Source: Halarcobacter ebronensis (lineage in GTDB: Bacteria; Campylobacterota; Campylobacteria; Campylobacterales; Arcobacteraceae). Taken from it: 64,000 nt of DNA. Location: positions 682,001-746,000 of the forward strand of contig NZ_CP053836.1 in assembly GCF_013201825.1 (NCBI RefSeq), written 5' to 3'. A program made the translations under genes and the position numbers. Below are positions 1-64,000 of this stretch, piece by piece. Numbering within the stretch: the first letter of the stretch is position 1; every line of letters starts with the position of its first letter. The notes under the pieces were generated by a model that ran no database searches, had not been told where the DNA came from, and saw nothing but the letters and a program-made list of their open reading frames with translations.

Positions 1-133
1 CATACTCATGCTTTAATACCCCATCTATACCAATTCTCTCACAAATCCCTGATGCAAAAACTTTTTTTATCACTGGATTCATTAATTGATACTTTAATGA
101 TGAACTACCTGCGTTTAAAATAAATACTAACAT
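1..133 (-). CDS. ackA: acetate kinase, N-terminal part, cut by the window edge
   Basis: This is the first 44 codons of a second acetate kinase copy; the rest lies beyond the left edge. The start codon is at 131-133, 19 nt after the upstream pta stop. The visible protein has the acetate kinase N-terminal phosphate-binding signature NAGSSSLK. The DNA is identical to the start of the complete ackA at 2376-2508 (offset 2375), so this is the beginning of a tandem pta-ackA duplicate. Whether the remainder is intact cannot be seen. Confidence 0.9.
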   Translation of the reverse strand, partial: MLVFILNAGSSSLKYQLMNPVIKKVFASGICERIGIDGVLKHEY

Positions 134-152
134 GTCTTTTCCCCTTCTTTTA

Positions 153-1145
153 TTAACATTGTGTTGCTGTTATAGCTACTAAGTTTGCAATGTCTTCTAC
201 TGAACACCCTCTTGATAAGTCATTTACTGGTTTTGCTAATCCTTGTACAATTGGTCCATGCGCTTGTGCATTTGCAAATCTTTGTACTAATTTATACCCT
301 ATATTTCCAGATTGTAAATCAGGGAATACTAATATATTAGCTTTTCCTGCTACTTTTGAATCTGGCGCTTTTTTTGCTCCAATTGCTTCAACTATTGCTG
401 CATCCGCTTGCATCTCTCCATCAAAAGCAAAATCAACAGCTCTATCTTTTAATATTTGAACTGCCTCTTGTACTTTTGATACAAGTGGATGTGAAGCACT
501 TCCCATTGTAGAAAATGATAACATTGCTACTCTTGGCTCTAACCCTACAACTGATTTAGCTGTTGCTGCTGTACTAGAAGCAATGTCAGCTAATTGTTCT
601 GCTGTTGGTTCTGGTAATACTGCACAATCTGCAAACAATAGAAGTCCATTGTCTCCAAATTTACCATCTGCTGTTTCCATTACAAATGCTGATGATACAG
701 TTTTTATCCCTGGTGCTGTTTTTATTACTTGAATTCCTGCTCTTAATACATCAGCAGTTGGTGAGTTTGATCCTGCAACTAAGCCATCTGCATCACCTAG
801 TCTTACCATCATACAACCAAAAAATCTAGGCTCACTAGTCATAAGTTCAGTTGCCTCTTCTTTAGTCATACATTTAGATTTTCTTAATTCCATTAATTCG
901 TGAATATATTTATCTATTCCAGCATAAGATTTAGGATCGATAATCGTAGCACCTTCTATGTTGGCACCACATGAGTTTGCATCTGCTTTAATCTTCTCTT
1001 CGTTTCCAATTAAGATTACATTTGCAGTTTTCTCTTCCAAAACCATTGCCGTAGCTTTTAGGACTCTCTCATCCTCTGGTTCTGGAAGTACTATAGTTTT
1101 AAGCTCTCTTTTTGCATTCTCTTTAATACTCTCTATTAAACCCAT
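153..1145 (-). CDS. pta: phosphate acetyltransferase (copy B of a tandem duplicate)
   Basis: Converts acetyl-CoA and phosphate to acetyl phosphate and CoA, or the reverse for acetate assimilation, in the cytoplasm. At 330 residues it is the short Pta form made of the PTA_PTB catalytic domain only. Family motifs are visible: PEPEDERVL near residue 21, DADGLVAGS near 120 and the SFSTMGSASHPLV stretch near 215. The frame runs 17 codons upstream of 1145, but I start at 1145 because it has a clear ribosome site (AAGGGCAAGGA) and matches the start of copy A. It is followed 19 nt later by the truncated ackA at 1-133, so the operon is pta-ackA. The protein and DNA are identical to copy A at 2528-3520; only the upstream DNA differs. 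Confidence 0.93.
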   Translation of the reverse strand: MGLIESIKENAKRELKTIVLPEPEDERVLKATAMVLEEKTANVILIGNEEKIKADANSCGANIEGATIIDPKSYAGIDKYIHELMELRKSKCMTKEEATELMTSEPRFFGCMMVRLGDADGLVAGSNSPTADVLRAGIQVIKTAPGIKTVSSAFVMETADGKFGDNGLLLFADCAVLPEPTAEQLADIASSTAATAKSVVGLEPRVAMLSFSTMGSASHPLVSKVQEAVQILKDRAVDFAFDGEMQADAAIVEAIGAKKAPDSKVAGKANILVFPDLQSGNIGYKLVQRFANAQAHGPIVQGLAKPVNDLSRGCSVEDIANLVAITATQC

Positions 1146-1173
1146 TCCTTGCCCTTTCTTGTGAGTTGAATGA

Positions 1174-1207
1174 ATTATAATATTGAAGAGTAGCATATAA
1201 ATAGCAT
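1174..1207 (-). promoter_or_regulatory. acetate-box operator and -10 for pta copy B
   Basis: On the + strand TAGCAT occurs at 1191-1196 and 1202-1207, an 11-bp direct repeat with a 5-bp A/T spacer. Read in the direction of transcription, a consensus -10 (TATAAT, 1174-1179) lies 11 nt after the repeat. This is the layout of an OmpR/PhoB-type activator site replacing the -35. The same arrangement occurs upstream of pta copy A and the DUF4212-symporter operon. Function is inferred. Confidence 0.6.
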
Positions 1208-1314
1208 TTATCTAAAAGCAATTATTTTTTGAAAATTTTACACAAAAATGTTTCTAGATGTTAAAAATAGTTACTTTTGATAATAAAAATGGATTCTCTT
1301 TCTATTATAAATTG

Positions 1315-2508
1315 TTATGATTCCATAACAACTTTATAAGTGTCATTAGCAATTACATACTCTTCATTTGTTGGAATAACAAAGATTCTAGCAGCAGAAC
1401 TATTTGTTGCAATATCCCTTGCATCATTTCTATTTTTATTATTTTTGATTGGGTCTAAAACTAATCCCATACCATCAAGTCCAGTACAAACTATCTCTCT
1501 AATAAGTGCAGAGTTTTCACCAATACCACCAGTAAAACATAAAGCATCAACACCATCAAGTGCAGCAACATAAGAACCAACATATTTTTTGATATTATAA
1601 GCAACCATATCAACAGCTAATCTACATCTTTCATCATCGTGCATAGCAGCAAGAACTTCCCTTAAGTCAGAGGATTTTCCAGAGATTCCCAAGATACCAG
1701 ATTTTTTGTTCATAAGTTCAGTTATTTGGTCAATATCAAGTCCCTCTTGTTTCATCATATAACTAATTGCACCAGCACCAACATCTCCAGATCTAGTACC
1801 CATCATAAGACCTTGAACAGGAGTAAGACCCATTGAAGTATCAATTGATTTTCCATTTAATACAGCTGTTACAGATGAACCATTTCCTAAGTGACAAACA
1901 ATAATTCTTGTGTTTCTTTTTTTATCTAACATTTGTCTAGCTTCATTTGAAACATAGTAGTGGCTTGTCCCATGGAAACCATATTTTCTAATTTTGTGTT
2001 TAGTATATTGATCATAAGGCAAGGCATACATATAAGCATAATCAGGCATAGTTTGATGAAACACAGTATCAAAAACAGCAACATTTGGTTTTCCTGGAAG
2101 TAGCTCTTGACAAATTTTCATTCCTAAAATATTTGCAGGGTTATGCAGAGGTGCTAAGGGAATAAGCGCCTCAATTTTAGCAATAACCTCTTCTGTAACA
2201 AGTGTTGATTTTTGGAAAAACTCTCCACCATGGGCAACCCTATGTCCTGTTGCTTGGATACTATCAATTGAATCAATAACCTTACCTTCACCCACAGTTA
2301 AAGTAGATAAAACAGCTTCAATAGCTTCTTTGTGTGTAGGCATGTCAATCTCTAACTTAAGCTCTTTGCCATCCCCATACTCATGCTTTAATACCCCATC
2401 TATACCAATTCTCTCACAAATCCCTGATGCAAAAACTTTTTTTATCACTGGATTCATTAATTGATACTTTAATGATGAACTACCTGCGTTTAAAATAAAT
2501 ACTAACAT
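1315..2508 (-). CDS. ackA: acetate kinase (complete copy in operon with pta copy A)
   Basis: Catalyses acetyl phosphate plus ADP to acetate plus ATP, and the reverse, in the cytoplasm. At 397 residues it has the usual length. It has the ASKHA-fold signatures of acetate kinase: NAGSSSLK at 7-14, GHRVAHGG, FDTVFHQTMP around the catalytic Asp, KYGFHGTSH with the catalytic His, TRSGD with the active-site Arg, and PTNEEYVIA near the C-terminus. It starts 19 nt after the pta stop with a good ribosome site (AAGGGGAAAAG), so it is co-transcribed with pta copy A. It is a different protein from the ackA at 5121-6308, which is clearly diverged. Confidence 0.96.
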   Translation of the reverse strand: MLVFILNAGSSSLKYQLMNPVIKKVFASGICERIGIDGVLKHEYGDGKELKLEIDMPTHKEAIEAVLSTLTVGEGKVIDSIDSIQATGHRVAHGGEFFQKSTLVTEEVIAKIEALIPLAPLHNPANILGMKICQELLPGKPNVAVFDTVFHQTMPDYAYMYALPYDQYTKHKIRKYGFHGTSHYYVSNEARQMLDKKRNTRIIVCHLGNGSSVTAVLNGKSIDTSMGLTPVQGLMMGTRSGDVGAGAISYMMKQEGLDIDQITELMNKKSGILGISGKSSDLREVLAAMHDDERCRLAVDMVAYNIKKYVGSYVAALDGVDALCFTGGIGENSALIREIVCTGLDGMGLVLDPIKNNKNRNDARDIATNSSAARIFVIPTNEEYVIANDTYKVVMES

Positions 2509-2527
2509 GTCTTTTCCCCTTCTTTTA

Positions 2528-3520
2528 TTAACATTGTGTTGCTGTTATAGCTACTAAGTTTGCAATGTCTTCTACTGAACACCCTCTTGATAAGTCATTT
2601 ACTGGTTTTGCTAATCCTTGTACAATTGGTCCATGCGCTTGTGCATTTGCAAATCTTTGTACTAATTTATACCCTATATTTCCAGATTGTAAATCAGGGA
2701 ATACTAATATATTAGCTTTTCCTGCTACTTTTGAATCTGGCGCTTTTTTTGCTCCAATTGCTTCAACTATTGCTGCATCCGCTTGCATCTCTCCATCAAA
2801 AGCAAAATCAACAGCTCTATCTTTTAATATTTGAACTGCCTCTTGTACTTTTGATACAAGTGGATGTGAAGCACTTCCCATTGTAGAAAATGATAACATT
2901 GCTACTCTTGGCTCTAACCCTACAACTGATTTAGCTGTTGCTGCTGTACTAGAAGCAATGTCAGCTAATTGTTCTGCTGTTGGTTCTGGTAATACTGCAC
3001 AATCTGCAAACAATAGAAGTCCATTGTCTCCAAATTTACCATCTGCTGTTTCCATTACAAATGCTGATGATACAGTTTTTATCCCTGGTGCTGTTTTTAT
3101 TACTTGAATTCCTGCTCTTAATACATCAGCAGTTGGTGAGTTTGATCCTGCAACTAAGCCATCTGCATCACCTAGTCTTACCATCATACAACCAAAAAAT
3201 CTAGGCTCACTAGTCATAAGTTCAGTTGCCTCTTCTTTAGTCATACATTTAGATTTTCTTAATTCCATTAATTCGTGAATATATTTATCTATTCCAGCAT
3301 AAGATTTAGGATCGATAATCGTAGCACCTTCTATGTTGGCACCACATGAGTTTGCATCTGCTTTAATCTTCTCTTCGTTTCCAATTAAGATTACATTTGC
3401 AGTTTTCTCTTCCAAAACCATTGCCGTAGCTTTTAGGACTCTCTCATCCTCTGGTTCTGGAAGTACTATAGTTTTAAGCTCTCTTTTTGCATTCTCTTTA
3501 ATACTCTCTATTAAACCCAT
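2528..3520 (-). CDS. pta: phosphate acetyltransferase (copy A)
   Basis: Acetyl-CoA/acetyl phosphate interconversion, first gene of a pta-ackA operon. It is a 330-residue short-form Pta with the same motifs as copy B. The ribosome site AAGGAAGCGA lies just before the ATG. Coding DNA is identical to copy B throughout; identity stops one base upstream of the start codon, and beyond that the two 5' regions are related but diverged. The upstream region carries the same direct-repeat operator as copy B. The identity suggests recent homogenisation or, less interestingly, an assembly issue. Confidence 0.95.
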   Translation of the reverse strand: MGLIESIKENAKRELKTIVLPEPEDERVLKATAMVLEEKTANVILIGNEEKIKADANSCGANIEGATIIDPKSYAGIDKYIHELMELRKSKCMTKEEATELMTSEPRFFGCMMVRLGDADGLVAGSNSPTADVLRAGIQVIKTAPGIKTVSSAFVMETADGKFGDNGLLLFADCAVLPEPTAEQLADIASSTAATAKSVVGLEPRVAMLSFSTMGSASHPLVSKVQEAVQILKDRAVDFAFDGEMQADAAIVEAIGAKKAPDSKVAGKANILVFPDLQSGNIGYKLVQRFANAQAHGPIVQGLAKPVNDLSRGCSVEDIANLVAITATQC

Positions 3521-3541
3521 TATTCGCTTCCTTCATTATAA

Positions 3542-3575
3542 ATTACATAATGAAAGCGTAGCATAAAAATAGCAT
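3542..3575 (-). promoter_or_regulatory. acetate-box operator and -10 for pta copy A
   Basis: TAGCAT at 3559-3564 and 3570-3575 (+ strand) form an 11-bp direct repeat. In the reading direction a -10-like TGTAAT (3542-3547) follows after exactly 11 nt, the same spacing as at pta copy B and the DUF4212-symporter operon. The predicted transcript start is only about 15 nt before the start codon. Inferred operator. Confidence 0.6.
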
Positions 3576-3670
3576 TTTAAATAGTTTTAGAGATAAAGAA
3601 TTTTAATTTTCCTATTAAGTGTTTAGAATAAAGACACTATTTTTACATAATGTGACTTTTGTTACTTTTC

Positions 3671-3985
3671 TTAACAACACTCCTGCTCACATTTACTTAA
3701 AGCATGAATTGCCTCTTCATCTTCTGCTTTTTCAAAAAGTTCATCAAGATAGAAACTATTTGAACATACCAAATACAGTAACTCCTCTTTTGTATCTGCT
3801 TTTGGATCTCTTGTATAATATGCTTGAGGAATCATTGGAATGATTTTTTTCCAATAGATATTCATATTTTTTGGATTTTCAAGAACCCTTAACATATTAT
3901 CAATAACAACACAAGCATTTTCAAAACAATCTATGTTTTTAAAACTCTCATAACTCTCATCTACTTTAATCTCTAATTTAGACAT
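3671..3985 (-). CDS. cowN: CowN-family nitrogen-fixation-sustaining protein
   Basis: I recognise the small CowN family, which lets nitrogenase keep working in the presence of carbon monoxide. The 104-residue protein has the family pattern: YESFKNIDCFENA near residue 12, a region ending with LYLVCSNSFYLDELFEKAEDEEAI, and the C-terminal ECEQ-CC-like ending (KCEQECC). There is no signal peptide or membrane segment, so it is cytoplasmic. The start has a strong ribosome site (GGAGGAGG). It is a lone gene, divergent from the AraC regulator, and no nif gene is in the window. No sigma-54 type -24/-12 promoter is visible upstream; TATAAT-like sequences are present instead. Confidence 0.8.
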   Translation of the reverse strand: MSKLEIKVDESYESFKNIDCFENACVVIDNMLRVLENPKNMNIYWKKIIPMIPQAYYTRDPKADTKEELLYLVCSNSFYLDELFEKAEDEEAIHALSKCEQECC

Positions 3986-4104
3986 TAATCCTCCTCCAAA
4001 TAATTTTTATACATTAAATTGTAGAAATTATACACAATCAAGACTGCAAGTATATGTTATAATGTGAAATATCTATTGACATTTTACGAAATAGGGGTAA
4101 TTTT

Positions 4105-5106
4105 ATGGTAAAAGTCTCATCTGTAACCTTTCATTATGTATTAAAAGCTCTTCAAGCAAATACAAAAATATCTATTGAAGAGATGTTAGAGGTTGCAAAT
4201 TTAGACAAAGAGATTATTCTAAGAACTGATTATCAAATAAATAGTAGAAAACTATCTGAAATCTTTAAATATTGTATGGAAAAAAGCAATGATTTTTCTC
4301 TCTCTTTAAAAATTGGAAGTTCTATAACCTATCACTCTTTAGGTATTCTTGGTTATTTAATGTTAAATGCAGATTCCTTAAAAGATATGATAGAGAAGTT
4401 TAATTATTATCAGAATTTAATTAGTGGATTTGTTAAGTTTCATTTAGAACTAAGTGAAGAGTACTATAAACTTTCAATTTATATCAATGAAAATCCATCT
4501 ATTCCTGTACCAAGTTTTCATGCAGAAGTTCACTTAAGTGCAATTCTTTCAATTCTTTCTCAAATAGTAGATAAGAAAATTGTTCCAGATAAAACCTACT
4601 TTTCAGGGGAGAGAGTTTCCCACTTAGATGAGTATAAAAAGATATTTGGGGAGAGAATCTTTTTTGATGCAGGTGAAAACTCTATATTTTTTAACCATAG
4701 AACACTCTTAACAAAAGTTGATAATTCAAATCCAGCAATGCTTGAGTATTTTAAGATGCAAGCAAATAAAATTTTAGATGATATGAAAGAGAGCTCTTGT
4801 TATAGTAAAGTAAAAAGAGAGATACTTAAAAATATTGGTGAAAATGAGATAAGTATAGAGTTTATTGCTCAAAAATTAGGGATGGGAACTAGAACTTTAC
4901 AATATAGTTTAAAACAAGAGAACAAAAAATTTAGAGATGCACTTTTATCTGTTAGAATGAATTTAGCAAATCACTATATAAACAATACCAAAATGGATTT
5001 TAGCAGTATTGCTTTTTATTTAGGATATAGCGAACCAAGCTCTTTCTTTAGAGCATATAAAAACTATTTTGATAAAACACCAACGCAGAATTTAAAATTA
5101 AAGTAA
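4105..5106 (+). CDS. AraC-family transcriptional regulator (arabinose-binding-domain type)
   Basis: A cytoplasmic DNA-binding regulator of 333 residues. The N-terminal two thirds (about 20-200) look like the Arabinose_bd domain found in OruR/ArgR-type AraC regulators. The last ~95 residues form a double helix-turn-helix, with the first around QKLGMGTRTLQYSLKQE and the second ending in the typical AFYLGYSEPSSFFRAYKNYF motif. The start has the ribosome site AGGGG. It is divergent from cowN and convergent with the third ackA, with a shared terminator. It may control cowN or the acetate genes, but the sequence does not decide this. Confidence 0.88.
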   Translation: MVKVSSVTFHYVLKALQANTKISIEEMLEVANLDKEIILRTDYQINSRKLSEIFKYCMEKSNDFSLSLKIGSSITYHSLGILGYLMLNADSLKDMIEKFNYYQNLISGFVKFHLELSEEYYKLSIYINENPSIPVPSFHAEVHLSAILSILSQIVDKKIVPDKTYFSGERVSHLDEYKKIFGERIFFDAGENSIFFNHRTLLTKVDNSNPAMLEYFKMQANKILDDMKESSCYSKVKREILKNIGENEISIEFIAQKLGMGTRTLQYSLKQENKKFRDALLSVRMNLANHYINNTKMDFSSIAFYLGYSEPSSFFRAYKNYFDKTPTQNLKLK

Positions 5107-5127
5107 AAGAGAGAACTCTTTTACTTT
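5100..5127. terminator. bidirectional terminator between araC-type gene and ackA
   Basis: A perfect 12-bp stem (AAAGTAAAAGAG / CTCTTTTACTTT, loop AGAA) is rich in A on one side and T on the other, so it can work in both directions. It contains the stop codons of both convergent genes. A nearly identical stem sits between mqo and pncC at 19616-19642. Confidence 0.8.
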
Positions 5128-6308
5128 ACAAGTTTATATGTGTCTTGAGCAATTACATACTCTTCTTTTGTAGGGATAACATAGATTTTAACTTTAGAAC
5201 TATCTTTGTTTATCTCCCTATTTGTACTCTCTCTTATTTTGTTTTTCTTTTTATCAATTTCTACACCTAAGAATTCAAGACCAGTACAAACTTTTTCTCT
5301 AATTAAGTCAGCATTTTCTCCAATTCCAGCTGTAAAACATATAGCATCAACTCCACCTAATACAGCTGTGTATGAAGCAATATATTTTCTAATTCTATTA
5401 CAAAGCATCTCTATACAAATTTTTGATCTATGATCTCCTTCATTAGCTGCTCTAATAACTTCTCTTAAATCAGATGAAATTCCAGAAATTCCCAAGATTC
5501 CTGATTTTTTATTTAAATAATCAATAATATGGTGAGTATCCATACCCTTTTTTTCCATTAGATATGGCACAACACCTGCATCAATATCTCCACTTCTTGT
5601 TCCCATAATAAGACCTTCAAGTGGAGTTAATCCCATTGTTGTATCAACTGATTTACCATTTTTAACAGCACAAATTGATGAACCATTTCCTAAGTGACAA
5701 ACAATAACTTTTGTATCTTTTTTATCCAACATTTTAATTGCTTCACCTGAAACATAGAAGTGGCTTGTTCCATGGAAACCATATTTTCTTAAATGGTGTT
5801 CTGTATAGTCTTCATGGGGAACAGCATAAAGGTAGTTTTCTTCAGGCATTGTTTGGTGAAATGCTGTATCAAATACTGCAACATTTGGTTTTCCAGGCAT
5901 TAGCTCTTGACAAATATTAATACCTAAAATATGTGCAGGGTTGTGTAATGGTGCAAGTGGAATAAGCTCTTCAATTTTTCTGATTACACTTTTATTTATT
6001 AGTGTTGATCTTTTAAAATACTCTCCACCATGAACAACTCTGTGTCCAATAGCTGAAATTTCATCAATACTTGCAATTACTTGTGTATCATCATGTGTTA
6101 GGATATTTAACATAAACTCTATTGCTTCTTTGTGTGTAGGCATTGGATGATCAATTACCAATTTTCTATACTCAGCAATCTCGTGTTTCATTACTCCATC
6201 AATACCAATTCTCTCACAAAGTCCAGAAGCTTTAACCTCTCCTGTTTCAGCATTAATTAATTGATATTTTAGTGATGAACTACCTGCATTTAAAACAAGA
6301 ATTAACAT
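5121..6308 (-). CDS. ackA: acetate kinase paralogue, stand-alone
   Basis: A 395-residue acetate kinase with all signature segments: NAGSSSLK at 7-14, GHRVVHGG, FDTAFHQTMP, KYGFHGTSH, TRSGD and PTKEEYVIA. It has diverged from the pta-linked AckA, for example in the ADP-side segments and the C-terminal third. It is not followed or preceded by a pta. It lies downstream of the exonuclease and DUF294 genes that follow actP, all in the same direction with a 75-bp gap, so it may belong to an acetate-uptake transcript or have its own promoter. A propionate preference is possible, but residues alone do not show it. Confidence 0.93.
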   Translation of the reverse strand: MLILVLNAGSSSLKYQLINAETGEVKASGLCERIGIDGVMKHEIAEYRKLVIDHPMPTHKEAIEFMLNILTHDDTQVIASIDEISAIGHRVVHGGEYFKRSTLINKSVIRKIEELIPLAPLHNPAHILGINICQELMPGKPNVAVFDTAFHQTMPEENYLYAVPHEDYTEHHLRKYGFHGTSHFYVSGEAIKMLDKKDTKVIVCHLGNGSSICAVKNGKSVDTTMGLTPLEGLIMGTRSGDIDAGVVPYLMEKKGMDTHHIIDYLNKKSGILGISGISSDLREVIRAANEGDHRSKICIEMLCNRIRKYIASYTAVLGGVDAICFTAGIGENADLIREKVCTGLEFLGVEIDKKKNKIRESTNREINKDSSKVKIYVIPTKEEYVIAQDTYKLVK

Positions 6309-6383
6309 CGACTCTCTCCTTTATATTGTGTAAAATTTATATTTTTTCTAAGATGTATGTATGTTGTATATCAACAAAAGTAT

Positions 6384-7004
6384 CTATTTTATTTTAACTT
6401 TTGGTTGATTTTTGAGTTTAATAAACATCATAGCGGTCATGATTGCATCATTATATGCATCATGTTTTCCCATAGTGGGAATTTGTAACTCTCTCATAAT
6501 TGTATCAAATCTTAGGTCAATATTACTTTGAGGAATTTTTTCAATTTTCCAATCATGATATATTGCAGAGACTTCATAGGCTCTATTTGGTAGTTTTATA
6601 CCAATTTTGGGTTTTAAATATTTATTTATCATAGCAAGGTCAAACTCTAAAAAATAACCTACAAGTTTTCTATTTCCTATAAATTCAAGAAATTCATTAA
6701 TAACGTTATCAATATCTTCTGCCTCTTCCAAATCACACTCTCTTATGTGATGAACTTTTATAGCTTCCTCTTGAAGTTTTGTTTTTGGTTTTATAAACTT
6801 AATAAATTTTTTACTTGAAAGAATAGTATTCTCTTTTATTATAACAGCACCAATTGAGATAATATCATCTTTTTTTGGGTTTAATCCTGTGGTTTCGCAA
6901 TCAAAACAGACATACTCCTCACAAGAAGGTTTATCAAAAAGATATAGATATTTTTCATCTTTTAGATTTTTTTTATTAAAGTAGTTTTCTATCTTTTTAA
7001 ACAT
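6384..7004 (-). CDS. DEDDh 3'-5' exonuclease (DnaQ/PolC epsilon-like), actP-linked
   Basis: A 206-residue DnaQ-like exonuclease. The Exo I motif is DCETTG (Asp35, Glu37), the Exo II region is GYFLEFD, and Exo III is HDAYNDA near residue 181, so the DEDDh metal-binding set is complete. It is too short and lacks the subunit-binding tail expected for a replicative epsilon. It overlaps the upstream DUF294 gene by 8 nt and is certainly co-transcribed. The pairing of such an exonuclease with a DUF294 protein beside an acetate symporter is known from many proteobacteria, but its role is not clear. A paralogue with the same neighbours is at 11087-11719. Confidence 0.85.
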   Translation of the reverse strand: MFKKIENYFNKKNLKDEKYLYLFDKPSCEEYVCFDCETTGLNPKKDDIISIGAVIIKENTILSSKKFIKFIKPKTKLQEEAIKVHHIRECDLEEAEDIDNVINEFLEFIGNRKLVGYFLEFDLAMINKYLKPKIGIKLPNRAYEVSAIYHDWKIEKIPQSNIDLRFDTIMRELQIPTMGKHDAYNDAIMTAMMFIKLKNQPKVKIK

Positions 7005-8838
7005 AATTTAACTTATAGTGGTGTTCAAGTTTTTTCTTTAATTTATTAACAATTTTAAAACTATCTTTTAGTAAATCTTTTTCCATTGTTGTAAGATTTT
7101 CTGGGTTTATATAGTTGTCAATTTTTTTGCCGCTATCTAGTTTTTCCAGATTTGATTTTAGTTTTAAAGTTAGTAAAAAGTTAAAAGCTTCAGTTATTTC
7201 AGAGGCAAACTCTTTATCAAACTCTCCTTTTTTTTCTAACTCTTGGATTCTTTTTAGGGTGTTTACTCTCATTAATTTATGCTCTAAACTAAGAGTTCTG
7301 ATACTTTGAACTATAATAAAAATACCACCTTTTTTGATATCTATTTCATCTTTGTGCTCTTTATCTTTTGAGTCAAAAACAAATCCATCAAAAAAACCAA
7401 GGGGAACATTAAAGTCCATAATGATTTTTGCAAAGTGCATATAAAAGGTTTTTGAAGTTGAACCTATTTTAAAAAGATACTCTTTTAACTCATCTAAAAG
7501 TACTCTATTTCCTGAAGCACATACAGCATCATAAAAAATAGCAAGATTCATAAAATTATCACCACTTGGTTTCATTACCCATTCATAAATTAAATCTTTA
7601 AAATCTTTTAATCTTCTACACCAATAAGGGTTTGAAACCATAATATTTCCTTCACATCTAGGAAATCCAAAATCAACCAAAGTCTCTGTGTATAGTTTTG
7701 CAAACTCTTCTATTTGTTCTTGCGTACACTCACAAGAATCATCAATAAGTAATGCATTATCTTGGTCAGTTTTTAATATTTGTTCACCTCTTCCTTCACT
7801 TCCCATTACAAGAAGAGCTGATTTTCCAATTAACTCTTTTGGAGCTAACATAAGGAAAAGTTTATTCATCACTTTTCTATTTAGTTGATTGATTAATCTT
7901 GAAATAAAATCAACTTTTACACCTTTTGCGTGAAGGGATTTAATTATTTTATTAAATGATTGGCTTGCTTTTTTAAGTTCTTCAATATTTTTTGCATTAT
8001 CAATCTCATTTGAGACAGAAAAAGTATGGGTTGCAAAAAATGAAGAGAGTGAAATTTGATCAATAATTCCAACTATTTCATCTTTGTTATTTTTTACAAC
8101 TAAACGTTTTAATCTATGTTTTGTCATAAGAAGTTGGGCATTAAACAAAAAATCATTTTCATTTACATACTTAAGTCCTGAGTTTGAAATCTTTCCAACT
8201 ATATCATCAAAATCCATTCTGTTTAAAATAACTTTTTCTCTAAAATCAGAGTCAGTTACAATATGAATCTCATCTTTGTTATCCTTTAACAAAAGAGTTG
8301 GAACTCTTTCATCTTTTATTATTTGTACTGCTTCAAAAATTGTGGTTTCAAAAGGAACTATTACAGCTCTATGTACATTTGCATCTTTTACTTTTGCAAC
8401 CATCATATTTGCTAAATCTTTGTTCTTTTCATTATCCATATTTGCATTTAGTTTTTGTGAAATTGATTGAAAGAAAAAACTCTCTAAAGCTGGATTTTCA
8501 TGTAAGATTTTTATAAATGCAGCCCTTGGTAGAATATAACAAATTGTCTCTTGAGCAGTTACAAACGAGTATTTTGAACGGTTTTCTATAAGTGAAATTG
8601 GATCAAAAATTTCACTATTTGAGTAAATAGAGATTACTTCCTCTGCTTGTTTTTCTTGTACAATTCCTTTGATGATAAAGTAAAGATTTTTGGGTTCAAC
8701 TCCCTCTTGTTGGAGAATAACATCTTTTTTTAAATAGATAATATCAAGATTTTCTGCAAAAAAATCTAGTTGAGACTTTGTAAGATTATCAAAAGGTGGA
8801 ATCTCTTTTATAAAAGCTATTTGTTCATGTATGCTCAT
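6997..8838 (-). CDS. cNMP-binding / CBS pair / DUF294 nucleotidyltransferase-like protein (copy 1)
   Basis: A 613-residue cytoplasmic multidomain regulator. Order: cyclic-nucleotide-binding-like domain (about 10-130), two CBS domains (about 150-270), a GlnD-like nucleotidyltransferase domain with GSEGR at 346-350 and TDQDNAL at 357-363, and a helical DUF294 C-terminal domain (about 450-600). The nucleotidyltransferase signature (GS..R.EQ...TDQDNA) is intact, so it may transfer a nucleotide to a protein partner; this is family-based inference. It lies 64 nt after actP and overlaps the exonuclease. Its likely role is adjusting acetate uptake to the energy state through CBS ligand binding. Confidence 0.87.
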   Translation of the reverse strand: MSIHEQIAFIKEIPPFDNLTKSQLDFFAENLDIIYLKKDVILQQEGVEPKNLYFIIKGIVQEKQAEEVISIYSNSEIFDPISLIENRSKYSFVTAQETICYILPRAAFIKILHENPALESFFFQSISQKLNANMDNEKNKDLANMMVAKVKDANVHRAVIVPFETTIFEAVQIIKDERVPTLLLKDNKDEIHIVTDSDFREKVILNRMDFDDIVGKISNSGLKYVNENDFLFNAQLLMTKHRLKRLVVKNNKDEIVGIIDQISLSSFFATHTFSVSNEIDNAKNIEELKKASQSFNKIIKSLHAKGVKVDFISRLINQLNRKVMNKLFLMLAPKELIGKSALLVMGSEGRGEQILKTDQDNALLIDDSCECTQEQIEEFAKLYTETLVDFGFPRCEGNIMVSNPYWCRRLKDFKDLIYEWVMKPSGDNFMNLAIFYDAVCASGNRVLLDELKEYLFKIGSTSKTFYMHFAKIIMDFNVPLGFFDGFVFDSKDKEHKDEIDIKKGGIFIIVQSIRTLSLEHKLMRVNTLKRIQELEKKGEFDKEFASEITEAFNFLLTLKLKSNLEKLDSGKKIDNYINPENLTTMEKDLLKDSFKIVNKLKKKLEHHYKLNYV

Positions 8839-8870
8839 TTTATACCTCTTCGCCCTTTGAAAATTTTACA

Positions 8871-8897
8871 ATATCAAAGGAAAAAATCCTTTGATAT
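8871..8897 (-). terminator. hairpin after actP
   Basis: An 11-bp perfect inverted repeat (ATATCAAAGGA / TCCTTTGATAT) with an A-rich loop directly follows the actP stop. It could end most transcripts before the DUF294 gene and so lower its expression relative to the transporter. The U tract is modest, so partial readthrough is likely. Confidence 0.6.
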
Positions 8898-8902
8898 ATT
8901 TG

Positions 8903-10552
8903 TTAATGGTCAACAGCTCCTGCTGCTCCAAATCCTGTTTCAGCTCTTACACTTTGTGCTTCAAAAGCTTTTTGTTCATCTTTTGCTCTTTGAGAGTTAT
9001 CTGTAATAGAGAAGAACCAAATACCAACAAATGCTGCTGTTACTGAGAATAAAGCAGGGTATTTGTATGGGAAGATAGCCTCTTCATTATGTAAAATACT
9101 AACCCAAACAGTTGGTCCAAGTATAACCAAAATTACAGCTGTAAGTAATCCAATAAATCCACCAATAACTGCTCCTCTTGTTGTAAGTCTTGACCAATAA
9201 ATTGATAAAAATAGAATAGGGAAATTTGCCGATGCTGCAATAGCAAAAGCAAGACCAACCATAAATGCAATATTTTGTTGTTCAAATGCAATACCAAGTA
9301 AAACACCAATAATACCAATAACAATTACTGCAATTTTAGAGATTCTAATCTCTTGCTCTTCTGTTGCATTTGTATTAATTACAGATGCATAAATATCATG
9401 AGATATTGCAGAAGCTCCTGCTAGAGTTAGTCCTGATACAACAGCTAAAATAGTTGCAAAAGCAACAGCTGAAATAAATCCTAAAAATACATTTCCACCT
9501 ACAACATGTGAAAGGTGAATAGCAGCCATATTATTTCCACCAAATAGTTTACCATCTACAAAATATTTAGCTCCCTCTGGAGAGTTTAAAAATACAATTG
9601 CACCAAGACCAATAATTGCAATTACTAAATAGAAGTAACCAATAAATCCTGTTGCATAAACAACAGATTTTCTAGCCTCTTTTGCATTTCCAACTGTAAA
9701 GAATCTCATAAGAACGTGTGGTAATCCAGCTGTTCCTAGCATTAATGCAAGTCCTAAAGATATTGCAGAAATTGGATCAGAAACTAATCCTCCTGGTTCC
9801 ATAATTGCTTGTCCATCTTTGTGTATCTCAACTGCTTTTGTTGCAAGAGCTTCAAAACTAAATCCAAAATGGCTTAGAACCATAAATCCCATAAAAGAAA
9901 CTCCAGATAGTAGTAAAATTGCTTTAATAATCTGTACCCAAGTTGTTGCAAGCATTCCACCAAAAGTTACATAAATAATCATCATTACCCCAACAAGTAC
10001 AACAGCATACTCATACTCTAAACCAAATAGAACTTGAATAAGTTTTCCTGAACCAACCATTTGTGCAATTAGGTATAAAGTAACAACAGCCAATGAACCA
10101 AAAGCAGCTAGTGTTCTAATCTCTTTTTGTCCAAGTCTATATGCAGCAATATCTGCAAAAGTAAATTTACCTAAGTTTCTTAGTTTTTCTGCCATTAAAA
10201 ATAAAATAACAGGCCAACCAACTAAAAATCCAACCGCATAAACAAGTCCATCATAACCTTTTAGATAAACAAGTCCAGAGATACCTAAGAATGATGCCGC
10301 AGACATATAATCCCCTGCAATCGCCATACCATTTTGAAATCCAGAGATACCTCCCCCAGCTGTATAAAAATCACTAGCTGATTTTGTTCTTCTTGCCGCC
10401 CAATAAGTGATACCTAAAGTTCCACCAATAAAGATAAAGAACATTATAATTGCAGGGATATTCAACTCTCTTTTTGTTGCTTCAAAAGTTGCATCTCCCC
10501 CTGCAAATAGTGCAACTGCTAAAACTGATAAAATTGCAAATATTTTAAACAT
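8903..10552 (-). CDS. actP: cation/acetate symporter ActP
   Basis: An inner-membrane sodium/solute symporter of 549 residues, the same length as E. coli ActP. After an N-terminal hydrophobic leader it has the SSS-family series of membrane helices. Typical family stretches are [20 protein letters not shown] near residue 76, and [15 protein letters not shown] in the middle. It overlaps the stop of the DUF485 gene by one base, the classic yjcH-actP arrangement. It brings in acetate and other short monocarboxylates for the Pta-AckA route. Confidence 0.93.
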
Positions 10553-10866
10553 TATAATTCATCCTTTACATCTTCTCTTACTTTTTCAATCAAATCTTCA
10601 TACTCACCATTTGCTTTTGCCACATATATTAAAGTTGTTATAAAACTAATAACAATGATTGCAATCCCAATAGGGTATGCTATAGTCATAACTCCATCTC
10701 CTGTTTTTGTTCCAAGAATTGATGGGTTAAATGCGATTGTTAGAATATATGAGTAAAACATTACCAAAACAAAAATTCCAAGTTTTACGGCAAAGCCTGT
10801 TCTTTTTTTTACTAACTCTTGATAGTTAGGATTTGCTTTGATTTTTGCTACTAATTCATCATTCAT
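10552..10866 (-). CDS. DUF485 small membrane protein, partner of ActP
   Basis: A 104-residue protein with two membrane helices (about 27-47 and 62-86) and the family motif [15 protein letters not shown] near the N-terminus, as in E. coli YjcH. Its stop overlaps the actP start, so translation is probably coupled. It is the first gene of the actP operon. It has a good ribosome site (GGGAAGGA). A TATAAT lies about 80 nt upstream at roughly 10945. Confidence 0.9.
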
Positions 10867-11047
10867 AAATTATCCTTCCCTTTTTTATTTTTAGTCAATT
10901 ATTTACTCTACGTTGCAAACATTAATAACTAAAACTTGAAAAATTATACATTTTTTTGTAAATTAGACAAAATCAAGAAATGATTTTTAAGTAAAATTTA
11001 AGTTGTTGAAAAGAGTTAGTAACTAATAGTTACAAGATGAAAATAAA

Positions 11048-11064
11048 ATGCTATTTTAATGCTA
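11048..11064. promoter_or_regulatory. reversed acetate box between exonuclease 2 and the DUF485-actP operon
   Basis: ATGCTA at 11048-11053 and 11059-11064 on the + strand gives the same 11-bp direct repeat as at the pta promoters, but in opposite orientation relative to the minus-strand genes. It lies about 180 bp upstream of the DUF485 start and 23 bp downstream of the exonuclease stop. Flanking bases (AAA before, CG after) match the pta copy A site, so it is unlikely to be chance. Confidence 0.5.
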
Positions 11065-11086
11065 CGAAACCCATAAAATCGAATCT

Positions 11087-11719
11087 TTAACCAGTATAAA
11101 AAGTTGTGTTAGCAGGTGCTTTATCCTTAAGTTTTAGAAAAATCATTGAGGTCATAAGCGCATCATTTAGTGCATCATGTTTTCCAAGTTCAGGAATATC
11201 CAACTCTTTCATAATTGTGTCAAATTTCAAATCAACAAATTCATACTCACTTCTTCTTTTTATTGTTTTAAAGTACATTGATGAAACTTCAATTTGGTGA
11301 TTAGGAAGAGATATTCCTATATACTCTTTTGTATATTTAGAAATAATTGCAATATCAAATTTTATGTAATAACCAATTATTGGTCTATTTCCTATAAACT
11401 CAAGAAGTTTAAAAATTGCTTCTTTTGGTTCAGAGGCATTTTCTAAATCTACAGGTCTTATTTGATGAATTTTAATTGATGCACTATTTATACCTTTAGA
11501 GGGTTTTACAAAGATATTTAGAGTATCTCTCATTAAAATCTTATTTTTTTTGATTATAACTGCACCAATAGATAAAATTTCATCTTTTTTTGGATTTAAT
11601 CCTGTTGTTTCACAATCTAAACACACATATTCATCTTTTGGTGGTTCATTAAAAAGATATTCAAAATTTTTGTCCTTTAGACTATTCTTTCGAATTTTAT
11701 TCATAAATTTTTTTAACAT
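11087..11719 (-). CDS. DEDDh 3'-5' exonuclease paralogue, linked to the second symporter
   Basis: A 210-residue DnaQ-like exonuclease with Exo I DCETTG near residue 38, Exo II GYYIKFD and Exo III HDALNDA. It is clearly homologous along its length to the 206-residue exonuclease at 6384-7004, including the basic N-terminus. Its start shares one base with the stop of the upstream DUF294 gene, so the two are translationally coupled. It is the last gene of the second symporter unit. Confidence 0.85.
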   Translation of the reverse strand: MLKKFMNKIRKNSLKDKNFEYLFNEPPKDEYVCLDCETTGLNPKKDEILSIGAVIIKKNKILMRDTLNIFVKPSKGINSASIKIHQIRPVDLENASEPKEAIFKLLEFIGNRPIIGYYIKFDIAIISKYTKEYIGISLPNHQIEVSSMYFKTIKRRSEYEFVDLKFDTIMKELDIPELGKHDALNDALMTSMIFLKLKDKAPANTTFYTG

Positions 11720-13533
11720 TATAAAATCTTTTCTATTCTAAACGTGTAGATAATAAATTTTTTAAAGCTGATTACAATTTTAAAACTATCTTTTAATAGA
11801 TCCCTCTCTATTTTCCCTAGAGCGTGAGTATCTATCTCATTGTTTATCTTCTTTTTATCTTGTAGTTGGTGAAGATGAGATTTCAGTCTTAGGGTATTTA
11901 GAACTTCAAAAGCTTCTAAAAGTTCATTTGCCATCTGATTTTCTAGAACTTTTTTTTGATTTAAGATTTTTATTCTTTTTACTGTTGTAGTTTCTCTGAT
12001 TTTTTCCCTTAAAGCCAAGCTTCTAATCCCTTGAACTATTGGAAATATTCCAGTCTTTTTAATATCTATAAAGTAAGTTTTTGTCATAAAATTTGCAACT
12101 GTACTTGGAGTATCAAAAGTTAGTGTTGCTTTGGCAAAATATGCCATAAAAACATCTTTATCGTGAAGTTTATTAAACAAGTCATCTTTTAAATTTATAA
12201 GTAACTCTTTTTCTCCTGCAACTGCAAAAGAGTCAAAAAATATTGCCAAATCCATGTAGTTTTGCATGGCTGGTGCTTCAATCCATCTTGCTGTTTCACT
12301 TTTATATTGTTGTACAGTTTTGCACCAAAATGGGTTACTAACCATAATATTGCCTTCACATGGTGGATAACCAAAATCTATTAATGTTTTAGTCATCTCT
12401 TGCATATATGGTCTATATTGTTCAACATCTATTCCATCTTTTACAACCAATGCATTATCTTGGTCAGTTTTTATAATTTGTTCATTTCTCCCTTCACTTC
12501 CCATAACAATAAAACAAGCATCTTTTTGAAGCTCTTTAGGAACAATAAATTTATAAATCTTTTTATAGACTTTAGTATTTAGCTGACCTATTAAACTTGA
12601 AATATGATTTACTTTTACACCTTTTGCATTAAGTGTTCTTATGGTACTTATTAACTCACCACTTGCATCTTTTAACTCTTCTAGATTTCTTGCATTTTTT
12701 ATTTTTGTATCAACAACAAAAGTGTGGTTTGCAAAATGAGATAAAACATCAATTTGTTCCAGTGTTCCTAACATTTTGCCACTATTGTCAACAACACCAA
12801 CTCTTTTGATATTTTTTTTGATTAGAAGAGTTAAGGCATCAAAAAGATAATCATCTTGATTGATAGTAATCAAAGGGAAAATAGCAATCTCTTCAACAAG
12901 TATATTTAAATCTCTTCCTTCTAAAAGAACTTTTACCTTTAAAAGTGAGTCTGTAATAATTCCATACTCATTTTCACCTTTTACAAGAATTGTAGAAGTT
13001 GCATATTCCATTGATTTTTCAATTGCATCAATTAGGGTAGTTCCTTTTTCAACAATACAAGCAGGATGAAGTATAGTATCATGTACTCTTGCAATCATAA
13101 AAGAAGAGAGTTCTGATTTATACTCTTTCTCTTTTAGTGTTTGGAATTTATTAACTAGATTGTTTAAAAAGAAATCTTTGAATCCTTCATTTTGTTCAAT
13201 TAGTTCAAGAAATATTGTTTTTTCGATTTCATAACAGATTAAATCTTCATAGACCCTAAAGCTATTGTTTGTTTTCCCATAGATTAAAGAGTTCGCGTCA
13301 AAAGAGTCTTGTTGATGGAAATCCATCAATATCTCATCCTCTTTATACTCATGGACAATCCCTTTAATTACAATAAAAAAGTGATTAGGAATTTTTTCTG
13401 GAGTTATTAAAACCTCTCCTTTTGCATAGTATGCAATATCCATGTGTCTAATACATTTGTCCATTTGTTCTTCTGCCAAGAGTTCAAAGGGGTGTATATT
13501 TGAAAGAAAAGATTTTTGATCTCGAAGACTCAT
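11719..13533 (-). CDS. cNMP-binding / CBS pair / DUF294 nucleotidyltransferase-like protein (copy 2)
   Basis: A 604-residue paralogue of the protein at 6997-8838 with the same order: cNMP-like domain, two CBS domains, GlnD-like nucleotidyltransferase (GSEGRNEQIIKTDQDNAL near residue 345) and helical C-terminal domain. I start at the ATG at 13533; a TTG one codon earlier would sit too close to the AAGGAG ribosome site. N-terminal halves of the two paralogues have diverged much more than the nucleotidyltransferase motif, as expected if they sense different ligands or serve different transporters. It is co-transcribed with the exonuclease. Confidence 0.87.
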   Translation of the reverse strand: MSLRDQKSFLSNIHPFELLAEEQMDKCIRHMDIAYYAKGEVLITPEKIPNHFFIVIKGIVHEYKEDEILMDFHQQDSFDANSLIYGKTNNSFRVYEDLICYEIEKTIFLELIEQNEGFKDFFLNNLVNKFQTLKEKEYKSELSSFMIARVHDTILHPACIVEKGTTLIDAIEKSMEYATSTILVKGENEYGIITDSLLKVKVLLEGRDLNILVEEIAIFPLITINQDDYLFDALTLLIKKNIKRVGVVDNSGKMLGTLEQIDVLSHFANHTFVVDTKIKNARNLEELKDASGELISTIRTLNAKGVKVNHISSLIGQLNTKVYKKIYKFIVPKELQKDACFIVMGSEGRNEQIIKTDQDNALVVKDGIDVEQYRPYMQEMTKTLIDFGYPPCEGNIMVSNPFWCKTVQQYKSETARWIEAPAMQNYMDLAIFFDSFAVAGEKELLINLKDDLFNKLHDKDVFMAYFAKATLTFDTPSTVANFMTKTYFIDIKKTGIFPIVQGIRSLALREKIRETTTVKRIKILNQKKVLENQMANELLEAFEVLNTLRLKSHLHQLQDKKKINNEIDTHALGKIERDLLKDSFKIVISFKKFIIYTFRIEKIL

Positions 13534-13632
13534 CAAATCTCCTTGATTTAGTTTAATTTATTATAGTAAAGATAATCTAAAGAAGAGTACTCTTTTTTAT
13601 CCCTTAAGATAAGTGATAAAAAAAAGCACTAT

Positions 13633-13663
13633 AAAAAAGTCAACCCGAAGGTTGAACTTTTTT
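13633..13663 (-). terminator. terminator after the VC_2705-type symporter
   Basis: A stem of AAAAAAGT-CAACC with GGTTG-A-ACTTTTTT around a CGAA tetraloop, one bulged base, covers the symporter stop codon. The A/T ends give a U tract in the minus direction. It separates the transporter pair from the DUF294-exonuclease pair, as the hairpin at 8871 does in the first unit. Confidence 0.75.
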
Positions 13664-15539
13664 AGTGATTGTGAGCTTCCCCAGCGTTGTTAGGTAATCT
13701 AATAGACTCTACTAGTTCCTGAACATGTTGCGGTGGTTCTGGCGTCATTCTTGATACAGCAAATGCCACTATTAAGTGTAAGATTGTACCAATTGTACCA
13801 ATACCAGTTGGTGCAATTCCTAAGAAATAATCTTCTGGTTTTCCACCTAAGAATACGAAGTATACAATATACCCGAATGTAAAGATAAGACCTGTTAGGA
13901 TACCTGCAATTGCACCCTCTTTATTCATTCTTTTATCAAATATTCCAAGAATAATTGTAGGGAAGAATGCAGCTGCCGCAAGACCAAATGCAAAAGCAAC
14001 AACTTGTGCAACGAAACCTGGAGGGTTAATTCCTAAATAACCTGCCACACAAATTGCAACTACCGCTGAAATTCTTGCCCAAGTTAATTCAGTTTTTTCT
14101 GTTAATTTAGATTTTCCAGTCTCTGGATCTCTAAATATTACTTGTCCCATTAAGTCATGAGAGATTGCTGATGCAATTACAAGTAATAATCCCGCTGCTG
14201 TTGATAGTGCTGCTGCAAGACCCCCAGCAGCTATGAATGCAATAACCCAATTAGGTAAGTTTGCAATCTCTGGATTTGCAAGAACCATAATATCTCTATC
14301 AACATATAATTCATTTTCAATTTTTCCAGTATTTGCTAATGGTTTACCATTAGTTGTAGCTCTTTCACCATTTGGACCAACATTCGTTCCATCAAATACA
14401 GGTTTTCCACCTTTACCATCAAATGCATCACCTGGAGCATATTGAATTTTACCATCTCCATTTCTATCTGTCCATGCTAATAATCCACCTTGTTCCCAAG
14501 TGTTGAACCATTTACCATGATTTGGAGTTCCATCTGCGTGTTTTAATTCACCAGCAACAAACGCTTTATATTCAACATTTTGTACATTTTTGATTAAATT
14601 TAATCTAGCAAATGCAGCAACTGAAGATGCAGTTGTATACATAATTGCAATAAATACAAGTGCCCAACCAGCAGAGATTCTAGCATCTTTTACAGTTGGA
14701 ACTGTAAAAAATCTAACAATAACGTGTGGAAGACCAGCTGTACCAAGCATAAGTGCAGTTGTTAACATAAACATATTCCATAAACTTCCTGGCTCAGTAT
14801 AAGCTTTAAATCCAAGGTCTGTAATGGCTGTATCCAAGGCATGTAATAAGTATGTTCCTTCAGGAATAACTTTTACTCCATCATCAAAAGCAAATGTTGT
14901 TTGACCAAAAAGTGCTAATTGTGGGAAAAATGTATCTGTAATCTGTAAAGATAAGAAGATTGCAGGAATTAAATATGCCATAATCATTACACAATATTGT
15001 GCAACTTGAGTATAAGTAATACCTTTCATTCCACCAAGTACAGAGTAGAAGAATACAATTGCCATACCAATAAGTACACCTGTATTTACATCAACTTGTA
15101 AAAATCTTGAGAATACAATACCAACCCCTCTCATTTGTCCTGCAACATATGTAAATGAAATAAAGATTACACAAATAACAGCAACAGTTCTTGCTACATT
15201 TGAGTAGTATCTATCTCCCACGAAGTCAGGAACAGTAAATTTACCAAATTTTCTTAAATATGGAGCTAGTAACATTGCAAGTAGAACGTATCCACCTGTC
15301 CAACCCATTAAGTATGCACTCGCATCAGAACCTTTAAATGCAATGATCCCTGCCATTGAAATAAATGATGCAGCTGACATCCAGTCTGCAGCCGTAGCCA
15401 TACCATTTGCAACTGGATGAACACCACCACCTGCAACATAGAAGTCCTTAGTAGAACCAGCTTTTGCCCAAAGTGCAATACCAATATATAGTGCGAATGA
15501 AACGCCTACGAATAAATATATTAATGTTTGTAATTCCAT
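13662..15539 (-). CDS. sodium:solute symporter, VC_2705 subfamily (acetate-type)
   Basis: A 625-residue inner-membrane SSS-family symporter, longer than ActP. It has the family stretches STKDFYVAGGGVHPVANGM near residue 29 and [15 protein letters not shown] near 266. An extra hydrophilic loop at about 320-420 carries an EF-hand/dockerin-like calcium loop, DRNGDGKI at 358-365. It pairs with the DUF4212 small subunit 9 nt upstream, the standard two-gene unit. Likely substrate is acetate or a related monocarboxylate. Upstream lies an operator-like direct repeat and a two-component system. Confidence 0.9.
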   Translation of the reverse strand: MELQTLIYLFVGVSFALYIGIALWAKAGSTKDFYVAGGGVHPVANGMATAADWMSAASFISMAGIIAFKGSDASAYLMGWTGGYVLLAMLLAPYLRKFGKFTVPDFVGDRYYSNVARTVAVICVIFISFTYVAGQMRGVGIVFSRFLQVDVNTGVLIGMAIVFFYSVLGGMKGITYTQVAQYCVMIMAYLIPAIFLSLQITDTFFPQLALFGQTTFAFDDGVKVIPEGTYLLHALDTAITDLGFKAYTEPGSLWNMFMLTTALMLGTAGLPHVIVRFFTVPTVKDARISAGWALVFIAIMYTTASSVAAFARLNLIKNVQNVEYKAFVAGELKHADGTPNHGKWFNTWEQGGLLAWTDRNGDGKIQYAPGDAFDGKGGKPVFDGTNVGPNGERATTNGKPLANTGKIENELYVDRDIMVLANPEIANLPNWVIAFIAAGGLAAALSTAAGLLLVIASAISHDLMGQVIFRDPETGKSKLTEKTELTWARISAVVAICVAGYLGINPPGFVAQVVAFAFGLAAAAFFPTIILGIFDKRMNKEGAIAGILTGLIFTFGYIVYFVFLGGKPEDYFLGIAPTGIGTIGTILHLIVAFAVSRMTPEPPQHVQELVESIRLPNNAGEAHNH

Positions 15540-15548
15540 CTATGACTC

Positions 15549-15803
15549 CTATTCATGTACGCCATATTTTTCATCAATTGATGCCATTTTTGCAACATAA
15601 ACAAAAATCAATATAACGAATGCATAGATTGCACCTTGTTGTGCAAACCAAAACCCTAATTTAACACCAGAAATTTCAATTTGATTAAGTTCATTAATAA
15701 ATAGAATTCCACAACCAAAAGAGACAATAAACCATACAACTAATAATTTAAGTATAGTTGAAATGTTTTCTTTCCAATAAGCTTGAGCTTTCTCAGGACT
15801 CAT
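15549..15803 (-). CDS. DUF4212 symporter small subunit
   Basis: An 84-residue protein with two membrane helices (about 15-37 and 48-70) and the family start SPEKAQAYWKENI. It is the small-subunit partner of VC_2705-type sodium symporters. It has a ribosome site (AGGAG) and is the first gene of the operon. Its promoter region holds two pairs of 11-bp direct repeats and a TATACT -10. Confidence 0.9.
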   Translation of the reverse strand: MSPEKAQAYWKENISTILKLLVVWFIVSFGCGILFINELNQIEISGVKLGFWFAQQGAIYAFVILIFVYVAKMASIDEKYGVHE

Positions 15804-15862
15804 GTAATACTCCTTTTTTTTAATTTACTAAAATATAATCTTTTTAGTAATTCAACAATAAA

Positions 15863-15936
15863 AGTATAAGCCTCAACTATAGCAAAAATGTAGCAATGAA
15901 AAATATTTTTTTTTAAACGTAGGATTAGTGTAGCAA
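15863..15936 (-). promoter_or_regulatory. double direct-repeat operator and -10 for the DUF4212-symporter operon
   Basis: TAGCA at 15880 and 15891 (11-bp period), plus TAGGA at 15920 and TAGCA at 15931 (again 11 bp), form two tandem half-site pairs. In the reading direction a TATACT -10 (15863-15868) follows the proximal pair after exactly 11 nt. The response-regulator gene ends only 35 bp upstream. This fits two dimers of an OmpR-family activator. Inferred. Confidence 0.6.
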
Positions 15937-15959
15937 ATAAGCTTCAAAGAAGCCTATTT
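15935..15959. terminator. hairpin after the response regulator
   Basis: AAATA-A-GCTTC, loop AAA, GAAGC-C-TATTT, with one mismatch in the stem. It lies just past the response-regulator stop and next to the distal operator pair. No strong U tract follows, so terminator activity is uncertain. Confidence 0.4.
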
Positions 15960-15970
15960 ACCGAATAAGA

Positions 15971-16633
15971 TTAAACTGAATAAAATCTATCAATTTTATA
16001 ACCAAGACCTCTAATATTTTTTATAAAATCCTCTTTTAGTGCTTTTTTTAGTCTAGAAATCTCTGCTCTTATAGTTGGATTGTCAATATTTTCTCCACTC
16101 CAAATATCCATTCTAAACTTTTCAAAGTCAACAATCATATTTATATTAAGTGCCAAAATATGAATAATATCAAGCTGTTTTTTAGTTAAAGTTTGAGGTT
16201 CACCATTAAAATATAGAGTCTTTTTATCTTTTGAATAAGAGTAATTCTCTGAAAATCTAATATGAGAAGTTGTTTTTTGGTCTTTTTTTAGTATTTGATT
16301 TATCTTAATTCCTAACTCTTCTAAATGAAAAGGTTTTTTAATGTACTCTCTACAACCCAAATCATATGCTCTTGTGATATCTTCTATATCATTTAAAGCT
16401 GTTATAAATATTGTTGGAATATAGATTCTTTTCATATTAAGCTCTTGTAAAATCTCAAACCCATCTTTTTTAGGTACATTTATATCTAGTACAAGTAAGT
16501 CATAACTTATATCTATACTATTTATTACCTCTTCACCATCAGTGAAACTTTCAACCATATGCCCAATGCTTCTTAGATATTCTGAGATTGCATTATTCAA
16601 CATTAATTCATCTTCAAGAAGTAGTATTTTCAT
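15971..16633 (-). CDS. OmpR-family response regulator
   Basis: A 220-residue regulator: receiver domain (1-115) with acidic pocket EDE near residue 7, phospho-acceptor Asp in LLVLDINVPKKDG near 52 and the conserved Lys in YIKKPFHLEELG near 100, followed by a winged-helix domain (about 125-218). It overlaps the histidine kinase gene by 20 nt. It sits directly upstream of the DUF4212-symporter operon, whose promoter has the 11-bp direct repeats typical of this regulator class. I infer that it controls the acetate genes of this region. Confidence 0.9.
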   Translation of the reverse strand: MKILLLEDELMLNNAISEYLRSIGHMVESFTDGEEVINSIDISYDLLVLDINVPKKDGFEILQELNMKRIYIPTIFITALNDIEDITRAYDLGCREYIKKPFHLEELGIKINQILKKDQKTTSHIRFSENYSYSKDKKTLYFNGEPQTLTKKQLDIIHILALNINMIVDFEKFRMDIWSGENIDNPTIRAEISRLKKALKEDFIKNIRGLGYKIDRFYSV

Positions 16634-18203
16634 TTATTCTAAACCTATAAGTAAATTTTGTTTCAGTGTCAGTAGATTCAAGTTTGATTATAACCAAATT
16701 TTTATCACATATTTCTTTTACAATCCTAAGCCCCAGTCCAAAGCCTCCTCGAGAGTTATTTTCTCTATAAAAATCATCAAAAATCTTATTTATATTTTCA
16801 ATTTTTTCTGAGTTTGTTTTTACGCTAAACTCTATAAAATCATTTTTAAAATATGTAAGTCTTACATAAATAGCAGATTTTGCATAAGAGTATTTTATTG
16901 AGTTAGAGATATTATTATCTATAATTCTTTGAAGTTCTATTCTATTAAATTTAATATATATATCTTCATCAATATTAGTTGTAAAATGTAAATCATTTGA
17001 AGTAGCTATCCCTTCAAAAAAGTTTAGTCTCTCTTTCAAATATAAAGAGAAATCAATGTACTCTTTTGGATAATCAACTCTGTCTTTTTTTATTAAATAG
17101 GAAAGATCATCATATATATATTGAATGATTTTAGCGCCACTTTCAATATTTGATATATATTTATTTTCCTCTTTTAAAGTATTCATTTTAAGTAGATCTA
17201 TATTTGTTCTTATAATAGACAATGGAGTATTTATCTCATGTACAGAGTTTTTCAAAAACTTCTTTTGTGAATCAATTAGATTTTGAAGCTCTTTTGTTTG
17301 ATGATTTACTGTCTCTTCAAGGTGTTTATTTATATCCCTTAACATTGTATTTTTATCTTTGATATTGTGCATTGCATCATAAGCATAGTTTGCAATAACT
17401 TTAAACTCTCCAAAAATAAGTCTGTCCTGTTTAATTCTAAGATCATCTTTTTGTGACTCTTTAAAATATTTCCCTATCTCTTTTACATCGTTAACAATCA
17501 ATATGGTTGCATTTTTGTAAATAAAAATAGAGTAAAGAACTAACATAACAGTTAAAGAGACAATTTGAAGAATATAGTTAGATATCTTTTCATCATATTC
17601 ATCTTTTTTTATTTGGACAATCTTATTAATTTCATCTAGGTAGATACCTCTTCCAACTGTCCAATTAAGAGGTTCATATGCGTGAGCATAGGAGATTTTA
17701 AGGGCATCATCTTTTATTTCTGGTTTATACCAAATATATTGTACAAATCCGCCATCTTTTTTCTTTGAGATATCAATTAACTCTTTTATAACCTTTTTCC
17801 CAGAAGGGTCTTTAAACTCATAAAGATTTTTACCTATATACTCTTTTGAAATTGGATAATAAATTGATGTTCCATCAAAGTCATAAATAAAGAGATAATT
17901 GTTTAGTTTTTCATTCTCTCGCATCTTTTCTAAAGCTTCAAGAATATCATTTTTTATCTCATTTTCACTTTTTATATCTTTGAATTTATTGTAGTAGTAG
18001 TTAATAAATTTTAGACTCTTTTTTACATCAGCTTCTATTAAATCTTTTTGTTTATTCTCATAGTCCGTTTTTATTATTTTAATTTTCTCTTGAAATTCAT
18101 CAAAAGCATTTTCAATAATTATAAAGGTAAAAGAGGAGGTTAAAATTATAATAAAAAAGATACTGTATAAAATAAGATGGTAAAGGGATTTTGCTTTAAT
18201 CAT
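16614..18203 (-). CDS. sensor histidine kinase with periplasmic Cache domain
   Basis: A 529-residue membrane kinase. The first membrane helix is at about 8-30, a periplasmic single-Cache (sCache_2-like) domain runs about 40-200, a second helix follows near 215, then a signalling helix, a dimerisation region with the H box SVHEINTPL near 313, and an ATPase domain ending with the G box GGFGLGLRIVKEI. The Cache domain suggests direct sensing of a small organic acid. It precedes and overlaps its response regulator. A TATAAT lies just upstream at 18218-18223. Confidence 0.9.
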   Translation of the reverse strand: MIKAKSLYHLILYSIFFIIILTSSFTFIIIENAFDEFQEKIKIIKTDYENKQKDLIEADVKKSLKFINYYYNKFKDIKSENEIKNDILEALEKMRENEKLNNYLFIYDFDGTSIYYPISKEYIGKNLYEFKDPSGKKVIKELIDISKKKDGGFVQYIWYKPEIKDDALKISYAHAYEPLNWTVGRGIYLDEINKIVQIKKDEYDEKISNYILQIVSLTVMLVLYSIFIYKNATILIVNDVKEIGKYFKESQKDDLRIKQDRLIFGEFKVIANYAYDAMHNIKDKNTMLRDINKHLEETVNHQTKELQNLIDSQKKFLKNSVHEINTPLSIIRTNIDLLKMNTLKEENKYISNIESGAKIIQYIYDDLSYLIKKDRVDYPKEYIDFSLYLKERLNFFEGIATSNDLHFTTNIDEDIYIKFNRIELQRIIDNNISNSIKYSYAKSAIYVRLTYFKNDFIEFSVKTNSEKIENINKIFDDFYRENNSRGGFGLGLRIVKEICDKNLVIIKLESTDTETKFTYRFRINENTTS

Positions 18204-18290
18204 TAATAACCTTGCGTATTATATAGATTAAAGGATAACTTAAAAATATTAAAAAATAGATAAAAATGATTGATTAAAAAGGAAGGTAAG

Positions 18291-18367
18291 TGGCGCGGCC
18301 GACGAGACTCGAACTCGCGACCTCCTGCGTGACAGGCAGGCATTCTAACCGACTAAACTACGGCCGC
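18291..18367 (-). tRNA. tRNA-Asp (GTC), copy 1
   Basis: A 77-nt cloverleaf with CCA encoded, acceptor stem GCGGCCG/CGGCCGC, anticodon loop CTGTCAC with anticodon GTC. It is the last tRNA of the cluster. It differs from the other tRNA-Asp by one base in the D loop. Confidence 0.95.
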
Positions 18368-18417
18368 ACACTTAGCAAAAAAAAAGCGCTTAACGCGCAA
18401 AGAACATATTAAGTTCA

Positions 18418-18493
18418 TGGTGGTCGATATAAGACTCGAACTTATGACATCTACCTTGTAAGGGTAGCGCTCTACCAACTGAGCTAATCGACC
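18418..18493 (-). tRNA. tRNA-Val (TAC), copy 1
   Basis: A 76-nt tRNA with CCA encoded, acceptor GGTCGAT/ATCGACC, anticodon loop CTTACAA with anticodon TAC. Confidence 0.95.
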
Positions 18494-18495
18494 AG

Positions 18496-18571
18496 TGGTG
18501 ACCCGTGAAGGATTCGAACCTTCGGCCACCTCCTTAAAAGGGAGATGCTCTACCGGCTGAGCTAACGGGTC
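18496..18571 (-). tRNA. tRNA-Lys (TTT), copy 1
   Basis: A 76-nt tRNA with CCA encoded, acceptor GACCCGT/ACGGGTC, anticodon loop CTTTTAA with anticodon TTT. It is only 2 nt from tRNA-Val. Confidence 0.95.
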
Positions 18572-18582
18572 AATAATCAAAG

Positions 18583-18659
18583 TGGCGCGGCCGACGAGAC
18601 TCGAACTCGCGACCTCCTGCGTGACAGGCAGGCATTCTAACCAACTAAACTACGGCCGC
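18583..18659 (-). tRNA. tRNA-Asp (GTC), copy 2
   Basis: A 77-nt tRNA, the same as copy 1 except one D-loop base. Anticodon GTC, CCA encoded. Confidence 0.95.
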
Positions 18660-18673
18660 ACCTTGATTAAAAA

Positions 18674-18748
18674 TGGTGACCCCTAGGAGACTCGAACTCC
18701 TGTGGCAAGGATGAAAACCTTGAATCCTAACCGCTAGATGAAGGGGCC
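18674..18748 (-). tRNA. tRNA-Glu (TTC), copy 1
   Basis: A 75-nt tRNA with CCA encoded. The acceptor is GGCCCCT paired to AGGGGTC, with a G-U pair at position 2. The anticodon loop is TTTTCAT with anticodon TTC. Confidence 0.95.
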
Positions 18749-18761
18749 AACAATGAAAAAA

Positions 18762-18837
18762 TGGTGGTCGATATAAGACTCGAACTTATGACATCTACCT
18801 TGTAAGGGTAGCGCTCTACCAACTGAGCTAATCGACC
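18762..18837 (-). tRNA. tRNA-Val (TAC), copy 2
   Basis: A 76-nt tRNA identical in sequence to the Val tRNA at 18418-18493. Anticodon TAC. Confidence 0.95.
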
Positions 18838-18845
18838 GAAAAAAA

Positions 18846-18920
18846 TGGTGACCCCTAGGAGACTCGAACTCCTGTGGCAAGGATGAAAACCTTGAATCCT
18901 AACCGCTAGATGAAGGGGCC
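18846..18920 (-). tRNA. tRNA-Glu (TTC), copy 2
   Basis: A 75-nt tRNA identical to the Glu tRNA at 18674-18748. Anticodon TTC. Confidence 0.95.
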
Positions 18921-18954
18921 ACAAAAAAATCTCTACATTAAGTAGAAAAGTATA

Positions 18955-19030
18955 TGGTGACCCGTGAAGGATTCGAACCTTCGGCCACCTCCTTAAAAGG
19001 GAGATGCTCTACCGGCTGAGCTAACGGGTC
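18955..19030 (-). tRNA. tRNA-Lys (TTT), copy 2, first of the cluster
   Basis: A 76-nt tRNA identical to the Lys tRNA at 18496-18571. It is the promoter-proximal member; the transcript order is Lys-Glu-Val-Glu-Asp-Lys-Val-Asp. Confidence 0.95.
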
Positions 19031-19074
19031 AAATACCAAATTATAAGAAGTGCATCTTCTTAAAATGGAGTGGA

Positions 19075-19103
19075 ATTATACTTACTTTTTTTCTATTTGT
19101 CAA
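19075..19103 (-). promoter_or_regulatory. consensus promoter of the tRNA cluster
   Basis: Read on the minus strand: TTGACA (19098-19103), 17-bp spacer, TATAAT (19075-19080), a perfect vegetative sigma promoter. It is about 45 nt upstream of the first tRNA-Lys and its -35 overlaps the 3' end of pncC. A consensus -35 is rare in this phylum, which suits a strong stable-RNA promoter. Confidence 0.88.
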
Positions 19104-19602
19104 GACTTTTTTGAAAAAAATTGAAAAGTTTTTTTAAAGAATATTTTGCAGCTTTGTTTTGAACTTCACTTCTTGTTCCATCAAAGAGACAAACCTCAAT
19201 TTCTTTTTTATTTTCTTTACTTGAAATACCAATAACAACTGTTCCAACTGGTTTGTTTTTTGTCCCACCATTTGGCCCTGCTATACCACTTACAGCAATT
19301 GCAAAATCTGCATTAAATTTATTTATTACACCATCTAACATCTCTTCAACAACCTCTTTGCTCACTGCACCAAATTTTTCTAAAGTCTCTTTTTTTACCT
19401 TTAACTCTTGACTTTTAATCTCATTTGAGTAGGTAATCACTGCACCATTAAAGATATCTGATGAACCAGATATTTGTGTTATTGAAGAGGCAATTAATCC
19501 TCCTGTGCAGCTTTCAGCAGTTGTGATTGTTTTTTTATTCTCTCGGAGTAGATTTTGAAACTCTATGAGTTCTTCTTGGGTGATATATAATAAGTCTTTC
19601 AT
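19093..19602 (-). CDS. pncC: nicotinamide-nucleotide amidohydrolase, CinA C-terminal family
   Basis: A 169-residue stand-alone CinA C-terminal domain (PncC), which removes the amide of nicotinamide mononucleotide to recycle it into NAD. Motifs: TTAESCTGGLIASSIT near residue 25, VSKEVVEEM, and AVSGIAGPNGGTKNKPVGTV in the middle. The length is normal for the one-domain form. It follows mqo by 34 bp with a hairpin between. Its 3' end overlaps the tRNA promoter. Confidence 0.9.
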   Translation of the reverse strand: MKDLLYITQEELIEFQNLLRENKKTITTAESCTGGLIASSITQISGSSDIFNGAVITYSNEIKSQELKVKKETLEKFGAVSKEVVEEMLDGVINKFNADFAIAVSGIAGPNGGTKNKPVGTVVIGISSKENKKEIEVCLFDGTRSEVQNKAAKYSLKKLFNFFQKSLDK

Positions 19603-19615
19603 TTTGTTATCTTTA

Positions 19616-19642
19616 AAGTAAAAGAGAGGGTCTCTTTTACTT
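19616..19642 (-). terminator. hairpin between mqo and pncC
   Basis: A perfect 12-bp stem (AAGTAAAAGAGA / TCTCTTTTACTT, loop GGG) covers the mqo stop codon. The stem is almost the same as the terminator at 5100-5127. pncC starts 14 nt later, so readthrough or another start is needed for it. Confidence 0.6.
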
Positions 19643-20995
19643 GTTATCGTCTGTTAACTCTTCTTTAAATCTCTCTTCGTCAAATTTAAGATTAAGGTAT
19701 TCGCAAACTATTTTTATATCTCTTTCTGCATTACCTAAACATGAAGTTGCACCTGGACTTGGAGTCATATTAAAAAGAATTCCATCACCTGGGTTAATTG
19801 AAGCTTCACCAAGCATTAATTTTTGTTGGTCTTTATTTAAAACTTGTGGTCTAACTCCACCAAAACCTTTTGCATACTCTATATCTTCCGTACTTAATGA
19901 AGGTACAATTTTTCTTGCATCTTTTACAAATAAGCCTTTATTTATACCAGGAACTTCAAATAAGAAGTTTTTAAATACATAGTTTCTAATATCTGAATCT
20001 TTTAATAGATCCCAGAAAATTTTTAAAATATTTCCATCTATATTCATAGTTTTAAGACATTGGAAGAATGATTTTCCACCTTTATATCTCTCTAAAACTA
20101 AAAGTGCAAGAGCTGTTGGTCCAAATCTTGTTTTCCCATCACATAAAATATCTGGGTCACCATGAAGTGCAGCAAATGGAAGTTTTGGATTTTGTACCAT
20201 ATATACTTTACCATTTAAAAACTCTCCATTTGTAATATAAAATGAACCAGCCATTGATAATGATCCCATATGATCTCCATATCCCATTTTATGTGCAAGA
20301 TATAGTGAGTGAGCTCCCGCATTTACAACAACAAAATTTGCAGTAAATACTGAACCACTTGTAGTAGTTAATTTATAAATATCTCCAACTTTTTCTATCT
20401 CATCTACTTCAGCATTAAAGTATATATCAGTTAGTTTTTCTTTCTCTTCTTGTCCCGCTTTTGCAAGCTCTTTTGTCATTGCACCAAAATCAACAGTTGT
20501 ATATTCACTTTGAGTTCCCATTGCTAAAATTGGTTCTGGTCTATCTTTTGTTTGTTCTTTATCAGCATAAACTAGTTTAGGCTCTAGCTCTCTTAGTCTC
20601 TCTTTATCCCAAAGTTCTAAATAAGGGAAAAGTTCTTTAAACTCTTCATATCTATTTTTAATAAAATTTACCTCTTTTTCACCAACCCCTAATGCCATTT
20701 TTTGATGAGCAAACATAATTTTGTCTTGTAACCCTCTTTGTAGGTTAAATTTAACAATCATATTTGCAGTTCTTTTTGTTATTTTTGCTTTTTCAAGTGT
20801 ATAGTTAGTTTCAATATCACCCACGTGAATAGTTTGTGAGTTACTTGTTCCTTTTGAGTTTAAAGTTGCTAAATCCTCATATTTTTCTAGCATACATACA
20901 CTTTTTACATCGGTGTATCTTGCTAACTCATAGAAGAGTGCAGCCCCTGAGATACCACCACCTACAATTACTACATCATAATGTTTTGTATTCAT
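19637..20995 (-). CDS. mqo: malate:quinone oxidoreductase
   Basis: An FAD-dependent, membrane-associated enzyme oxidising malate to oxaloacetate and passing electrons to the quinone pool in the TCA cycle. The 452-residue protein begins with the dinucleotide-binding motif VVIVGGGISGAALFYELA and continues with the campylobacterial Mqo pattern (LEKYEDLATLNSKGTSNSQT and GDIETNYTLEKA). A second FAD-contact segment, MTPSPGATSCLGNAERD, lies near the C-terminus. An L-2-hydroxyglutarate oxidase is the main alternative. It is divergent from ileS. Confidence 0.9.
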   Translation of the reverse strand: MNTKHYDVVIVGGGISGAALFYELARYTDVKSVCMLEKYEDLATLNSKGTSNSQTIHVGDIETNYTLEKAKITKRTANMIVKFNLQRGLQDKIMFAHQKMALGVGEKEVNFIKNRYEEFKELFPYLELWDKERLRELEPKLVYADKEQTKDRPEPILAMGTQSEYTTVDFGAMTKELAKAGQEEKEKLTDIYFNAEVDEIEKVGDIYKLTTTSGSVFTANFVVVNAGAHSLYLAHKMGYGDHMGSLSMAGSFYITNGEFLNGKVYMVQNPKLPFAALHGDPDILCDGKTRFGPTALALLVLERYKGGKSFFQCLKTMNIDGNILKIFWDLLKDSDIRNYVFKNFLFEVPGINKGLFVKDARKIVPSLSTEDIEYAKGFGGVRPQVLNKDQQKLMLGEASINPGDGILFNMTPSPGATSCLGNAERDIKIVCEYLNLKFDEERFKEELTDDNK

Positions 20996-21339
20996 TTACT
21001 TTCGTCCTATTGTACTTTTGATTTTTAACGATTTTAGCATATTAATAGACATTTTCATAAGAAAGAAGAAGTGAAAATGATAACTTTGCCAAAATTATGT
21101 TTTATAGTAACATTTTATTGTTTTTTCATCAATTAAGAGGATGTTCAAAATGAGTACATTTGTAACTTTTAACTAAATAATAAAGCAATCAAATAGTAAA
21201 ATGTATAAATATTGTGTACAAAGAAAAAAAGTTGTACATGGTAAAGATGGAAAACTTATTATAAAAAATTAACATAAGATTAGATATAATCTGCGATTTA
21301 TAGAATATATATAACAATAGTAAAATTAAGGTATTTAAG
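20996..21339. other. divergent intergenic region mqo/ileS
   Basis: A 344-bp A+T-rich gap. It holds a 7-bp inverted repeat TGTACAA (21215-21221) and TTGTACA (21232-21238), and a TATAAT at about 21286-21291 in a good place for ileS. A degenerate version of the acetate box (TAGCAT at 21035, TAGACA at 21046, 11-bp period) lies 40 bp from mqo, but no -10 follows at the usual distance. No convincing gene is present. Confidence 0.5.
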
Positions 21340-24072
21340 ATGGATTATAAAGAGAGTTTATTACTACCAAACACTGAGTTTCCAATGAGAGGAAACCTTC
21401 CACAAAAAGAGCCTGAGAGATACAGACTTTGGGAAGATTCAAAAGTTTATGAAAAAATGAAAAAAAACAGAGAAGGAAAACCTTCTTTTACCCTACACGA
21501 TGGACCACCATATGCCAATGGACATATACATATTGGTCATGCATTAAATAAAATTTTGAAAGATATTATTGTTAAGTATCACTATTTTGATGGTAAATCA
21601 GTAAGATATGTTCCAGGATGGGATTGTCATGGATTACCAATTGAACAAAAAGTTGAAGAGAAAATAGGAGCAACTAAGAAAAAAGAGCTTCCAAAATCAA
21701 AAATTAGAGAACTTTGTAGAGCCCATGCTACAACATTTATAGATATTCAAAGGGAAGAGTTTAAAAAATTAGGTGTAATAGGTGATTGGGAAAACCCATA
21801 TTTAACTATGGATTTTAAATTTGAAGCAAATATCTATAGAGAACTTTGTGCCATTGCAAAACAAGGACTTTTAGTACAAAGAAGTAAACCTGTTTATTGG
21901 TCTTGGGCAGCACAAACAGCACTTGCTGAAGCAGAGGTTGAGTATGAAAATAAAACCTCTCCATCAATTTTTGTGGCATTTAAACATGAAAAAATGGATG
22001 CAAGTTTAATTATTTGGACTACAACCCCCTGGACACTTCCTGCAAATACAGGAATTGCATTAAATGCAGAAGAGGAGTATGTTTTAACAAGTGATAAATT
22101 TATAGTTGCAAAAAAACTTTATAATTCACTTGTAGAAAATGAAGTAATCTCTGGAACTGTTGTTGAAACAATCGATCCTAAAAGTTTAGAAAATAGTTTT
22201 GCGATAAATCCTTTAAATGATAGAAAATCTAAAATTGTTTTAGGTGAGCACGTTGAGATGGAATCAGGTTCAGGTGCAGTTCATACAGCTCCTGGACATG
22301 GAGAAGATGACTACAAAGTTGGTCTAAGATATGGTCTTGATGTTCTTATGCCTGTTGATGCTGAGGGTAAATATGATGAAACAATTGTAAGAGAAAAACT
22401 ATTTAGAGATACAGACAAATATTTAGGAATGCATGTTTTTAAAGCAAATGAGATGATTTTAGAAGAGCTTCTTGAAAATAAAGCACTTTTAAAAAGAGTT
22501 GATATTGTTCACTCATATCCTCACTGTTGGAGAACTCACAAACCTATTATTTTTAGAGCAACAAAACAGTGGTTTATCTCTATTGATGATAAATATGGTA
22601 AAGAGAATAAAACTCTAAGAGAGAATGCTTTAAAAGTTGTAAATGAGATTAAGTTTTACCCTGAGTGGGGAAGAAATAGACTTAAAGCAATGCTTGAAGG
22701 AAGACCTGACTGGTGTATTTCACGTCAAAGAGATTGGGGTGTGCCAATAGCATTTTTTAGAAATAAAAAAACTGATGAGATAATTTTTGATGAAAAAGTT
22801 ATGAACTATACAGCAATGATTTTTGAACAAAAAGGTTGCGATGCTTGGTATGATTTAAGTATTGAAGAGCTTTTATATCCTGGAAGTGGATTAAATCCAG
22901 ATGATTTAGAAAAAACTATGGATATTCTAGATGTATGGTTTGACTCTGGTTCAACACAAAATGCAGTTTTAAGAAGTAGAAATTATGATGCAGGAACATT
23001 CCCTGCTGATATGTATTTAGAAGGAAGTGACCAACATAGAGGTTGGTTCCAATCTTCACTTTTGACAACTTTAGCTTCACAAGAGATTGCACCATATAAA
23101 GCTTTAGTAACTCATGGATTTACTATGGATGAAAAAGGTGAAAAAATGTCTAAGTCAAAGGGGAATGTAATTGATCCTGCGAAAATCATGAAACAATATG
23201 GTTCTGAGATACTTAGATTATGGGTTGCAATGAGTGATTATCAAAATGACCAAAAAATATCAGATAACATCTTAAAACAAAATGCAGAACTATATAGAAA
23301 GATTAGAAATACTGCAAGATTTTTACTTGCAAATATAAATGACTTAAAAGAGATAGTATCTGTTGATAAAATGGGAATTTTAGATAAATGGGTATTAAGT
23401 AGAGCTAAAAAAACTTTTGATGAAATCGATGCAGCATTTTCTGTATATGAGTATTCAAAAGGGTTAAATAAATTAAACAACTTCTTAGTTGTTGACCTTT
23501 CTGGTATCTATTTAGATGTTTGTAAAGATAGATTATATTGTGATGATAAAAATGATATTCATAGAGTTGCTTCTCAAAGTGCAATGGCAATTATTTTGAA
23601 AAAACTTATCTCAACTCTAGCTTGTATCCTTACATATACAATGGATGAGCTAATTGAGTTTGCACCTAAATTTATAAAAGGTGAAGCAAAAGATATTTTT
23701 GATTTTGAAAAAGTTGAGTTAGAAGAAGTTGAATCAAAACTAAATGAAGAGATTCTATTAGTAGCAAAAGATAAATTTAGTGAAGCAATTGATACACTAA
23801 AAAAAGATAAAATAATAAAATCAACATTAGAGTTAGAGATATCAACAAATTGTGAAGATATTTTAAGTCTAGAGAGAGTTGAAATGGAAGATTGGTTCCT
23901 TGTTAGCTCAATTACAAATGAAAAACAAGATGAAGTATTGGCTACTTTTGAAGTAGAAAACTTCAAATTTAGTGTAACAAAAGCAAAAAATGCTAAATGT
24001 CCAAGATGTTGGAAATTTACTTCAAGTAGTGAAGAACATCTTTGTAGTAGATGTGAAAGTGTTGTTAAATAA
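21340..24072 (+). CDS. ileS: isoleucyl-tRNA synthetase
   Basis: Charges tRNA-Ile in the cytoplasm. A 910-residue class I synthetase with the HIGH motif in NGHIHIGHALNK near residue 60, the KMSKS motif in EKMSKSKGN near 603, the CP1 editing domain between them (WTTTPWTLPANTG), and a C-terminal zinc finger CPRCW...CSRCE. Length and domain order are normal for the bacterial form. The next gene begins two bases after the stop. Confidence 0.98.
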   Translation: MDYKESLLLPNTEFPMRGNLPQKEPERYRLWEDSKVYEKMKKNREGKPSFTLHDGPPYANGHIHIGHALNKILKDIIVKYHYFDGKSVRYVPGWDCHGLPIEQKVEEKIGATKKKELPKSKIRELCRAHATTFIDIQREEFKKLGVIGDWENPYLTMDFKFEANIYRELCAIAKQGLLVQRSKPVYWSWAAQTALAEAEVEYENKTSPSIFVAFKHEKMDASLIIWTTTPWTLPANTGIALNAEEEYVLTSDKFIVAKKLYNSLVENEVISGTVVETIDPKSLENSFAINPLNDRKSKIVLGEHVEMESGSGAVHTAPGHGEDDYKVGLRYGLDVLMPVDAEGKYDETIVREKLFRDTDKYLGMHVFKANEMILEELLENKALLKRVDIVHSYPHCWRTHKPIIFRATKQWFISIDDKYGKENKTLRENALKVVNEIKFYPEWGRNRLKAMLEGRPDWCISRQRDWGVPIAFFRNKKTDEIIFDEKVMNYTAMIFEQKGCDAWYDLSIEELLYPGSGLNPDDLEKTMDILDVWFDSGSTQNAVLRSRNYDAGTFPADMYLEGSDQHRGWFQSSLLTTLASQEIAPYKALVTHGFTMDEKGEKMSKSKGNVIDPAKIMKQYGSEILRLWVAMSDYQNDQKISDNILKQNAELYRKIRNTARFLLANINDLKEIVSVDKMGILDKWVLSRAKKTFDEIDAAFSVYEYSKGLNKLNNFLVVDLSGIYLDVCKDRLYCDDKNDIHRVASQSAMAIILKKLISTLACILTYTMDELIEFAPKFIKGEAKDIFDFEKVELEEVESKLNEEILLVAKDKFSEAIDTLKKDKIIKSTLELEISTNCEDILSLERVEMEDWFLVSSITNEKQDEVLATFEVENFKFSVTKAKNAKCPRCWKFTSSSEEHLCSRCESVVK

Positions 24073-24074
24073 TT

Positions 24075-24197
24075 ATGTTTGAGTCTGAAATTTCACTTTC
24101 GTTTATAATTTACACAATTGTTGTAATCTTAATGTTAACAGCAATTGGAATAATATATGTAAATAAAAAAAGTAAAAAGGTTGATAAAGAGAAATGA
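24075..24197 (+). CDS. 40-residue single-helix membrane protein
   Basis: A short open frame between ileS and the NifU-type gene. The peptide starts MFESEISLSF, then has one long hydrophobic helix (about residues 8-29) and a very basic tail (NKKSKKVDKEK), giving a predicted N-out/C-in single-pass protein. Its ATG is two bases after the ileS stop and its TGA overlaps the next start as ATGA, so it is packed as a real operon member. I do not recognise it; no function is assigned. Confidence 0.65.
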   Translation: MFESEISLSFIIYTIVVILMLTAIGIIYVNKKSKKVDKEK

Positions 24198-24475
24198 TGC
24201 CCTTTAGCGATGAAGATTTAAAACCTGCAGTTGGCTCAATAATAAAGAGTAGAATTGCTCCAATGTTAGCAAAAGATGGTGGAGCAATAGTTTTACTAGA
24301 TATAATTGATGGAAAAGTTTATGTTCAGCTGCAAGGTGCATGTGTTGGATGTAGTGCAAGTGGAAGTACACTAAAGTTTATAGTGGAAAAAGAGTTAAAA
24401 GCAGCAATCCATCCAGAACTAAAAATAATAAATGTACCACAAGGTATGGAAGATAAATTACAGGAGCTTGAATGA
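24194..24475 (+). CDS. NifU C-terminal-domain (Nfu-type) iron-sulfur protein
   Basis: A 93-residue Nfu-type scaffold or carrier for Fe-S cluster assembly. The cluster-binding CVGC motif lies in GACVGCSASGSTLKFIVE near residue 55. Start is ATG at 24194, overlapping the stop of the microprotein; an ATG directly after it is also possible. Its stop overlaps the next gene by 4 nt. Order NifU-like, hypothetical, murE matches Campylobacter jejuni as I recall it. Confidence 0.88.
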   Translation: MMPFSDEDLKPAVGSIIKSRIAPMLAKDGGAIVLLDIIDGKVYVQLQGACVGCSASGSTLKFIVEKELKAAIHPELKIINVPQGMEDKLQELE

Positions 24476-25065
24476 TAAATGAGAATAAATTATTAAATGA
24501 AGCTAATAACTACTTTTTAGAAAAAAGTTATGACAAAGCTTTATTTTTATATTCACAACTATCATCATTTTTCCCAAAAAATAGAGAGTATCCAATATTT
24601 GCTCTTTTTTGTGATATTGCAAGTGAAGACGAAGAGAAAGGACTCTCTTTGTTTGATTATTTCAGTGTTGCAAAAAATGAGAATTTGGATACGGCAATAG
24701 CTTATGTAGAAGATACTGTAAATGCATACGATGGCGATGTAGATAAGATGATGCATATTTTAGAAGAGTTAACAAATTCAACTGTAGAGTCTTTGGATGC
24801 AATTAGATATGAGGATTTTAAAACTCTTATTGAATCAAGAGGTTCTTTTAGAATTGCTTTTGAAGATATTATGTTTTCAACAAAAGTTGCAATAGAGACA
24901 AAAGAGGACTTTTTTGATTTTGTAACAAAACTTATTGATAATGACTTTAATAGTACTGCATACAGCTATTTAGATGGATTTAACGAGTATTTTTCCTATG
25001 ATTCAAAAATAGAAGAACTATATAAAAAACTAGAAGAGAAAAAAATTGCAACTGACCATAAATAA
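24472..25065 (+). CDS. conserved hypothetical protein of the nifU-murE cluster
   Basis: A 197-residue acidic cytoplasmic protein without membrane segments. The first ~45 residues look like a TPR-type helix pair (LNEANNYFLEKSYDKALFLY); the rest is predicted helical and ends in a charged helix. It overlaps the NifU-type gene by 4 nt and murE by 20 nt. It corresponds in position to the hypothetical between nifU and murE in Campylobacter. Function unknown. Confidence 0.75.
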   Translation: MINENKLLNEANNYFLEKSYDKALFLYSQLSSFFPKNREYPIFALFCDIASEDEEKGLSLFDYFSVAKNENLDTAIAYVEDTVNAYDGDVDKMMHILEELTNSTVESLDAIRYEDFKTLIESRGSFRIAFEDIMFSTKVAIETKEDFFDFVTKLIDNDFNSTAYSYLDGFNEYFSYDSKIEELYKKLEEKKIATDHK

Positions 25066-26329
25066 TAAGATCTACACAGATAATTCAAAAGAGGCGAAAA
25101 AAGGTACAGTTTTTGTAATCTCAAAACAGAATGAAAAATTTGTAGAAGATGCAAAAAGTAACGGATGTGAAGAGTTTATAGAGGCAAAAGACTTAACAAC
25201 TCATTTTGATATGAAAGCAATAAAAATAATTGGTGTTACAGGTACAAATGGCAAAACAACAACTACTGCTGCAATATACTCTATACTTCTTGATTTAGGA
25301 TATAAAGTTGCACTTCAAGGTACAAGAGGTTTTTATATAAATGATGAAAAGATGGAGGATTATACTTTAACAACTCCTATGCAACTTGGAAATTTTGCCC
25401 ATATACAAAAGGCTTTAGAAGAGGGTTGTCAATTTTTCGTAATGGAAGTTAGTTCCCATGCGATTGAACAAAAAAGAGTTGAAGGATTAGATTTTGAACT
25501 AAAAGTTCATACAAATATAACAAGAGACCATTTAGATTATCACAAAACAATAGAAGAGTATATAAATGTAAAAAACTCATTTTTTAGTGATGAGAGTAAA
25601 AAACTTATAAACAAAGATGATCCAGTAGTTAAATTTAATCCTAAAAATGCTTTAACCTATGGTTTAGAGCTACCTTCAACATATAAAGTCAGCGCATATT
25701 CATTTACAAATGGTACAAATGTTATGTTTAATAAAATTTCAGAAGTACACTCTTTTACTTCCGCGCTTATGGGAATTTTTAATATTTATAACATTATGGC
25801 AGCAGTTGCAAGTGTTGATATGGTTACAGATAACTCATTAGATGAAATATGCAATGTAGTAGAAAATTTTGCAGGAGTGGAAGGAAGAATGGAGATAATC
25901 TCTAGTGATCCTTTTGTAATTGTAGATTTTGCCCACACTCCAGATGGAATGAAAAAGATTTTTGAAAGTTTTAATCATAAAGATATTATTGCTGTTTTTG
26001 GAGCAGGGGGAAATAGAGATAAACAAAAAAGACCTTTGATGGGAAAAGTTGCTGCCAACTTTGCAAAAACTATTATCGTAACTTCTGATAATCCAAGATT
26101 TGAAGATCCAGATGAAATAATCCAAGATATATGTGTTGGAATAGAAAAAAAAGATAATCTAATAGTTGAGGTAAATAGAAAAGAGGCTATTAAAAAAGCA
26201 GTTGAACTAGGTAAAAAGAATCCTAGCAGTGTTGTTTTAATCCTTGGAAAAGGTGATGAGCCTTATCAAATAATATATGATAAGAAGTTTCCTTTAGTGG
26301 ACAAAGATGAGGTATTAAAGCACCTTTAA
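25046..26329 (+). CDS. murE: UDP-N-acetylmuramoyl-tripeptide synthetase MurE
   Basis: Adds the third amino acid, normally meso-diaminopimelate in this phylum, to UDP-MurNAc-dipeptide in peptidoglycan synthesis. The 427-residue Mur ligase has the P-loop GVTGTNGKTTT near residue 65, the central segment with EVSSHAIEQKRV, and the C-terminal motif TSDNPRFEDP with the DNPR diaminopimelate signature. The start is a TTG inside the previous gene; no ATG lies in a suitable place, so TTG with coupled translation is most likely. The stop overlaps the convergent hypothetical gene. Confidence 0.95.
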   Translation: MQLTINNKIYTDNSKEAKKGTVFVISKQNEKFVEDAKSNGCEEFIEAKDLTTHFDMKAIKIIGVTGTNGKTTTTAAIYSILLDLGYKVALQGTRGFYINDEKMEDYTLTTPMQLGNFAHIQKALEEGCQFFVMEVSSHAIEQKRVEGLDFELKVHTNITRDHLDYHKTIEEYINVKNSFFSDESKKLINKDDPVVKFNPKNALTYGLELPSTYKVSAYSFTNGTNVMFNKISEVHSFTSALMGIFNIYNIMAAVASVDMVTDNSLDEICNVVENFAGVEGRMEIISSDPFVIVDFAHTPDGMKKIFESFNHKDIIAVFGAGGNRDKQKRPLMGKVAANFAKTIIVTSDNPRFEDPDEIIQDICVGIEKKDNLIVEVNRKEAIKKAVELGKKNPSSVVLILGKGDEPYQIIYDKKFPLVDKDEVLKHL

Positions 26330-27036
26330 TGGTATGCTCTAATAATAACTCCTTGTTCATTTTCATTTTCTGATTTTACATAATATTGGGAAGAGGTAAC
26401 AATAGTATCTTCTCCTAATATTTTTTTGATATACCAAACACTCTCTAAAATTCTCTCTGTTGCAAGTCCAATAAAGAGATACTCTTTAACTTTTTTATTT
26501 AGTGCTTCTTCTTGGTTTTTAATATCATTTTCTATACTTTTATAGATAATAGAGTCATTTTCAGAGATAAGAGGCACTATTTCAAATCTATTTGCATTTC
26601 TATTGTCCAGTAAAAATTTATCCATCTCCTCTTTGCACTCTTTAATTGGAAAAGAGATTTTTCCACTTTTAAATTCATAGCAGTTATAGGTTGCATAATT
26701 TTTTGAATCATAGAGTTCTTTAAAGCTTAATCTATTTTTTGTCTCTTTTGTATAGACTGGTTCCTCTTTTTTTGTCTCTTTGTTAAATATATATATGGCA
26801 ATAAAAATTAAAATGGCAGTGATACTTAATAAAACCAATAAAATCTTATTGTTTTCACTTTTTTTTATATGTTTAAAACTATTTAAAGTAGCTCTTTTAG
26901 CACTTCCTTTTTCAAATAATGCTCTTGTTTTGCTAGCTTTTTGAATCTTTTGTTTTAACTGTTCTTGTAGTTGTTCTTGGCTTAAGTTCGCACTTCCCAT
27001 AGCATTTTTTAGTTCATCTATTTTGTTATCTTCCAA
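26326..27036 (-). CDS. hypothetical single-pass membrane protein
   Basis: A 236-residue protein with a basic cytoplasmic N-terminal part (about 1-65, with a Gln-rich helix near 20-32), one membrane helix at about 66-86 (ILLVLLSITAILIFIAIYIF) and a mostly charged outer region to the end. I do not recognise the family. It is on its own downstream of the porin, and its stop overlaps the murE stop by convergent codons. Confidence 0.7.
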   Translation of the reverse strand: MEDNKIDELKNAMGSANLSQEQLQEQLKQKIQKASKTRALFEKGSAKRATLNSFKHIKKSENNKILLVLLSITAILIFIAIYIFNKETKKEEPVYTKETKNRLSFKELYDSKNYATYNCYEFKSGKISFPIKECKEEMDKFLLDNRNANRFEIVPLISENDSIIYKSIENDIKNQEEALNKKVKEYLFIGLATERILESVWYIKKILGEDTIVTSSQYYVKSENENEQGVIIRAYH

Positions 27037-27131
27037 AATTTACCTTAGTTTTTATATTTTATAAATAGATATAAATAGTTAATAAAATGATAGCTAAAAA
27101 GTATGGATAGTATGATTAATTATTAGGTTTA

Positions 27132-27155
27132 GAAGATAGAGTTTTCTCTATCTTC
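27132..27155. terminator. hairpin after the porin
   Basis: A 10-bp perfect stem GAAGATAGAG / CTCTATCTTC with a TTTT loop just past the porin stop. The following bases on the minus strand are not strongly U-rich, so strength is uncertain. Confidence 0.5.
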
Positions 27156-27159
27156 TTTA

Positions 27160-28446
27160 TTAAAAACTGTAGTTTAGTTTTAACCAAAGTTCATCTGTTC
27201 TGTTATCTGCAATTTTTTCATCAAGTGAAAAATATACTAAATTTGCAGTTACATTTTTTAGTTGAGGAATTTTATATAATAGTGCTCCTCCATAACCTTT
27301 ATAATCAGCTTTATTCCCATAGTCATCATCTCTGTCTGCTGTTACATATTTAAGTTGTCCTGTTAAACCTTGAACACCTGCTTTTGCAAAATTATATTTT
27401 AAAGTATAACTATAACTATCTGTTCCTGCTTGACTTGCATAAACATAAGGACCTCTAATTAATGGGAAAGTATATGTTAAAGCTCCAAGTCCCATCCCTA
27501 AAATAGCTCTATCGCTATCACTAACTGTTGAATATGCTACATCAAAACCAAAACCAGCAAATCCAGAAGCAGATAGTCTAATTTCGCTAATATCTCCTTC
27601 CCAGTTTAATGAATCAAGTTTTTCCCCTGTTTGAGATTTTCTATATCTTAAATCAATTCCAAATTTATAATCACCAACAGGAATAGAGTAGTTTAATTCA
27701 CTGTAGTAGATAGATAAATCATCACTAGCAGTTGGAGATGAACTATTATTTCCTAGATCTTGAATATTTAAGTATTGCCCTGTAATTTGAAGATTATCAA
27801 TTGATCTATTTTTAAATCCAAAAGCATATGCTCCATCAAATTCATAACCATAAGAGCCAGCACCACCTAAAACAACTTTTTTTCTAAATTTAGGAGCATC
27901 TCCTATTCCATCACCAGATACATTTGAAGTCCTTCCTTGGAATTTTTGTATAAAGTGTGCAAACAAATCTGTATCTTTAAAAGATTTATTCATAAGACTT
28001 ACACCCTCAAATGATTCTCTATTTATCCTTGCAAAGTTACCATTGATAAGAGGGCTTACAATATATTGTCTACCAGCTTTTATATCAAAACCATTTGCTG
28101 TATAATCAATAAATGCTTCTGAAAGTACTGAACCAGAAGCATACTCTTCATTAACATACATAGATTTTGCATCATCACTTGCAAAAGGTGTTGCATTTGC
28201 TTGAAATGTTGCTCCAAACTTAAAATTATAGTAAGAGTCAGTAAGATAACCTAATTCAAGGGCAGTATTAAAAATACTACTGCCAGTTTTATTTCCTGCA
28301 TTATCAATATCTTTATCCCAATACCATACTTTTAATTGACCTTTAACACTACCATTTTTAAATGCATCGGTAATATTATCAGCAGCTAATGCATTTGTAC
28401 AACAGCCAAGTACAAATGCAACAAGACTTAATTTAATTAATTTCAT
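27160..28446 (-). CDS. outer-membrane porin, OprD-like
   Basis: I start at 28446 because it gives a clean signal peptide (MKLIKLSLVAFVLGCCTNALA, cut after about residue 21) and a strong ribosome site (AAAAGGAGATAAT). The mature protein has the alternating pattern of a beta barrel, a repeated Y/F-rich strand pattern and a C-terminal aromatic (ends NYSF). Near the N-terminus VKGQLKVWYWD and further on DIKAGRQYIVSPLINGNFARIN resemble campylobacterial OprD-family porins. It lies downstream of the arylsulfate sulfotransferase and might bring its substrates across the outer membrane. Confidence 0.85.
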   Translation of the reverse strand: MKLIKLSLVAFVLGCCTNALAADNITDAFKNGSVKGQLKVWYWDKDIDNAGNKTGSSIFNTALELGYLTDSYYNFKFGATFQANATPFASDDAKSMYVNEEYASGSVLSEAFIDYTANGFDIKAGRQYIVSPLINGNFARINRESFEGVSLMNKSFKDTDLFAHFIQKFQGRTSNVSGDGIGDAPKFRKKVVLGGAGSYGYEFDGAYAFGFKNRSIDNLQITGQYLNIQDLGNNSSSPTASDDLSIYYSELNYSIPVGDYKFGIDLRYRKSQTGEKLDSLNWEGDISEIRLSASGFAGFGFDVAYSTVSDSDRAILGMGLGALTYTFPLIRGPYVYASQAGTDSYSYTLKYNFAKAGVQGLTGQLKYVTADRDDDYGNKADYKGYGGALLYKIPQLKNVTANLVYFSLDEKIADNRTDELWLKLNYSF

Positions 28447-28550
28447 ATTATCTCCTTTTATATGATTTAATAAAATTTTATTACCAAGTTTTAATGCAAA
28501 CATAACATTTATTTTAAACTTTGCTTAAATTTATAAATTAAAGAAATAGA

Positions 28551-28573
28551 ATAGCCAGCATTATGCTGGCTAT
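28551..28573 (-). terminator. terminator between assT and the porin gene
   Basis: A perfect 10-bp stem ATAGCCAGCA / TGCTGGCTAT with loop TTA, followed on the minus strand by a T-rich run. A second, weaker hairpin (CAGCCAGCC / GGCTGACTG, 28597-28619) lies between it and the assT stop. Confidence 0.7.
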
Positions 28574-28648
28574 AAAATTTTTAAAATTAGGAGAAACAGC
28601 CAGCCAAAAAGGCTGACTGAAAATAATTAGCTAGGAGAGAAGAAGAGA

Positions 28649-30502
28649 TTATTTTGAAAGAGCTTTTTGAATGCTAAATGGCATACCTTGGTATCCAGCA
28701 CCTGTACCTTTAAATTTGATTTTTACAGAAGGCTCTTTTTTACCCCATTCAAATTCATCAATTTCTGGTTGAGGTGCCCCTAAAGCTCTACCTGCTTTAA
28801 AATCGTATTCACCCATACCAGCAGTTGCAGAGTAAACCATTACAGAATCTTTATCTGTTTGATACTCAGTTAATGAAGTAACTGGTGAATACCAATCAAT
28901 ACCTCTATCTTTTCCATATTCCCAAAGTTGTTGGATAGTCATTTTTTTCTGATCTATTTTATAAATAACAGCTCTTGAGTATTTCATACTTGCCATTGCA
29001 GGTTGTTCAATTCCTCTACCATCACCATTATCAAATACAGATAGATATACAACATCTTTATTAGATTTACTATCAATTACAAAAGCTGTATGTTGTGTCC
29101 AAGTCCAGTCAAAGTCACCATCACCTGTGTATCCAGGACATTTACTTGTTTCATCTTCACAAACAATTTTGTTACCTTTTGCATCAACAGGTTGAAGTAA
29201 TTTATCTTGATATTGTTTTTTCCAACCTTTTGCAGCACCTAAAATCCATTTAACTTGTTTATCTCTACCGATTTTAATTACAGCAGATTGGTGTCTTGAA
29301 CTAATAACAATACTATCATCATTGTAGTCATAATCAACACTATTAACGTGTGCCCAGTTTCTACCAGGACCTGAACCTACAATATCCCCAAAGTTGTCAG
29401 ATTTATCAAGTTTTGCTAACTCTTCAGATGATAAAGTCGCTCCTGCATGGTCAGCATCCATATTTAAACAAACGGCACCTTGGTCAAGAGCTTTTAAAAC
29501 TACATCTCTATATGGATCTAAGATATCAAATAGTTTCCAATCATCAAATACTTTACCATTTTCATCTACTTCAACAATTACATCTCTTACTGTTCTAACA
29601 TTTTTGCCATCAGCTCTTTTTAAATCAGCTGATCCAACTCTCATTAGAAAGTGTCCATTATTTAAAGTATCTAAAGAGTGAGAAAAGTCATTATATGCTA
29701 AAGGGATTCTTCTATTAAATACTTTTCTTCCCATAATGTCATATTTTGCATATCTTTGACCATATCCCCAAGATAGTGCACCATCATTATTTTGTTTAAA
29801 TCCCATCATAATACCAGTATTATAAATGTCATCATAATTAATTAATTTTTCAGCATTTAAATACCATCTAACTTCACCATGGGTATCTACAATAAAGGCA
29901 TTAGAGAAGTAGTTCCACTCTAAAGCACCACCTGATGGATTGTTCCATACAACTTTTGAACTTTTACCACCAGCTTTACCTTGAATATTATTAAGAAGAT
30001 ATAGTCTATCTTTAAATTTATTATCAACTTTTTCTACAGTAACACTTGAATATGGAAGTCCTCCTTGTTTAATTCCGTTTCCTGTTTGAAATACTGGTGG
30101 TGCATAAATTGTATATGTTTCAGTAAATTTTTCACTTTTAGTACCCAGGATTCTTGTATATGAAACTTCAACTGAGTTTTTATAATCTGGATATAGACCG
30201 AATACTGGGATACCTGCATAAAGTTTTGTATTTTCATTATTTACATCATACTCTACTGTTTGTCCACCTTTTTTAGGTACAATTTTTACATGTGCATCTT
30301 TAACTTTATACCCTCCATCTGTAATTACAGCTGTTAATGGAGCATATCCATAGGGATCCATCATAACATAGCCTAATTTCCCTGGGATTTGATAGTCGAG
30401 TTTTGGACCACTAGGCCCTCCTAAAGCCAATGAAACAGTTGGTGTAACTGCTAAAACAGCACTTGCAACAAGTACTGATGTTAAAATTTTTTTAACTTTC
30501 AT
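28649..30502 (-). CDS. assT: periplasmic aryl-sulfate sulfotransferase
   Basis: Transfers sulfate groups between phenolic compounds without PAPS. The 617-residue protein has a signal peptide (about 1-26, ending SLA) and the six-bladed propeller of bacterial ASST, with the segments DTHGEVRWYLN, DFSHSLDTLNNGHFLMRVG and VNSVDYDYNDDSIVISSRHQ. His in the DFSHS and RHQ segments fit the known catalytic positions. Cys pairs (CLNMD, CEDETSKCPGY) may need the linked DsbL/DsbI. It is the distal gene after dsbL-dsbI-kinase-regulator. It corresponds to the astA-type arylsulfatase of Campylobacter. Confidence 0.93.
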   Translation of the reverse strand: MKVKKILTSVLVASAVLAVTPTVSLALGGPSGPKLDYQIPGKLGYVMMDPYGYAPLTAVITDGGYKVKDAHVKIVPKKGGQTVEYDVNNENTKLYAGIPVFGLYPDYKNSVEVSYTRILGTKSEKFTETYTIYAPPVFQTGNGIKQGGLPYSSVTVEKVDNKFKDRLYLLNNIQGKAGGKSSKVVWNNPSGGALEWNYFSNAFIVDTHGEVRWYLNAEKLINYDDIYNTGIMMGFKQNNDGALSWGYGQRYAKYDIMGRKVFNRRIPLAYNDFSHSLDTLNNGHFLMRVGSADLKRADGKNVRTVRDVIVEVDENGKVFDDWKLFDILDPYRDVVLKALDQGAVCLNMDADHAGATLSSEELAKLDKSDNFGDIVGSGPGRNWAHVNSVDYDYNDDSIVISSRHQSAVIKIGRDKQVKWILGAAKGWKKQYQDKLLQPVDAKGNKIVCEDETSKCPGYTGDGDFDWTWTQHTAFVIDSKSNKDVVYLSVFDNGDGRGIEQPAMASMKYSRAVIYKIDQKKMTIQQLWEYGKDRGIDWYSPVTSLTEYQTDKDSVMVYSATAGMGEYDFKAGRALGAPQPEIDEFEWGKKEPSVKIKFKGTGAGYQGMPFSIQKALSK

Positions 30503-30614
30503 AAGAAACTCCTTTATTTATAAAGTTTAGACTAAACAAAGTCTAAATCTATAAATAAAAGTATATAAGTGGGTGCTAACAGCAGAATAACTTGAATATT
30601 AAATATTCCTTAAA

Positions 30615-31301
30615 TTATAGGTTTGTTTTTAGAATGTAGCCTTGACTTTGAATATTTTCTATAGAGACAGAAGGAAGTTGATGTTTTATTCTTAAAATTG
30701 CATTGTGAAGAGTACTTTTATTTATGCTTTCACAATCATATACATAGTTTTCAATCATATCGTAAGATACCAAGTTCCCTAAGTTATAGCATAGAAGCCA
30801 AAAAATTTTGTGATTATTAAATGATAGAAAAATAAGTTTGCCATTTAAGTAGATATACTCATTTTGGTAATCTATTTCAACTACTTCACTAATCTTTTCA
30901 ATATTTGATTTAAGTCTCCCTTGTGCAATTAAAAGTGAAGTTTGAAGCTCTTCAATTTCAAGTGGTTTTCTTAAAAAGCTAAAGACTCCTCCTTTTATAC
31001 TATTTATTAAATTTTCATCTGTATCATACGAGGTCATAACTATAAATATCTGTTTTGGTTTTAATCTTCTAATCTCTTCAATCATATCAAAACCATTAAT
31101 TCCTGGCATATGAATATCAGTTACTACAATATCTACTTGCTCTTTTTTAAACTTTTCAAGTCCAATTAAACCATCAGGAGCCTCATAATAATTTTTACAA
31201 TATGATGAGATTGCTTGTTTTATAGCAATTCTTGCGAGTTCATCATCTTCAACTACCAAAATAGATAGTTTATTTAATAAATTTAAAGTATTTTTATTCA
31301 T
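30615..31301 (-). CDS. OmpR-family response regulator, assT-linked
   Basis: A 228-residue regulator. The receiver domain has EDD near residue 18, the phosphorylated Asp in DIVVTDIHMPGINGFD near 62 and the Lys in FLRKPLEIEEL near 110; a winged-helix output domain covers about 145-226. It overlaps its kinase gene by 8 nt and lies 112 bp upstream of assT. Its likely target is the assT promoter. Confidence 0.9.
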   Translation of the reverse strand: MNKNTLNLLNKLSILVVEDDELARIAIKQAISSYCKNYYEAPDGLIGLEKFKKEQVDIVVTDIHMPGINGFDMIEEIRRLKPKQIFIVMTSYDTDENLINSIKGGVFSFLRKPLEIEELQTSLLIAQGRLKSNIEKISEVVEIDYQNEYIYLNGKLIFLSFNNHKIFWLLCYNLGNLVSYDMIENYVYDCESINKSTLHNAILRIKHQLPSVSIENIQSQGYILKTNL

Positions 31302-33006
31302 CGTTGTCTCTTTCTAAATCTTTTTTAAAATTGAAAGTAAAAACTGTTGGATTATAATTTTTTTCAAGAATAATATCTCCTTTTAGTTTTTCTTGGGCAA
31401 GTTTCTTTGCAAAAAAGAGACCAATTCCACTTCCAAGGTTTTTTTTACTTTTCCCTTCATGGTCAGAGAAGAGTTTTTTTATATCTTGGTTACTTATTCC
31501 TCCACCCCAATCAATAATCTTAATAAAAACCATATCTTCTCTCTCTTCTACTTCAATTTTTATTACTCTTTTTTTAATAAGTTTTTCATCTAAAGCATCT
31601 TTTGAGTTTTGTAATAAAACAAGTAAAATTTGTTGAATAAAATTTTCAACAGAGTTTACTTTTAACTCTTTTATTTGTTCAATATCAAATTCAACTCTAA
31701 TATTTTTTCTTGATAAATCAACATGTAATATATGTAATAATCCTTCTATTGATTGATATAAAAAAAATGGTTTAATATCTTCATTACATCTATAGAAATT
31801 TTTAAAAGAGTTAATGGTTTTAGCCATAAGCTGAGAGGCTTTAACACACATAGAGAGATTACTATCCAAAGTTGCGTCATCTAATGTTTTATCATTTAGT
31901 TTTGATTTTGTTGTTGTTAATAGTAGAGTTAATGAATTTAAAGGTTGGTATAGTTGGTGATTTATTCCTGAAATAAGTTCACCTATCTCTTGCATTCTTG
32001 AGCGTCTTCCTAAAATATATTCATACTCTCTTTCAGCTTTTGCTGTTCTTCTTCTTAAAAATTCATGAGAGGCATTAACTAATATAAGCAGAGCAAAAAA
32101 ACAAAAAGATAAAAAAGCAACGTTTTCTACTAATTGGGCAAAACCCAACTCACTTATATCTTTATCTTTCATTCCCACACCAATATACCAATTAAAGTGT
32201 TTAAAGTTTTCAATAGTAATAGAATCATTATCTATTTTTATCTCTTGTTTTCCATCAACATCTTTTATTTTTCCTTTCAAAAAACTCTTTTCAACATCAT
32301 TTTTTAATTTTTCATCTTTTAAAGTAGTTAGAATTTTCCCTTTTCTATCACTAATAAAATAGTATGTTTTATTATTTAGTTTTAGTTTTTGTATCTTATT
32401 AAAAATTGACTCAGTTTTAATTACTCCACAAAGCACACCTTGAAATTTCTCTTCATAAATTATTGGAGTACAAATATTAATAGTTTTTTCGTGTAATTCT
32501 CCATGTATTTTCATTGTTGTAATAGTAGTTTTTAATTCAGTTTTAGTTTTTATATACCATTCTGTTTTAAGAGGTTCAATGTTAAACTCTTTTGAAATAA
32601 AATTAGGATCTTTTTTATAATCATGGTAGAGCCTTTTATCTCCATAAAAGTAATAACCTTCTACAAGAGTTTGGACTGTATCAAAATAGAGATTATTATT
32701 TAGTAAAATATTTAATAGATTTTTAATATGTTCTTCTTTTTTATAAACTTGGTTATATCCAAAAAACTTGCTACTTGTTTCAATATTGTTTATTCTCTCC
32801 TCAAGCCAAGAGGAGATTGCATATTCAATATCCTTTGATATTAAAATACGATTTTTTTCAGCTAAGTTTTTTATATCTCTTTTTATATTATAAAAGCTGT
32901 TTGCAAGCATAAGGAAGTAAGATATTGTGAGAAGTATCACAATATGATAGAGTTTATATCTATTTAGATTATGAAAAAAATTCTTAAAATATTTAAAGTT
33001 TGACAT
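31294..33006 (-). CDS. sensor histidine kinase with periplasmic Cache-type domain, assT-linked
   Basis: A 570-residue membrane kinase from the ATG at 33006; a frame extension with a TTG 12 codons upstream exists but is less likely. Helices at about 15-37 and 275-300 flank a large periplasmic double-Cache-like region. The cytoplasmic part has the H box GINHQLYQPLNSL and an ATPase domain with WGGGIS and GSGIGLFFAKKLA. This H-box type (NHQLxQPL) is common in campylobacterial kinases of the HWE/two-gene type. It probably senses an aromatic or sulfated compound; that is inference from its neighbours. Confidence 0.88.
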   Translation of the reverse strand: MSNFKYFKNFFHNLNRYKLYHIVILLTISYFLMLANSFYNIKRDIKNLAEKNRILISKDIEYAISSWLEERINNIETSSKFFGYNQVYKKEEHIKNLLNILLNNNLYFDTVQTLVEGYYFYGDKRLYHDYKKDPNFISKEFNIEPLKTEWYIKTKTELKTTITTMKIHGELHEKTINICTPIIYEEKFQGVLCGVIKTESIFNKIQKLKLNNKTYYFISDRKGKILTTLKDEKLKNDVEKSFLKGKIKDVDGKQEIKIDNDSITIENFKHFNWYIGVGMKDKDISELGFAQLVENVAFLSFCFFALLILVNASHEFLRRRTAKAEREYEYILGRRSRMQEIGELISGINHQLYQPLNSLTLLLTTTKSKLNDKTLDDATLDSNLSMCVKASQLMAKTINSFKNFYRCNEDIKPFFLYQSIEGLLHILHVDLSRKNIRVEFDIEQIKELKVNSVENFIQQILLVLLQNSKDALDEKLIKKRVIKIEVEEREDMVFIKIIDWGGGISNQDIKKLFSDHEGKSKKNLGSGIGLFFAKKLAQEKLKGDIILEKNYNPTVFTFNFKKDLERDNDE

Positions 33007-33091
33007 GCACCTATCTTTTTTAGAATATTTATTATACTTCAACTTTTGTTATAAACAAAAGAGAAGAGTTTATCTCCTCTTTTTATTTTTA

Positions 33092-33781
33092 TTATTCCGC
33101 CAAAGTTTGATTATTATCTTTTCTAAAAAGATCTCTAATAATCCAAGAGATACACATAGCACCAAGTAAAATGAAACAAACAATAAAAGCAAAAAGACAA
33201 GCTTGAGCCATATTTACTAAATGCATAGATGGAATTAAATACCACCCTTCTGAATAAAAGTCTATTAACCATTGTTGTAAAGCACTAAACTCTACACCTT
33301 CTGGTGGAATTGGATTATCAAATCCACAAGCTCCAGTTGGTAAAAACCAATCAGGAAACCAACTATCTAATGGCAATCCCAATGGAAAACTTGGCTCTGC
33401 TGAACATCCTTGCACACCAAAGGGATCATCTCCATGTGCTGCATGGTGGATTGTATTTAGTTTAATACTATATATAATCCCTTGGATAATTCCCCAAAAA
33501 CCTAAGATATAACCTACTATTTTTAATACAATTTGAGAAGGTTTAATTGCTGCAATAATCCCTCCAAAAACCATACAAAAAAATGCAAATCTTATATATA
33601 CACATTGTTCACAAGGTGCCATATATACATAGTGTTGAAATAGATTATGTGCAGTTAAAAGAAGCATCATCGCTGCTGCTGCCATAACTATCCACAAAAA
33701 TCTCGCATCTTGCCATCTTGCAATGGTATTTATTGGAGAGGTTTTTAAATCTCTCCAAAAATCTGTTATTTTACAATTCAT
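33092..33781 (-). CDS. dsbI: DsbB-like inner-membrane thiol oxidase DsbI
   Basis: A 229-residue membrane protein that re-oxidises the periplasmic DsbL. It has four membrane helices and the quinone-side motif CEQCVYIRFAFF near residue 57; the second Cys pair is formed by GCSAEP and ACGFDNP in the large periplasmic loop. Size and loop match DsbI of the UPEC AssT-DsbL-DsbI cluster. It is 11 bp after dsbL. Confidence 0.9.
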   Translation of the reverse strand: MNCKITDFWRDLKTSPINTIARWQDARFLWIVMAAAAMMLLLTAHNLFQHYVYMAPCEQCVYIRFAFFCMVFGGIIAAIKPSQIVLKIVGYILGFWGIIQGIIYSIKLNTIHHAAHGDDPFGVQGCSAEPSFPLGLPLDSWFPDWFLPTGACGFDNPIPPEGVEFSALQQWLIDFYSEGWYLIPSMHLVNMAQACLFAFIVCFILLGAMCISWIIRDLFRKDNNQTLAE

Positions 33782-33792
33782 CTTTTATCTCC

Positions 33793-34452
33793 TTATTTTT
33801 TTAGAAGATATTCAACTAACTCAACCATATAATCTCTTGATTTTATAGCTTGTGTTTTTAGTAAATATTTACCATTTACTACAAATGCTGGAATCCCTTG
33901 GATTTTTGCAATTGGGTATGCAGGCTCCCATCTTTTTAGTAACTCTTGTACTTCTGGTGATGCAACTTCTTTTTCAAAATCTGCTTTACTTGAAATCCCT
34001 AAAATCTCAAATCCTGCTTTATAGAAATCATCTTCACCACTATCCCATCTTTGATTTTTATCATGGTATGCTTTATAGTATGTAAATTTCATTTTTTTAA
34101 GTAATCCATGTTTATCAAACACACTTGTGATACCTGCTTTTATATCTCTTGCACGTGCTACTGCCATTAGGTTTGAACCTTGTTGTCCATATTTACCTTT
34201 TGAATACAAATGCCATACTTCAAAGCTTGCCTCTGGTTTATCTTTAAGTACTTGTGTAATTACTGGTTCTGTTACTGCTTTATCATATTTATAACAAAAT
34301 GGACAAGTAAAACTAAATACTTTTACTATTGTGTTTTTTTCCACATTTAGAGGTTGATCTAATTTAGTATAATTTACTCCCTCTTGAAAATCCGCTCCTA
34401 ATAGTGCTACTGCTGTTATTAGCAATGCTCCTACTTTTCTTTTTAACATCAT
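33793..34452 (-). CDS. dsbL: periplasmic thiol:disulfide oxidoreductase DsbL
   Basis: A 219-residue thioredoxin-fold protein with a signal peptide (about 1-20) and the active site CPFC in FSFTCPFCYKYD near residue 52. The cis-Pro loop is GIPAFVV near 193. It introduces disulfides, here presumably in the aryl-sulfate sulfotransferase encoded downstream. Ribosome site AAGGAG; the start could also be the ATG one codon later. Confidence 0.9.
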   Translation of the reverse strand: MMLKRKVGALLITAVALLGADFQEGVNYTKLDQPLNVEKNTIVKVFSFTCPFCYKYDKAVTEPVITQVLKDKPEASFEVWHLYSKGKYGQQGSNLMAVARARDIKAGITSVFDKHGLLKKMKFTYYKAYHDKNQRWDSGEDDFYKAGFEILGISSKADFEKEVASPEVQELLKRWEPAYPIAKIQGIPAFVVNGKYLLKTQAIKSRDYMVELVEYLLKK

Positions 34453-34570
34453 TTTTTACTCCTTAAATGAATTTATATTGTAATTATAAGAAGTCACTCT
34501 AATAGAGTTCTAATGTGAATCTTAAAGAAAAATAAAATTTTGAAATGATTTAAAAAGGAGTTTAAAGATA

Positions 34571-34603
34571 AAAAAATAGAGAAAAATTTATTCTCTATTT
34601 TTT
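34571..34603 (-). terminator. terminator of the MoxR-Bat operon
   Basis: A 13-bp stem (AAAAAATAGAGAA / TTCTCTATTTTTT) with a 7-nt loop that includes the VWA gene stop codon. The A/T arm gives a U run on the minus strand. Confidence 0.8.
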
Positions 34604-35502
34604 AAGTAGATATATAAAATCAGAGAAAGAATAGCCAAAAATAGAGGATAAAAGAAGAGATATTCTTTTAAAGTGATTTTATTGCTCTCTATTTTACTTT
34701 TTTCTAAGGAGTCAATTTCATTGTAAATATCTCTTAAATCATCTTTTGAGTATGCAATATATGATTTCCCATTTGTTGCTTTTGAGATTTGATTTAATAT
34801 AATTTTATTTGAGTTTCCAATTCCCACTGTATAGACTTTTATTGAGTATTTTTCCAAAAGTTTAATTACCACTTCCAAAGGGATATTACTCGCATTATCC
34901 TCTCCATCACTAAGAAGTATTACAATTTTTGATTTAGCTTTTGAAGTTTTTAAAATATTTACACTTGAGGCTAAAGAATCAATCATAGCTGTTCTATCCC
35001 CCACTATTCCAACTTCTAAATAGTCAACAATCTCTTTTTGAGCCTCTTTGTCAAAACTAAGTGGTGTTGCCATCATAACTGAAGTTCCAAAAACTACTAT
35101 TGCAATATTATCATTTACTCTTTTTGGGATAAAATCTTTAACAATATCTTTTACAACATTAAATCTGTTTTCATTTTGATTTTCGGTATTTAATCCTTTT
35201 TCATTCATAGAGCCACTTGTATCAAGACTTAAAACAATATCAATACCATCATTTTTTATAATTTGTGTATCTAGTTGTCTATATGGAGAACTTAAGGCAA
35301 TAATAGAACCAACAATAACTAGATATTTTAGTATAGTTGTAAGAAGTAAAGATTTATGTCTACTTTGTTCAAAAATATTAAGATGGGGCATTATATAGGT
35401 TGGAATTTTTGCTTTACAAAAGATTGAACAAAATATAAAGAGTAGTATTAACAGAAGCAAATAAGGATATTCAAATTTTATAGTAAGTAAATAATTATAC
35501 AT
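34588..35502 (-). CDS. von Willebrand A domain membrane protein (BatA-type)
   Basis: A 304-residue protein with two N-terminal helices (about 10-28 and 55-75), a VWA domain (about 88-265) with the MIDAS motif DTSGSMN, and a C-terminal helix (about 280-300). This is the aerotolerance-operon BatA/BatB layout. It is the last gene of moxR-DUF58-small protein-VWA and overlaps the previous gene by 8 nt. No second VWA gene follows, so the operon is shorter than the Bacteroides model. Confidence 0.88.
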   Translation of the reverse strand: MYNYLLTIKFEYPYLLLLILLFIFCSIFCKAKIPTYIMPHLNIFEQSRHKSLLLTTILKYLVIVGSIIALSSPYRQLDTQIIKNDGIDIVLSLDTSGSMNEKGLNTENQNENRFNVVKDIVKDFIPKRVNDNIAIVVFGTSVMMATPLSFDKEAQKEIVDYLEVGIVGDRTAMIDSLASSVNILKTSKAKSKIVILLSDGEDNASNIPLEVVIKLLEKYSIKVYTVGIGNSNKIILNQISKATNGKSYIAYSKDDLRDIYNEIDSLEKSKIESNKITLKEYLFFYPLFLAILSLILYIYLKNRE

Positions 35503-35881
35503 CTACATTATCCATAAATCTACCAAATAGAATCTTTGCATTGCTTCCAAACTCTTTAACATCTTTTTTATATTTGTAGTTTTCCAACTCTTCTATTAAT
35601 TCATGAGCTAACTTTTTTTCCCTATCACTATGGCTTAAAAGTCTTACATATTTTGTTATTTCATAAGAGGCTTTTTTTGAATCACTTAAATCCAACTCTT
35701 TTAGAGTTTTATAGTAGAGTTTTCTTTTGTTTTTTCCTCTACTACTAATAAACTTAATAAGAATAAAAACTAAAACAAAAAGAACTAAACAAGCTAAAAT
35801 CCAAAGAAACATATAAAGATATAGTGAATAATCAGGAATATCCACTAACTCTTTTATATCATTTATTTTTAAATCATTCAT
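35495..35881 (-). CDS. small membrane protein of the Bat operon (DUF4381-like)
   Basis: A 128-residue protein with one helix at about 21-44 and a charged helical cytoplasmic part. Position between DUF58 and VWA genes and size fit the DUF4381-type component. It shares one base with the DUF58 gene and overlaps the VWA gene by 8 nt. Confidence 0.7.
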   Translation of the reverse strand: MNDLKINDIKELVDIPDYSLYLYMFLWILACLVLFVLVFILIKFISSRGKNKRKLYYKTLKELDLSDSKKASYEITKYVRLLSHSDREKKLAHELIEELENYKYKKDVKEFGSNAKILFGRFMDNVDV

Positions 35882-36714
35882 TATCTCATCAACCTCAGAA
35901 GTTTTGGCAAGGGCTCTTCATTTGTATAGATTTTTGTAAACTTTATTCCACACTTTTGGAAATGCTCTAAAAGTTTGCTGTCATTTTGTTTAACTCTTTT
36001 TTTATACTCTTTTACAATAGATCCATTTATATTTCCATCAAAGACTTGATTTGTTTGGGGATCAACTAAATTAACATTTCCTAGTTCAAAAGGGGATTCT
36101 TCAAATTTGTCTCTAACTATTATTGCTATAACTTCATGTTTTTTGCTTAAAAGTCTAAAATCAACCCCTTTTATATCAAAAAAATCTCCAATTAAAAAGA
36201 TGATTGACCTTTTTTTTATTTTTTTAAAAAGTTCATCTATTATCATATTTAGGTTACTATTTTTACCTATACATTTATAGTTAAAAATAGCTTCACTCAT
36301 CTTTGTAACTGCAAAATTTCTTTTTGATTTTTTTGTACAAAGTTCAACACTCTCATTTGCTATAAAAGAGCTAAAAGGATCCCCCTGTTTCACACAAGAG
36401 TAACCCAAAATTGAACAAATTTCAGTTACCAAATCTTGTTTGAATTTTTTTGTTCCAAAATATATAGAGCCACTAAGTATGGGAATAATATTTATATTTA
36501 ACTCTTTTTGTGCATGGAAAACTTTTACAAAGGGTTTTGAAAATTTTGCAGAAATCAACCAATCAATATTTTTAACATCTTCTCCATATTCATACTCTTT
36601 TAACTCTAAAAAGTCATAACCTTCCCCTTTTAATAAAGAGGAGTTATTTCCTATAATTTCTGAAAAGATATTTCTTTTTGTTTTTATTAAAATCTTTTTT
36701 AAAGTTTGGTTCAT
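35881..36714 (-). CDS. DUF58 domain protein
   Basis: A 277-residue cytoplasmic protein with the DUF58 signature YEYGEDVKNIDWLISAKFSKPFVKVF near residue 40 and a VWA-like fold in the second half. In MoxR operons it links the ATPase to the VWA membrane protein. It lacks the N-terminal membrane helices of some DUF58 proteins. Confidence 0.88.
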   Translation of the reverse strand: MNQTLKKILIKTKRNIFSEIIGNNSSLLKGEGYDFLELKEYEYGEDVKNIDWLISAKFSKPFVKVFHAQKELNINIIPILSGSIYFGTKKFKQDLVTEICSILGYSCVKQGDPFSSFIANESVELCTKKSKRNFAVTKMSEAIFNYKCIGKNSNLNMIIDELFKKIKKRSIIFLIGDFFDIKGVDFRLLSKKHEVIAIIVRDKFEESPFELGNVNLVDPQTNQVFDGNINGSIVKEYKKRVKQNDSKLLEHFQKCGIKFTKIYTNEEPLPKLLRLMR

Positions 36715-36716
36715 CT

Positions 36717-37667
36717 TTATGGTATATCAATCTTCTCTAATACTTTATGAATCAAATCATCCACTTGTATATCTAAAGCCTCAGCTTCGTAACTTAAGAT
36801 TATTCTGTGTCTTAATACATTTTTAACAACCAGTGCTATATCAATAGGAGTTACATATTCATTGCCTCTTATATATGCCATGGCTTTTACAGCTTTAAAC
36901 ATATCAATAGTTGCCCTAGGACTTGCCCCAAATTGTATATACTCTTTTATCTCTTCTAAGCCATAATTTTCAGGCTCTCTTGTTGCACAAATGATATTTA
37001 CAATATACTCTTCAAGCTCTTTATCAATATGGATATTTTGAACCTCTTTTTTTAAAGTTTGAAGCTCCTCTTTGGTGATGATTTTATTTAGTTCTAAAAT
37101 CTCATTTGAAGTAACTTTTTTTGCAATCTCATACTCTTGTTCTTTTGTGTTATACCCAACAACTATTTTAAACATAAATCTATCAAGTTGGGCTTCAGGC
37201 AAACTATAAGCTCCCTCTTGTTCAATTGGATTTTGAGTAGCAAGAACTAAAAAGGGTGATTCCACTATAAAAGTATCATCTGCAATTGTTACTTGTCTCT
37301 CTTGCATAACTTCCAAAAGTGCTGATTGAACTTTTGCTGGAGCTCTATTTATCTCATCTGCTAAAAGAAGATTTGTAAATATGGGACCTCTTTTGATTTT
37401 GAAATCACCTGTTTTCATATCAAAAATTTGAGCTCCAATAATATCACTTGGAAGCAGATCAGGTGTAAATTGAACCCTCTTAAATTTTAGATCAACAACA
37501 TTTGCTACTGTTTTAACAGTAGTTGTTTTTGCTAAACCTGGAACCCCTTCAAGTAAAATATGACCATTTGTTAAAAGACCAATTAGGATTGAGTTTATCA
37601 TATCCTCTTGCCCCACTACAACTTTAGCTATCTCATTTTTTATCTCTGTGATTTTTGTTTGTGACAT
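36717..37667 (-). CDS. MoxR-family AAA+ ATPase
   Basis: A 316-residue AAA_3 ATPase: Walker A GVPGLAKTTT near residue 38, Walker B LLLADEINRAP near 102, sensor 1 ATQNPIEQEGAY and a C-terminal lid. Chosen start is the ATG at 37667; the TTG one codon earlier is unlikely. It probably acts as a chaperone for metal-dependent or VWA-linked assembly. First gene of the operon. Confidence 0.93.
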   Translation of the reverse strand: MSQTKITEIKNEIAKVVVGQEDMINSILIGLLTNGHILLEGVPGLAKTTTVKTVANVVDLKFKRVQFTPDLLPSDIIGAQIFDMKTGDFKIKRGPIFTNLLLADEINRAPAKVQSALLEVMQERQVTIADDTFIVESPFLVLATQNPIEQEGAYSLPEAQLDRFMFKIVVGYNTKEQEYEIAKKVTSNEILELNKIITKEELQTLKKEVQNIHIDKELEEYIVNIICATREPENYGLEEIKEYIQFGASPRATIDMFKAVKAMAYIRGNEYVTPIDIALVVKNVLRHRIILSYEAEALDIQVDDLIHKVLEKIDIP

Positions 37668-37896
37668 CAATACTTCTTTTATATCTTTTTTAAGTTAGAT
37701 ATTCTATCAAAAGAAAGGTTTTAACAGCTTAAAATAATACCTTAAAAAAACCTTAAAATAGTAGTTAACTAGGGTAGTTAAAACTCACTTTAGACTCAAA
37801 AAATTTTGATTAATTTATAGACAATAAATTTTTAAATAAATTATTTCAAGAGGTATAATGGGTTATATATAATATAAAAAAACTAAGGAGATTGAT

Positions 37897-38871
37897 ATGA
37901 AAAGTGTATACGATATAGCAATCATTGGTGCTGGTCCAGCAGGAATTGCAACTTCATGTGAAGCAGTCATCTTCGGTGTTAAAAAAATCTTAATGTTTGA
38001 AAAAGGTGATAATCACTCTCAAACAATTAGAAAATATTTTAATGATAATAAACCAGTTGATAAGGATTGGAAAGGAATAGAAGTAGAGCTAAAAGGTCAT
38101 ATAGATTTTCAAGATGGAACAAAAGAGAGTACACTTGATCTGTTTGAGGAGTCTTTGGGAAAAAAGTTAATTGATGCAAAATTTAATACAGAGATTTCAA
38201 AGGTAAGCAAGCTAAAAAATAGATTTAAAATAGAGACAACTACAGGTGAAACATATTTTTCAAAAAGAGTTGTTGTAGCAATAGGGAAAATGGGAAAACC
38301 AAATAAACCAGACTATAAAATTCCATCAAGTTTAAAACTAAAAGCAAACCACACAATATCTGATTGTAAAGGAAATGAGGATGTATTAGTTGTAGGTGGT
38401 GGAGATAGTGCTTGTGAATATGCATATTTTATTCATCAAGATAATAGGGTAACTTTTAATTATAGAAGAGAAGAGATTACAAAAGCAAATCCAAAAAATG
38501 TAAAGAATCTTATGAATTGTATAGAAGATGGTGAAATTGAAGCAAAACTTGGGGTTGATATAGAAAAAATAGAAGATGAAGATGGAAAATTTAAAGTTTT
38601 TTATAATGATGGAACAATAGGGAAATATGACAGAATAATCTATGCTTTAGGTGGAGTTACTCCAAAAGAGTTTTTGAAAAGTTGCAGTGTTAGTTTAGAT
38701 GAAAATGAGAAACCTTTTATAGATGAAAAGAATAAAAATAGTGCAGGGGTTTATCTTGCAGGAGATATTTGTGGTTCAATTGGTGGTTCAATTGCACTAG
38801 CTTTAAATCATGGGTATAATATAGTAACTGATTTTGCTGAGGTAGAGGTTAGGGAAGCAATAAGTGCTTAG
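37897..38871 (+). CDS. NAD(P)/FAD-dependent oxidoreductase, TrxB-like without CxxC
   Basis: A 324-residue two-nucleotide-binding flavoprotein: FAD motif IIGAGPAGIATSCEA at the N-terminus, NAD(P) motif VLVVGGGDSACEYA in the middle and GVYLAGDICG near the C-terminus. It resembles thioredoxin reductase but lacks a redox CxxC between the two domains, as in the ferredoxin-NADP reductase/YpdA group and a known campylobacterial homologue. Ribosome site AAGGAG. It is alone and divergent from moxR. Confidence 0.85.
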   Translation: MKSVYDIAIIGAGPAGIATSCEAVIFGVKKILMFEKGDNHSQTIRKYFNDNKPVDKDWKGIEVELKGHIDFQDGTKESTLDLFEESLGKKLIDAKFNTEISKVSKLKNRFKIETTTGETYFSKRVVVAIGKMGKPNKPDYKIPSSLKLKANHTISDCKGNEDVLVVGGGDSACEYAYFIHQDNRVTFNYRREEITKANPKNVKNLMNCIEDGEIEAKLGVDIEKIEDEDGKFKVFYNDGTIGKYDRIIYALGGVTPKEFLKSCSVSLDENEKPFIDEKNKNSAGVYLAGDICGSIGGSIALALNHGYNIVTDFAEVEVREAISA

Positions 38872-38897
38872 GAATAAAAGGAGGTTTCCTTTTATTC
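38872..38897 (+). terminator. terminator of the flavin oxidoreductase
   Basis: An 11-bp perfect stem GAATAAAAGGA / TCCTTTTATTC with loop GGTT directly after the stop, followed by TTT. Confidence 0.8.
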
Positions 38898-38912
38898 TTT
38901 AATAAAACCTTT

Positions 38913-39257
38913 CTTGTGTACGCTTCGCGTATCACAAGTTCTCTTGCTCTCTCTTACGAGAGTAGCGCTTACAACCTTTTTGTTGAAAAAGGTTGCGCCA
39001 AAAGCAACCAGACACGATGTTAAAGCTCTTTCAGAGTTCCTTGAATATAGATATAATTTTCTGACCTGCGGAACTTATATAATACATTTAAGGAAATATA
39101 TTATCATATTCCCTTAAATGTATTATATAAGTTCCGCAACGCAATAAATATTTTGTTTCTCTTTGAGGGAATTTGCGTAGCAAACAGTGAAGACGTTGGT
39201 AGTTTTTGCAATACTTTTTTCTACAAAAAAGTATTAAAGTGAAAGCCTTTAGGCTTT
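38913..39257. repeat. array of consecutive hairpins in a non-coding patch
   Basis: At least seven inverted repeats follow each other: 38913-38938 (CTTGTG-TACGC, loop TTC, GCGTA-T-CACAAG), 38946-38966 (GCTCTCTC, TTAC, GAGAG-T-AGC), 38972-38995 (CAACCTTTTT / AAAAAGGTTG), about 39026-39037 (CTCT/AGAG), 39068-39137 (26-bp perfect repeat), 39172-39182 (TTGC/GCAA), 39210-39235 (AATACTTTTTT / AAAAAAGTATT) and 39242-39257 (AAAGCC/GGCTTT). The first two share a single bulged T on the 3' arm. The patch is richer in G+C than its surroundings. It may be a degenerate interspersed element; I cannot name a family. Confidence 0.7.
39068..39137. repeat. perfect 26-bp inverted repeat
   Basis: Left arm 39068-39093 and right arm 39112-39137 are exact reverse complements, beginning GCGGAACTTATATAATACAT. 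The 18-nt loop pairs for five more bases after one mismatch. No U tract follows, so it is not an ordinary terminator. Confidence 0.95.
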
Positions 39258-39402
39258 AAAGAAATGCTGTATTTATTATAAAAAAAAGAAATAAATAAGT
39301 ACATAAAAAAGTAAAATCTAGTATTATATATGTTTATATGATTAGTTAATAAATTTTAAGAAAAATCAATATCAAATTAAATATTGTGAATAGGTTATAT
39401 TA

Positions 39403-40788
39403 ATGAATAATAATAAAGTAATTATAAATCACATTAAAACATATACTACTTTTGAATGGTTAGTGTTTATAAAAATTTTAGAGAATATGACTGACGATAA
39501 AATAAAAAAAATTGAGCATAATGATTCAGAAAGAAATTTATTACAGAATCCTAATTGGTATTTAATTATTGTAGATTTAGCAATTCGTTTTTCTGATTAT
39601 AAAAATACAAAAGTAAATATCAATGCATTACCTACAAAATTTGATTATAGAAAATTTGTATCACTATATTTAAATAGTAAAGATAATGAAAAAAATTTTA
39701 AAAATGATTGAAATTCATCTTTAAATATTGCTTTATCAAGATATGCTGATGAACAATTAAGAAGATACTCCCCTGCAGTTAATAATTTTGGAAGATTATT
39801 AGATTTGTTTAAAGATAAAGAAATGTTACTTAAACAATTTTTTGGATTATCTCCTAAACAAATTTTATTTTTTACGGCACTAAATATTGATAAACACAAT
39901 ATATATAAACCTTTTGATTTTAGTAGTATTTTTAGATTACTAAAAGAATATGATTCTAAAATAACAGCTAAGAATTTTAATAAGTTTATAAATATTATGT
40001 CAATCAGTATCAAACAGTATAGACTAAAATCAAAAGAATTAGGAAATACTAAAGATAAAATAAAGACAACAAGATTAATTGAACAATTTCCAATTATTGA
40101 TTTATCTGATGATTTTTATTTTATACCTTCTTTAAATGCACTGATAGAGTCTTTAACATATAAGCTCTTTAAAACATTGAATGATTTACAAGTAAAACCA
40201 CAAAATTTTAAGCGTGAGTTTGGAAATACATTCGAAAATTATACTAGAAGGTTAACTAAATTTAGACATAATGAATATATATATGAATGTAATGAATTGA
40301 TTACTGAAATTAAAAAAGAAAAAGCAGAATATTATTTATTAAAAGATAATTCTACAATTGTAATTGAAAGTAAATTATTACCAGTGAATGATGAAATGAT
40401 TCTAAATGGAGACTTACCTCACATTAAGAAGAATTTTATTGAGACTATAAATAAAGCATTTAGCCAAATTAAATCAACATTTGATCATATAAGTGTAGAA
40501 AATAAATATGCCATTATTGTTATACATACTCATACTCTTTTATTGGAAAGTAGAATAGAACTTCTAAAAGATAATATTAATTATGAATTTATAGACAATG
40601 TTATAATTCTTTCAATAATTGATTACGAAATTTTAATAGATAATTCTTTTGAGAAAATCATTGAGTTTTTTAAACAAAAGAAAACTGACCAAAAAAAACA
40701 TATATCAATATTTTTTTCTAATAAACAAAATATGTATTTAGAAAAAGTTTTTTATTCAGCATTTAATGAAATATTAGATAATAATTGA
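39403..40788 (+). pseudogene. PD-(D/E)XK-like nuclease gene interrupted by one TGA
   Basis: One reading frame of 461 codons runs from the ATG at 39403 to 40788, broken only by TGA at 39709-39711 (codon 103). After it the frame stays open without shift; the next possible start is a TTG at 39805 or an ATG at 39823. The downstream part has FGNTFENYTRR followed by a D-x6-ESK pattern (DNSTIVIESK, about residues 315-324 of the full frame), which fits a PD-(D/E)XK nuclease core. The gene is more A+T-rich than its neighbours and lies beside the hairpin array, so it was probably acquired. It could be a defence nuclease, but I do not recognise a family. Confidence 0.6.
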
Positions 40789-40798
40789 ATTTAAATGT

Positions 40799-41683
40799 TT
40801 ATTTGAAAAACCTCTCCAACTCATCTATAACCTCCAAAGGTTTCTCTTCTGGCAAAAAATGCCCACAATCAAGTGCCTTGCCACTTACCTTTGTGGCATA
40901 TTCACTCCAAACATCTAAAACCTTGTAAGTTCTATTTATAAACCCTTTTGCTCCCCAAAGAACCAAAAGAGGTGTATCTATTTTTCTATTTCTATCTTTC
41001 CTATCATCACTCATATCTATAGTTGCTGCTGCTCTATAATCTTCACAAGTTGCATGAATAGATTCTTTATCAAAACATTTTACATACTCATCTAAAGCCT
41101 CACTGTCAAATTTCTTTTCAAAGGCTACATCTTTTGCACTCCATCTTTTTAGTTTCTCTTTTAGATAATATTCTGGATTAGCTTCTATCATAGTTTCAGG
41201 AAGATTATCTGGTTGTATTAGAAAAAACCAGTGGTAATAACCTGTTGCAAAAATTTGGTCTGTATTTTCAAACATATGAAAAGTTGGAGCAATATCCATA
41301 ACACAAGCTTTTAAAACTTGATTTGGATAATCTAAACATAATCTGTGAGTTACTCTAGCCCCTCTATCATGTCCAGCTACAAAAAACTTATCAAATCCTA
41401 AATAGTTCATAAGTTCAACCATATCTTTTGCCATATTTTTTTTAGAGTAGTTTTCATGGTTTTCTAAACCCTTTGGTTTAGAGCTTTTCCCATATCCTCT
41501 TAAATCTGGACAAACTATATAAAAAGAGTTTGCTAAAGTAGGGGCAATTTTATGCCACATAATGTGAGTTTGAGGATAGCCATGGATTAATAAAAGGGGT
41601 TTGCCAATTCCTGTGTGTTTAAAATTTATTTTAACACCATTTACCTCTATTGATTCTTCTTTAAAAATATTTGGAAAAAGCAT
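40799..41683 (-). CDS. alpha/beta hydrolase, fluoroacetate (haloacetate) dehalogenase family
   Basis: A 294-residue cytoplasmic hydrolase very like fluoroacetate dehalogenase. The nucleophile sits in GHDRGARVTHR (Asp near residue 105 with both substrate-carboxylate Arg residues), followed by VMDIAPTFHMF with the acid Asp, YYHWFFLIQP with the halide-binding His and Trp, CEDYRAAATID with the halide-binding Tyr, and DCGHFLPEE with the catalytic His. All residues that define the dehalogenase over epoxide hydrolases appear present. It has its own transcript, convergent with the interrupted nuclease gene and divergent from rpsB. Confidence 0.85.
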   Translation of the reverse strand: MLFPNIFKEESIEVNGVKINFKHTGIGKPLLLIHGYPQTHIMWHKIAPTLANSFYIVCPDLRGYGKSSKPKGLENHENYSKKNMAKDMVELMNYLGFDKFFVAGHDRGARVTHRLCLDYPNQVLKACVMDIAPTFHMFENTDQIFATGYYHWFFLIQPDNLPETMIEANPEYYLKEKLKRWSAKDVAFEKKFDSEALDEYVKCFDKESIHATCEDYRAAATIDMSDDRKDRNRKIDTPLLVLWGAKGFINRTYKVLDVWSEYATKVSGKALDCGHFLPEEKPLEVIDELERFFK

Positions 41684-41777
41684 AAATATCCTTTTTTGAA
41701 AAATTTTAGCAAAAATAAAAGAGAAAAATATAAATATTTATCAAAAAATGTTAACTTAAAGAAGTATTAAAGTTAAC

Positions 41778-41941
41778 TTAGATAAAATCACGACTCTATT
41801 TTAAATAGAAAACCTCTCATGTGTCAATCCTGGTATGGGTTGTGACAAGTTAATTGTACTTGCCATTAAGGGGCACAGAGGCTAAACCCAGATGACTTAA
41901 AAAAGAACAACTCGTGTGTTCTCTTTAGGTTTTTGCTTCTT
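41778..41941 (+). ncRNA. structured 5' leader of rpsB, candidate S2 autoregulatory element
   Basis: Between a -10-like GATAAAAT and the rpsB start. P1 is CCTCT (41813-41817) with AGAGG (41877-41881), extended by GTG/CAC; P2 is TGTCAATCC/GGGTTGTGACA (about 41822-41846); P3 is CAAGT/ACTTG (41846-41862). TGGGTT at 41836-41841 can pair with AACCCA at 41885-41890 as a pseudoknot. A hairpin AGAACA/TGTTCT (about 41904-41922) then precedes a T-rich run, which could act as a terminator. The layout fits a ribosomal protein S2 leader. Structure read by eye. Confidence 0.55.
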
Positions 41942-42003
41942 TTTAGCAAAATTTATTTTTGTGTGAAAAAAGAAGACATAATATTATAAAACAAGGAAAA
42001 ACT

Positions 42004-42810
42004 ATGGTTACTATGAAAGACCTATTAGAGTGTGGTGTACACTTCGGACACCAAACAAGAAGATGGAATCCAAAAATGAAAAAATTCATTTTCGGTGTAA
42101 GAAAAAATATCTATATCATTGACTTACAAAAAACGTTAAGATATTTCAGATATACATACAATGTAGTTAGAGATGCAGCAGCAGAAGGTCAAACAATGAT
42201 TTTCGTTGGTACAAAAAAACAAGCTAGTCAAGCTGTAAAAGATGCAGCTATTAAATGTGGAATGCCTTATGTAAACCACAGATGGTTAGGTGGAATGTTA
42301 ACTAACTACGGAACAATTAAAAAATCAATTAGAAAATTAGAAGTAATTAAAAAAATGAGAGAAGAGGGTCAATTAGACCTTTTAACTAAAAAAGAAGCTT
42401 TAATGCTTACAAGAAAAGAAGAAAAATTAGAACTTTATCTTGGTGGTATTAAAGAGATGAACAAACTTCCAGATTTAATGTTTGTTTTAGATGCAGTAAA
42501 AGAAAAAATCGCTATCCAAGAAGCTAGAAGATTAGGAATCAAAGTTGTAGCACCACTTGATACTAACTGTGACCCAGATGTTGTTGACTATCCAATCCCA
42601 GGAAACGACGATGCAATTAGATCAATTCAACTATTTTGTGATGAAATGGCAGAAGCAATGAACGAAGGTAGAGCTGCGTTAGCAGACGAGACTGGTACAG
42701 AACTTGAAGCTCCAGTATCTGAAGAAGAGGTACAAGAAGTAGTTGCAGAAGCTGTAGCAGAAGGTGAAGCTGAAGCAGTAGAAACTGAAGAAAAAACAGA
42801 GGAAGCATAA
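42004..42810 (+). CDS. rpsB: 30S ribosomal protein S2
   Basis: Small-subunit ribosomal protein. 268 residues from the ATG at 42004, which has the ribosome site AAGGAAAAA; the frame extends upstream but that part is leader. Core motifs: [16 protein letters not shown] at the start and [15 protein letters not shown] and DTNCDPD later. The C-terminal ~40 residues are a Glu/Ala-rich acidic tail, longer than in E. coli, as in other campylobacteria. tsf begins one base after the stop. Confidence 0.97.
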
Positions 42811-42811
42811 G

Positions 42812-43861
42812 ATGGCAGGAGCAACTCCAAAACTAATCAAAGAGTTAAGAGAAAAATCTGGTGCAGGAATGCTTGATTGCAAAAACGCTTTAAATGAGTG
42901 TGATGGTAATATTGATGATGCAATGAAATTCTTAAGAGAAGCTGGTCTTGCAAAAGCTGCTAAAAAAAGTGGTAATGTTGCTGCAGAAGGTCTTATTACA
43001 ATTTTAGTTAATGAGGACTCTACTAAAGTAACTATGACTGAAGTTAACTCACAAACTGACTTCGTTGCAAAAAATGACCAATTTATTAATTTAACAAAAG
43101 AGATCACTTCTCATGTTCAAGCACATGGTTGTACTGAGTCTTCTGAATTATTAAAAACAACTATTAATGGTACAACTTTTGAAGAGTATTTAAATGGAAA
43201 AATTGCAACTATCGGTGAAAACATTGTTGCTAGAAAAATGGTAACTATTTCAACTGATAATGGTGTTGTAAATGGTTATGTTCATATGGGTAAAGTTGGT
43301 GTTATTTTAGCAGCAACTTGCTCTGATGCTGCAAAAGAAAAAACTGTTGATTTATTAAAAAAAGTTGCAATGCATGCAGCTTCAATGAAACCAACTGTTA
43401 TTTCATATAAAGATTTAGATGCAGATTTTATTGAATCTGAAAATAAAGCTATTATTGCTGATATTGAAAAAGAGAATGAAGAGTTAGTAAGACTTAAAAA
43501 ACCTCTTAAAAATATCCCTCAGTTTGTTACAAGACAACAATTAACTGAAGAGGCAATTGAAGCAGCTAAAAAAGAGATGAGAGATGAGTTACTTGCGCAA
43601 GGTAAACCAGAAAAAATTATTGAAAACATTCTTACAGGTAAAATTGCAAGATGGATTGAAGATAACTCTCAATTAGATAAAACTCACGCACTATTATCTC
43701 AAACATACGTTATGGATGATTCTATGAGTGTTGAAGAAGCTATTAAAGCTGTTGATTCATCAATAGAGATTGTTGAGTATGTAAGATTCGAACTTGGTGA
43801 AGGTATCGAGAAAAAAGAAGAAGATTTCGCAGCAGAAGTTGCAGCTCAAATGGGTAAATAA
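42812..43861 (+). CDS. tsf: elongation factor Ts
   Basis: Nucleotide exchange factor for EF-Tu. 349 residues. The N-terminal UBA-type domain has LREKSGAGMLDCKNALNE; the core has the VNSQTDFVAKN signature near residue 78. It is somewhat longer than E. coli EF-Ts (283) because of extra core sequence, normal for this phylum. Co-transcribed with rpsB. Confidence 0.97.
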   Translation: MAGATPKLIKELREKSGAGMLDCKNALNECDGNIDDAMKFLREAGLAKAAKKSGNVAAEGLITILVNEDSTKVTMTEVNSQTDFVAKNDQFINLTKEITSHVQAHGCTESSELLKTTINGTTFEEYLNGKIATIGENIVARKMVTISTDNGVVNGYVHMGKVGVILAATCSDAAKEKTVDLLKKVAMHAASMKPTVISYKDLDADFIESENKAIIADIEKENEELVRLKKPLKNIPQFVTRQQLTEEAIEAAKKEMRDELLAQGKPEKIIENILTGKIARWIEDNSQLDKTHALLSQTYVMDDSMSVEEAIKAVDSSIEIVEYVRFELGEGIEKKEEDFAAEVAAQMGK

Positions 43862-43888
43862 GCAATAGCGAAATAAGAAGTCAGAGTA

Positions 43889-44578
43889 ATGGGTGAAACA
43901 ATAAACAAACAAACACCCATAAGCTCTGACAAAAATATACTGCTTGAAGCAAAAAATCTAACTCACGAATTTGATTATAAACTTTTCGAAAATATAAATC
44001 TAACATTAGAAAAAAAAGAGTCAATTGCTATTATAGGAATTAGTGGTAGCGGTAAATCTACACTATTAAATATATTAAGTTCTCTTTTAAAACCAAAATT
44101 TGGTGAAATAATTTATAATAAAGAAGATATATATAAAAGTAAAAAAAAGAGGCTTTTAAATATAAGAAGAGAAGATTTTGGTATAATATTTCAAGCACAT
44201 TACCTCTTTAGAGGTTTTACTGCAAATGATAATTTAGAGGTTGCTACACTTTTAAGTGGAAACAGTATTGATGAGGAGCTGTTAAAAAGGCTAAATATTG
44301 ATTTTGTTCTAAAACAAGGTGTTGGTGAACTAAGTGGCGGACAACAACAAAGGCTGTCAATTGCAAGAGTTCTTACAAAAAAACCTAAAATTATATTTGC
44401 AGATGAACCCACAGGTAATCTTGATAAGCAGACAGCACAAATAGTAATGCAGACACTTCATGAATATATAAAAGAGAATGACTCTGGCATGATTCTTGTA
44501 ACCCATGAAAATGAGTTGGCAATGCAGTGTGATAAAGTCTATAAATTAGAAAACTTAGAGTTAAAAGAGTTGAAATAA
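43889..44578 (+). CDS. ABC transporter ATPase, LolD/FtsE-like
   Basis: A 229-residue ATPase: Walker A GISGSGKST near residue 48, Q loop FQAHYLFRGFTANDN, signature LSGGQQQRLSIARVL, Walker B IIFADEPTGNLD and switch His in LVTHE. No permease is adjacent. In Campylobacter the same gene follows tsf. Likely part of a lipoprotein-release or cell-envelope system, but the partner is not in the window. Its stop shares one base with the next start. Confidence 0.85.
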   Translation: MGETINKQTPISSDKNILLEAKNLTHEFDYKLFENINLTLEKKESIAIIGISGSGKSTLLNILSSLLKPKFGEIIYNKEDIYKSKKKRLLNIRREDFGIIFQAHYLFRGFTANDNLEVATLLSGNSIDEELLKRLNIDFVLKQGVGELSGGQQQRLSIARVLTKKPKIIFADEPTGNLDKQTAQIVMQTLHEYIKENDSGMILVTHENELAMQCDKVYKLENLELKELK

Positions 44579-45375
44579 TGAATTTGATTTTAGTGACAAA
44601 AACACCAATTATAGAAAAAATATTCACACTTGTATGTGCAAAAATGGGTATAAAACTTTTGGTTAGTGAAAACTTAAATACAAGTGATAACAGCGATATT
44701 ATGGTAATTGATGAAGAGTTTGTAAACGAGAGCTTTAACTCTTTTAAAAGCCATACAAAAAAACTTGCTGCAATTGTTAGTGAAGAACTTCCTTTTGATA
44801 AAGCAAGAGATTTTATTATAAACAGACCTTTCCTTCCAGCAACTTTAGAGATGTTATTAAAAGAGCAAGTTGAGTTTATTAAAGATGATGAAAAAGTAGA
44901 AAATAGACTAAAAAAAGAGTTTATAGAAGATGGTTTTGATGAAGAAAAAGTTATTTCAAATTATGTGGAATCTCTAGCTGATGATATTGCAAGTGATATA
45001 GAAGAAGAGAGTGATGAGAGCATAGTAACTATTGCTTCACTAAATAATGGTGGTGTTTTAGATAATAGTGAATTAACTAAAATAAGTGATTTGTTGCATG
45101 ATGATGAGTTATCATCTAATTACAATATGCCTGTTGATGAAAATGATTGGAAAGATATTAGTTCAATTATTGATGATGCTTTAAATGAAGTAAAAGAGTA
45201 TGAGTTTGATTTGGAGCAAAAACCAAAAGATGATGAACCAAGAAGACTTATTTTAAATAACTATTCAATTGCTGAGTTAAAACCTTTTTTACAAAAATTT
45301 GACCAAGGTGTAATTGATAGACTCTCAAACGGCGAAGATGTAAATATAACAATGTGTTTAAAGGTTAGTAAATAA
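44578..45375 (+). CDS. highly acidic conserved hypothetical protein
   Basis: A 265-residue protein whose first ~75 residues look like a degenerate receiver fold (alternating hydrophobic strands, MVIDEEF), and whose middle is very rich in Asp and Glu. It occupies the place of the 'highly acidic protein' before gmk in C. jejuni, where a flagellar export gene fliR is nearby; fliR is missing here. It may still be flagellum-related. Coupled to gmk by a one-base overlap. Confidence 0.75.
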   Translation: MNLILVTKTPIIEKIFTLVCAKMGIKLLVSENLNTSDNSDIMVIDEEFVNESFNSFKSHTKKLAAIVSEELPFDKARDFIINRPFLPATLEMLLKEQVEFIKDDEKVENRLKKEFIEDGFDEEKVISNYVESLADDIASDIEEESDESIVTIASLNNGGVLDNSELTKISDLLHDDELSSNYNMPVDENDWKDISSIIDDALNEVKEYEFDLEQKPKDDEPRRLILNNYSIAELKPFLQKFDQGVIDRLSNGEDVNITMCLKVSK

Positions 45376-45989
45376 TGGGAAAAAAAGGTGCAATACTTAT
45401 TCTCTCGGGACCAAGTGGTTGCGGTAAATCAACACTTCTAAAAAAAGTGTATGAAGAGATTGAGGACTACTCTTTTTCAATTTCATCAACAACAAGAGAA
45501 CCAAGAGTTGGTGAAAAAGATGGAGTTGATTACTACTTCATTACGAAAGAAGAGTTTGAAGAGGGGATTAAAAAAGGTGAGTTTTTAGAGTGGGCAAATG
45601 TTCATGGAAACTACTATGGAACTTCACTAAAGCCTATAAGAGCTGCTGTAGATGAAGGAAAACTTGTAATTTTTGATATAGATGTACAAGGGCACAATAT
45701 AGTTAGAAAAAAACTTGATGATATAGTTACTTCAGTTTTTATTACAACACCTTCATTAAAAGAGTTAGAAAATAGATTAAATAGTAGAAATACTGACTCA
45801 AAAGAGGTAATTGAAAGAAGAATAGAAAACGCTAAAACAGAAATCAAATCTTTCAAAAAATATGACTATTTAATAATAAACGATGATTTAGAAAAGGCTT
45901 CAAAAGAGTTAATTGCGATTGCAAATATTACAAGAATAAAATCTAGATTATTTAGTGATGAAATAGTTAATAATTGGCTTATTAACTAA
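45375..45989 (+). CDS. gmk: guanylate kinase
   Basis: Phosphorylates GMP to GDP. 204 residues, P-loop LSGPSGCGKST near residue 8, GMP-binding SSTTREPRVGEKDGVDYYF near 38, and the lid with NSRNTDS. Normal length. Its stop overlaps the end of the convergent c-di-GMP gene by 8 nt. Confidence 0.97.
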   Translation: MGKKGAILILSGPSGCGKSTLLKKVYEEIEDYSFSISSTTREPRVGEKDGVDYYFITKEEFEEGIKKGEFLEWANVHGNYYGTSLKPIRAAVDEGKLVIFDIDVQGHNIVRKKLDDIVTSVFITTPSLKELENRLNSRNTDSKEVIERRIENAKTEIKSFKKYDYLIINDDLEKASKELIAIANITRIKSRLFSDEIVNNWLIN

Positions 45990-47604
45990 TTTCACTATAA
46001 CTTAAAGGGGCATCAAAATAGTACCCTTGAGAGTAACTTACTCCAATCTCTTTTACTTCATTATAGATATTTTCATCTGATACAAACTCTGCAACAGTTT
46101 TAAATCCAAATTTTTTAGCAAACTCATCTATTGTTCTTACAATGATTTGTTGGTTTCTTGATTCATTAATTCCTCTAATTAAAGAGCCATCAATTTTTAC
46201 AAAATCAATATCCAAATTTACAAGCATATTAAAGTTTGAGTATCCTGCACCAAAGTCATCAACTCCGATTTTACACTCATATTTTTTCATATTTTCAATA
46301 AATTTAAAAACCTCAGAAAAATCAGAAATCTCTTCAGATTCTAAAATTTCAAACTCTAATTTAGAAGCATACTCTTTGTTGTTTTCTATTACATTATAGA
46401 CATAACTCATTGTTGCAGCACTTGCAATATCTTCAAAAGAGATATTAACTGCAACTCTTTTATCTTTATTTTTAATAAGATTAAAGGCCTCATTTATCAT
46501 GATTTTTATAATATTTGGATAAAGCTTTGCTTTTTTTGCAATATCTAAAAATGTGTATGGAGATACAACTGTACCATCATCATCAATATATCTAACTAAG
46601 GCTTCGTATTTATAAACCTCTTTTGTTTTTGTATCAACAATTGGTTGGAAGTAGGCTTTGAAGTTACCGTTTCTTACACCATTTCTAATCTTTTTAATCC
46701 ATTTAATATTCTCTTCAAAAGATTCTTGGATATTAAAAGAGTCATTGTAAATTAAAATAGGTTCAAATTTTTTTCTTGCATATGCGATAACTCTTTGAGC
46801 ATATTTATAGGCATTTCCATCACTACTTTTTGCAATACCAATTGTAATATTCAAATCAATCTCATGCTCATCAATACAAACAGGATCCTCTTCAATAAAA
46901 TCTTCAAATTTTTTACAAAGGTTGTAAAACTCCTGGGTATCTAAATCGTACTCTCTTGAGATTACTAAAAATTTATCCGCTTCAACTCTATAGATCGAGA
47001 ATAACTCTTTATTAAAATATTTTTGTAGGGTATCAGAGAATTTAAGTAAGACTTGGTCCCCATTATGTTCTCCAAAAAGGTCATTTATTGTAGAGAACTT
47101 GTCAATGTTTATCATTGCAATTAAATCTTTATTAGAATCCTCTAAATCTTTTTTTAATTTATTTCTATTTGGAAGATGTGTTAGATTGTCAATATATAAA
47201 TCTTTTAACTCATGGTATAAAAGAGATTGACTCATCAATTGTAGAAGTTTTTTCATATCAATTGGTTTTAGAACATATTTATCAACCCCAATATCAATTG
47301 CTTCTAAAAGGTATTCGGTATTAGAAAATGCAGTTGCTACAATTATAGGAATGTTTGGATTTATTCTTTTTATCTCTCTAATCATCTCAAGACCATTCAT
47401 AATAGGCATATTAACATCTGTGATAATTAAATCAATCTCTGATTCATTTTGCTTGAATAGTTCTAAACCTTCAGCACCATTTTGCGCGACAAATTGCTTC
47501 TTTGTAAAACCCTTTAAAATATTTAAGGTTATCTCTCTTAGAGCCTCTTCATCTTCTGCGTATAAAATTGTTATATTTTTTAGTATCGATACATTTGATA
47601 TCAT
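45982..47604 (-). CDS. response regulator with degenerate GGDEF and EAL domains (c-di-GMP phosphodiesterase)
   Basis: A 540-residue cytoplasmic protein. The receiver (about 8-125) has EDEEA and the Asp in LIITDVNMPIMNG. The GGDEF-like domain (about 135-290) has LTHLPNRNKL but EADKF in place of GGDEF, so no cyclase activity is expected. The EAL domain (about 300-535) keeps EALVRY, NIS, FEILESEEI, DDFGAGYSN and KIDGSLI, and QGYYFDAP at the end, so hydrolysis of c-di-GMP is likely. No kinase gene is next to it. Confidence 0.9.
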   Translation of the reverse strand: MISNVSILKNITILYAEDEEALREITLNILKGFTKKQFVAQNGAEGLELFKQNESEIDLIITDVNMPIMNGLEMIREIKRINPNIPIIVATAFSNTEYLLEAIDIGVDKYVLKPIDMKKLLQLMSQSLLYHELKDLYIDNLTHLPNRNKLKKDLEDSNKDLIAMINIDKFSTINDLFGEHNGDQVLLKFSDTLQKYFNKELFSIYRVEADKFLVISREYDLDTQEFYNLCKKFEDFIEEDPVCIDEHEIDLNITIGIAKSSDGNAYKYAQRVIAYARKKFEPILIYNDSFNIQESFEENIKWIKKIRNGVRNGNFKAYFQPIVDTKTKEVYKYEALVRYIDDDGTVVSPYTFLDIAKKAKLYPNIIKIMINEAFNLIKNKDKRVAVNISFEDIASAATMSYVYNVIENNKEYASKLEFEILESEEISDFSEVFKFIENMKKYECKIGVDDFGAGYSNFNMLVNLDIDFVKIDGSLIRGINESRNQQIIVRTIDEFAKKFGFKTVAEFVSDENIYNEVKEIGVSYSQGYYFDAPLSYSEIS

Positions 47605-47719
47605 TAAGACTTACTCCAAACTTATTACGATATAATATTATAATATCTTTTATAAAAATGTTAACCAATAAGCATTTAATATAATTACTGATTATTAATT
47701 TATTATTTTAGGAAAATTT

Positions 47720-50161
47720 GTGGCTGATGTTAAATGTAATCACTGTCATCTTGTGTTTGACGAGAAAGTGATGATTAAAGAGGGAGAACTAAATTTTTGT
47801 TGTAAAGGGTGTCAAGGAGTTTATCATATCTTAAAAGATGATGGACTTGACTCATTTTATGAAAAGCTAGGAAACAAAACAATAGCTCCACCAATTGAAG
47901 TTGAAGATGATGTTGAAAGATTCGATACAAAAAGCTTTGAAGATACTTTTATAAAAACTACAGAAAATGGTTATAACAAGATTGACTTAATTATTGAAGG
48001 TATTCATTGTGCCGCTTGTGTTTGGTTAAATGAAAAAGTTCTTTTTGAAACAGAGGGTATAATTAGTGCGGATATAAACTTCACAAACAACAAAGCTAAA
48101 ATTGTTTGGGACAATGAAAAAATAAAACTTTCACAAATTATTTTAAAAATTAGAAGTATTGGTTACAATGCCTATGCTTATGACTCAACAGTAGCAGATG
48201 AACAAGCTGCAAAATCAAAAAGAGACTATTTTATAAGAATGATGGTTGCCGTTTTTGCAAGTGTTAATATTATGATGCTTTCAGTTGCCAAATATACTGG
48301 ATTTTTTACAGGAATCGATGAACAAATAAGAGAGTATATACATATTGCAGAGCTTGTATTTACAACACCAGTTCTTTTTTATTCAGGATGGATTTTCTTT
48401 AGGGGTGCATATTATGGTTTAAGAAACCGAGTTTTAAATATGGACTTTTTAGTTAGTTCAGGAGCTACTCTTACATATATTTACTCACTTTATGTTCTTT
48501 TTGGAGGAAAAGGGGAGAGCTATTTTGACTCTGTAACTATGATTATTACCTTTGTCTTAGTTGGTAAATATTTAGAAGTTATTGGAAAGAAAAGTGCAGT
48601 TGATACTTTGGATAAAATTAAAAGTTCTATTCCCCTTGAAGCAACTGTAGTAAAAGATGGAGTTAAAAAAGCAATTGCACTAAATAATATTGAATTGGGT
48701 GATATTATTGAGATAAGAAGTGGAGAAAAAGTTTGCATTGATGGAAAAATCATTAGTGGTGAAGGAACTTTTGATGAGTCAAGTTTAACAGGTGAATCTG
48801 TTCCTGTATTTAAAAAGATGGGAGATACAATATATAGTGGAACTATCAATAATGATGCACTAATTAGATATGAAACAACAAAAACATATAAAGACTCAAC
48901 ACTTAATTCAATAGTAACCCTTCTTGAGGATTCTTTGAGTTCAAAACCAGAGATAGAGTATAAAGCAAATGAAGTTTCAAAAGGGTTTACAGTTTCAATT
49001 TTATCCCTTTCATTACTTACTTTTTTGGTTTGGTACTTTTTTGGTTTAGATTTAGGCTTTGATTATGAAAATACAAACCATTTTGAAAAATCATTTATTG
49101 TTGCAATCTCTGTAATTGTTATTGCTTGTCCTTGTGCTTTAGCTTTAGCAACTCCTATTGCAAGTTTGATTGGTATCTCTGAACTTGCTAAAAAAGGGCT
49201 TCTGTTTAAGGAGGCAAAATTTATAGAGACCATGGCAAAGGCTAATACTTTGGTTATGGATAAAACTGGAACAATAACAAAAGGTGAGCTAAAAGTTAAA
49301 AAAGCAAGAATTTTAGATGATAATATTCACAAATTAAATCTTCTTTATTCCCTTTTAGATGCTTCAAGCCACCCCATTTCAAAATCTGTAAAAAAATATC
49401 TTTTGAAAAAGTATGATAATTTGGAACTTAAAAATATTATAGATGTTAAAAATATTCAAGCAAAAGGTATGGTTGCTAAATATACAAATGTAGATGATAA
49501 ACTATTTCATATTATTGGTGGGAATATGGAACTAATAAAAGATAATAGAATCAACTACAACTTTGAGAGCCAAAACTCTGTATATATTTTTGCTATAAAT
49601 AGAAGAGTTATTGCAACCTTTGAACTTGCAGATGAGATAAGAGAAGATGCAAAAGAGTTAGTAGAAAATCTAAAAGCAGAAGGTTTAGATATTGTAATGC
49701 TAACAGGAGACAATGAGAGTGTAGCAAAAAATGTTGCTTCAAAAGTAGGAATTAAAAAAGTTGTCTCTAATATTGATCCAATAGGGAAAGCAAACTATAT
49801 TAAAAAGCTAAGAGAAGAGGGTAAAATAGTTGTTATGGCAGGAGATGGGATAAACGATTCTGTCGCTTTAGCTAGTTCTGATGTCTCTATTGCAATGGGG
49901 AACTCAGCAGATATTACAATCTCTGTTTCAGATATAGTTTTATTAAATAGTTCATTAAAGAGTCTTAATTTTGCATTTATGATCTCTAAAAGAACATATA
50001 AGTTTATAAAAGAAAACCTGCTATTATCTTTGATTTACAATATGATTACAATTCCTCTTGCAATGGCTGGATTTGTAATACCATTAGTTGCTGCACTATC
50101 TATGAGTTTAAGTTCACTATTAGTTGTTGCAAACTCAATGAGAATCAAATTAAAAGGTTAG
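47720..50161 (+). CDS. ccoI: copper-translocating P-type ATPase for cbb3 oxidase assembly
   Basis: An 813-residue inner-membrane P1B ATPase of the FixI/CcoI type. An N-terminal Cys-rich metal-binding piece (CNHCHLVF...CCKGCQGVYHIL) is followed by an HMA domain (GIHCAACVWL near residue 96), eight helices, actuator loop GESVP, the CPC motif IACPCALALATP, phosphorylation site DKTGT and hinge GDGINDS. The start is GTG with the ribosome site AGGA. It is followed 8 bp later by ccoS, which makes a role in copper supply to cbb3 oxidase likely rather than general copper efflux. Confidence 0.93.
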   Translation: MADVKCNHCHLVFDEKVMIKEGELNFCCKGCQGVYHILKDDGLDSFYEKLGNKTIAPPIEVEDDVERFDTKSFEDTFIKTTENGYNKIDLIIEGIHCAACVWLNEKVLFETEGIISADINFTNNKAKIVWDNEKIKLSQIILKIRSIGYNAYAYDSTVADEQAAKSKRDYFIRMMVAVFASVNIMMLSVAKYTGFFTGIDEQIREYIHIAELVFTTPVLFYSGWIFFRGAYYGLRNRVLNMDFLVSSGATLTYIYSLYVLFGGKGESYFDSVTMIITFVLVGKYLEVIGKKSAVDTLDKIKSSIPLEATVVKDGVKKAIALNNIELGDIIEIRSGEKVCIDGKIISGEGTFDESSLTGESVPVFKKMGDTIYSGTINNDALIRYETTKTYKDSTLNSIVTLLEDSLSSKPEIEYKANEVSKGFTVSILSLSLLTFLVWYFFGLDLGFDYENTNHFEKSFIVAISVIVIACPCALALATPIASLIGISELAKKGLLFKEAKFIETMAKANTLVMDKTGTITKGELKVKKARILDDNIHKLNLLYSLLDASSHPISKSVKKYLLKKYDNLELKNIIDVKNIQAKGMVAKYTNVDDKLFHIIGGNMELIKDNRINYNFESQNSVYIFAINRRVIATFELADEIREDAKELVENLKAEGLDIVMLTGDNESVAKNVASKVGIKKVVSNIDPIGKANYIKKLREEGKIVVMAGDGINDSVALASSDVSIAMGNSADITISVSDIVLLNSSLKSLNFAFMISKRTYKFIKENLLLSLIYNMITIPLAMAGFVIPLVAALSMSLSSLLVVANSMRIKLKG

Positions 50162-50169
50162 GAAGATAG

Positions 50170-50397
50170 ATGATAAATGACACTCTTTTAATGATGTTAG
50201 TTGTTGGAGTTATACTCTCTTTTGCAGTCTTAGGTATGTTTATTTGGGGTGCAAAGGGTGGACAGTTTGATGATAGTGAAAAGATGATGGGGGGTCTTCT
50301 TTTTGATAGTACTGAAGATTTAAATGATGCAGTAAAAAAAGAGGATAAGAAAAAAGAGGCTCAAAAAAGCCAAAAAAAAAGTGAACCACAAGAGTAG
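50170..50397 (+). CDS. ccoS: cbb3-type oxidase assembly protein CcoS
   Basis: A 75-residue protein with one helix (about 5-27), then the CcoS pattern WGAKGGQFDDSEKMMGGLLFD and a Lys/Glu tail. It is needed with CcoI for heme and copper insertion in cbb3 oxidase. Its stop lies in the loop of the terminator at 50377-50406. Confidence 0.93.
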   Translation: MINDTLLMMLVVGVILSFAVLGMFIWGAKGGQFDDSEKMMGGLLFDSTEDLNDAVKKEDKKKEAQKSQKKSEPQE

Positions 50398-50406
50398 TTC
50401 ACTTTT
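50377..50406 (+). terminator. terminator of ccoI-ccoS
   Basis: A 10-bp stem AAAAGTGAAC / GTTCACTTTT with a 10-nt loop that holds the ccoS stop codon, followed by T-rich DNA. Confidence 0.75.
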
Positions 50407-50429
50407 CTATAAATTTTCATATAGACTGA

Positions 50430-50708
50430 TTAAAATGCAGCAATTTGTTTTGCTAAATCTTCAATGTCTGCGTCAGAAAGTCTTGCAACTTGACCTTTCA
50501 TAACACCTTTCATTGCTCCACCATAAGATCCATCTTTGTAACCTTTTAAAGCAGCAACAGTTTTTTCAACTGGCCAACCTTTGATTACTTGTGATTTCCC
50601 TAGTGCAGCTTTTTCAGCAGCAGCCCCATGACATGCAGCACAAGGTGCATAGCTAGCAGCCATTAAAGATGCAGCAGCAATCATTGTTCCTAAAACAATT
50701 TTCTTCAT
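50430..50708 (-). CDS. periplasmic cytochrome c553-type protein
   Basis: A 92-residue class I cytochrome c: signal peptide about 1-18 (ending LMAASYA), heme motif CAACH near residue 22, and an axial Met in GAMKGVMKGQ near 66. It is a soluble electron carrier, probably delivering electrons to cbb3 oxidase whose assembly genes lie beside it. Strong ribosome site (AAGGAGAG). Confidence 0.92.
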   Translation of the reverse strand: MKKIVLGTMIAAASLMAASYAPCAACHGAAAEKAALGKSQVIKGWPVEKTVAALKGYKDGSYGGAMKGVMKGQVARLSDADIEDLAKQIAAF

Positions 50709-50876
50709 TACGTTCTCTCCTTAAATAATAAAACCAAATTTTATCAATTTAATCTTGTATTAAGCTTATGTAGAACAATGATAATGCATAAAAATATATT
50801 ATAATTTTTTAGGTGTGTAATTTAGTTAAGTTTTAATCTAAATTTGTATATAGTTATCGTTAAAATAGGATGAATA

Positions 50877-51479
50877 ATGAGCAAAAAAGAGGCACTTACG
50901 ATAGATAATTTAACTTTTGGGTATGATAAAGAGAAGTTAATTTATAAAGATTTTAATCTGATTTTGAATAGAGGTGAATTAGTATCAATAGTTGGATCAA
51001 GTGGAAGTGGGAAAAGCACTTTATTTGAACTAATATGTAAAAATCTTACTCCTTTAAAAGGAAAGATAAATGTTGGTAGAATAAGTTCAATTTATCAAGA
51101 TCCGTATAACTCTTTTCATCCCTCATTTACTATTTTAGAACAATTAAAAGATGTTGTACATAAAGATTTAAAAGTTTTAAAGGAAGAGCTTAAAAAAAGG
51201 CTTGATCAGCTCTCTTTAGATATAAAACTACTTGATAAAAAACCACATGAATTAAGTGGAGGACAGCTTCAAAGATGTTCTATATTAAGAGCTTTATTAA
51301 TGCAACCAGAACTTTTACTTGTGGATGAACCAACTTCAGCTTTGGATAATATTATTGCAGTTGAGGTTATGAAGTTAATAATTGAACAATTAAATAATTG
51401 TGCAATACTGTTGATTACACATGACATGACACTTGCAAAATGGTGCAGTGACAAGATTATAAATTTGAATGAAATTTAA
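50877..51479 (+). CDS. ABC transporter ATPase, peptide/nickel type, without permease
   Basis: A 200-residue ATPase with Walker A GSSGSGKST near residue 38, Q loop YQDPYNSFHPSF typical of the oligopeptide/nickel family, signature LSGGQLQR and Walker B LLLVDEPTS. It is shorter than DppF proteins and lacks their C-terminal oligopeptide domain. No permease or binding protein is adjacent; the next gene is hemH. The partner may be encoded elsewhere. Confidence 0.85.
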   Translation: MSKKEALTIDNLTFGYDKEKLIYKDFNLILNRGELVSIVGSSGSGKSTLFELICKNLTPLKGKINVGRISSIYQDPYNSFHPSFTILEQLKDVVHKDLKVLKEELKKRLDQLSLDIKLLDKKPHELSGGQLQRCSILRALLMQPELLLVDEPTSALDNIIAVEVMKLIIEQLNNCAILLITHDMTLAKWCSDKIINLNEI

Positions 51480-51489
51480 GGATAAAATT

Positions 51490-52428
51490 ATGATAAAAGA
51501 GTGTAAAAAGAGTTTAGTTCTTTTAAATATGGGTGGAGCAAGAAATAAGAATGAATTAGAGCTTTTTTTAACAAATATGTTTAATGATAAAAATATCTTA
51601 ACTGTAAAAAGCAATTTCCTGCGATCTTTGATTGCTAAATTTATTGTAAAATCAAGAAAAGACTCAGCTTGGGAAAACTATGAAAAAATTGGAAATAGAT
51701 CTCCTATAAATCCTTTAACAGAAAAATTGGTTCATAGATTAAATGATGAATTAGATGAGGTTTGTGTACATCAAGCAATGAGATATACTCCTCCTTTTGC
51801 AAATGAGGTTGTAAAAGAACTTGAAAATAAAAAAGCAAAAGATGTGATACTTTTTCCTATGTATCCCCAATACTCTACAACTACAACAAAATCTTCTGTT
51901 GAAGATTTTATTGAGGCTGCTGGAAGAAAGTTTCATATTGAGGTGATTGAACCTTTTTATCAAAATAGAACTTTTAATGAAGCTATTGTTGATACAATTA
52001 AAAATAGTGTTGAAAAGTATGAAGAGTATAATTTAATCTTTTCAGCCCATGGGCTCCCTCAAAAAATTGTAGATAGTGGTGATCCTTATGAAAAACAGAT
52101 AAATGAACATGTTGAAATTTTATCTGCAATTTTAAAAGAGAAAAAGATAAATTTCAAATCTATCTCTTTGGCATATCAATCAAAAGTTGGACCTTTAAAA
52201 TGGCTTGAACCTTCCCTTGATGACGCTTTAACAAAATATAGAAATGAGAAAGTTCTTATCTATCCAATTGCTTTTTTGATTGATAACTCTGAAACAGATT
52301 TTGAATTAAGTATTGAGTATAAAGAGAAAGCCCAAGAGATAGGAGTTTTAGATTATAAAGTTTGTAAATGTTTAAATGATAGTGATCTTTTTATCAAAGC
52401 AATAAAAGAGATATGTAACCTTAAATAA
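51490..52428 (+). CDS. hemH: ferrochelatase
   Basis: Inserts iron into protoporphyrin IX in the last step of heme synthesis. 312 residues from the ATG at 51490, which has the ribosome site AAGGA; an upstream ATG in frame overlaps the previous gene and is less likely. Motifs: LLNMGGARNKNELELFL at the start, PMYPQYSTTTT with the catalytic region, FSAHGLP with the catalytic His and the C-terminal SETDFELSIEYKE. Confidence 0.96.
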   Translation: MIKECKKSLVLLNMGGARNKNELELFLTNMFNDKNILTVKSNFLRSLIAKFIVKSRKDSAWENYEKIGNRSPINPLTEKLVHRLNDELDEVCVHQAMRYTPPFANEVVKELENKKAKDVILFPMYPQYSTTTTKSSVEDFIEAAGRKFHIEVIEPFYQNRTFNEAIVDTIKNSVEKYEEYNLIFSAHGLPQKIVDSGDPYEKQINEHVEILSAILKEKKINFKSISLAYQSKVGPLKWLEPSLDDALTKYRNEKVLIYPIAFLIDNSETDFELSIEYKEKAQEIGVLDYKVCKCLNDSDLFIKAIKEICNLK

Positions 52429-52437
52429 GGAAGTAGT

Positions 52438-52989
52438 GTGAGTGAAAAAAATAGAGTTTTACTTAAAATTGCAAAAGAAGCAATAGAAACTACTTTTGAA
52501 AATAAAAAGGTAAATAAAGAGAGCTATTTAGAAAATTATGATTTTTTAAAAGAACAAGAAGCAACCTTTGTAACTCTAACACTAAATGGCAAATTAAGGG
52601 GTTGTATTGGCTCTTTAATTGCCCATAGAACTCTTTTTGATGATCTTATAAATAATGCAAAAGCAGCAGCTTTTTCTGATCCTAGATTTAATCCTTTAAC
52701 TAAAAATGAGTTTGAAAAAATAAGAATTGAGATATCAATATTAACAAAACCAGAGCCATTAGAGTATAAAGATTTTGAAGATTTAAAAAGTAAACTAATA
52801 CCCAAAAAACATGGAGTAATTCTTCAGCTTGATGGTCATAGGGCTACTTTTTTACCACAAGTTTGGGATGAGTTATCAACTTTTGAAGAGTTTATGGTTC
52901 ATTTGTGTCAAAAAGCTGGATTAAATCCGCAAAAACTCTCAACATATCCTAAAATAGAAACCTACGAAGCAATAAAAATAAAAGAGTAA
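52438..52989 (+). CDS. AmmeMemoRadiSam system protein A (AMMECR1 family)
   Basis: A 183-residue AMMECR1-domain protein with the hallmark LRGCIGSL near residue 59 and the C-terminal half pattern RATFLPQVWDEL. Start is GTG, 9 bp after hemH, with ribosome site AAGGAAG. First of three adjacent genes of the AmmeMemoRadiSam set; its biochemical role is unknown. Confidence 0.92.
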   Translation: MSEKNRVLLKIAKEAIETTFENKKVNKESYLENYDFLKEQEATFVTLTLNGKLRGCIGSLIAHRTLFDDLINNAKAAAFSDPRFNPLTKNEFEKIRIEISILTKPEPLEYKDFEDLKSKLIPKKHGVILQLDGHRATFLPQVWDELSTFEEFMVHLCQKAGLNPQKLSTYPKIETYEAIKIKE

Positions 52990-52993
52990 AAAA

Positions 52994-53992
52994 ATGAACT
53001 ATTACAAAAGCTCTTCTACAGACTCTTCTAAACTTATATGCCTTTTATGTTCACACTATTGCGAACTAAAAGAGAATCAAGTTGGAGTTTGTGGTGTTAA
53101 TAAAAACAACGGAAAAGAGATTGAATGTTTGGTATATGGACATGTAAGTGCTTTTAATATCGACCCAATAGAGAAAAAACCTCTTTATCACTTTTTGCCT
53201 GGTTCAAAATCTTTGTCACTTGGGACAGTTGGATGTAACTTTCATTGTAACTATTGTCAAAACTATGGAATATCCCAAGAGAAAAATATAGATAAATCAA
53301 ACTATATTTCACCTAAAGAGATTGTTGAGATTGCTTTACAAAGGGGCTGTGAATCTATCTCTTATACATACAACGAACCAACAATTTTTTATCCCTTTGC
53401 AAAAGATATTTCCCTTGAAGCAAAAAAGAGAGGTTTAAAATCAGTTTTTGTAAGTAATGGATATGAAAGTAGTGAGGTAATAGATGATATGAAAGGTTTA
53501 ATTGATGCTGCAAATATTGATTTAAAATCTTTTAATGCCAACTACTACAAAACAAAACTAGGTGGAGATTTAGAAAAAGTTTTAAAAAATTTAATACACT
53601 TCAAGAAAAATGGAATTTGGCTAGAGATTACTACTTTGCTTGTTCCAACAAGAAATGATTCTGATGAAGAAATAAGAAATATAGCAAAATTTATAAAAGA
53701 GAATTTGGGAGTGAATGTTCCTTGGCATATTTCTGCTTTTCATCCTGATTTCAAAGAGTTAACTCTTCCAAAAACCTCTTTACAAAGTCTAAAAAGTGCT
53801 TATGAAATAGCAAAAGAAGAGAACTTGAATTATGTTTATATAGGAAATATTGGTTTTGAAAACAATACTTTTTGTGATAATTGTGGCAATAAATTAATCT
53901 CAAGAGAGTATTTCAATGTAAAATCATATAGAGTAGAAAATGGCAATTGCAATAATTGTAGAAAACCACTAGAAGGGATTTTTAAGGAGTAG
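52994..53992 (+). CDS. AmmeMemoRadiSam system radical SAM enzyme
   Basis: A 332-residue radical SAM protein. N-terminal Cys pair and GVCGVN precede the cluster motif CNFHCNYCQN near residue 77, then the TIM-barrel, and a C-terminal zinc-like cluster (CDNCGN...CNNCRKP). It resembles the pyruvate formate-lyase activase-like group. It lies 4 bp after protein A and 2 bp before protein B, so the three act as one unit. Confidence 0.93.
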   Translation: MNYYKSSSTDSSKLICLLCSHYCELKENQVGVCGVNKNNGKEIECLVYGHVSAFNIDPIEKKPLYHFLPGSKSLSLGTVGCNFHCNYCQNYGISQEKNIDKSNYISPKEIVEIALQRGCESISYTYNEPTIFYPFAKDISLEAKKRGLKSVFVSNGYESSEVIDDMKGLIDAANIDLKSFNANYYKTKLGGDLEKVLKNLIHFKKNGIWLEITTLLVPTRNDSDEEIRNIAKFIKENLGVNVPWHISAFHPDFKELTLPKTSLQSLKSAYEIAKEENLNYVYIGNIGFENNTFCDNCGNKLISREYFNVKSYRVENGNCNNCRKPLEGIFKE

Positions 53993-53994
53993 TT

Positions 53995-54795
53995 ATGGGT
54001 CAAAGAGAGATGGCTGTTGCAGGAAGTTTTTATCCAAAAAGCAAAGAAGAGATAGATAAGTTTATAGAGTATTTTAACCAGAGTTTTTCTTTGAAAAATG
54101 CTAGTGATAACTTAAAGGTTAGAGCAATTATTGTGCCACATGCTGGATATATCTATAGTGGTTTTACTGCAAACTTGGCTTACAATCTCTCTTCAAAAAA
54201 TAGATATAAAAGAGTTGTTGTGATTGGACCTAGCCATAAAATCTATATAGAAGGAGCTTCAATTGCCCTTTATGAGAGTTTTAAAACACCCCTTGGAGAT
54301 TTAAAAATAGATTTAGAGTACTCTTTAAAACTAAAAGAAGCTTATTCTTTTTTAACTTTTATACCAGAAGCCCACAAGGAACACTCTACTGAGACCCAAG
54401 CTCCTTTTATTAAAAACTATTTTGAAGATATAAAAATAGTTGAGCTTGTATATGGAAAACTTGATTTTAATGAGTTGTCAAAATTAGTAGATGAACTTTT
54501 AGAAAATAAAGATAATTTAATAGTTATTAGTACAGATTTAAGTCATTTTTATAAACTTGAAGAGGCAAAGAGATTAGATAATATCTGTCTTAATGCTATT
54601 TTAAAAAGAGATTTAGAGCTTTTTGATAAGGGGTGTGAAGCTTGTGGAAAAGTTGGAGTAAAAGCTTTAGTTAAATCTTCAATAAAAAAAGATTTAGAGT
54701 TTGAACTACTTCATTACTGTACAAGTTATGATAGAACAAAAGATGATACAAGTGTTGTTGGATATAGTTCATTTTTATTAAAAGAGAAGGTTTAA
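53995..54795 (+). CDS. AmmeMemoRadiSam system protein B (Memo family)
   Basis: A 266-residue Memo/LigB-like protein. Metal-site histidines lie in VPHAGYIYSGFTA near residue 46, GPSHKIYIEGAS near 76 and STDLSHF near 180; EHSTETQAPF is also kept. Bacterial Memo homologues have a dioxygenase-like fold; the reaction is not known. Ribosome site AAGGAG. Last of the three genes. Confidence 0.92.
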   Translation: MGQREMAVAGSFYPKSKEEIDKFIEYFNQSFSLKNASDNLKVRAIIVPHAGYIYSGFTANLAYNLSSKNRYKRVVVIGPSHKIYIEGASIALYESFKTPLGDLKIDLEYSLKLKEAYSFLTFIPEAHKEHSTETQAPFIKNYFEDIKIVELVYGKLDFNELSKLVDELLENKDNLIVISTDLSHFYKLEEAKRLDNICLNAILKRDLELFDKGCEACGKVGVKALVKSSIKKDLEFELLHYCTSYDRTKDDTSVVGYSSFLLKEKV

Positions 54796-54796
54796 A

Positions 54797-55561
54797 ATGT
54801 TATTTGCCCTTAAGAAACTTATTTCAATATTTTTTATGCCTTTTTCCATCTCTATGATACTGCTTTTTATTGCACTTTTTTATCTTCTTTTAAATAGATA
54901 TACAAAAGCAAAACTTTTTTTAATCCTAACATTTCTTTGGACTTTTTTAATCTCTTATGAACCTTTTTCTAACTCTTTAATAAACTCTTTAGAGACAAAA
55001 TATAACTCATATTTGAATATAGATTCTAAAATAGAGTATGTCTTAGTTTTAGGCAATGATCATGAAACAGATGAGAAACGTTCTGTTGTTTCACAGATGT
55101 CAAGAACAGGTTTAACTAGATTAAATGAAGGTATTAGAATCTATAGGAAACTAGAAAATGCAAAACTCATTGTATCTGGATATGGGGGAAAAGATAAAAC
55201 ACCCCATGCTATTATGGCAAAAAATACTGCTCTTGCTTTAGGTGTAGAAGGGAATAATATCTTAACACAAGAAGAGGCAAAAGATACAATAGAAGAGGCA
55301 AAATATGCCAAAGAGAGAATTGGAGACAAAACTTTTGTTTTAGTAACTTCAGCTTCACATATGCCAAGGGCAATGAATATTTTTAAATCTTTTGGTCTAA
55401 ATCCAATTGCAGCTCCAACAGACTATCATAGTAAAGCAAAGGTTGATTATTTATCTTTTCCTGAAGCCGCTAATATATCTAAAACATCACTTGCCTTTCA
55501 TGAATATTTAGGAGAGATTTGGTTTAAATTTTCCCAAAAAATTAACTTTTATCTAAATTGA
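54797..55561 (+). CDS. YdcF/ElyC-type DUF218 membrane protein
   Basis: A 254-residue protein with two N-terminal helices (about 10-30 and 35-54) and a DUF218 domain: VLVLGNDHETDEKR near residue 82, LIVSGYGGKDKTPHA and VLVTSASHMPRAM near 186. The ElyC-type layout suggests a role in envelope polysaccharide metabolism. It is 1 bp after the Memo gene, so it shares the transcript. Confidence 0.88.
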   Translation: MLFALKKLISIFFMPFSISMILLFIALFYLLLNRYTKAKLFLILTFLWTFLISYEPFSNSLINSLETKYNSYLNIDSKIEYVLVLGNDHETDEKRSVVSQMSRTGLTRLNEGIRIYRKLENAKLIVSGYGGKDKTPHAIMAKNTALALGVEGNNILTQEEAKDTIEEAKYAKERIGDKTFVLVTSASHMPRAMNIFKSFGLNPIAAPTDYHSKAKVDYLSFPEAANISKTSLAFHEYLGEIWFKFSQKINFYLN

Positions 55562-55610
55562 CAATTGATTATTGTATAATTCGCACAAATAAAGGGTTTG
55601 CAAGATAATA

Positions 55611-56360
55611 ATGAATAAATTAATAGAGATAAAAGAGCTTTCTTATAGATATGAAAATGTTAATGTATTGGAAAGAATAAATTTAGATATTTTAGATAAT
55701 GATTTTTTAGCTATTATTGGTCCTAATGGTGGCGGAAAATCAACTCTTTTAAAACTTATACTCAATCTATTAAAAGTTAAAAATGGAACAGTAATTAAAA
55801 ATATTAAAAATGAAGAGATAGGTTATGTTCCACAAAATACAAATTTAAATACAGATTTTCCTATAACTGCTTTAGAAGTAGTTTTAATGGGGCATAAAAT
55901 TACAAAGAAAAAACTTTTTGGATATTGTAAAGAGGATATTGCTTGTGCAATGGATTCTCTAAAAAAAGTTGAAATGCAAGATTATGCAAATAGTAAAATA
56001 GGGGATTTAAGTGGAGGACAAAGACAAAGGGTATTTATTGCAAGAGCTCTTTGTACCACACCTAAAGTTATGCTTTTGGATGAACCCACAGCAAGTATTG
56101 ATGTAAAGGGTCAAAAAGAGATTTATGAGCTTTTAAAAGAGTTAAATAAAAAAATCTGCATAGTAGTTGTAAGCCATGATATTTCAGTTTTACTAAACTA
56201 TGCAAAAAATGTTGCCCATATAAATAAAACTTTAGTTTATCACCATTTAAAAGTTGATGATAGTATTGAAATCTGTGATGAACATTTATGTGAAGTTGAA
56301 CTCTTATCAGCTTTAGGTAAAACAGAGATCTGTTGTAACCATACCCATGGAGTACACTAA
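55611..56360 (+). CDS. metal (zinc/manganese-type) ABC transporter ATPase
   Basis: A 249-residue ATPase of the ZnuC/MntA type: Walker A GPNGGGKST near residue 38, Q loop VPQNTNLNTDFPITALEVVLMGH, signature LSGGQRQRVFIARAL, Walker B VMLLDEPTASID, and a His-rich tail (CCNHTHGVH). Its stop shares a base with the permease start. A dyad ATTAT-TGT-ATAAT at about 55573 upstream could be a Fur/Zur-type site; weak. No substrate-binding protein is next to it. Confidence 0.88.
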   Translation: MNKLIEIKELSYRYENVNVLERINLDILDNDFLAIIGPNGGGKSTLLKLILNLLKVKNGTVIKNIKNEEIGYVPQNTNLNTDFPITALEVVLMGHKITKKKLFGYCKEDIACAMDSLKKVEMQDYANSKIGDLSGGQRQRVFIARALCTTPKVMLLDEPTASIDVKGQKEIYELLKELNKKICIVVVSHDISVLLNYAKNVAHINKTLVYHHLKVDDSIEICDEHLCEVELLSALGKTEICCNHTHGVH

Positions 56361-57157
56361 TGTTTGAGGCATTACAATATGATTTTATACAAAATGCAAT
56401 AATCTCTGGAGTTTTAGTCTCAATAGCTGCTGGAATAATTGGTTCTTTGGTAATTGCAAATAAAATCACTTTTCTAGCAGGAGGAATTGCCCATAGCTCT
56501 TATGGAGGGATTGGTCTTGCAATATTTTTAGGAGTTCCTGTTCTTTTTGGAGCTACCATTTTTGCAATTGCTACAGCTGTAATTATCTCTTTATTAACAT
56601 TAAAAAACAGAAATAGAATAGATGCAATTATTGGTATTATGTGGGCATTTGGAATGGCTTTGGGAATTATCTTTGTTGATTTAACTCCTGGGTACAATGT
56701 AGATTTAATGAGTTATCTTTTTGGTTCTATAATAGCAGTTTCAAAAGAGGATTTAATATATCTTGTTATTTTAGATTTTTTTATTATAACTCTTGTGCTT
56801 TTGTTTTATAAAGAGATTTTGGCAGTTTCATATGACAGTGAGTTTGCTCAGTTAAGAGGAATAAATGTAAAGTTTTTTTATACACTAATTCTTATTTTAG
56901 CCGCTCTTAGTGTTGTTGGAGCTATAAAAGTAGTTGGACTAATCCTTGTAATTGCACTTTTAACTATTCCAACATATTTAGCAGAGATGTTTGTAAAAAA
57001 ACTATCTTCAATGATGATATTAAGTTCAATTATAGCTACACTATTTACTTTAATTGGTCTTTGTATCTCATACTACTTCGATATTAGTTCTGGAGCTAGT
57101 ATAATAGTTGTAGGAGTTATATCTCTACTACTTTTTAAATTTTTAGGAAAAAAATGA
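56360..57157 (+). CDS. metal ABC transporter permease (ZnuB/MntB family)
   Basis: A 265-residue inner-membrane permease with eight or nine helices. Family motifs: ITFLAGGIAHSSYGGIGLAIFLG near residue 35, and KVVGLILVIALLTIPTYLA near 193. It overlaps the downstream S1 gene by 4 nt. Confidence 0.9.
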   Translation: MFEALQYDFIQNAIISGVLVSIAAGIIGSLVIANKITFLAGGIAHSSYGGIGLAIFLGVPVLFGATIFAIATAVIISLLTLKNRNRIDAIIGIMWAFGMALGIIFVDLTPGYNVDLMSYLFGSIIAVSKEDLIYLVILDFFIITLVLLFYKEILAVSYDSEFAQLRGINVKFFYTLILILAALSVVGAIKVVGLILVIALLTIPTYLAEMFVKKLSSMMILSSIIATLFTLIGLCISYYFDISSGASIIVVGVISLLLFKFLGKK

Positions 57158-57987
57158 ATAAAAAAATAGAATTGGGTGTAATTAATACCCTAAAGGTAAA
57201 TAGAGTTTCAGAACCTGGATTATATCTTTGTTCACTAGATGAACAAGAGGTTTTGCTTCCAAACTGTTATGTAAAACAAGAGATGAAAATAGACTCTACG
57301 CTAGAGGTTTTTATCTATACAGATAGTGAAGATAGATTAGTAGCAACTACTTTAACTCCTTATGGTAAAAAAGATGATTTTGTTTGCTTAGAAGTTGTTG
57401 ATAGTACAAAATTTGGTGCTTTTTTGGATATGGGATTAACAAAAGATTTACTTGTTCCTAAAAATAGACAAAGATCAACCTTTAATGTAGGTAGCAGAAA
57501 AGTTATTCAAATAGTTGAAGATGAAAAAACTAACAGATTAATAGGAACAGAAAAGTTTGTTCTTGAGAAGTTTCCAGCAAACTTGGAAAACCATAGTGAA
57601 GTTGAAATTCTTCTTTATATGAAAACTCCTTTAGGTTTTAAAGTTATTGTAAACAATGCCTATGAAGGTTTGATTTATCACAATGAGATTTTTGAAAAAA
57701 TCAATATTGGAGATAGAAAAAAAGCCTATGTAAAAAACTTAAGAGAAGATGGAAAACTTGATATCTCTTTGCAAAAAATTGGTGAAGAAAAAAAAGATGA
57801 TGATGCAAATAGAATTTTGGATATTTTAAGTAAAAATGGGGGCGAAATGACCTTCACATATAAAAGCACTCCTGAAGATATAAAAAAGAGTTTTGGTTTA
57901 AGTAGAAAGGCCTTTAAAGCCTCTTTAACAAAGCTAATAGAAGAGAATAAAATAGAGCTTTTAGAGAACTCAATCAAAGTTAAATAA
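57154..57987 (+). CDS. S1 RNA-binding protein, CvfB family
   Basis: A 277-residue cytoplasmic protein with tandem S1-like domains (about 5-65, 68-140, 145-215; the third with YEGLIYHNEIFEKINIGDRKKAYVKN) and a C-terminal winged helix (about 220-277). This matches CvfB, a post-transcriptional regulator. It overlaps the metal permease by 4 nt, perhaps only by chance of operon packing. Confidence 0.88.
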   Translation: MNKKIELGVINTLKVNRVSEPGLYLCSLDEQEVLLPNCYVKQEMKIDSTLEVFIYTDSEDRLVATTLTPYGKKDDFVCLEVVDSTKFGAFLDMGLTKDLLVPKNRQRSTFNVGSRKVIQIVEDEKTNRLIGTEKFVLEKFPANLENHSEVEILLYMKTPLGFKVIVNNAYEGLIYHNEIFEKINIGDRKKAYVKNLREDGKLDISLQKIGEEKKDDDANRILDILSKNGGEMTFTYKSTPEDIKKSFGLSRKAFKASLTKLIEENKIELLENSIKVK

Positions 57988-58140
57988 TACCATTTGTTAC
58001 AAAATTACTACATAAATTGTTTTAAGAGTAATTTTAAGTTACTAATATAAAAATACTGATAAAATATTTTAAGAATTTATAATTAAGATATATTTTAAAA
58101 TCTTATATTATAATTTCGCCAATTTAACTAAGGGGAAGAG

Positions 58141-58626
58141 ATGGCAACAACTAATCTTAAAGGAAATCCTGTAAACTTAGCAGGTACAGAAGTTAATGTA
58201 GGTGATAAAGCTCCAATGATAAATGTTGTAGGACAAGATTTATCTAATATTCAAATTGGTGGAAAAGCACAAGTTATTGTTGTAGTTCCTTCACTTGATA
58301 CTGCTGTTTGTGCAGCAGAGACTAGAAAGTTTAATGAAGAGGCTGCAAAATCTGATGCTGAAGTTGTAGTTGTATCTATGGATTTGCCATTTGCAATGGG
58401 AAGATTTTGCACAACTGAAGGTATTGAAAATTTAAAAGTTGGAAGTGATTTTAGAAATAAAGAGTTTGCAAATGCATACGGAGTTTTAATCGCCGATGGA
58501 CCACTTGCTGGAGTTACTTGTAGAGCAATTTTTGTTACAGATGACGCTGGTGTTGTAAAATATAAAGAGATTTGTCCAGAAATTACTGAAGAACCAAATT
58601 ATCAAGCTGCATTATCTTCAATTTAA
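58141..58626 (+). CDS. tpx: thiol peroxidase
   Basis: A 161-residue periplasmic/cytoplasmic peroxiredoxin that reduces hydroperoxides with thioredoxin. Peroxidatic Cys lies in PSLDTAVCAAETRKFN near residue 59 and the resolving Cys in GRFCTTEG near 93. Length is as usual for Tpx. TATAAT at about 58109 and the ribosome site AAGGGGAAGAG precede the ATG; a terminator follows, so it is monocistronic. Confidence 0.95.
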   Translation: MATTNLKGNPVNLAGTEVNVGDKAPMINVVGQDLSNIQIGGKAQVIVVVPSLDTAVCAAETRKFNEEAAKSDAEVVVVSMDLPFAMGRFCTTEGIENLKVGSDFRNKEFANAYGVLIADGPLAGVTCRAIFVTDDAGVVKYKEICPEITEEPNYQAALSSI

Positions 58627-58628
58627 TT

Positions 58629-58658
58629 TTTAAAAAGAGAGATTCCTCTCTTTTTAAA
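58629..58658 (+). terminator. terminator of tpx
   Basis: A perfect 13-bp stem TTTAAAAAGAGAG / CTCTCTTTTTAAA with loop ATTC, three bases after the tpx stop. Confidence 0.85.
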
Positions 58659-58720
58659 CCTCTACACAAAACTTTAACACTATTTCTTTAAAATTCTAAA
58701 TATAAACAAAAGGATTTTAA

Positions 58721-59680
58721 ATGAATATTATTAATAAAAAATCTTGGCATATAGATGAAAAAGAAGTTACCCCTAAAGAGATTTTTGAAAAGAGAAGAAC
58801 TTTTCTAAAACTTGGCGCTGCCTCTTTGGTTTGCTCTAGTTCAATAGTTGAAGCTTTGGCAAAAGAGCAGTTACCAATAAAAACTTTAAAATATATAGAG
58901 GATAAAAATCCTCAAAATCTAAAACTAAATAGCTATGAACAAATAACCTCATATAACAATTTTTATGAGTTTACAACAAGCAAAGAGGGTGTTAAACCTT
59001 TGGCTCATACACTAAATACAAACAGTTGGGATATTGTAATTGATGGGCTTGTTGAAAAAGAGATGATTTTAAGATTTGATGAGTTTATAAAAAAAGTTGA
59101 TTTAGAAGAGAGAATATATAGATTTAGATGTGTTGAGGGCTGGTCTATGGTTGTACCTTGGATTGGTTTTAAACTCTCAGATTTAATAAAATATGTAAAA
59201 CCTCTTTCAAGTGCAAAATATATCTATTTTGAAACTCTTTTTGATGATGAGATGTTTCCAGATCAAGCAAGAAAATATTTCTCTGCTATTTCATATCCTT
59301 ATGTTGAAGGTCTAAGAATGGATGAAGCAATGAATGATTTAACTATTTTAGCTGTTGGACTCTATGGTTCAAGCCTGCCAAAACAAAATGGTGCACCACT
59401 TAGACTTATTGTCCCTTGGAAATATGGGTTTAAATCAATAAAGTCAATTGCAAAAATCTCTTTTGTTGATAAAGAACCTTTAAACTCATGGCAAAAAGAG
59501 AATCCAAAAGAGTATGGATTTTATGCAAATGTAAATCCAAATGTGGATCATCCAAGATGGTCACAAAAAAAAGAGAGAGTGTTAGGAAGTTTTTTTAAAC
59601 AAAATACTTTGATGTTCAATGGCTATGAAAAAGAGGTTGCACATCTTTATAAAGATATGGATTTAACTAAATATATTTAA
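58721..59680 (+). CDS. msrP: protein-methionine-sulfoxide reductase catalytic subunit MsrP
   Basis: A 319-residue molybdopterin enzyme repairing oxidised Met in periplasmic proteins. The N-terminus has a Tat motif ([12 protein letters not shown] near residue 27). The Mo-binding Cys lies in [14 protein letters not shown] near 137, with [14 protein letters not shown] and [10 protein letters not shown] further on. msrQ follows 8 bp later. Confidence 0.94.
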
Positions 59681-59688
59681 GGATAAAT

Positions 59689-60246
59689 GTGAATAAAATT
59701 TTATTAATACTATTTTTACTATTTCCTCTTTTTTATCTTTTACTAAAGCTATTTTATTTTGATGATGTGGCTGATCCAATAAAGTATATATATACAATAA
59801 CTGGATTTTCATCTCTTATTTTACTTCTTATTACCACTTCATTATCTTTGATAAAAAAGTATCTAAATCTAATAAAATATAGAAAAATAGTTGGATTAAG
59901 CGGATTTTTTTATGCATTTTTACATTTTCTAAATTTCATTATTTTGGATATGCAAGTAGACTTTGATTCTATCTTAAAAGAGAGTTTTGAAAAGCCTTTT
60001 ATTTTTCTTGGAATGAGCTCTTTTTTACTTCTTCTTTTTATGGCATTTACCTCCTCTTCAGCTCTTTTTAAAAAGTATCATAAATATCATAAAGTAATCT
60101 ATTTAGTGTTGGTCTTAACAACCATACATTTTATTATGGCTCAAAAAAGTTTATCTATCTTAGAGATTTTTTTTGTAGGAATCATTTTATTAATTGGTTT
60201 TTTTAAACTTCTACAACAGATTATTAATATAAATAATTTGAATTAG
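59689..60246 (+). CDS. msrQ: heme-binding membrane subunit MsrQ
   Basis: A 185-residue inner-membrane b-type cytochrome that passes electrons from quinols to MsrP. Five to six helices, with heme-ligand candidates His in FLHFLNF and HKYHKVIYLVLVLTTIH. Start is GTG with ribosome site AAGGA; an ATG two bases earlier is followed at once by TGA. Family usually about 200 residues. Confidence 0.9.
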   Translation: MNKILLILFLLFPLFYLLLKLFYFDDVADPIKYIYTITGFSSLILLLITTSLSLIKKYLNLIKYRKIVGLSGFFYAFLHFLNFIILDMQVDFDSILKESFEKPFIFLGMSSFLLLLFMAFTSSSALFKKYHKYHKVIYLVLVLTTIHFIMAQKSLSILEIFFVGIILLIGFFKLLQQIININNLN

Positions 60247-60322
60247 AAGAATATTATTTTTAAGTTATTTATACAACTAATTTAGTTATAGTTTTTTTAA
60301 GATATGTTAGGGAGTTGTATAG

Positions 60323-63013
60323 ATGAATAATTGGAAAATAGGTAATAAATTAAACTTATTGATATTAATAAGTTCTTTAGTTGGATTGGTAATCACAATG
60401 ATTATTTTTTCTTTTTATATAAGTGGCATAAAGATTGATGTTTATAATAAATCTGCAAATAGTTTAAACTCAATAGTGGAACAAAAACTTTTGGCAAAAG
60501 AAGAGATCTGTATATCAAATGCAATATCAATTGCAAATGATGGAAGAATCAAAGTTGCATTAAAAAATAAAAATAGAGAAGAATTAGTTTCAATTTTACA
60601 AACACTTTCTGCTGATTTTAAAAAAAATACAAATTTTAAAAATATAAAGATTCATATCCATGATGAGAATGGAGTATCATTTTTAAGATCATGGAAACCT
60701 GAAAAAAATGGTGATAAATTACTTTCAAAAAGGGGATCAATCTCAACAGTTTTTAATGAAAAAAAAGCAGTTGTTGGAACTGAAATTGGTGTTTCAAATG
60801 TGAATTTAGTTGGTGTTGCTCCAATTATTGAAAATGGTGAATATTTAGGTAGTATAGAGTTTAAAGCGGGATATAACTCAATAATCAAAGATATGAGTAA
60901 ATATAATAATGCTCATCTTCTTATGCTTTTAGATAAAAGTATTGTTTTTAGTGAAAATGTAAATAGTTTAAAAAGTGTTGGAAAATATGCTTTAAATCAA
61001 AAATCATTTAATAAAGATTTTGCAGAATTTGCAGCTACTTTAGATTTAAAAAGTATTGAACAAAAGGGTTATTTAGTAAAAGATAATTATTTTGTAACAC
61101 TAAAACCAATTATTGATTATTCAAATAAAAAAATTGGATATTATGTTGTTGGGGAGGATTTAAATATTGTTGATGCTTCTGTTATGGATGCACAAAAAAT
61201 CATTTATATAGCTCTAACACTTATTGTTGCAATACTTATTATTACAAGTTTAATTATAAAAATCTTTTCAACTAAAATTATAATAGAACCACTTAATCAG
61301 CTAAATAGTGCAATTTTATCAATCTCAAGAAATTCAGATACCTCAAATAGAGTTGAAGTAACAAGGGAAGATGAGATAGGAAAGGTTGCCTTGAATTTTA
61401 ATAGTTATCTTCAACAAATAGAGGATGGTATAAAAAAAGATGCAAAAGTTATAGATGAAGCAATTGATATTGTGCATAAGGCAAGGGAAGGTTTTTATAC
61501 TTATGAGATAAAAGAGGTTGCAAACTCGGCACAAGTAGAAGAGCTTAAACAAAATGTTAATGAGATGTTAAAAGTTACAAGAGATAATCTTGCTCTAATT
61601 ACAAATGCAATTATTGAGTATGGAAATGCAAAATATGAGTATAAAATTGAGACAACAAGCTCAGGGAATATTGGTTCATTAATAAAAGGAACAAATGCTT
61701 TAGGTGTATCAATCTCTGAAATTTTGTGTATGGTTGATAATACAAGTACAAGATTGGCTCAAAGTGCAAAAGAGCTTGCAAGAACTTCTGAGATGCTATC
61801 ATCATCTTCTACCCAACAAGCAGCCTCATTGGAAGAAACAGCAGCAGCAATAGAAGAGATCACATCAGCAATTTCACATACAGATGAAAAAACTCAAAAA
61901 ATGATGACAATTGCAAAAGATTTAGAGAGTACAAGTAAACAAGATGATATGTTGGCACATAAAACTGGTCAAGCAATGGAAGGAATTAACCAAGCAACAA
62001 ATGATATAGTTGAAGCTATTACAATAATTGATCAAATCGCCTTCCAAACAAATATTCTTTCACTTAACGCTGCTGTTGAAGCTGCAACTGCTGGTGAAGC
62101 TGGAAAAGGTTTTGCTGTAGTTGCACAAGAGGTAAGAAATCTCGCAGGAAGATCTGCTGAAGCTGCTAAAAAGATAAAAGAGATAGTAACTTTTGCCCAA
62201 GAGAAAACAAAAGAGGGGAAAGATACAGCAGATAAAATGGTAGAAAGTTTCAACTTCTTAAACTCAAAAGTATCAGAAGTCGCAAGTTTAGTGACAGAAG
62301 TTTCTGAGGCTTCCGGTGAACAAAGACAGGGAATGGGACAAATCAATGATGTTATTAATCAACTTGATAAAGCAACCCAAGAGAATGCAAACTCATCTGA
62401 AAGTGTATCGCAAAAAGCTATGGCACTAAGTGAACTCTCATCAAATCTTGTATCAATTGTTGAAAGAACTAAGTTTGATAAAAAAAGAAAAGATTTTGTT
62501 TGTGATGTAAATTTAGTTTTTGATACAACAAAACTAAAACTTGACCATATTATTTTCAAAGAGAATAACTTTAGTAAAGTTGGAAATGGTCAAACTTGGA
62601 AAGTAAAAACTTGTACAGAGTGTGATTTGGGTAAATGGATAGAAAAACATGCAAATGAACCATATACAAAAAATGCTGACTGGGAAGAACTTCTTAAAGT
62701 ACATGAAAATATTCACAAAAATGTGCAAAAATATATTGATGTTGATGCAAATAATAAAAGGGATAAAGAACTTTTAAATATTGCCCATGATATAGAAGAT
62801 AATACTTCAAAAGTGTTTTTCTACCTTGATAAAATAAAAGAGCATAAATGTAAAAATGGCAAATTTGTAAGGGCAAGGGATGTTCTTCCAAAAGAGGTAA
62901 AAAATGCAAAAACTTACCATGAAAAAATTTTAGAATATAAAAAACAAGAATCAAAAAAAGATAGGGTATATGTCCCACAAAATGACGATTCTGACGAGTG
63001 GGAAAGCTTTTAA
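60323..63013 (+). CDS. methyl-accepting chemotaxis protein with Cache and C-terminal CZB zinc domain
   Basis: An 896-residue chemoreceptor. Helix about 10-33, periplasmic double-Cache domain (about 40-285), second helix about 293-313, HAMP (about 315-370), signalling domain with hairpin tip IIDQIAFQTNILSLNAAVEAATAGEAGKGFAVVA-type sequence near 570-605, and a C-terminal CZB domain with CTECDLGKWI near 770 and HENIHKNV near 795. CZB binds zinc and senses oxidants such as HOCl or zinc in other receptors. Its own terminator follows. Confidence 0.93.
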   Translation: MNNWKIGNKLNLLILISSLVGLVITMIIFSFYISGIKIDVYNKSANSLNSIVEQKLLAKEEICISNAISIANDGRIKVALKNKNREELVSILQTLSADFKKNTNFKNIKIHIHDENGVSFLRSWKPEKNGDKLLSKRGSISTVFNEKKAVVGTEIGVSNVNLVGVAPIIENGEYLGSIEFKAGYNSIIKDMSKYNNAHLLMLLDKSIVFSENVNSLKSVGKYALNQKSFNKDFAEFAATLDLKSIEQKGYLVKDNYFVTLKPIIDYSNKKIGYYVVGEDLNIVDASVMDAQKIIYIALTLIVAILIITSLIIKIFSTKIIIEPLNQLNSAILSISRNSDTSNRVEVTREDEIGKVALNFNSYLQQIEDGIKKDAKVIDEAIDIVHKAREGFYTYEIKEVANSAQVEELKQNVNEMLKVTRDNLALITNAIIEYGNAKYEYKIETTSSGNIGSLIKGTNALGVSISEILCMVDNTSTRLAQSAKELARTSEMLSSSSTQQAASLEETAAAIEEITSAISHTDEKTQKMMTIAKDLESTSKQDDMLAHKTGQAMEGINQATNDIVEAITIIDQIAFQTNILSLNAAVEAATAGEAGKGFAVVAQEVRNLAGRSAEAAKKIKEIVTFAQEKTKEGKDTADKMVESFNFLNSKVSEVASLVTEVSEASGEQRQGMGQINDVINQLDKATQENANSSESVSQKAMALSELSSNLVSIVERTKFDKKRKDFVCDVNLVFDTTKLKLDHIIFKENNFSKVGNGQTWKVKTCTECDLGKWIEKHANEPYTKNADWEELLKVHENIHKNVQKYIDVDANNKRDKELLNIAHDIEDNTSKVFFYLDKIKEHKCKNGKFVRARDVLPKEVKNAKTYHEKILEYKKQESKKDRVYVPQNDDSDEWESF

Positions 63014-63029
63014 AGCTTTCCCTTTTTTT
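63000..63029 (+). terminator. terminator of the chemoreceptor gene
   Basis: GGGAAAGCTT, loop TTA, AAGCTTTCCC (63000-63022) followed by seven T. The stem overlaps the last codons and stop. A classic intrinsic terminator. Confidence 0.92.
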
Positions 63030-63092
63030 AACTTCATAGTAACATTAACTCTTGGTTAACTTTTCATTACTCTATTATTAATGCTCATCCTT

Positions 63093-63220
63093 TATAATTT
63101 CTTTATGGATTAAGAAGTTGTGCGAATTCTTCTTAATAATTTAAAAACTGCGAATTTTTAAATTTTCCAATTTGTTTCCTTGTGTGTGAAGAAGCTCCTT
63201 GAAAAAGGAGCTTTTTTTTT
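63093..63220 (+). ncRNA. candidate small RNA with two twin-loop hairpins and terminator
   Basis: TATAAT at 63093-63098 is followed by three hairpins: TTAAGAAG/CTTCTTAA (63110-63136), AATTTAAAAA/TTTTTAAATT (63138-63164) and an intrinsic terminator AAGCTCCTT/AAGGAGCTT (63192-63213) with a run of T. The first two loops both contain TGCGAA. No open frame fits. It could instead be an attenuating leader of the helicase gene, which starts 67 nt later. Expected size is about 115 nt. Confidence 0.5.
63192..63220 (+). terminator. strong intrinsic terminator upstream of the helicase gene
   Basis: AAGCTCCTT, loop GAAA, AAGGAGCTT, then nine consecutive T including the last stem bases. It isolates the helicase gene from the chemoreceptor region. 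Confidence 0.9.
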
Positions 63221-63286
63221 ACCCAGATTAAAGAACATTAGTGCTAACATTCGCCATACAAAAACTATCAAAGAGTTATTCTATAT

Positions 63287-64000
63287 ATGCCTTTATCAAA
63301 TCTAAATGAAGATCAGCTAAGTGCTGCAACTTGCCCTACAGGGTATAATCTTATTATTGCTAGCGCAGGAACGGGTAAAACCTCTACTATTGTAGGAAGA
63401 ATTGCAAATTTAATAAACCATGGGGTAAAACCTGAAGAGATATTATTATTAACTTTTACAAATAAAGCAGCAGCAGAGATGGTTGCAAGGGTTGCAAAGT
63501 TTTTTGGAAAAGAGATTGCCCAAAAGATAATGGCAGGTACTTTTCACTCTGTTTCATATAAACTTTTAAAACAACTAAATATTAATATTACACTAAAACA
63601 GCCAAGTGAATTAAAGACACTTTTTAAATCTCTTTATGAAAAGAGAGTTTTTTATGATAGAAGTGATGAAGCAAATCCTTATGATGGGGGATATTTATAC
63701 GATATCTATTCTTTATATTTAAACTCAAATGAGGGTGAAGATTTTGCAACTTGGATAAAAAATAAAAATGAAGCCCATGAGATCTATACAGCAATCTATG
63801 AAGATGTGGTAATAGAGTTTAATGAGCTGAAAATAAAGTATGGTTATGCAAACTTTGATGATTTGTTAACAATTATGCTTGATACTTTAAAAAATACTGA
63901 GTTTGATTTTAAAGAGATTTTAGTTGATGAATATCAAGATACAAACCCTTTGCAAGGAAGATTATTGGATGCCTTTAAGCCAAAATCGCTTTTTTGTGTG
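63287..64000 (+). CDS. UvrD/PcrA-type superfamily I helicase, N-terminal part, cut by the window edge
   Basis: The first 238 codons of a DNA helicase; the frame is open to the right edge. Motif I (Walker A) ASAGTGKTSTI lies near residue 25, motif Ia LTFTNKAAAEM near 52, and motif II DEYQDTNPLQGRLL near 220 with the DExQ box. It starts MPLSNLNEDQ. The ribosome site is weak. It is either UvrD/Rep or PcrA type; the C-terminal part is needed to decide. Confidence 0.92.
   Translation, partial: MPLSNLNEDQLSAATCPTGYNLIIASAGTGKTSTIVGRIANLINHGVKPEEILLLTFTNKAAAEMVARVAKFFGKEIAQKIMAGTFHSVSYKLLKQLNINITLKQPSELKTLFKSLYEKRVFYDRSDEANPYDGGYLYDIYSLYLNSNEGEDFATWIKNKNEAHEIYTAIYEDVVIEFNELKIKYGYANFDDLLTIMLDTLKNTEFDFKEILVDEYQDTNPLQGRLLDAFKPKSLFCV

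Follow-up and report, generated by a model that had tools for sequence, protein, structure and literature searches.

The window analysed here is the whole stretch of 64,000 nucleotides (G000:C1:682001-746000) taken from the 3.17-Mb genome G000, and the features described below lie on its minus strand unless stated otherwise. A two-component pair is encoded at 15971–16633 and 16614–18203: the first gene specifies an OmpR/PhoB-type response regulator (RR1; PF00072 and PF00486 above cut-off), the second a sensor histidine kinase (HK1) with a Cache sensor domain (dCache_2/sCache_2), HisKA and HATPase_c. A run of repeated tRNA-like genes adjoins the kinase gene (18290–19030, from sequence alone). 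Downstream of RR1 are found a DUF4212 small symporter subunit (15549–15803; PF13937, TIGR03647), a VC_2705-family sodium/solute symporter (13662–15539; TIGR03648, SSF) and, according to domain matches, a DUF294 cNMP/CBS nucleotidyltransferase-like protein (11719–13536), an RNase_T exonuclease (11087–11719) and a YjcH-like DUF485 protein (10552–10866), partner of ActP. The cation/acetate symporter ActP itself (8903–10552) matches NF006903 above the cut-off of this model. The beginning of the window carries ackA (acetate kinase, 1315–2508; TIGR00016) and two copies of pta (phosphotransacetylase; NCBIfam and Pfam), copy B at 153–1145 and copy A, identical to it, at 2528–3520.

The two pta copies belong to a tandem duplicate: positions 1–1145 and 2376–3520, comprising the end of ackA and the whole of pta, agree in 1145 of 1145 bases. 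Their promoters have diverged with the operator described below kept at both. Since three relatives (G054, G067 and G068) likewise have two pta copies with a box before each, the pair is older, and the identity of the copies in the window's own genome then suggests gene conversion.

Read in the direction of transcription, the operator is WTGCTA-N5-WTGCTA. It was found upstream of pta copy B (ATGCTATTTATATGCTA, 1191–1207), upstream of pta copy A (ATGCTATTTTTATGCTA, 3559–3575) and 5′ of the DUF4212-symporter operon (TTGCTACATTTTTGCTA, 15880–15896), with a −10 hexamer exactly 11 nt from the box in all three cases: TATAAT (1174–1179), TGTAAT (3542–3547) and TATACT (15863–15868), respectively. A weaker second operator, a looser pair (TTGCTACACTAATCCTA, 15920–15936), lies upstream of the main DUF4212-operon box. 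An earlier note on this DNA had pointed out these three sites, the looser pair and the constant distance to the −10, and all of its coordinates were confirmed in the sequence; it had overlooked a fourth exact operator at DUF485-actP, situated on the plus strand (11048–11064), inverted with respect to these genes and 99 nt upstream of their TRTAAT hexamer. The likely extended −10 of DUF485-actP is TGTATAAT (10943–10950).

Exact WTGCTA-N5-WTGCTA occurred four times in the window against 0.10 expected, a count reached in none of 100 shuffles, and the box followed by N11 and TRTAMT, with at most one mismatch, occurred three times against 0.00 expected. The TAGCAT form in which the motif had been proposed, allowed the two mismatches that the third site needs, gave 13 occurrences against 9.3 expected (15 of 100 shuffles were as high; not significant). 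This loose pattern was rejected as a motif definition for lack of enrichment in the window: the signal comes from the strict form, which has W and includes the −10.

The whole genome holds eight exact boxes. Exact box-N11-TATAMT is found three times, before pta copy B, the DUF4212 operon and the gene of an amino-acid ABC binding protein (best NCBIfam match TIGR01096, below cut-off). Exact boxes at 2490806, 2666367 and 2831751 were rejected, as they did not have the look of promoters of the same kind; the first is located beyond what we presume to be a recN-like gene and the second at the end of a presumably hemC-like gene. Candidate boxes with one mismatch were collected, from this genome alone, at 207615, 1524090 and 1679894. 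The specificity of the box alone was judged by its spacing and not by a reversed-pattern control, on which we did not rely because reversal of the letters alters dinucleotides. Among 16 genomes of the genus, TGCTA-N3..8-WTGCTA-N7..15-TATAMT was matched 63 times, 51 times at exactly 5 and 11, the remaining 53 spacing combinations together accounting for 12 matches. Both the window shuffles and this spacing control indicate that the motif is not common at random. Family-wide, the exact site was present in 93 of 104 genomes (backwards control: 0), and a sample of 298 genomes from across the order showed it in 27 of the 30 that belong to the family and in 21 of the remaining 268 (split counted by hand).

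A full-length match to the regulator of at least 68% identity was found in 79 of the 104 family genomes, own genome included (hand count), and the 30 best-matching of these loci were read. In all 30 a box follows the regulator gene and precedes DUF4212, exact in 28 loci and with one mismatch in 2, so that the motif is present in the orthologous promoters. The −10 located 11 nt from the exact boxes is TATAMT in 27 of the 28 loci and TATAGT in the other. Upstream of the main box, a second box with one mismatch was observed in all 16 loci of the genus, at 40 bp in 4 and at 50 bp in 12, distances which differ by about one helical turn; in 14 loci of other genera a second box was seen with one mismatch once and with two mismatches twice. 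On this comparison, the looser pair upstream of the DUF4212 promoter is a real element.

The sites also follow the presence of the regulator: they were found in 92 of 94 family genomes possessing a member of the RR1 family (E up to 1e-50) and in one of 10 without it, a co-occurrence whose weight is limited because it is confounded with phylogeny. The two regulator-bearing genomes devoid of sites are 54% and 61% complete, and one genome (G043) carries a site but no close regulator. RR1 consists of a receiver and a Trans_reg_C winged helix, and the 11-bp direct repeats cover the −35 position relative to the predicted −10. Its comparison with named NCBIfam equivalogs gave at best 117 bits for a cut-off of 370 (RprY), and 76 for 296 in the case of PhoB, among the best 25 of 86 families. 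We predict that WTGCTA-N5-WTGCTA is probably the operator of RR1 in a Cache-kinase acetate regulon. The control of these genes by RR1, as proposed earlier, is supported by the co-occurrence and by the orthologous sites, but not as the regulon of an activator alone.

RR1 has a paralogue, RR2, 53% identical to it, whose partner is a FIST-domain kinase. The RR2 locus looks like a sister regulon with a near-identical operator, an aldehyde dehydrogenase gene being divergent from the genes of the FIST-domain kinase and RR2; tandem 11-bp GCTA repeats, four as counted by eye, occupy this aldehyde dehydrogenase promoter in the window's genome (G000:C1:2710337-2710375, about 3338–3375 of locus L174). 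In one relative (locus L194, G026:C1:640500-646500) the RR1 gene is broken by stops and a change of frame; the neighbouring kinase, operator and symporter were matched over long stretches.

The boxes might then be bound mainly by RR2, or by both regulators. Cross-binding is possible because RR2 has similar tandem repeats, with the same 11-bp length and GCTA core, at the promoter of its own aldehyde dehydrogenase. Residues TIR-E--R near the C-terminus are moreover common to all 11 aligned regulators, and the relative with the broken RR1 (G026) keeps an intact RR2 together with three sites. However, 17 g2-genus genomes gave no RR2 and yet sites are present in 16 of them, the best site directly follows RR1, and RR2-side sites often carry a TATTCA-like filling. 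In genera without a close RR1 the nearest regulator is RR1/RR2-like, about 50% identical, and a Cache kinase adjoins it in 8 of 9 such loci read. Altogether we judge a main or shared role of RR2 at these boxes to be quite improbable. Far less credence still can be given to the idea that the boxes serve some unrelated global regulator, or a sigma variant, as a promoter element. Their location in place of the −35 would suit such an element, but only three exact box-N11-TATAMT sites exist in the 3.17 Mb, the boxes also form 11-bp tandem arrays and adopt inverted and downstream placements at actP, and they track one regulator family. Recognition by RR1 is the reading retained below.

To describe the targets, sites were read in 12 loci of the own genome, 30 automatic loci and 40 chosen regions, and the proportions given here are no census. 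Counted by distinct site strings, the first downstream frame was pta (18), an amino-acid binding protein (11), DUF4212 or its symporter (9), acetyl-CoA synthetase (8, one of which was confirmed by NCBIfam and Pfam) or DUF294 (1); the remainder comprised two other long proteins (L140 and L143) and a group in which a reading frame is far off or lacking. The acetate regulon of the earlier note is supported insofar as sites of the relatives mostly precede acetate genes in the loci read, but an amino-acid binding protein has to be added, as well as a predicted small RNA, and the former does not fit a regulon for acetate alone. Where a genus has no close ortholog of the regulator, sites were found before acsA, DUF485-actP, DUF4212 and DUF294. 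Outside the family, one site was read in each of 14 of the 21 site-bearing genomes. Five of these 14 lie before acsA, SatP-acsA, DUF294 or DUF4212; five lie beside a FIST-kinase paralogue, before an aldehyde dehydrogenase or what is presumably an aldehyde oxidoreductase; one, again beside a FIST-kinase paralogue, precedes what we take to be a TRAP transporter, and three are without a clear target.

The placement differs at DUF485-actP. A direct box is located 14–17 nt downstream of TRTAAT in 11 of the 30 DUF485-actP leaders read (10 of 23 in the genus), and 10 and 18 nt downstream in two further leaders. Of the 12 first-copy leaders read in the genus, 10, the window's among them, have an inverted box at least 87 nt upstream of TRTAAT, as against 0 of 11 second-copy leaders. 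In loci L260 and L271, arrays of overlapping inverted boxes face one direct box upstream of DUF485-actP. A box over the likely transcription start should repress, and we infer a repressing position for the downstream box at the relatives' actP. The two actP boxes read in genus g12 both lie at the activating distance, and would activate. This reading of repression and activation excludes the window's own actP, where the inverted upstream box was found alone and no downstream box is present. With many actP sites of relatives at a repressor position, the picture of a pure activator drawn in the earlier note does not hold.

As for the signal, the profile of the kinase sensor half matches the solved Cache domains 2qhk/4exo, 4k08 and 5g4y with E values from 7e-29 to 4e-20. 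Pyruvate is reported in 4EXO, acetate in 4K08 and propionate in PscD (PMC5062169). Residues Y103, Y156, W158 and K169 are invariant in 27 of 27 aligned kinases (that of the window and those of 26 among the 38 relatives found) and correspond, in a mapping by eye, to Tyr90, Tyr143, Trp145 and Lys156 described for PscD (PMC5062169). By the same mapping, the equivalent of PscD His103, a pocket residue that makes contacts like Tyr90 and Lys156, is variable in the 27 aligned kinases (Tyr, His or Asp). The NCBIfam MctS model was the second-listed match, on the sensor half and far below its cut-off. The likely ligand of HK1 is a C2/C3 carboxylate: acetate, propionate or pyruvate. This agrees with the earlier suggestion that the Cache kinase would sense a small organic acid.

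Sites without a near reading frame are directly followed, on their 3′ side, by a short conserved element. Its form in the genus includes a 27-mer that lies outside the terminator stem and is the same in 13 of the 16 genomes; a search allowing 1–3 mismatches gave no further match in the 104 family genomes. The element is composed of a hairpin with a 15-nt loop, AUUAAACGUCCUUCA, then a terminator-like hairpin and a U tract, with z-scores of −6.1, −4.9 and −4.9 in three examples. In the window's genome it lies at about C1:2722060-2722120 on the minus strand, is about 60 nt long and has an operator with one mismatch. The same genus-specific form was found on three metagenome contigs, labelled Arcobacter sp., Campylobacteraceae and Campylobacterales. 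An exact-pattern search for a second form, with the loop TGCGACCTTCA, found it in 18 of the 104 genomes, 17 of which belong to genus g2. In nine aligned sequences of its stem, 90 of 90 cells are paired, and 7 of the 10 pairs have changed on both sides. None of 500 shuffles reached the number of paired cells or the covariation score; the count of both-side-changed pairs was reached by 23 and that of pair types by 285. The RNA loci read adjoin a bioF-like aminotransferase gene (PF00155). In loci of other genera (L241, L244, L246, L248, L132 and L133) the box starts a TACTAATTTTATATA-like element and a hairpin, with differing presumed seed regions; a reading frame is present 122 and 238 nt downstream of the box in L132 and L133, respectively. 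Rfam gave no match at gathering score in 7 loci and one sub-threshold match, to a plant snoRNA family.

With a promoter-like start, a conserved structure, a terminator-like hairpin and no reading frame, the element is predicted to be a trans-acting small RNA of about 60 nt, terminated, which the conserved site would drive instead of a gene. Alternatively, such elements could be bidirectional terminators of the neighbour genes, no regulatory RNA being made. The hairpin region of the window's genome indeed abuts the end of a convergent gene, and the U tract is weak in genus g2. This explanation is nevertheless unlikely, considering that an operator and a −10 stand directly before the element, that the conserved 27-mer is not part of the terminator stem and gave no near variants with 1–3 mismatches in the genomes searched, and that the TGCGACCTTCA loop is borne by a stem with compensatory changes.

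The genus loop is complementary to GAAGGACG. In a comparison of 127 start regions, in loci picked for holding DUF485-actP, the eleven best duplexes all involved DUF485 leaders. Class-wise, with one DUF485 leader counted as background (a bias against pairing), the genus loop gave a mean of −14.3 kcal/mol with 9 leaders of the second DUF485 copy versus −7.3 with 102 others, and −11.7 kcal/mol with the first copy; 0 of 300 shuffled loops equalled either value. The g2 loop gave a mean of −10.8 kcal/mol with 19 leaders of the second copy versus −5.6 with 59 others, equalled by 3 of 300 shuffled loops, and no pairing signal with the first copy, 197 of 300 shuffled loops being as low. These statistics overstate the significance because orthologous leaders are not independent. 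Eight second-copy leaders of the genus begin ATGAAGGACG and use there the less frequent codons AAG (9.6% of the Lys codons) and GAC (15.5% of the Asp codons). The loop-core complement GAAGGACG was matched 92 times in 8 genomes, and contexts were taken for 70 loci. In five of these genomes (G056, G057, G060, G066, where it does so twice, and G067) it coincides with a DUF485 start, but not in G000, G054 and G055; other matches were, by eye, several in rRNA, or at other gene starts in single genomes. The pairing with actP in the window's genome, in which one DUF485 copy was seen, ranks 9 of 102 leaders. Some actP leaders pair equally well in G065, G005, G012 and G015, genomes that gave no match to the RNA pattern used. 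The loops of the two genera, different in sequence, are predicted by the duplex energies to pair with the same DUF485-actP target.

Activators of the PhoB type overlap the −35 with 11-bp direct repeats at a set distance from the −10. RR1 would resemble them in repeat length and distance to the −10, and differ in half-site and stimulus. Within the phylum, the OmpR-family regulator PceP of Sulfurospirillum was shown by EMSA to bind CTATA direct repeats that cover the −35 and are 6 nt apart, and shares 46% identity with a regulator of Arcobacter ebronensis (PMC7755780). The operator type thus has a precedent in the phylum, because these 11-bp repeats are similar to those described here. The PceS/PceP system, however, controls tetrachloroethene respiration, its consensus is CTATW-N17-CTATW, and the part of the report considered does not mention a small RNA (PMC7755780). 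Acetate activation genes (acs) are under two-component control in Vibrio and Pseudomonas, by CrbS/CrbR (MxtR/ErdR) (PMC5436829, PMC5715377), but the CrbS kinase is described as fused to an SLC5 symporter via STAC (PMC5715377), in contrast to the Cache kinase found here, and the acs regulator of V. vulnificus as LuxR-type (PMC4409781), in contrast to an OmpR-type regulator with 11-bp direct repeats. Accordingly, neither an SLC5-STAC kinase nor a LuxR-type regulator was seen in the Pfam domains of HK1 and RR1. BarA/UvrY of E. coli is an acetate-responsive two-component system driving small RNAs, CsrB and CsrC, which titrate the protein CsrA (PMC8639471), whereas base-pairing with the actP start is predicted here. 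In Campylobacter jejuni, the phylum's BumSR system responds to short-chain fatty acids and activates some genes and represses others, but BumS is reported as a phosphatase sensing branched acids, with targets such as Cjj0438 and peb3 (PMC11796366). The genes actP and yjcH were found to change during contact of A. butzleri with cells, a regulator not being named in the part of that report considered (PMC9927503). The top papers of our open-literature searches described no acetate regulon or small RNA of Arcobacteraceae. The parts of the regulon are of known kinds, and the regulon and RNA themselves have no described counterpart in the literature searched.

We tentatively propose an acetate switch of Arcobacteraceae, in which one operator would work in two modes according to its position, together with a small RNA pairing with the actP start, loop and target having co-changed between genera; we hold this combined scheme to be a serious possibility, somewhat short of an even chance. 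In our main reading, which we hold to be probable, the two 6-mers would represent two 11-bp half-sites bound by a head-to-tail dimer of RR1 at about −40 to −24, in place of a −35. As the operator takes this place, the phosphorylated regulator should activate there, and phosphorylated RR1 would thus activate pta, the DUF4212 symporter and the amino-acid binding protein; in other genera, its targets would include acsA or actP. At many relatives' DUF485-actP, the box 14–17 nt downstream of the −10 would lead to repression. The same regulator would activate the terminated RNA of about 60 nt encoded elsewhere in the genome, the loop of which is predicted to mask either the ribosome-binding site or the start codon on the DUF485-actP mRNA. 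As a result, acetate import would be shut off in a feed-forward manner at the same time as pta-ackA is raised.

If true, this would constitute a coherent feed-forward loop closing high-affinity acetate import upon induction of pta-ackA, and would give Arcobacter and its relatives a named acetate control system for the whole family, as well as a conserved family small RNA with a predicted target. The paralogous regulators with closely related operators, one for acetate and the other for aldehyde, may offer a clean case of specificity arising after duplication. Acetate is a main currency of anoxic habitats and of the gut.
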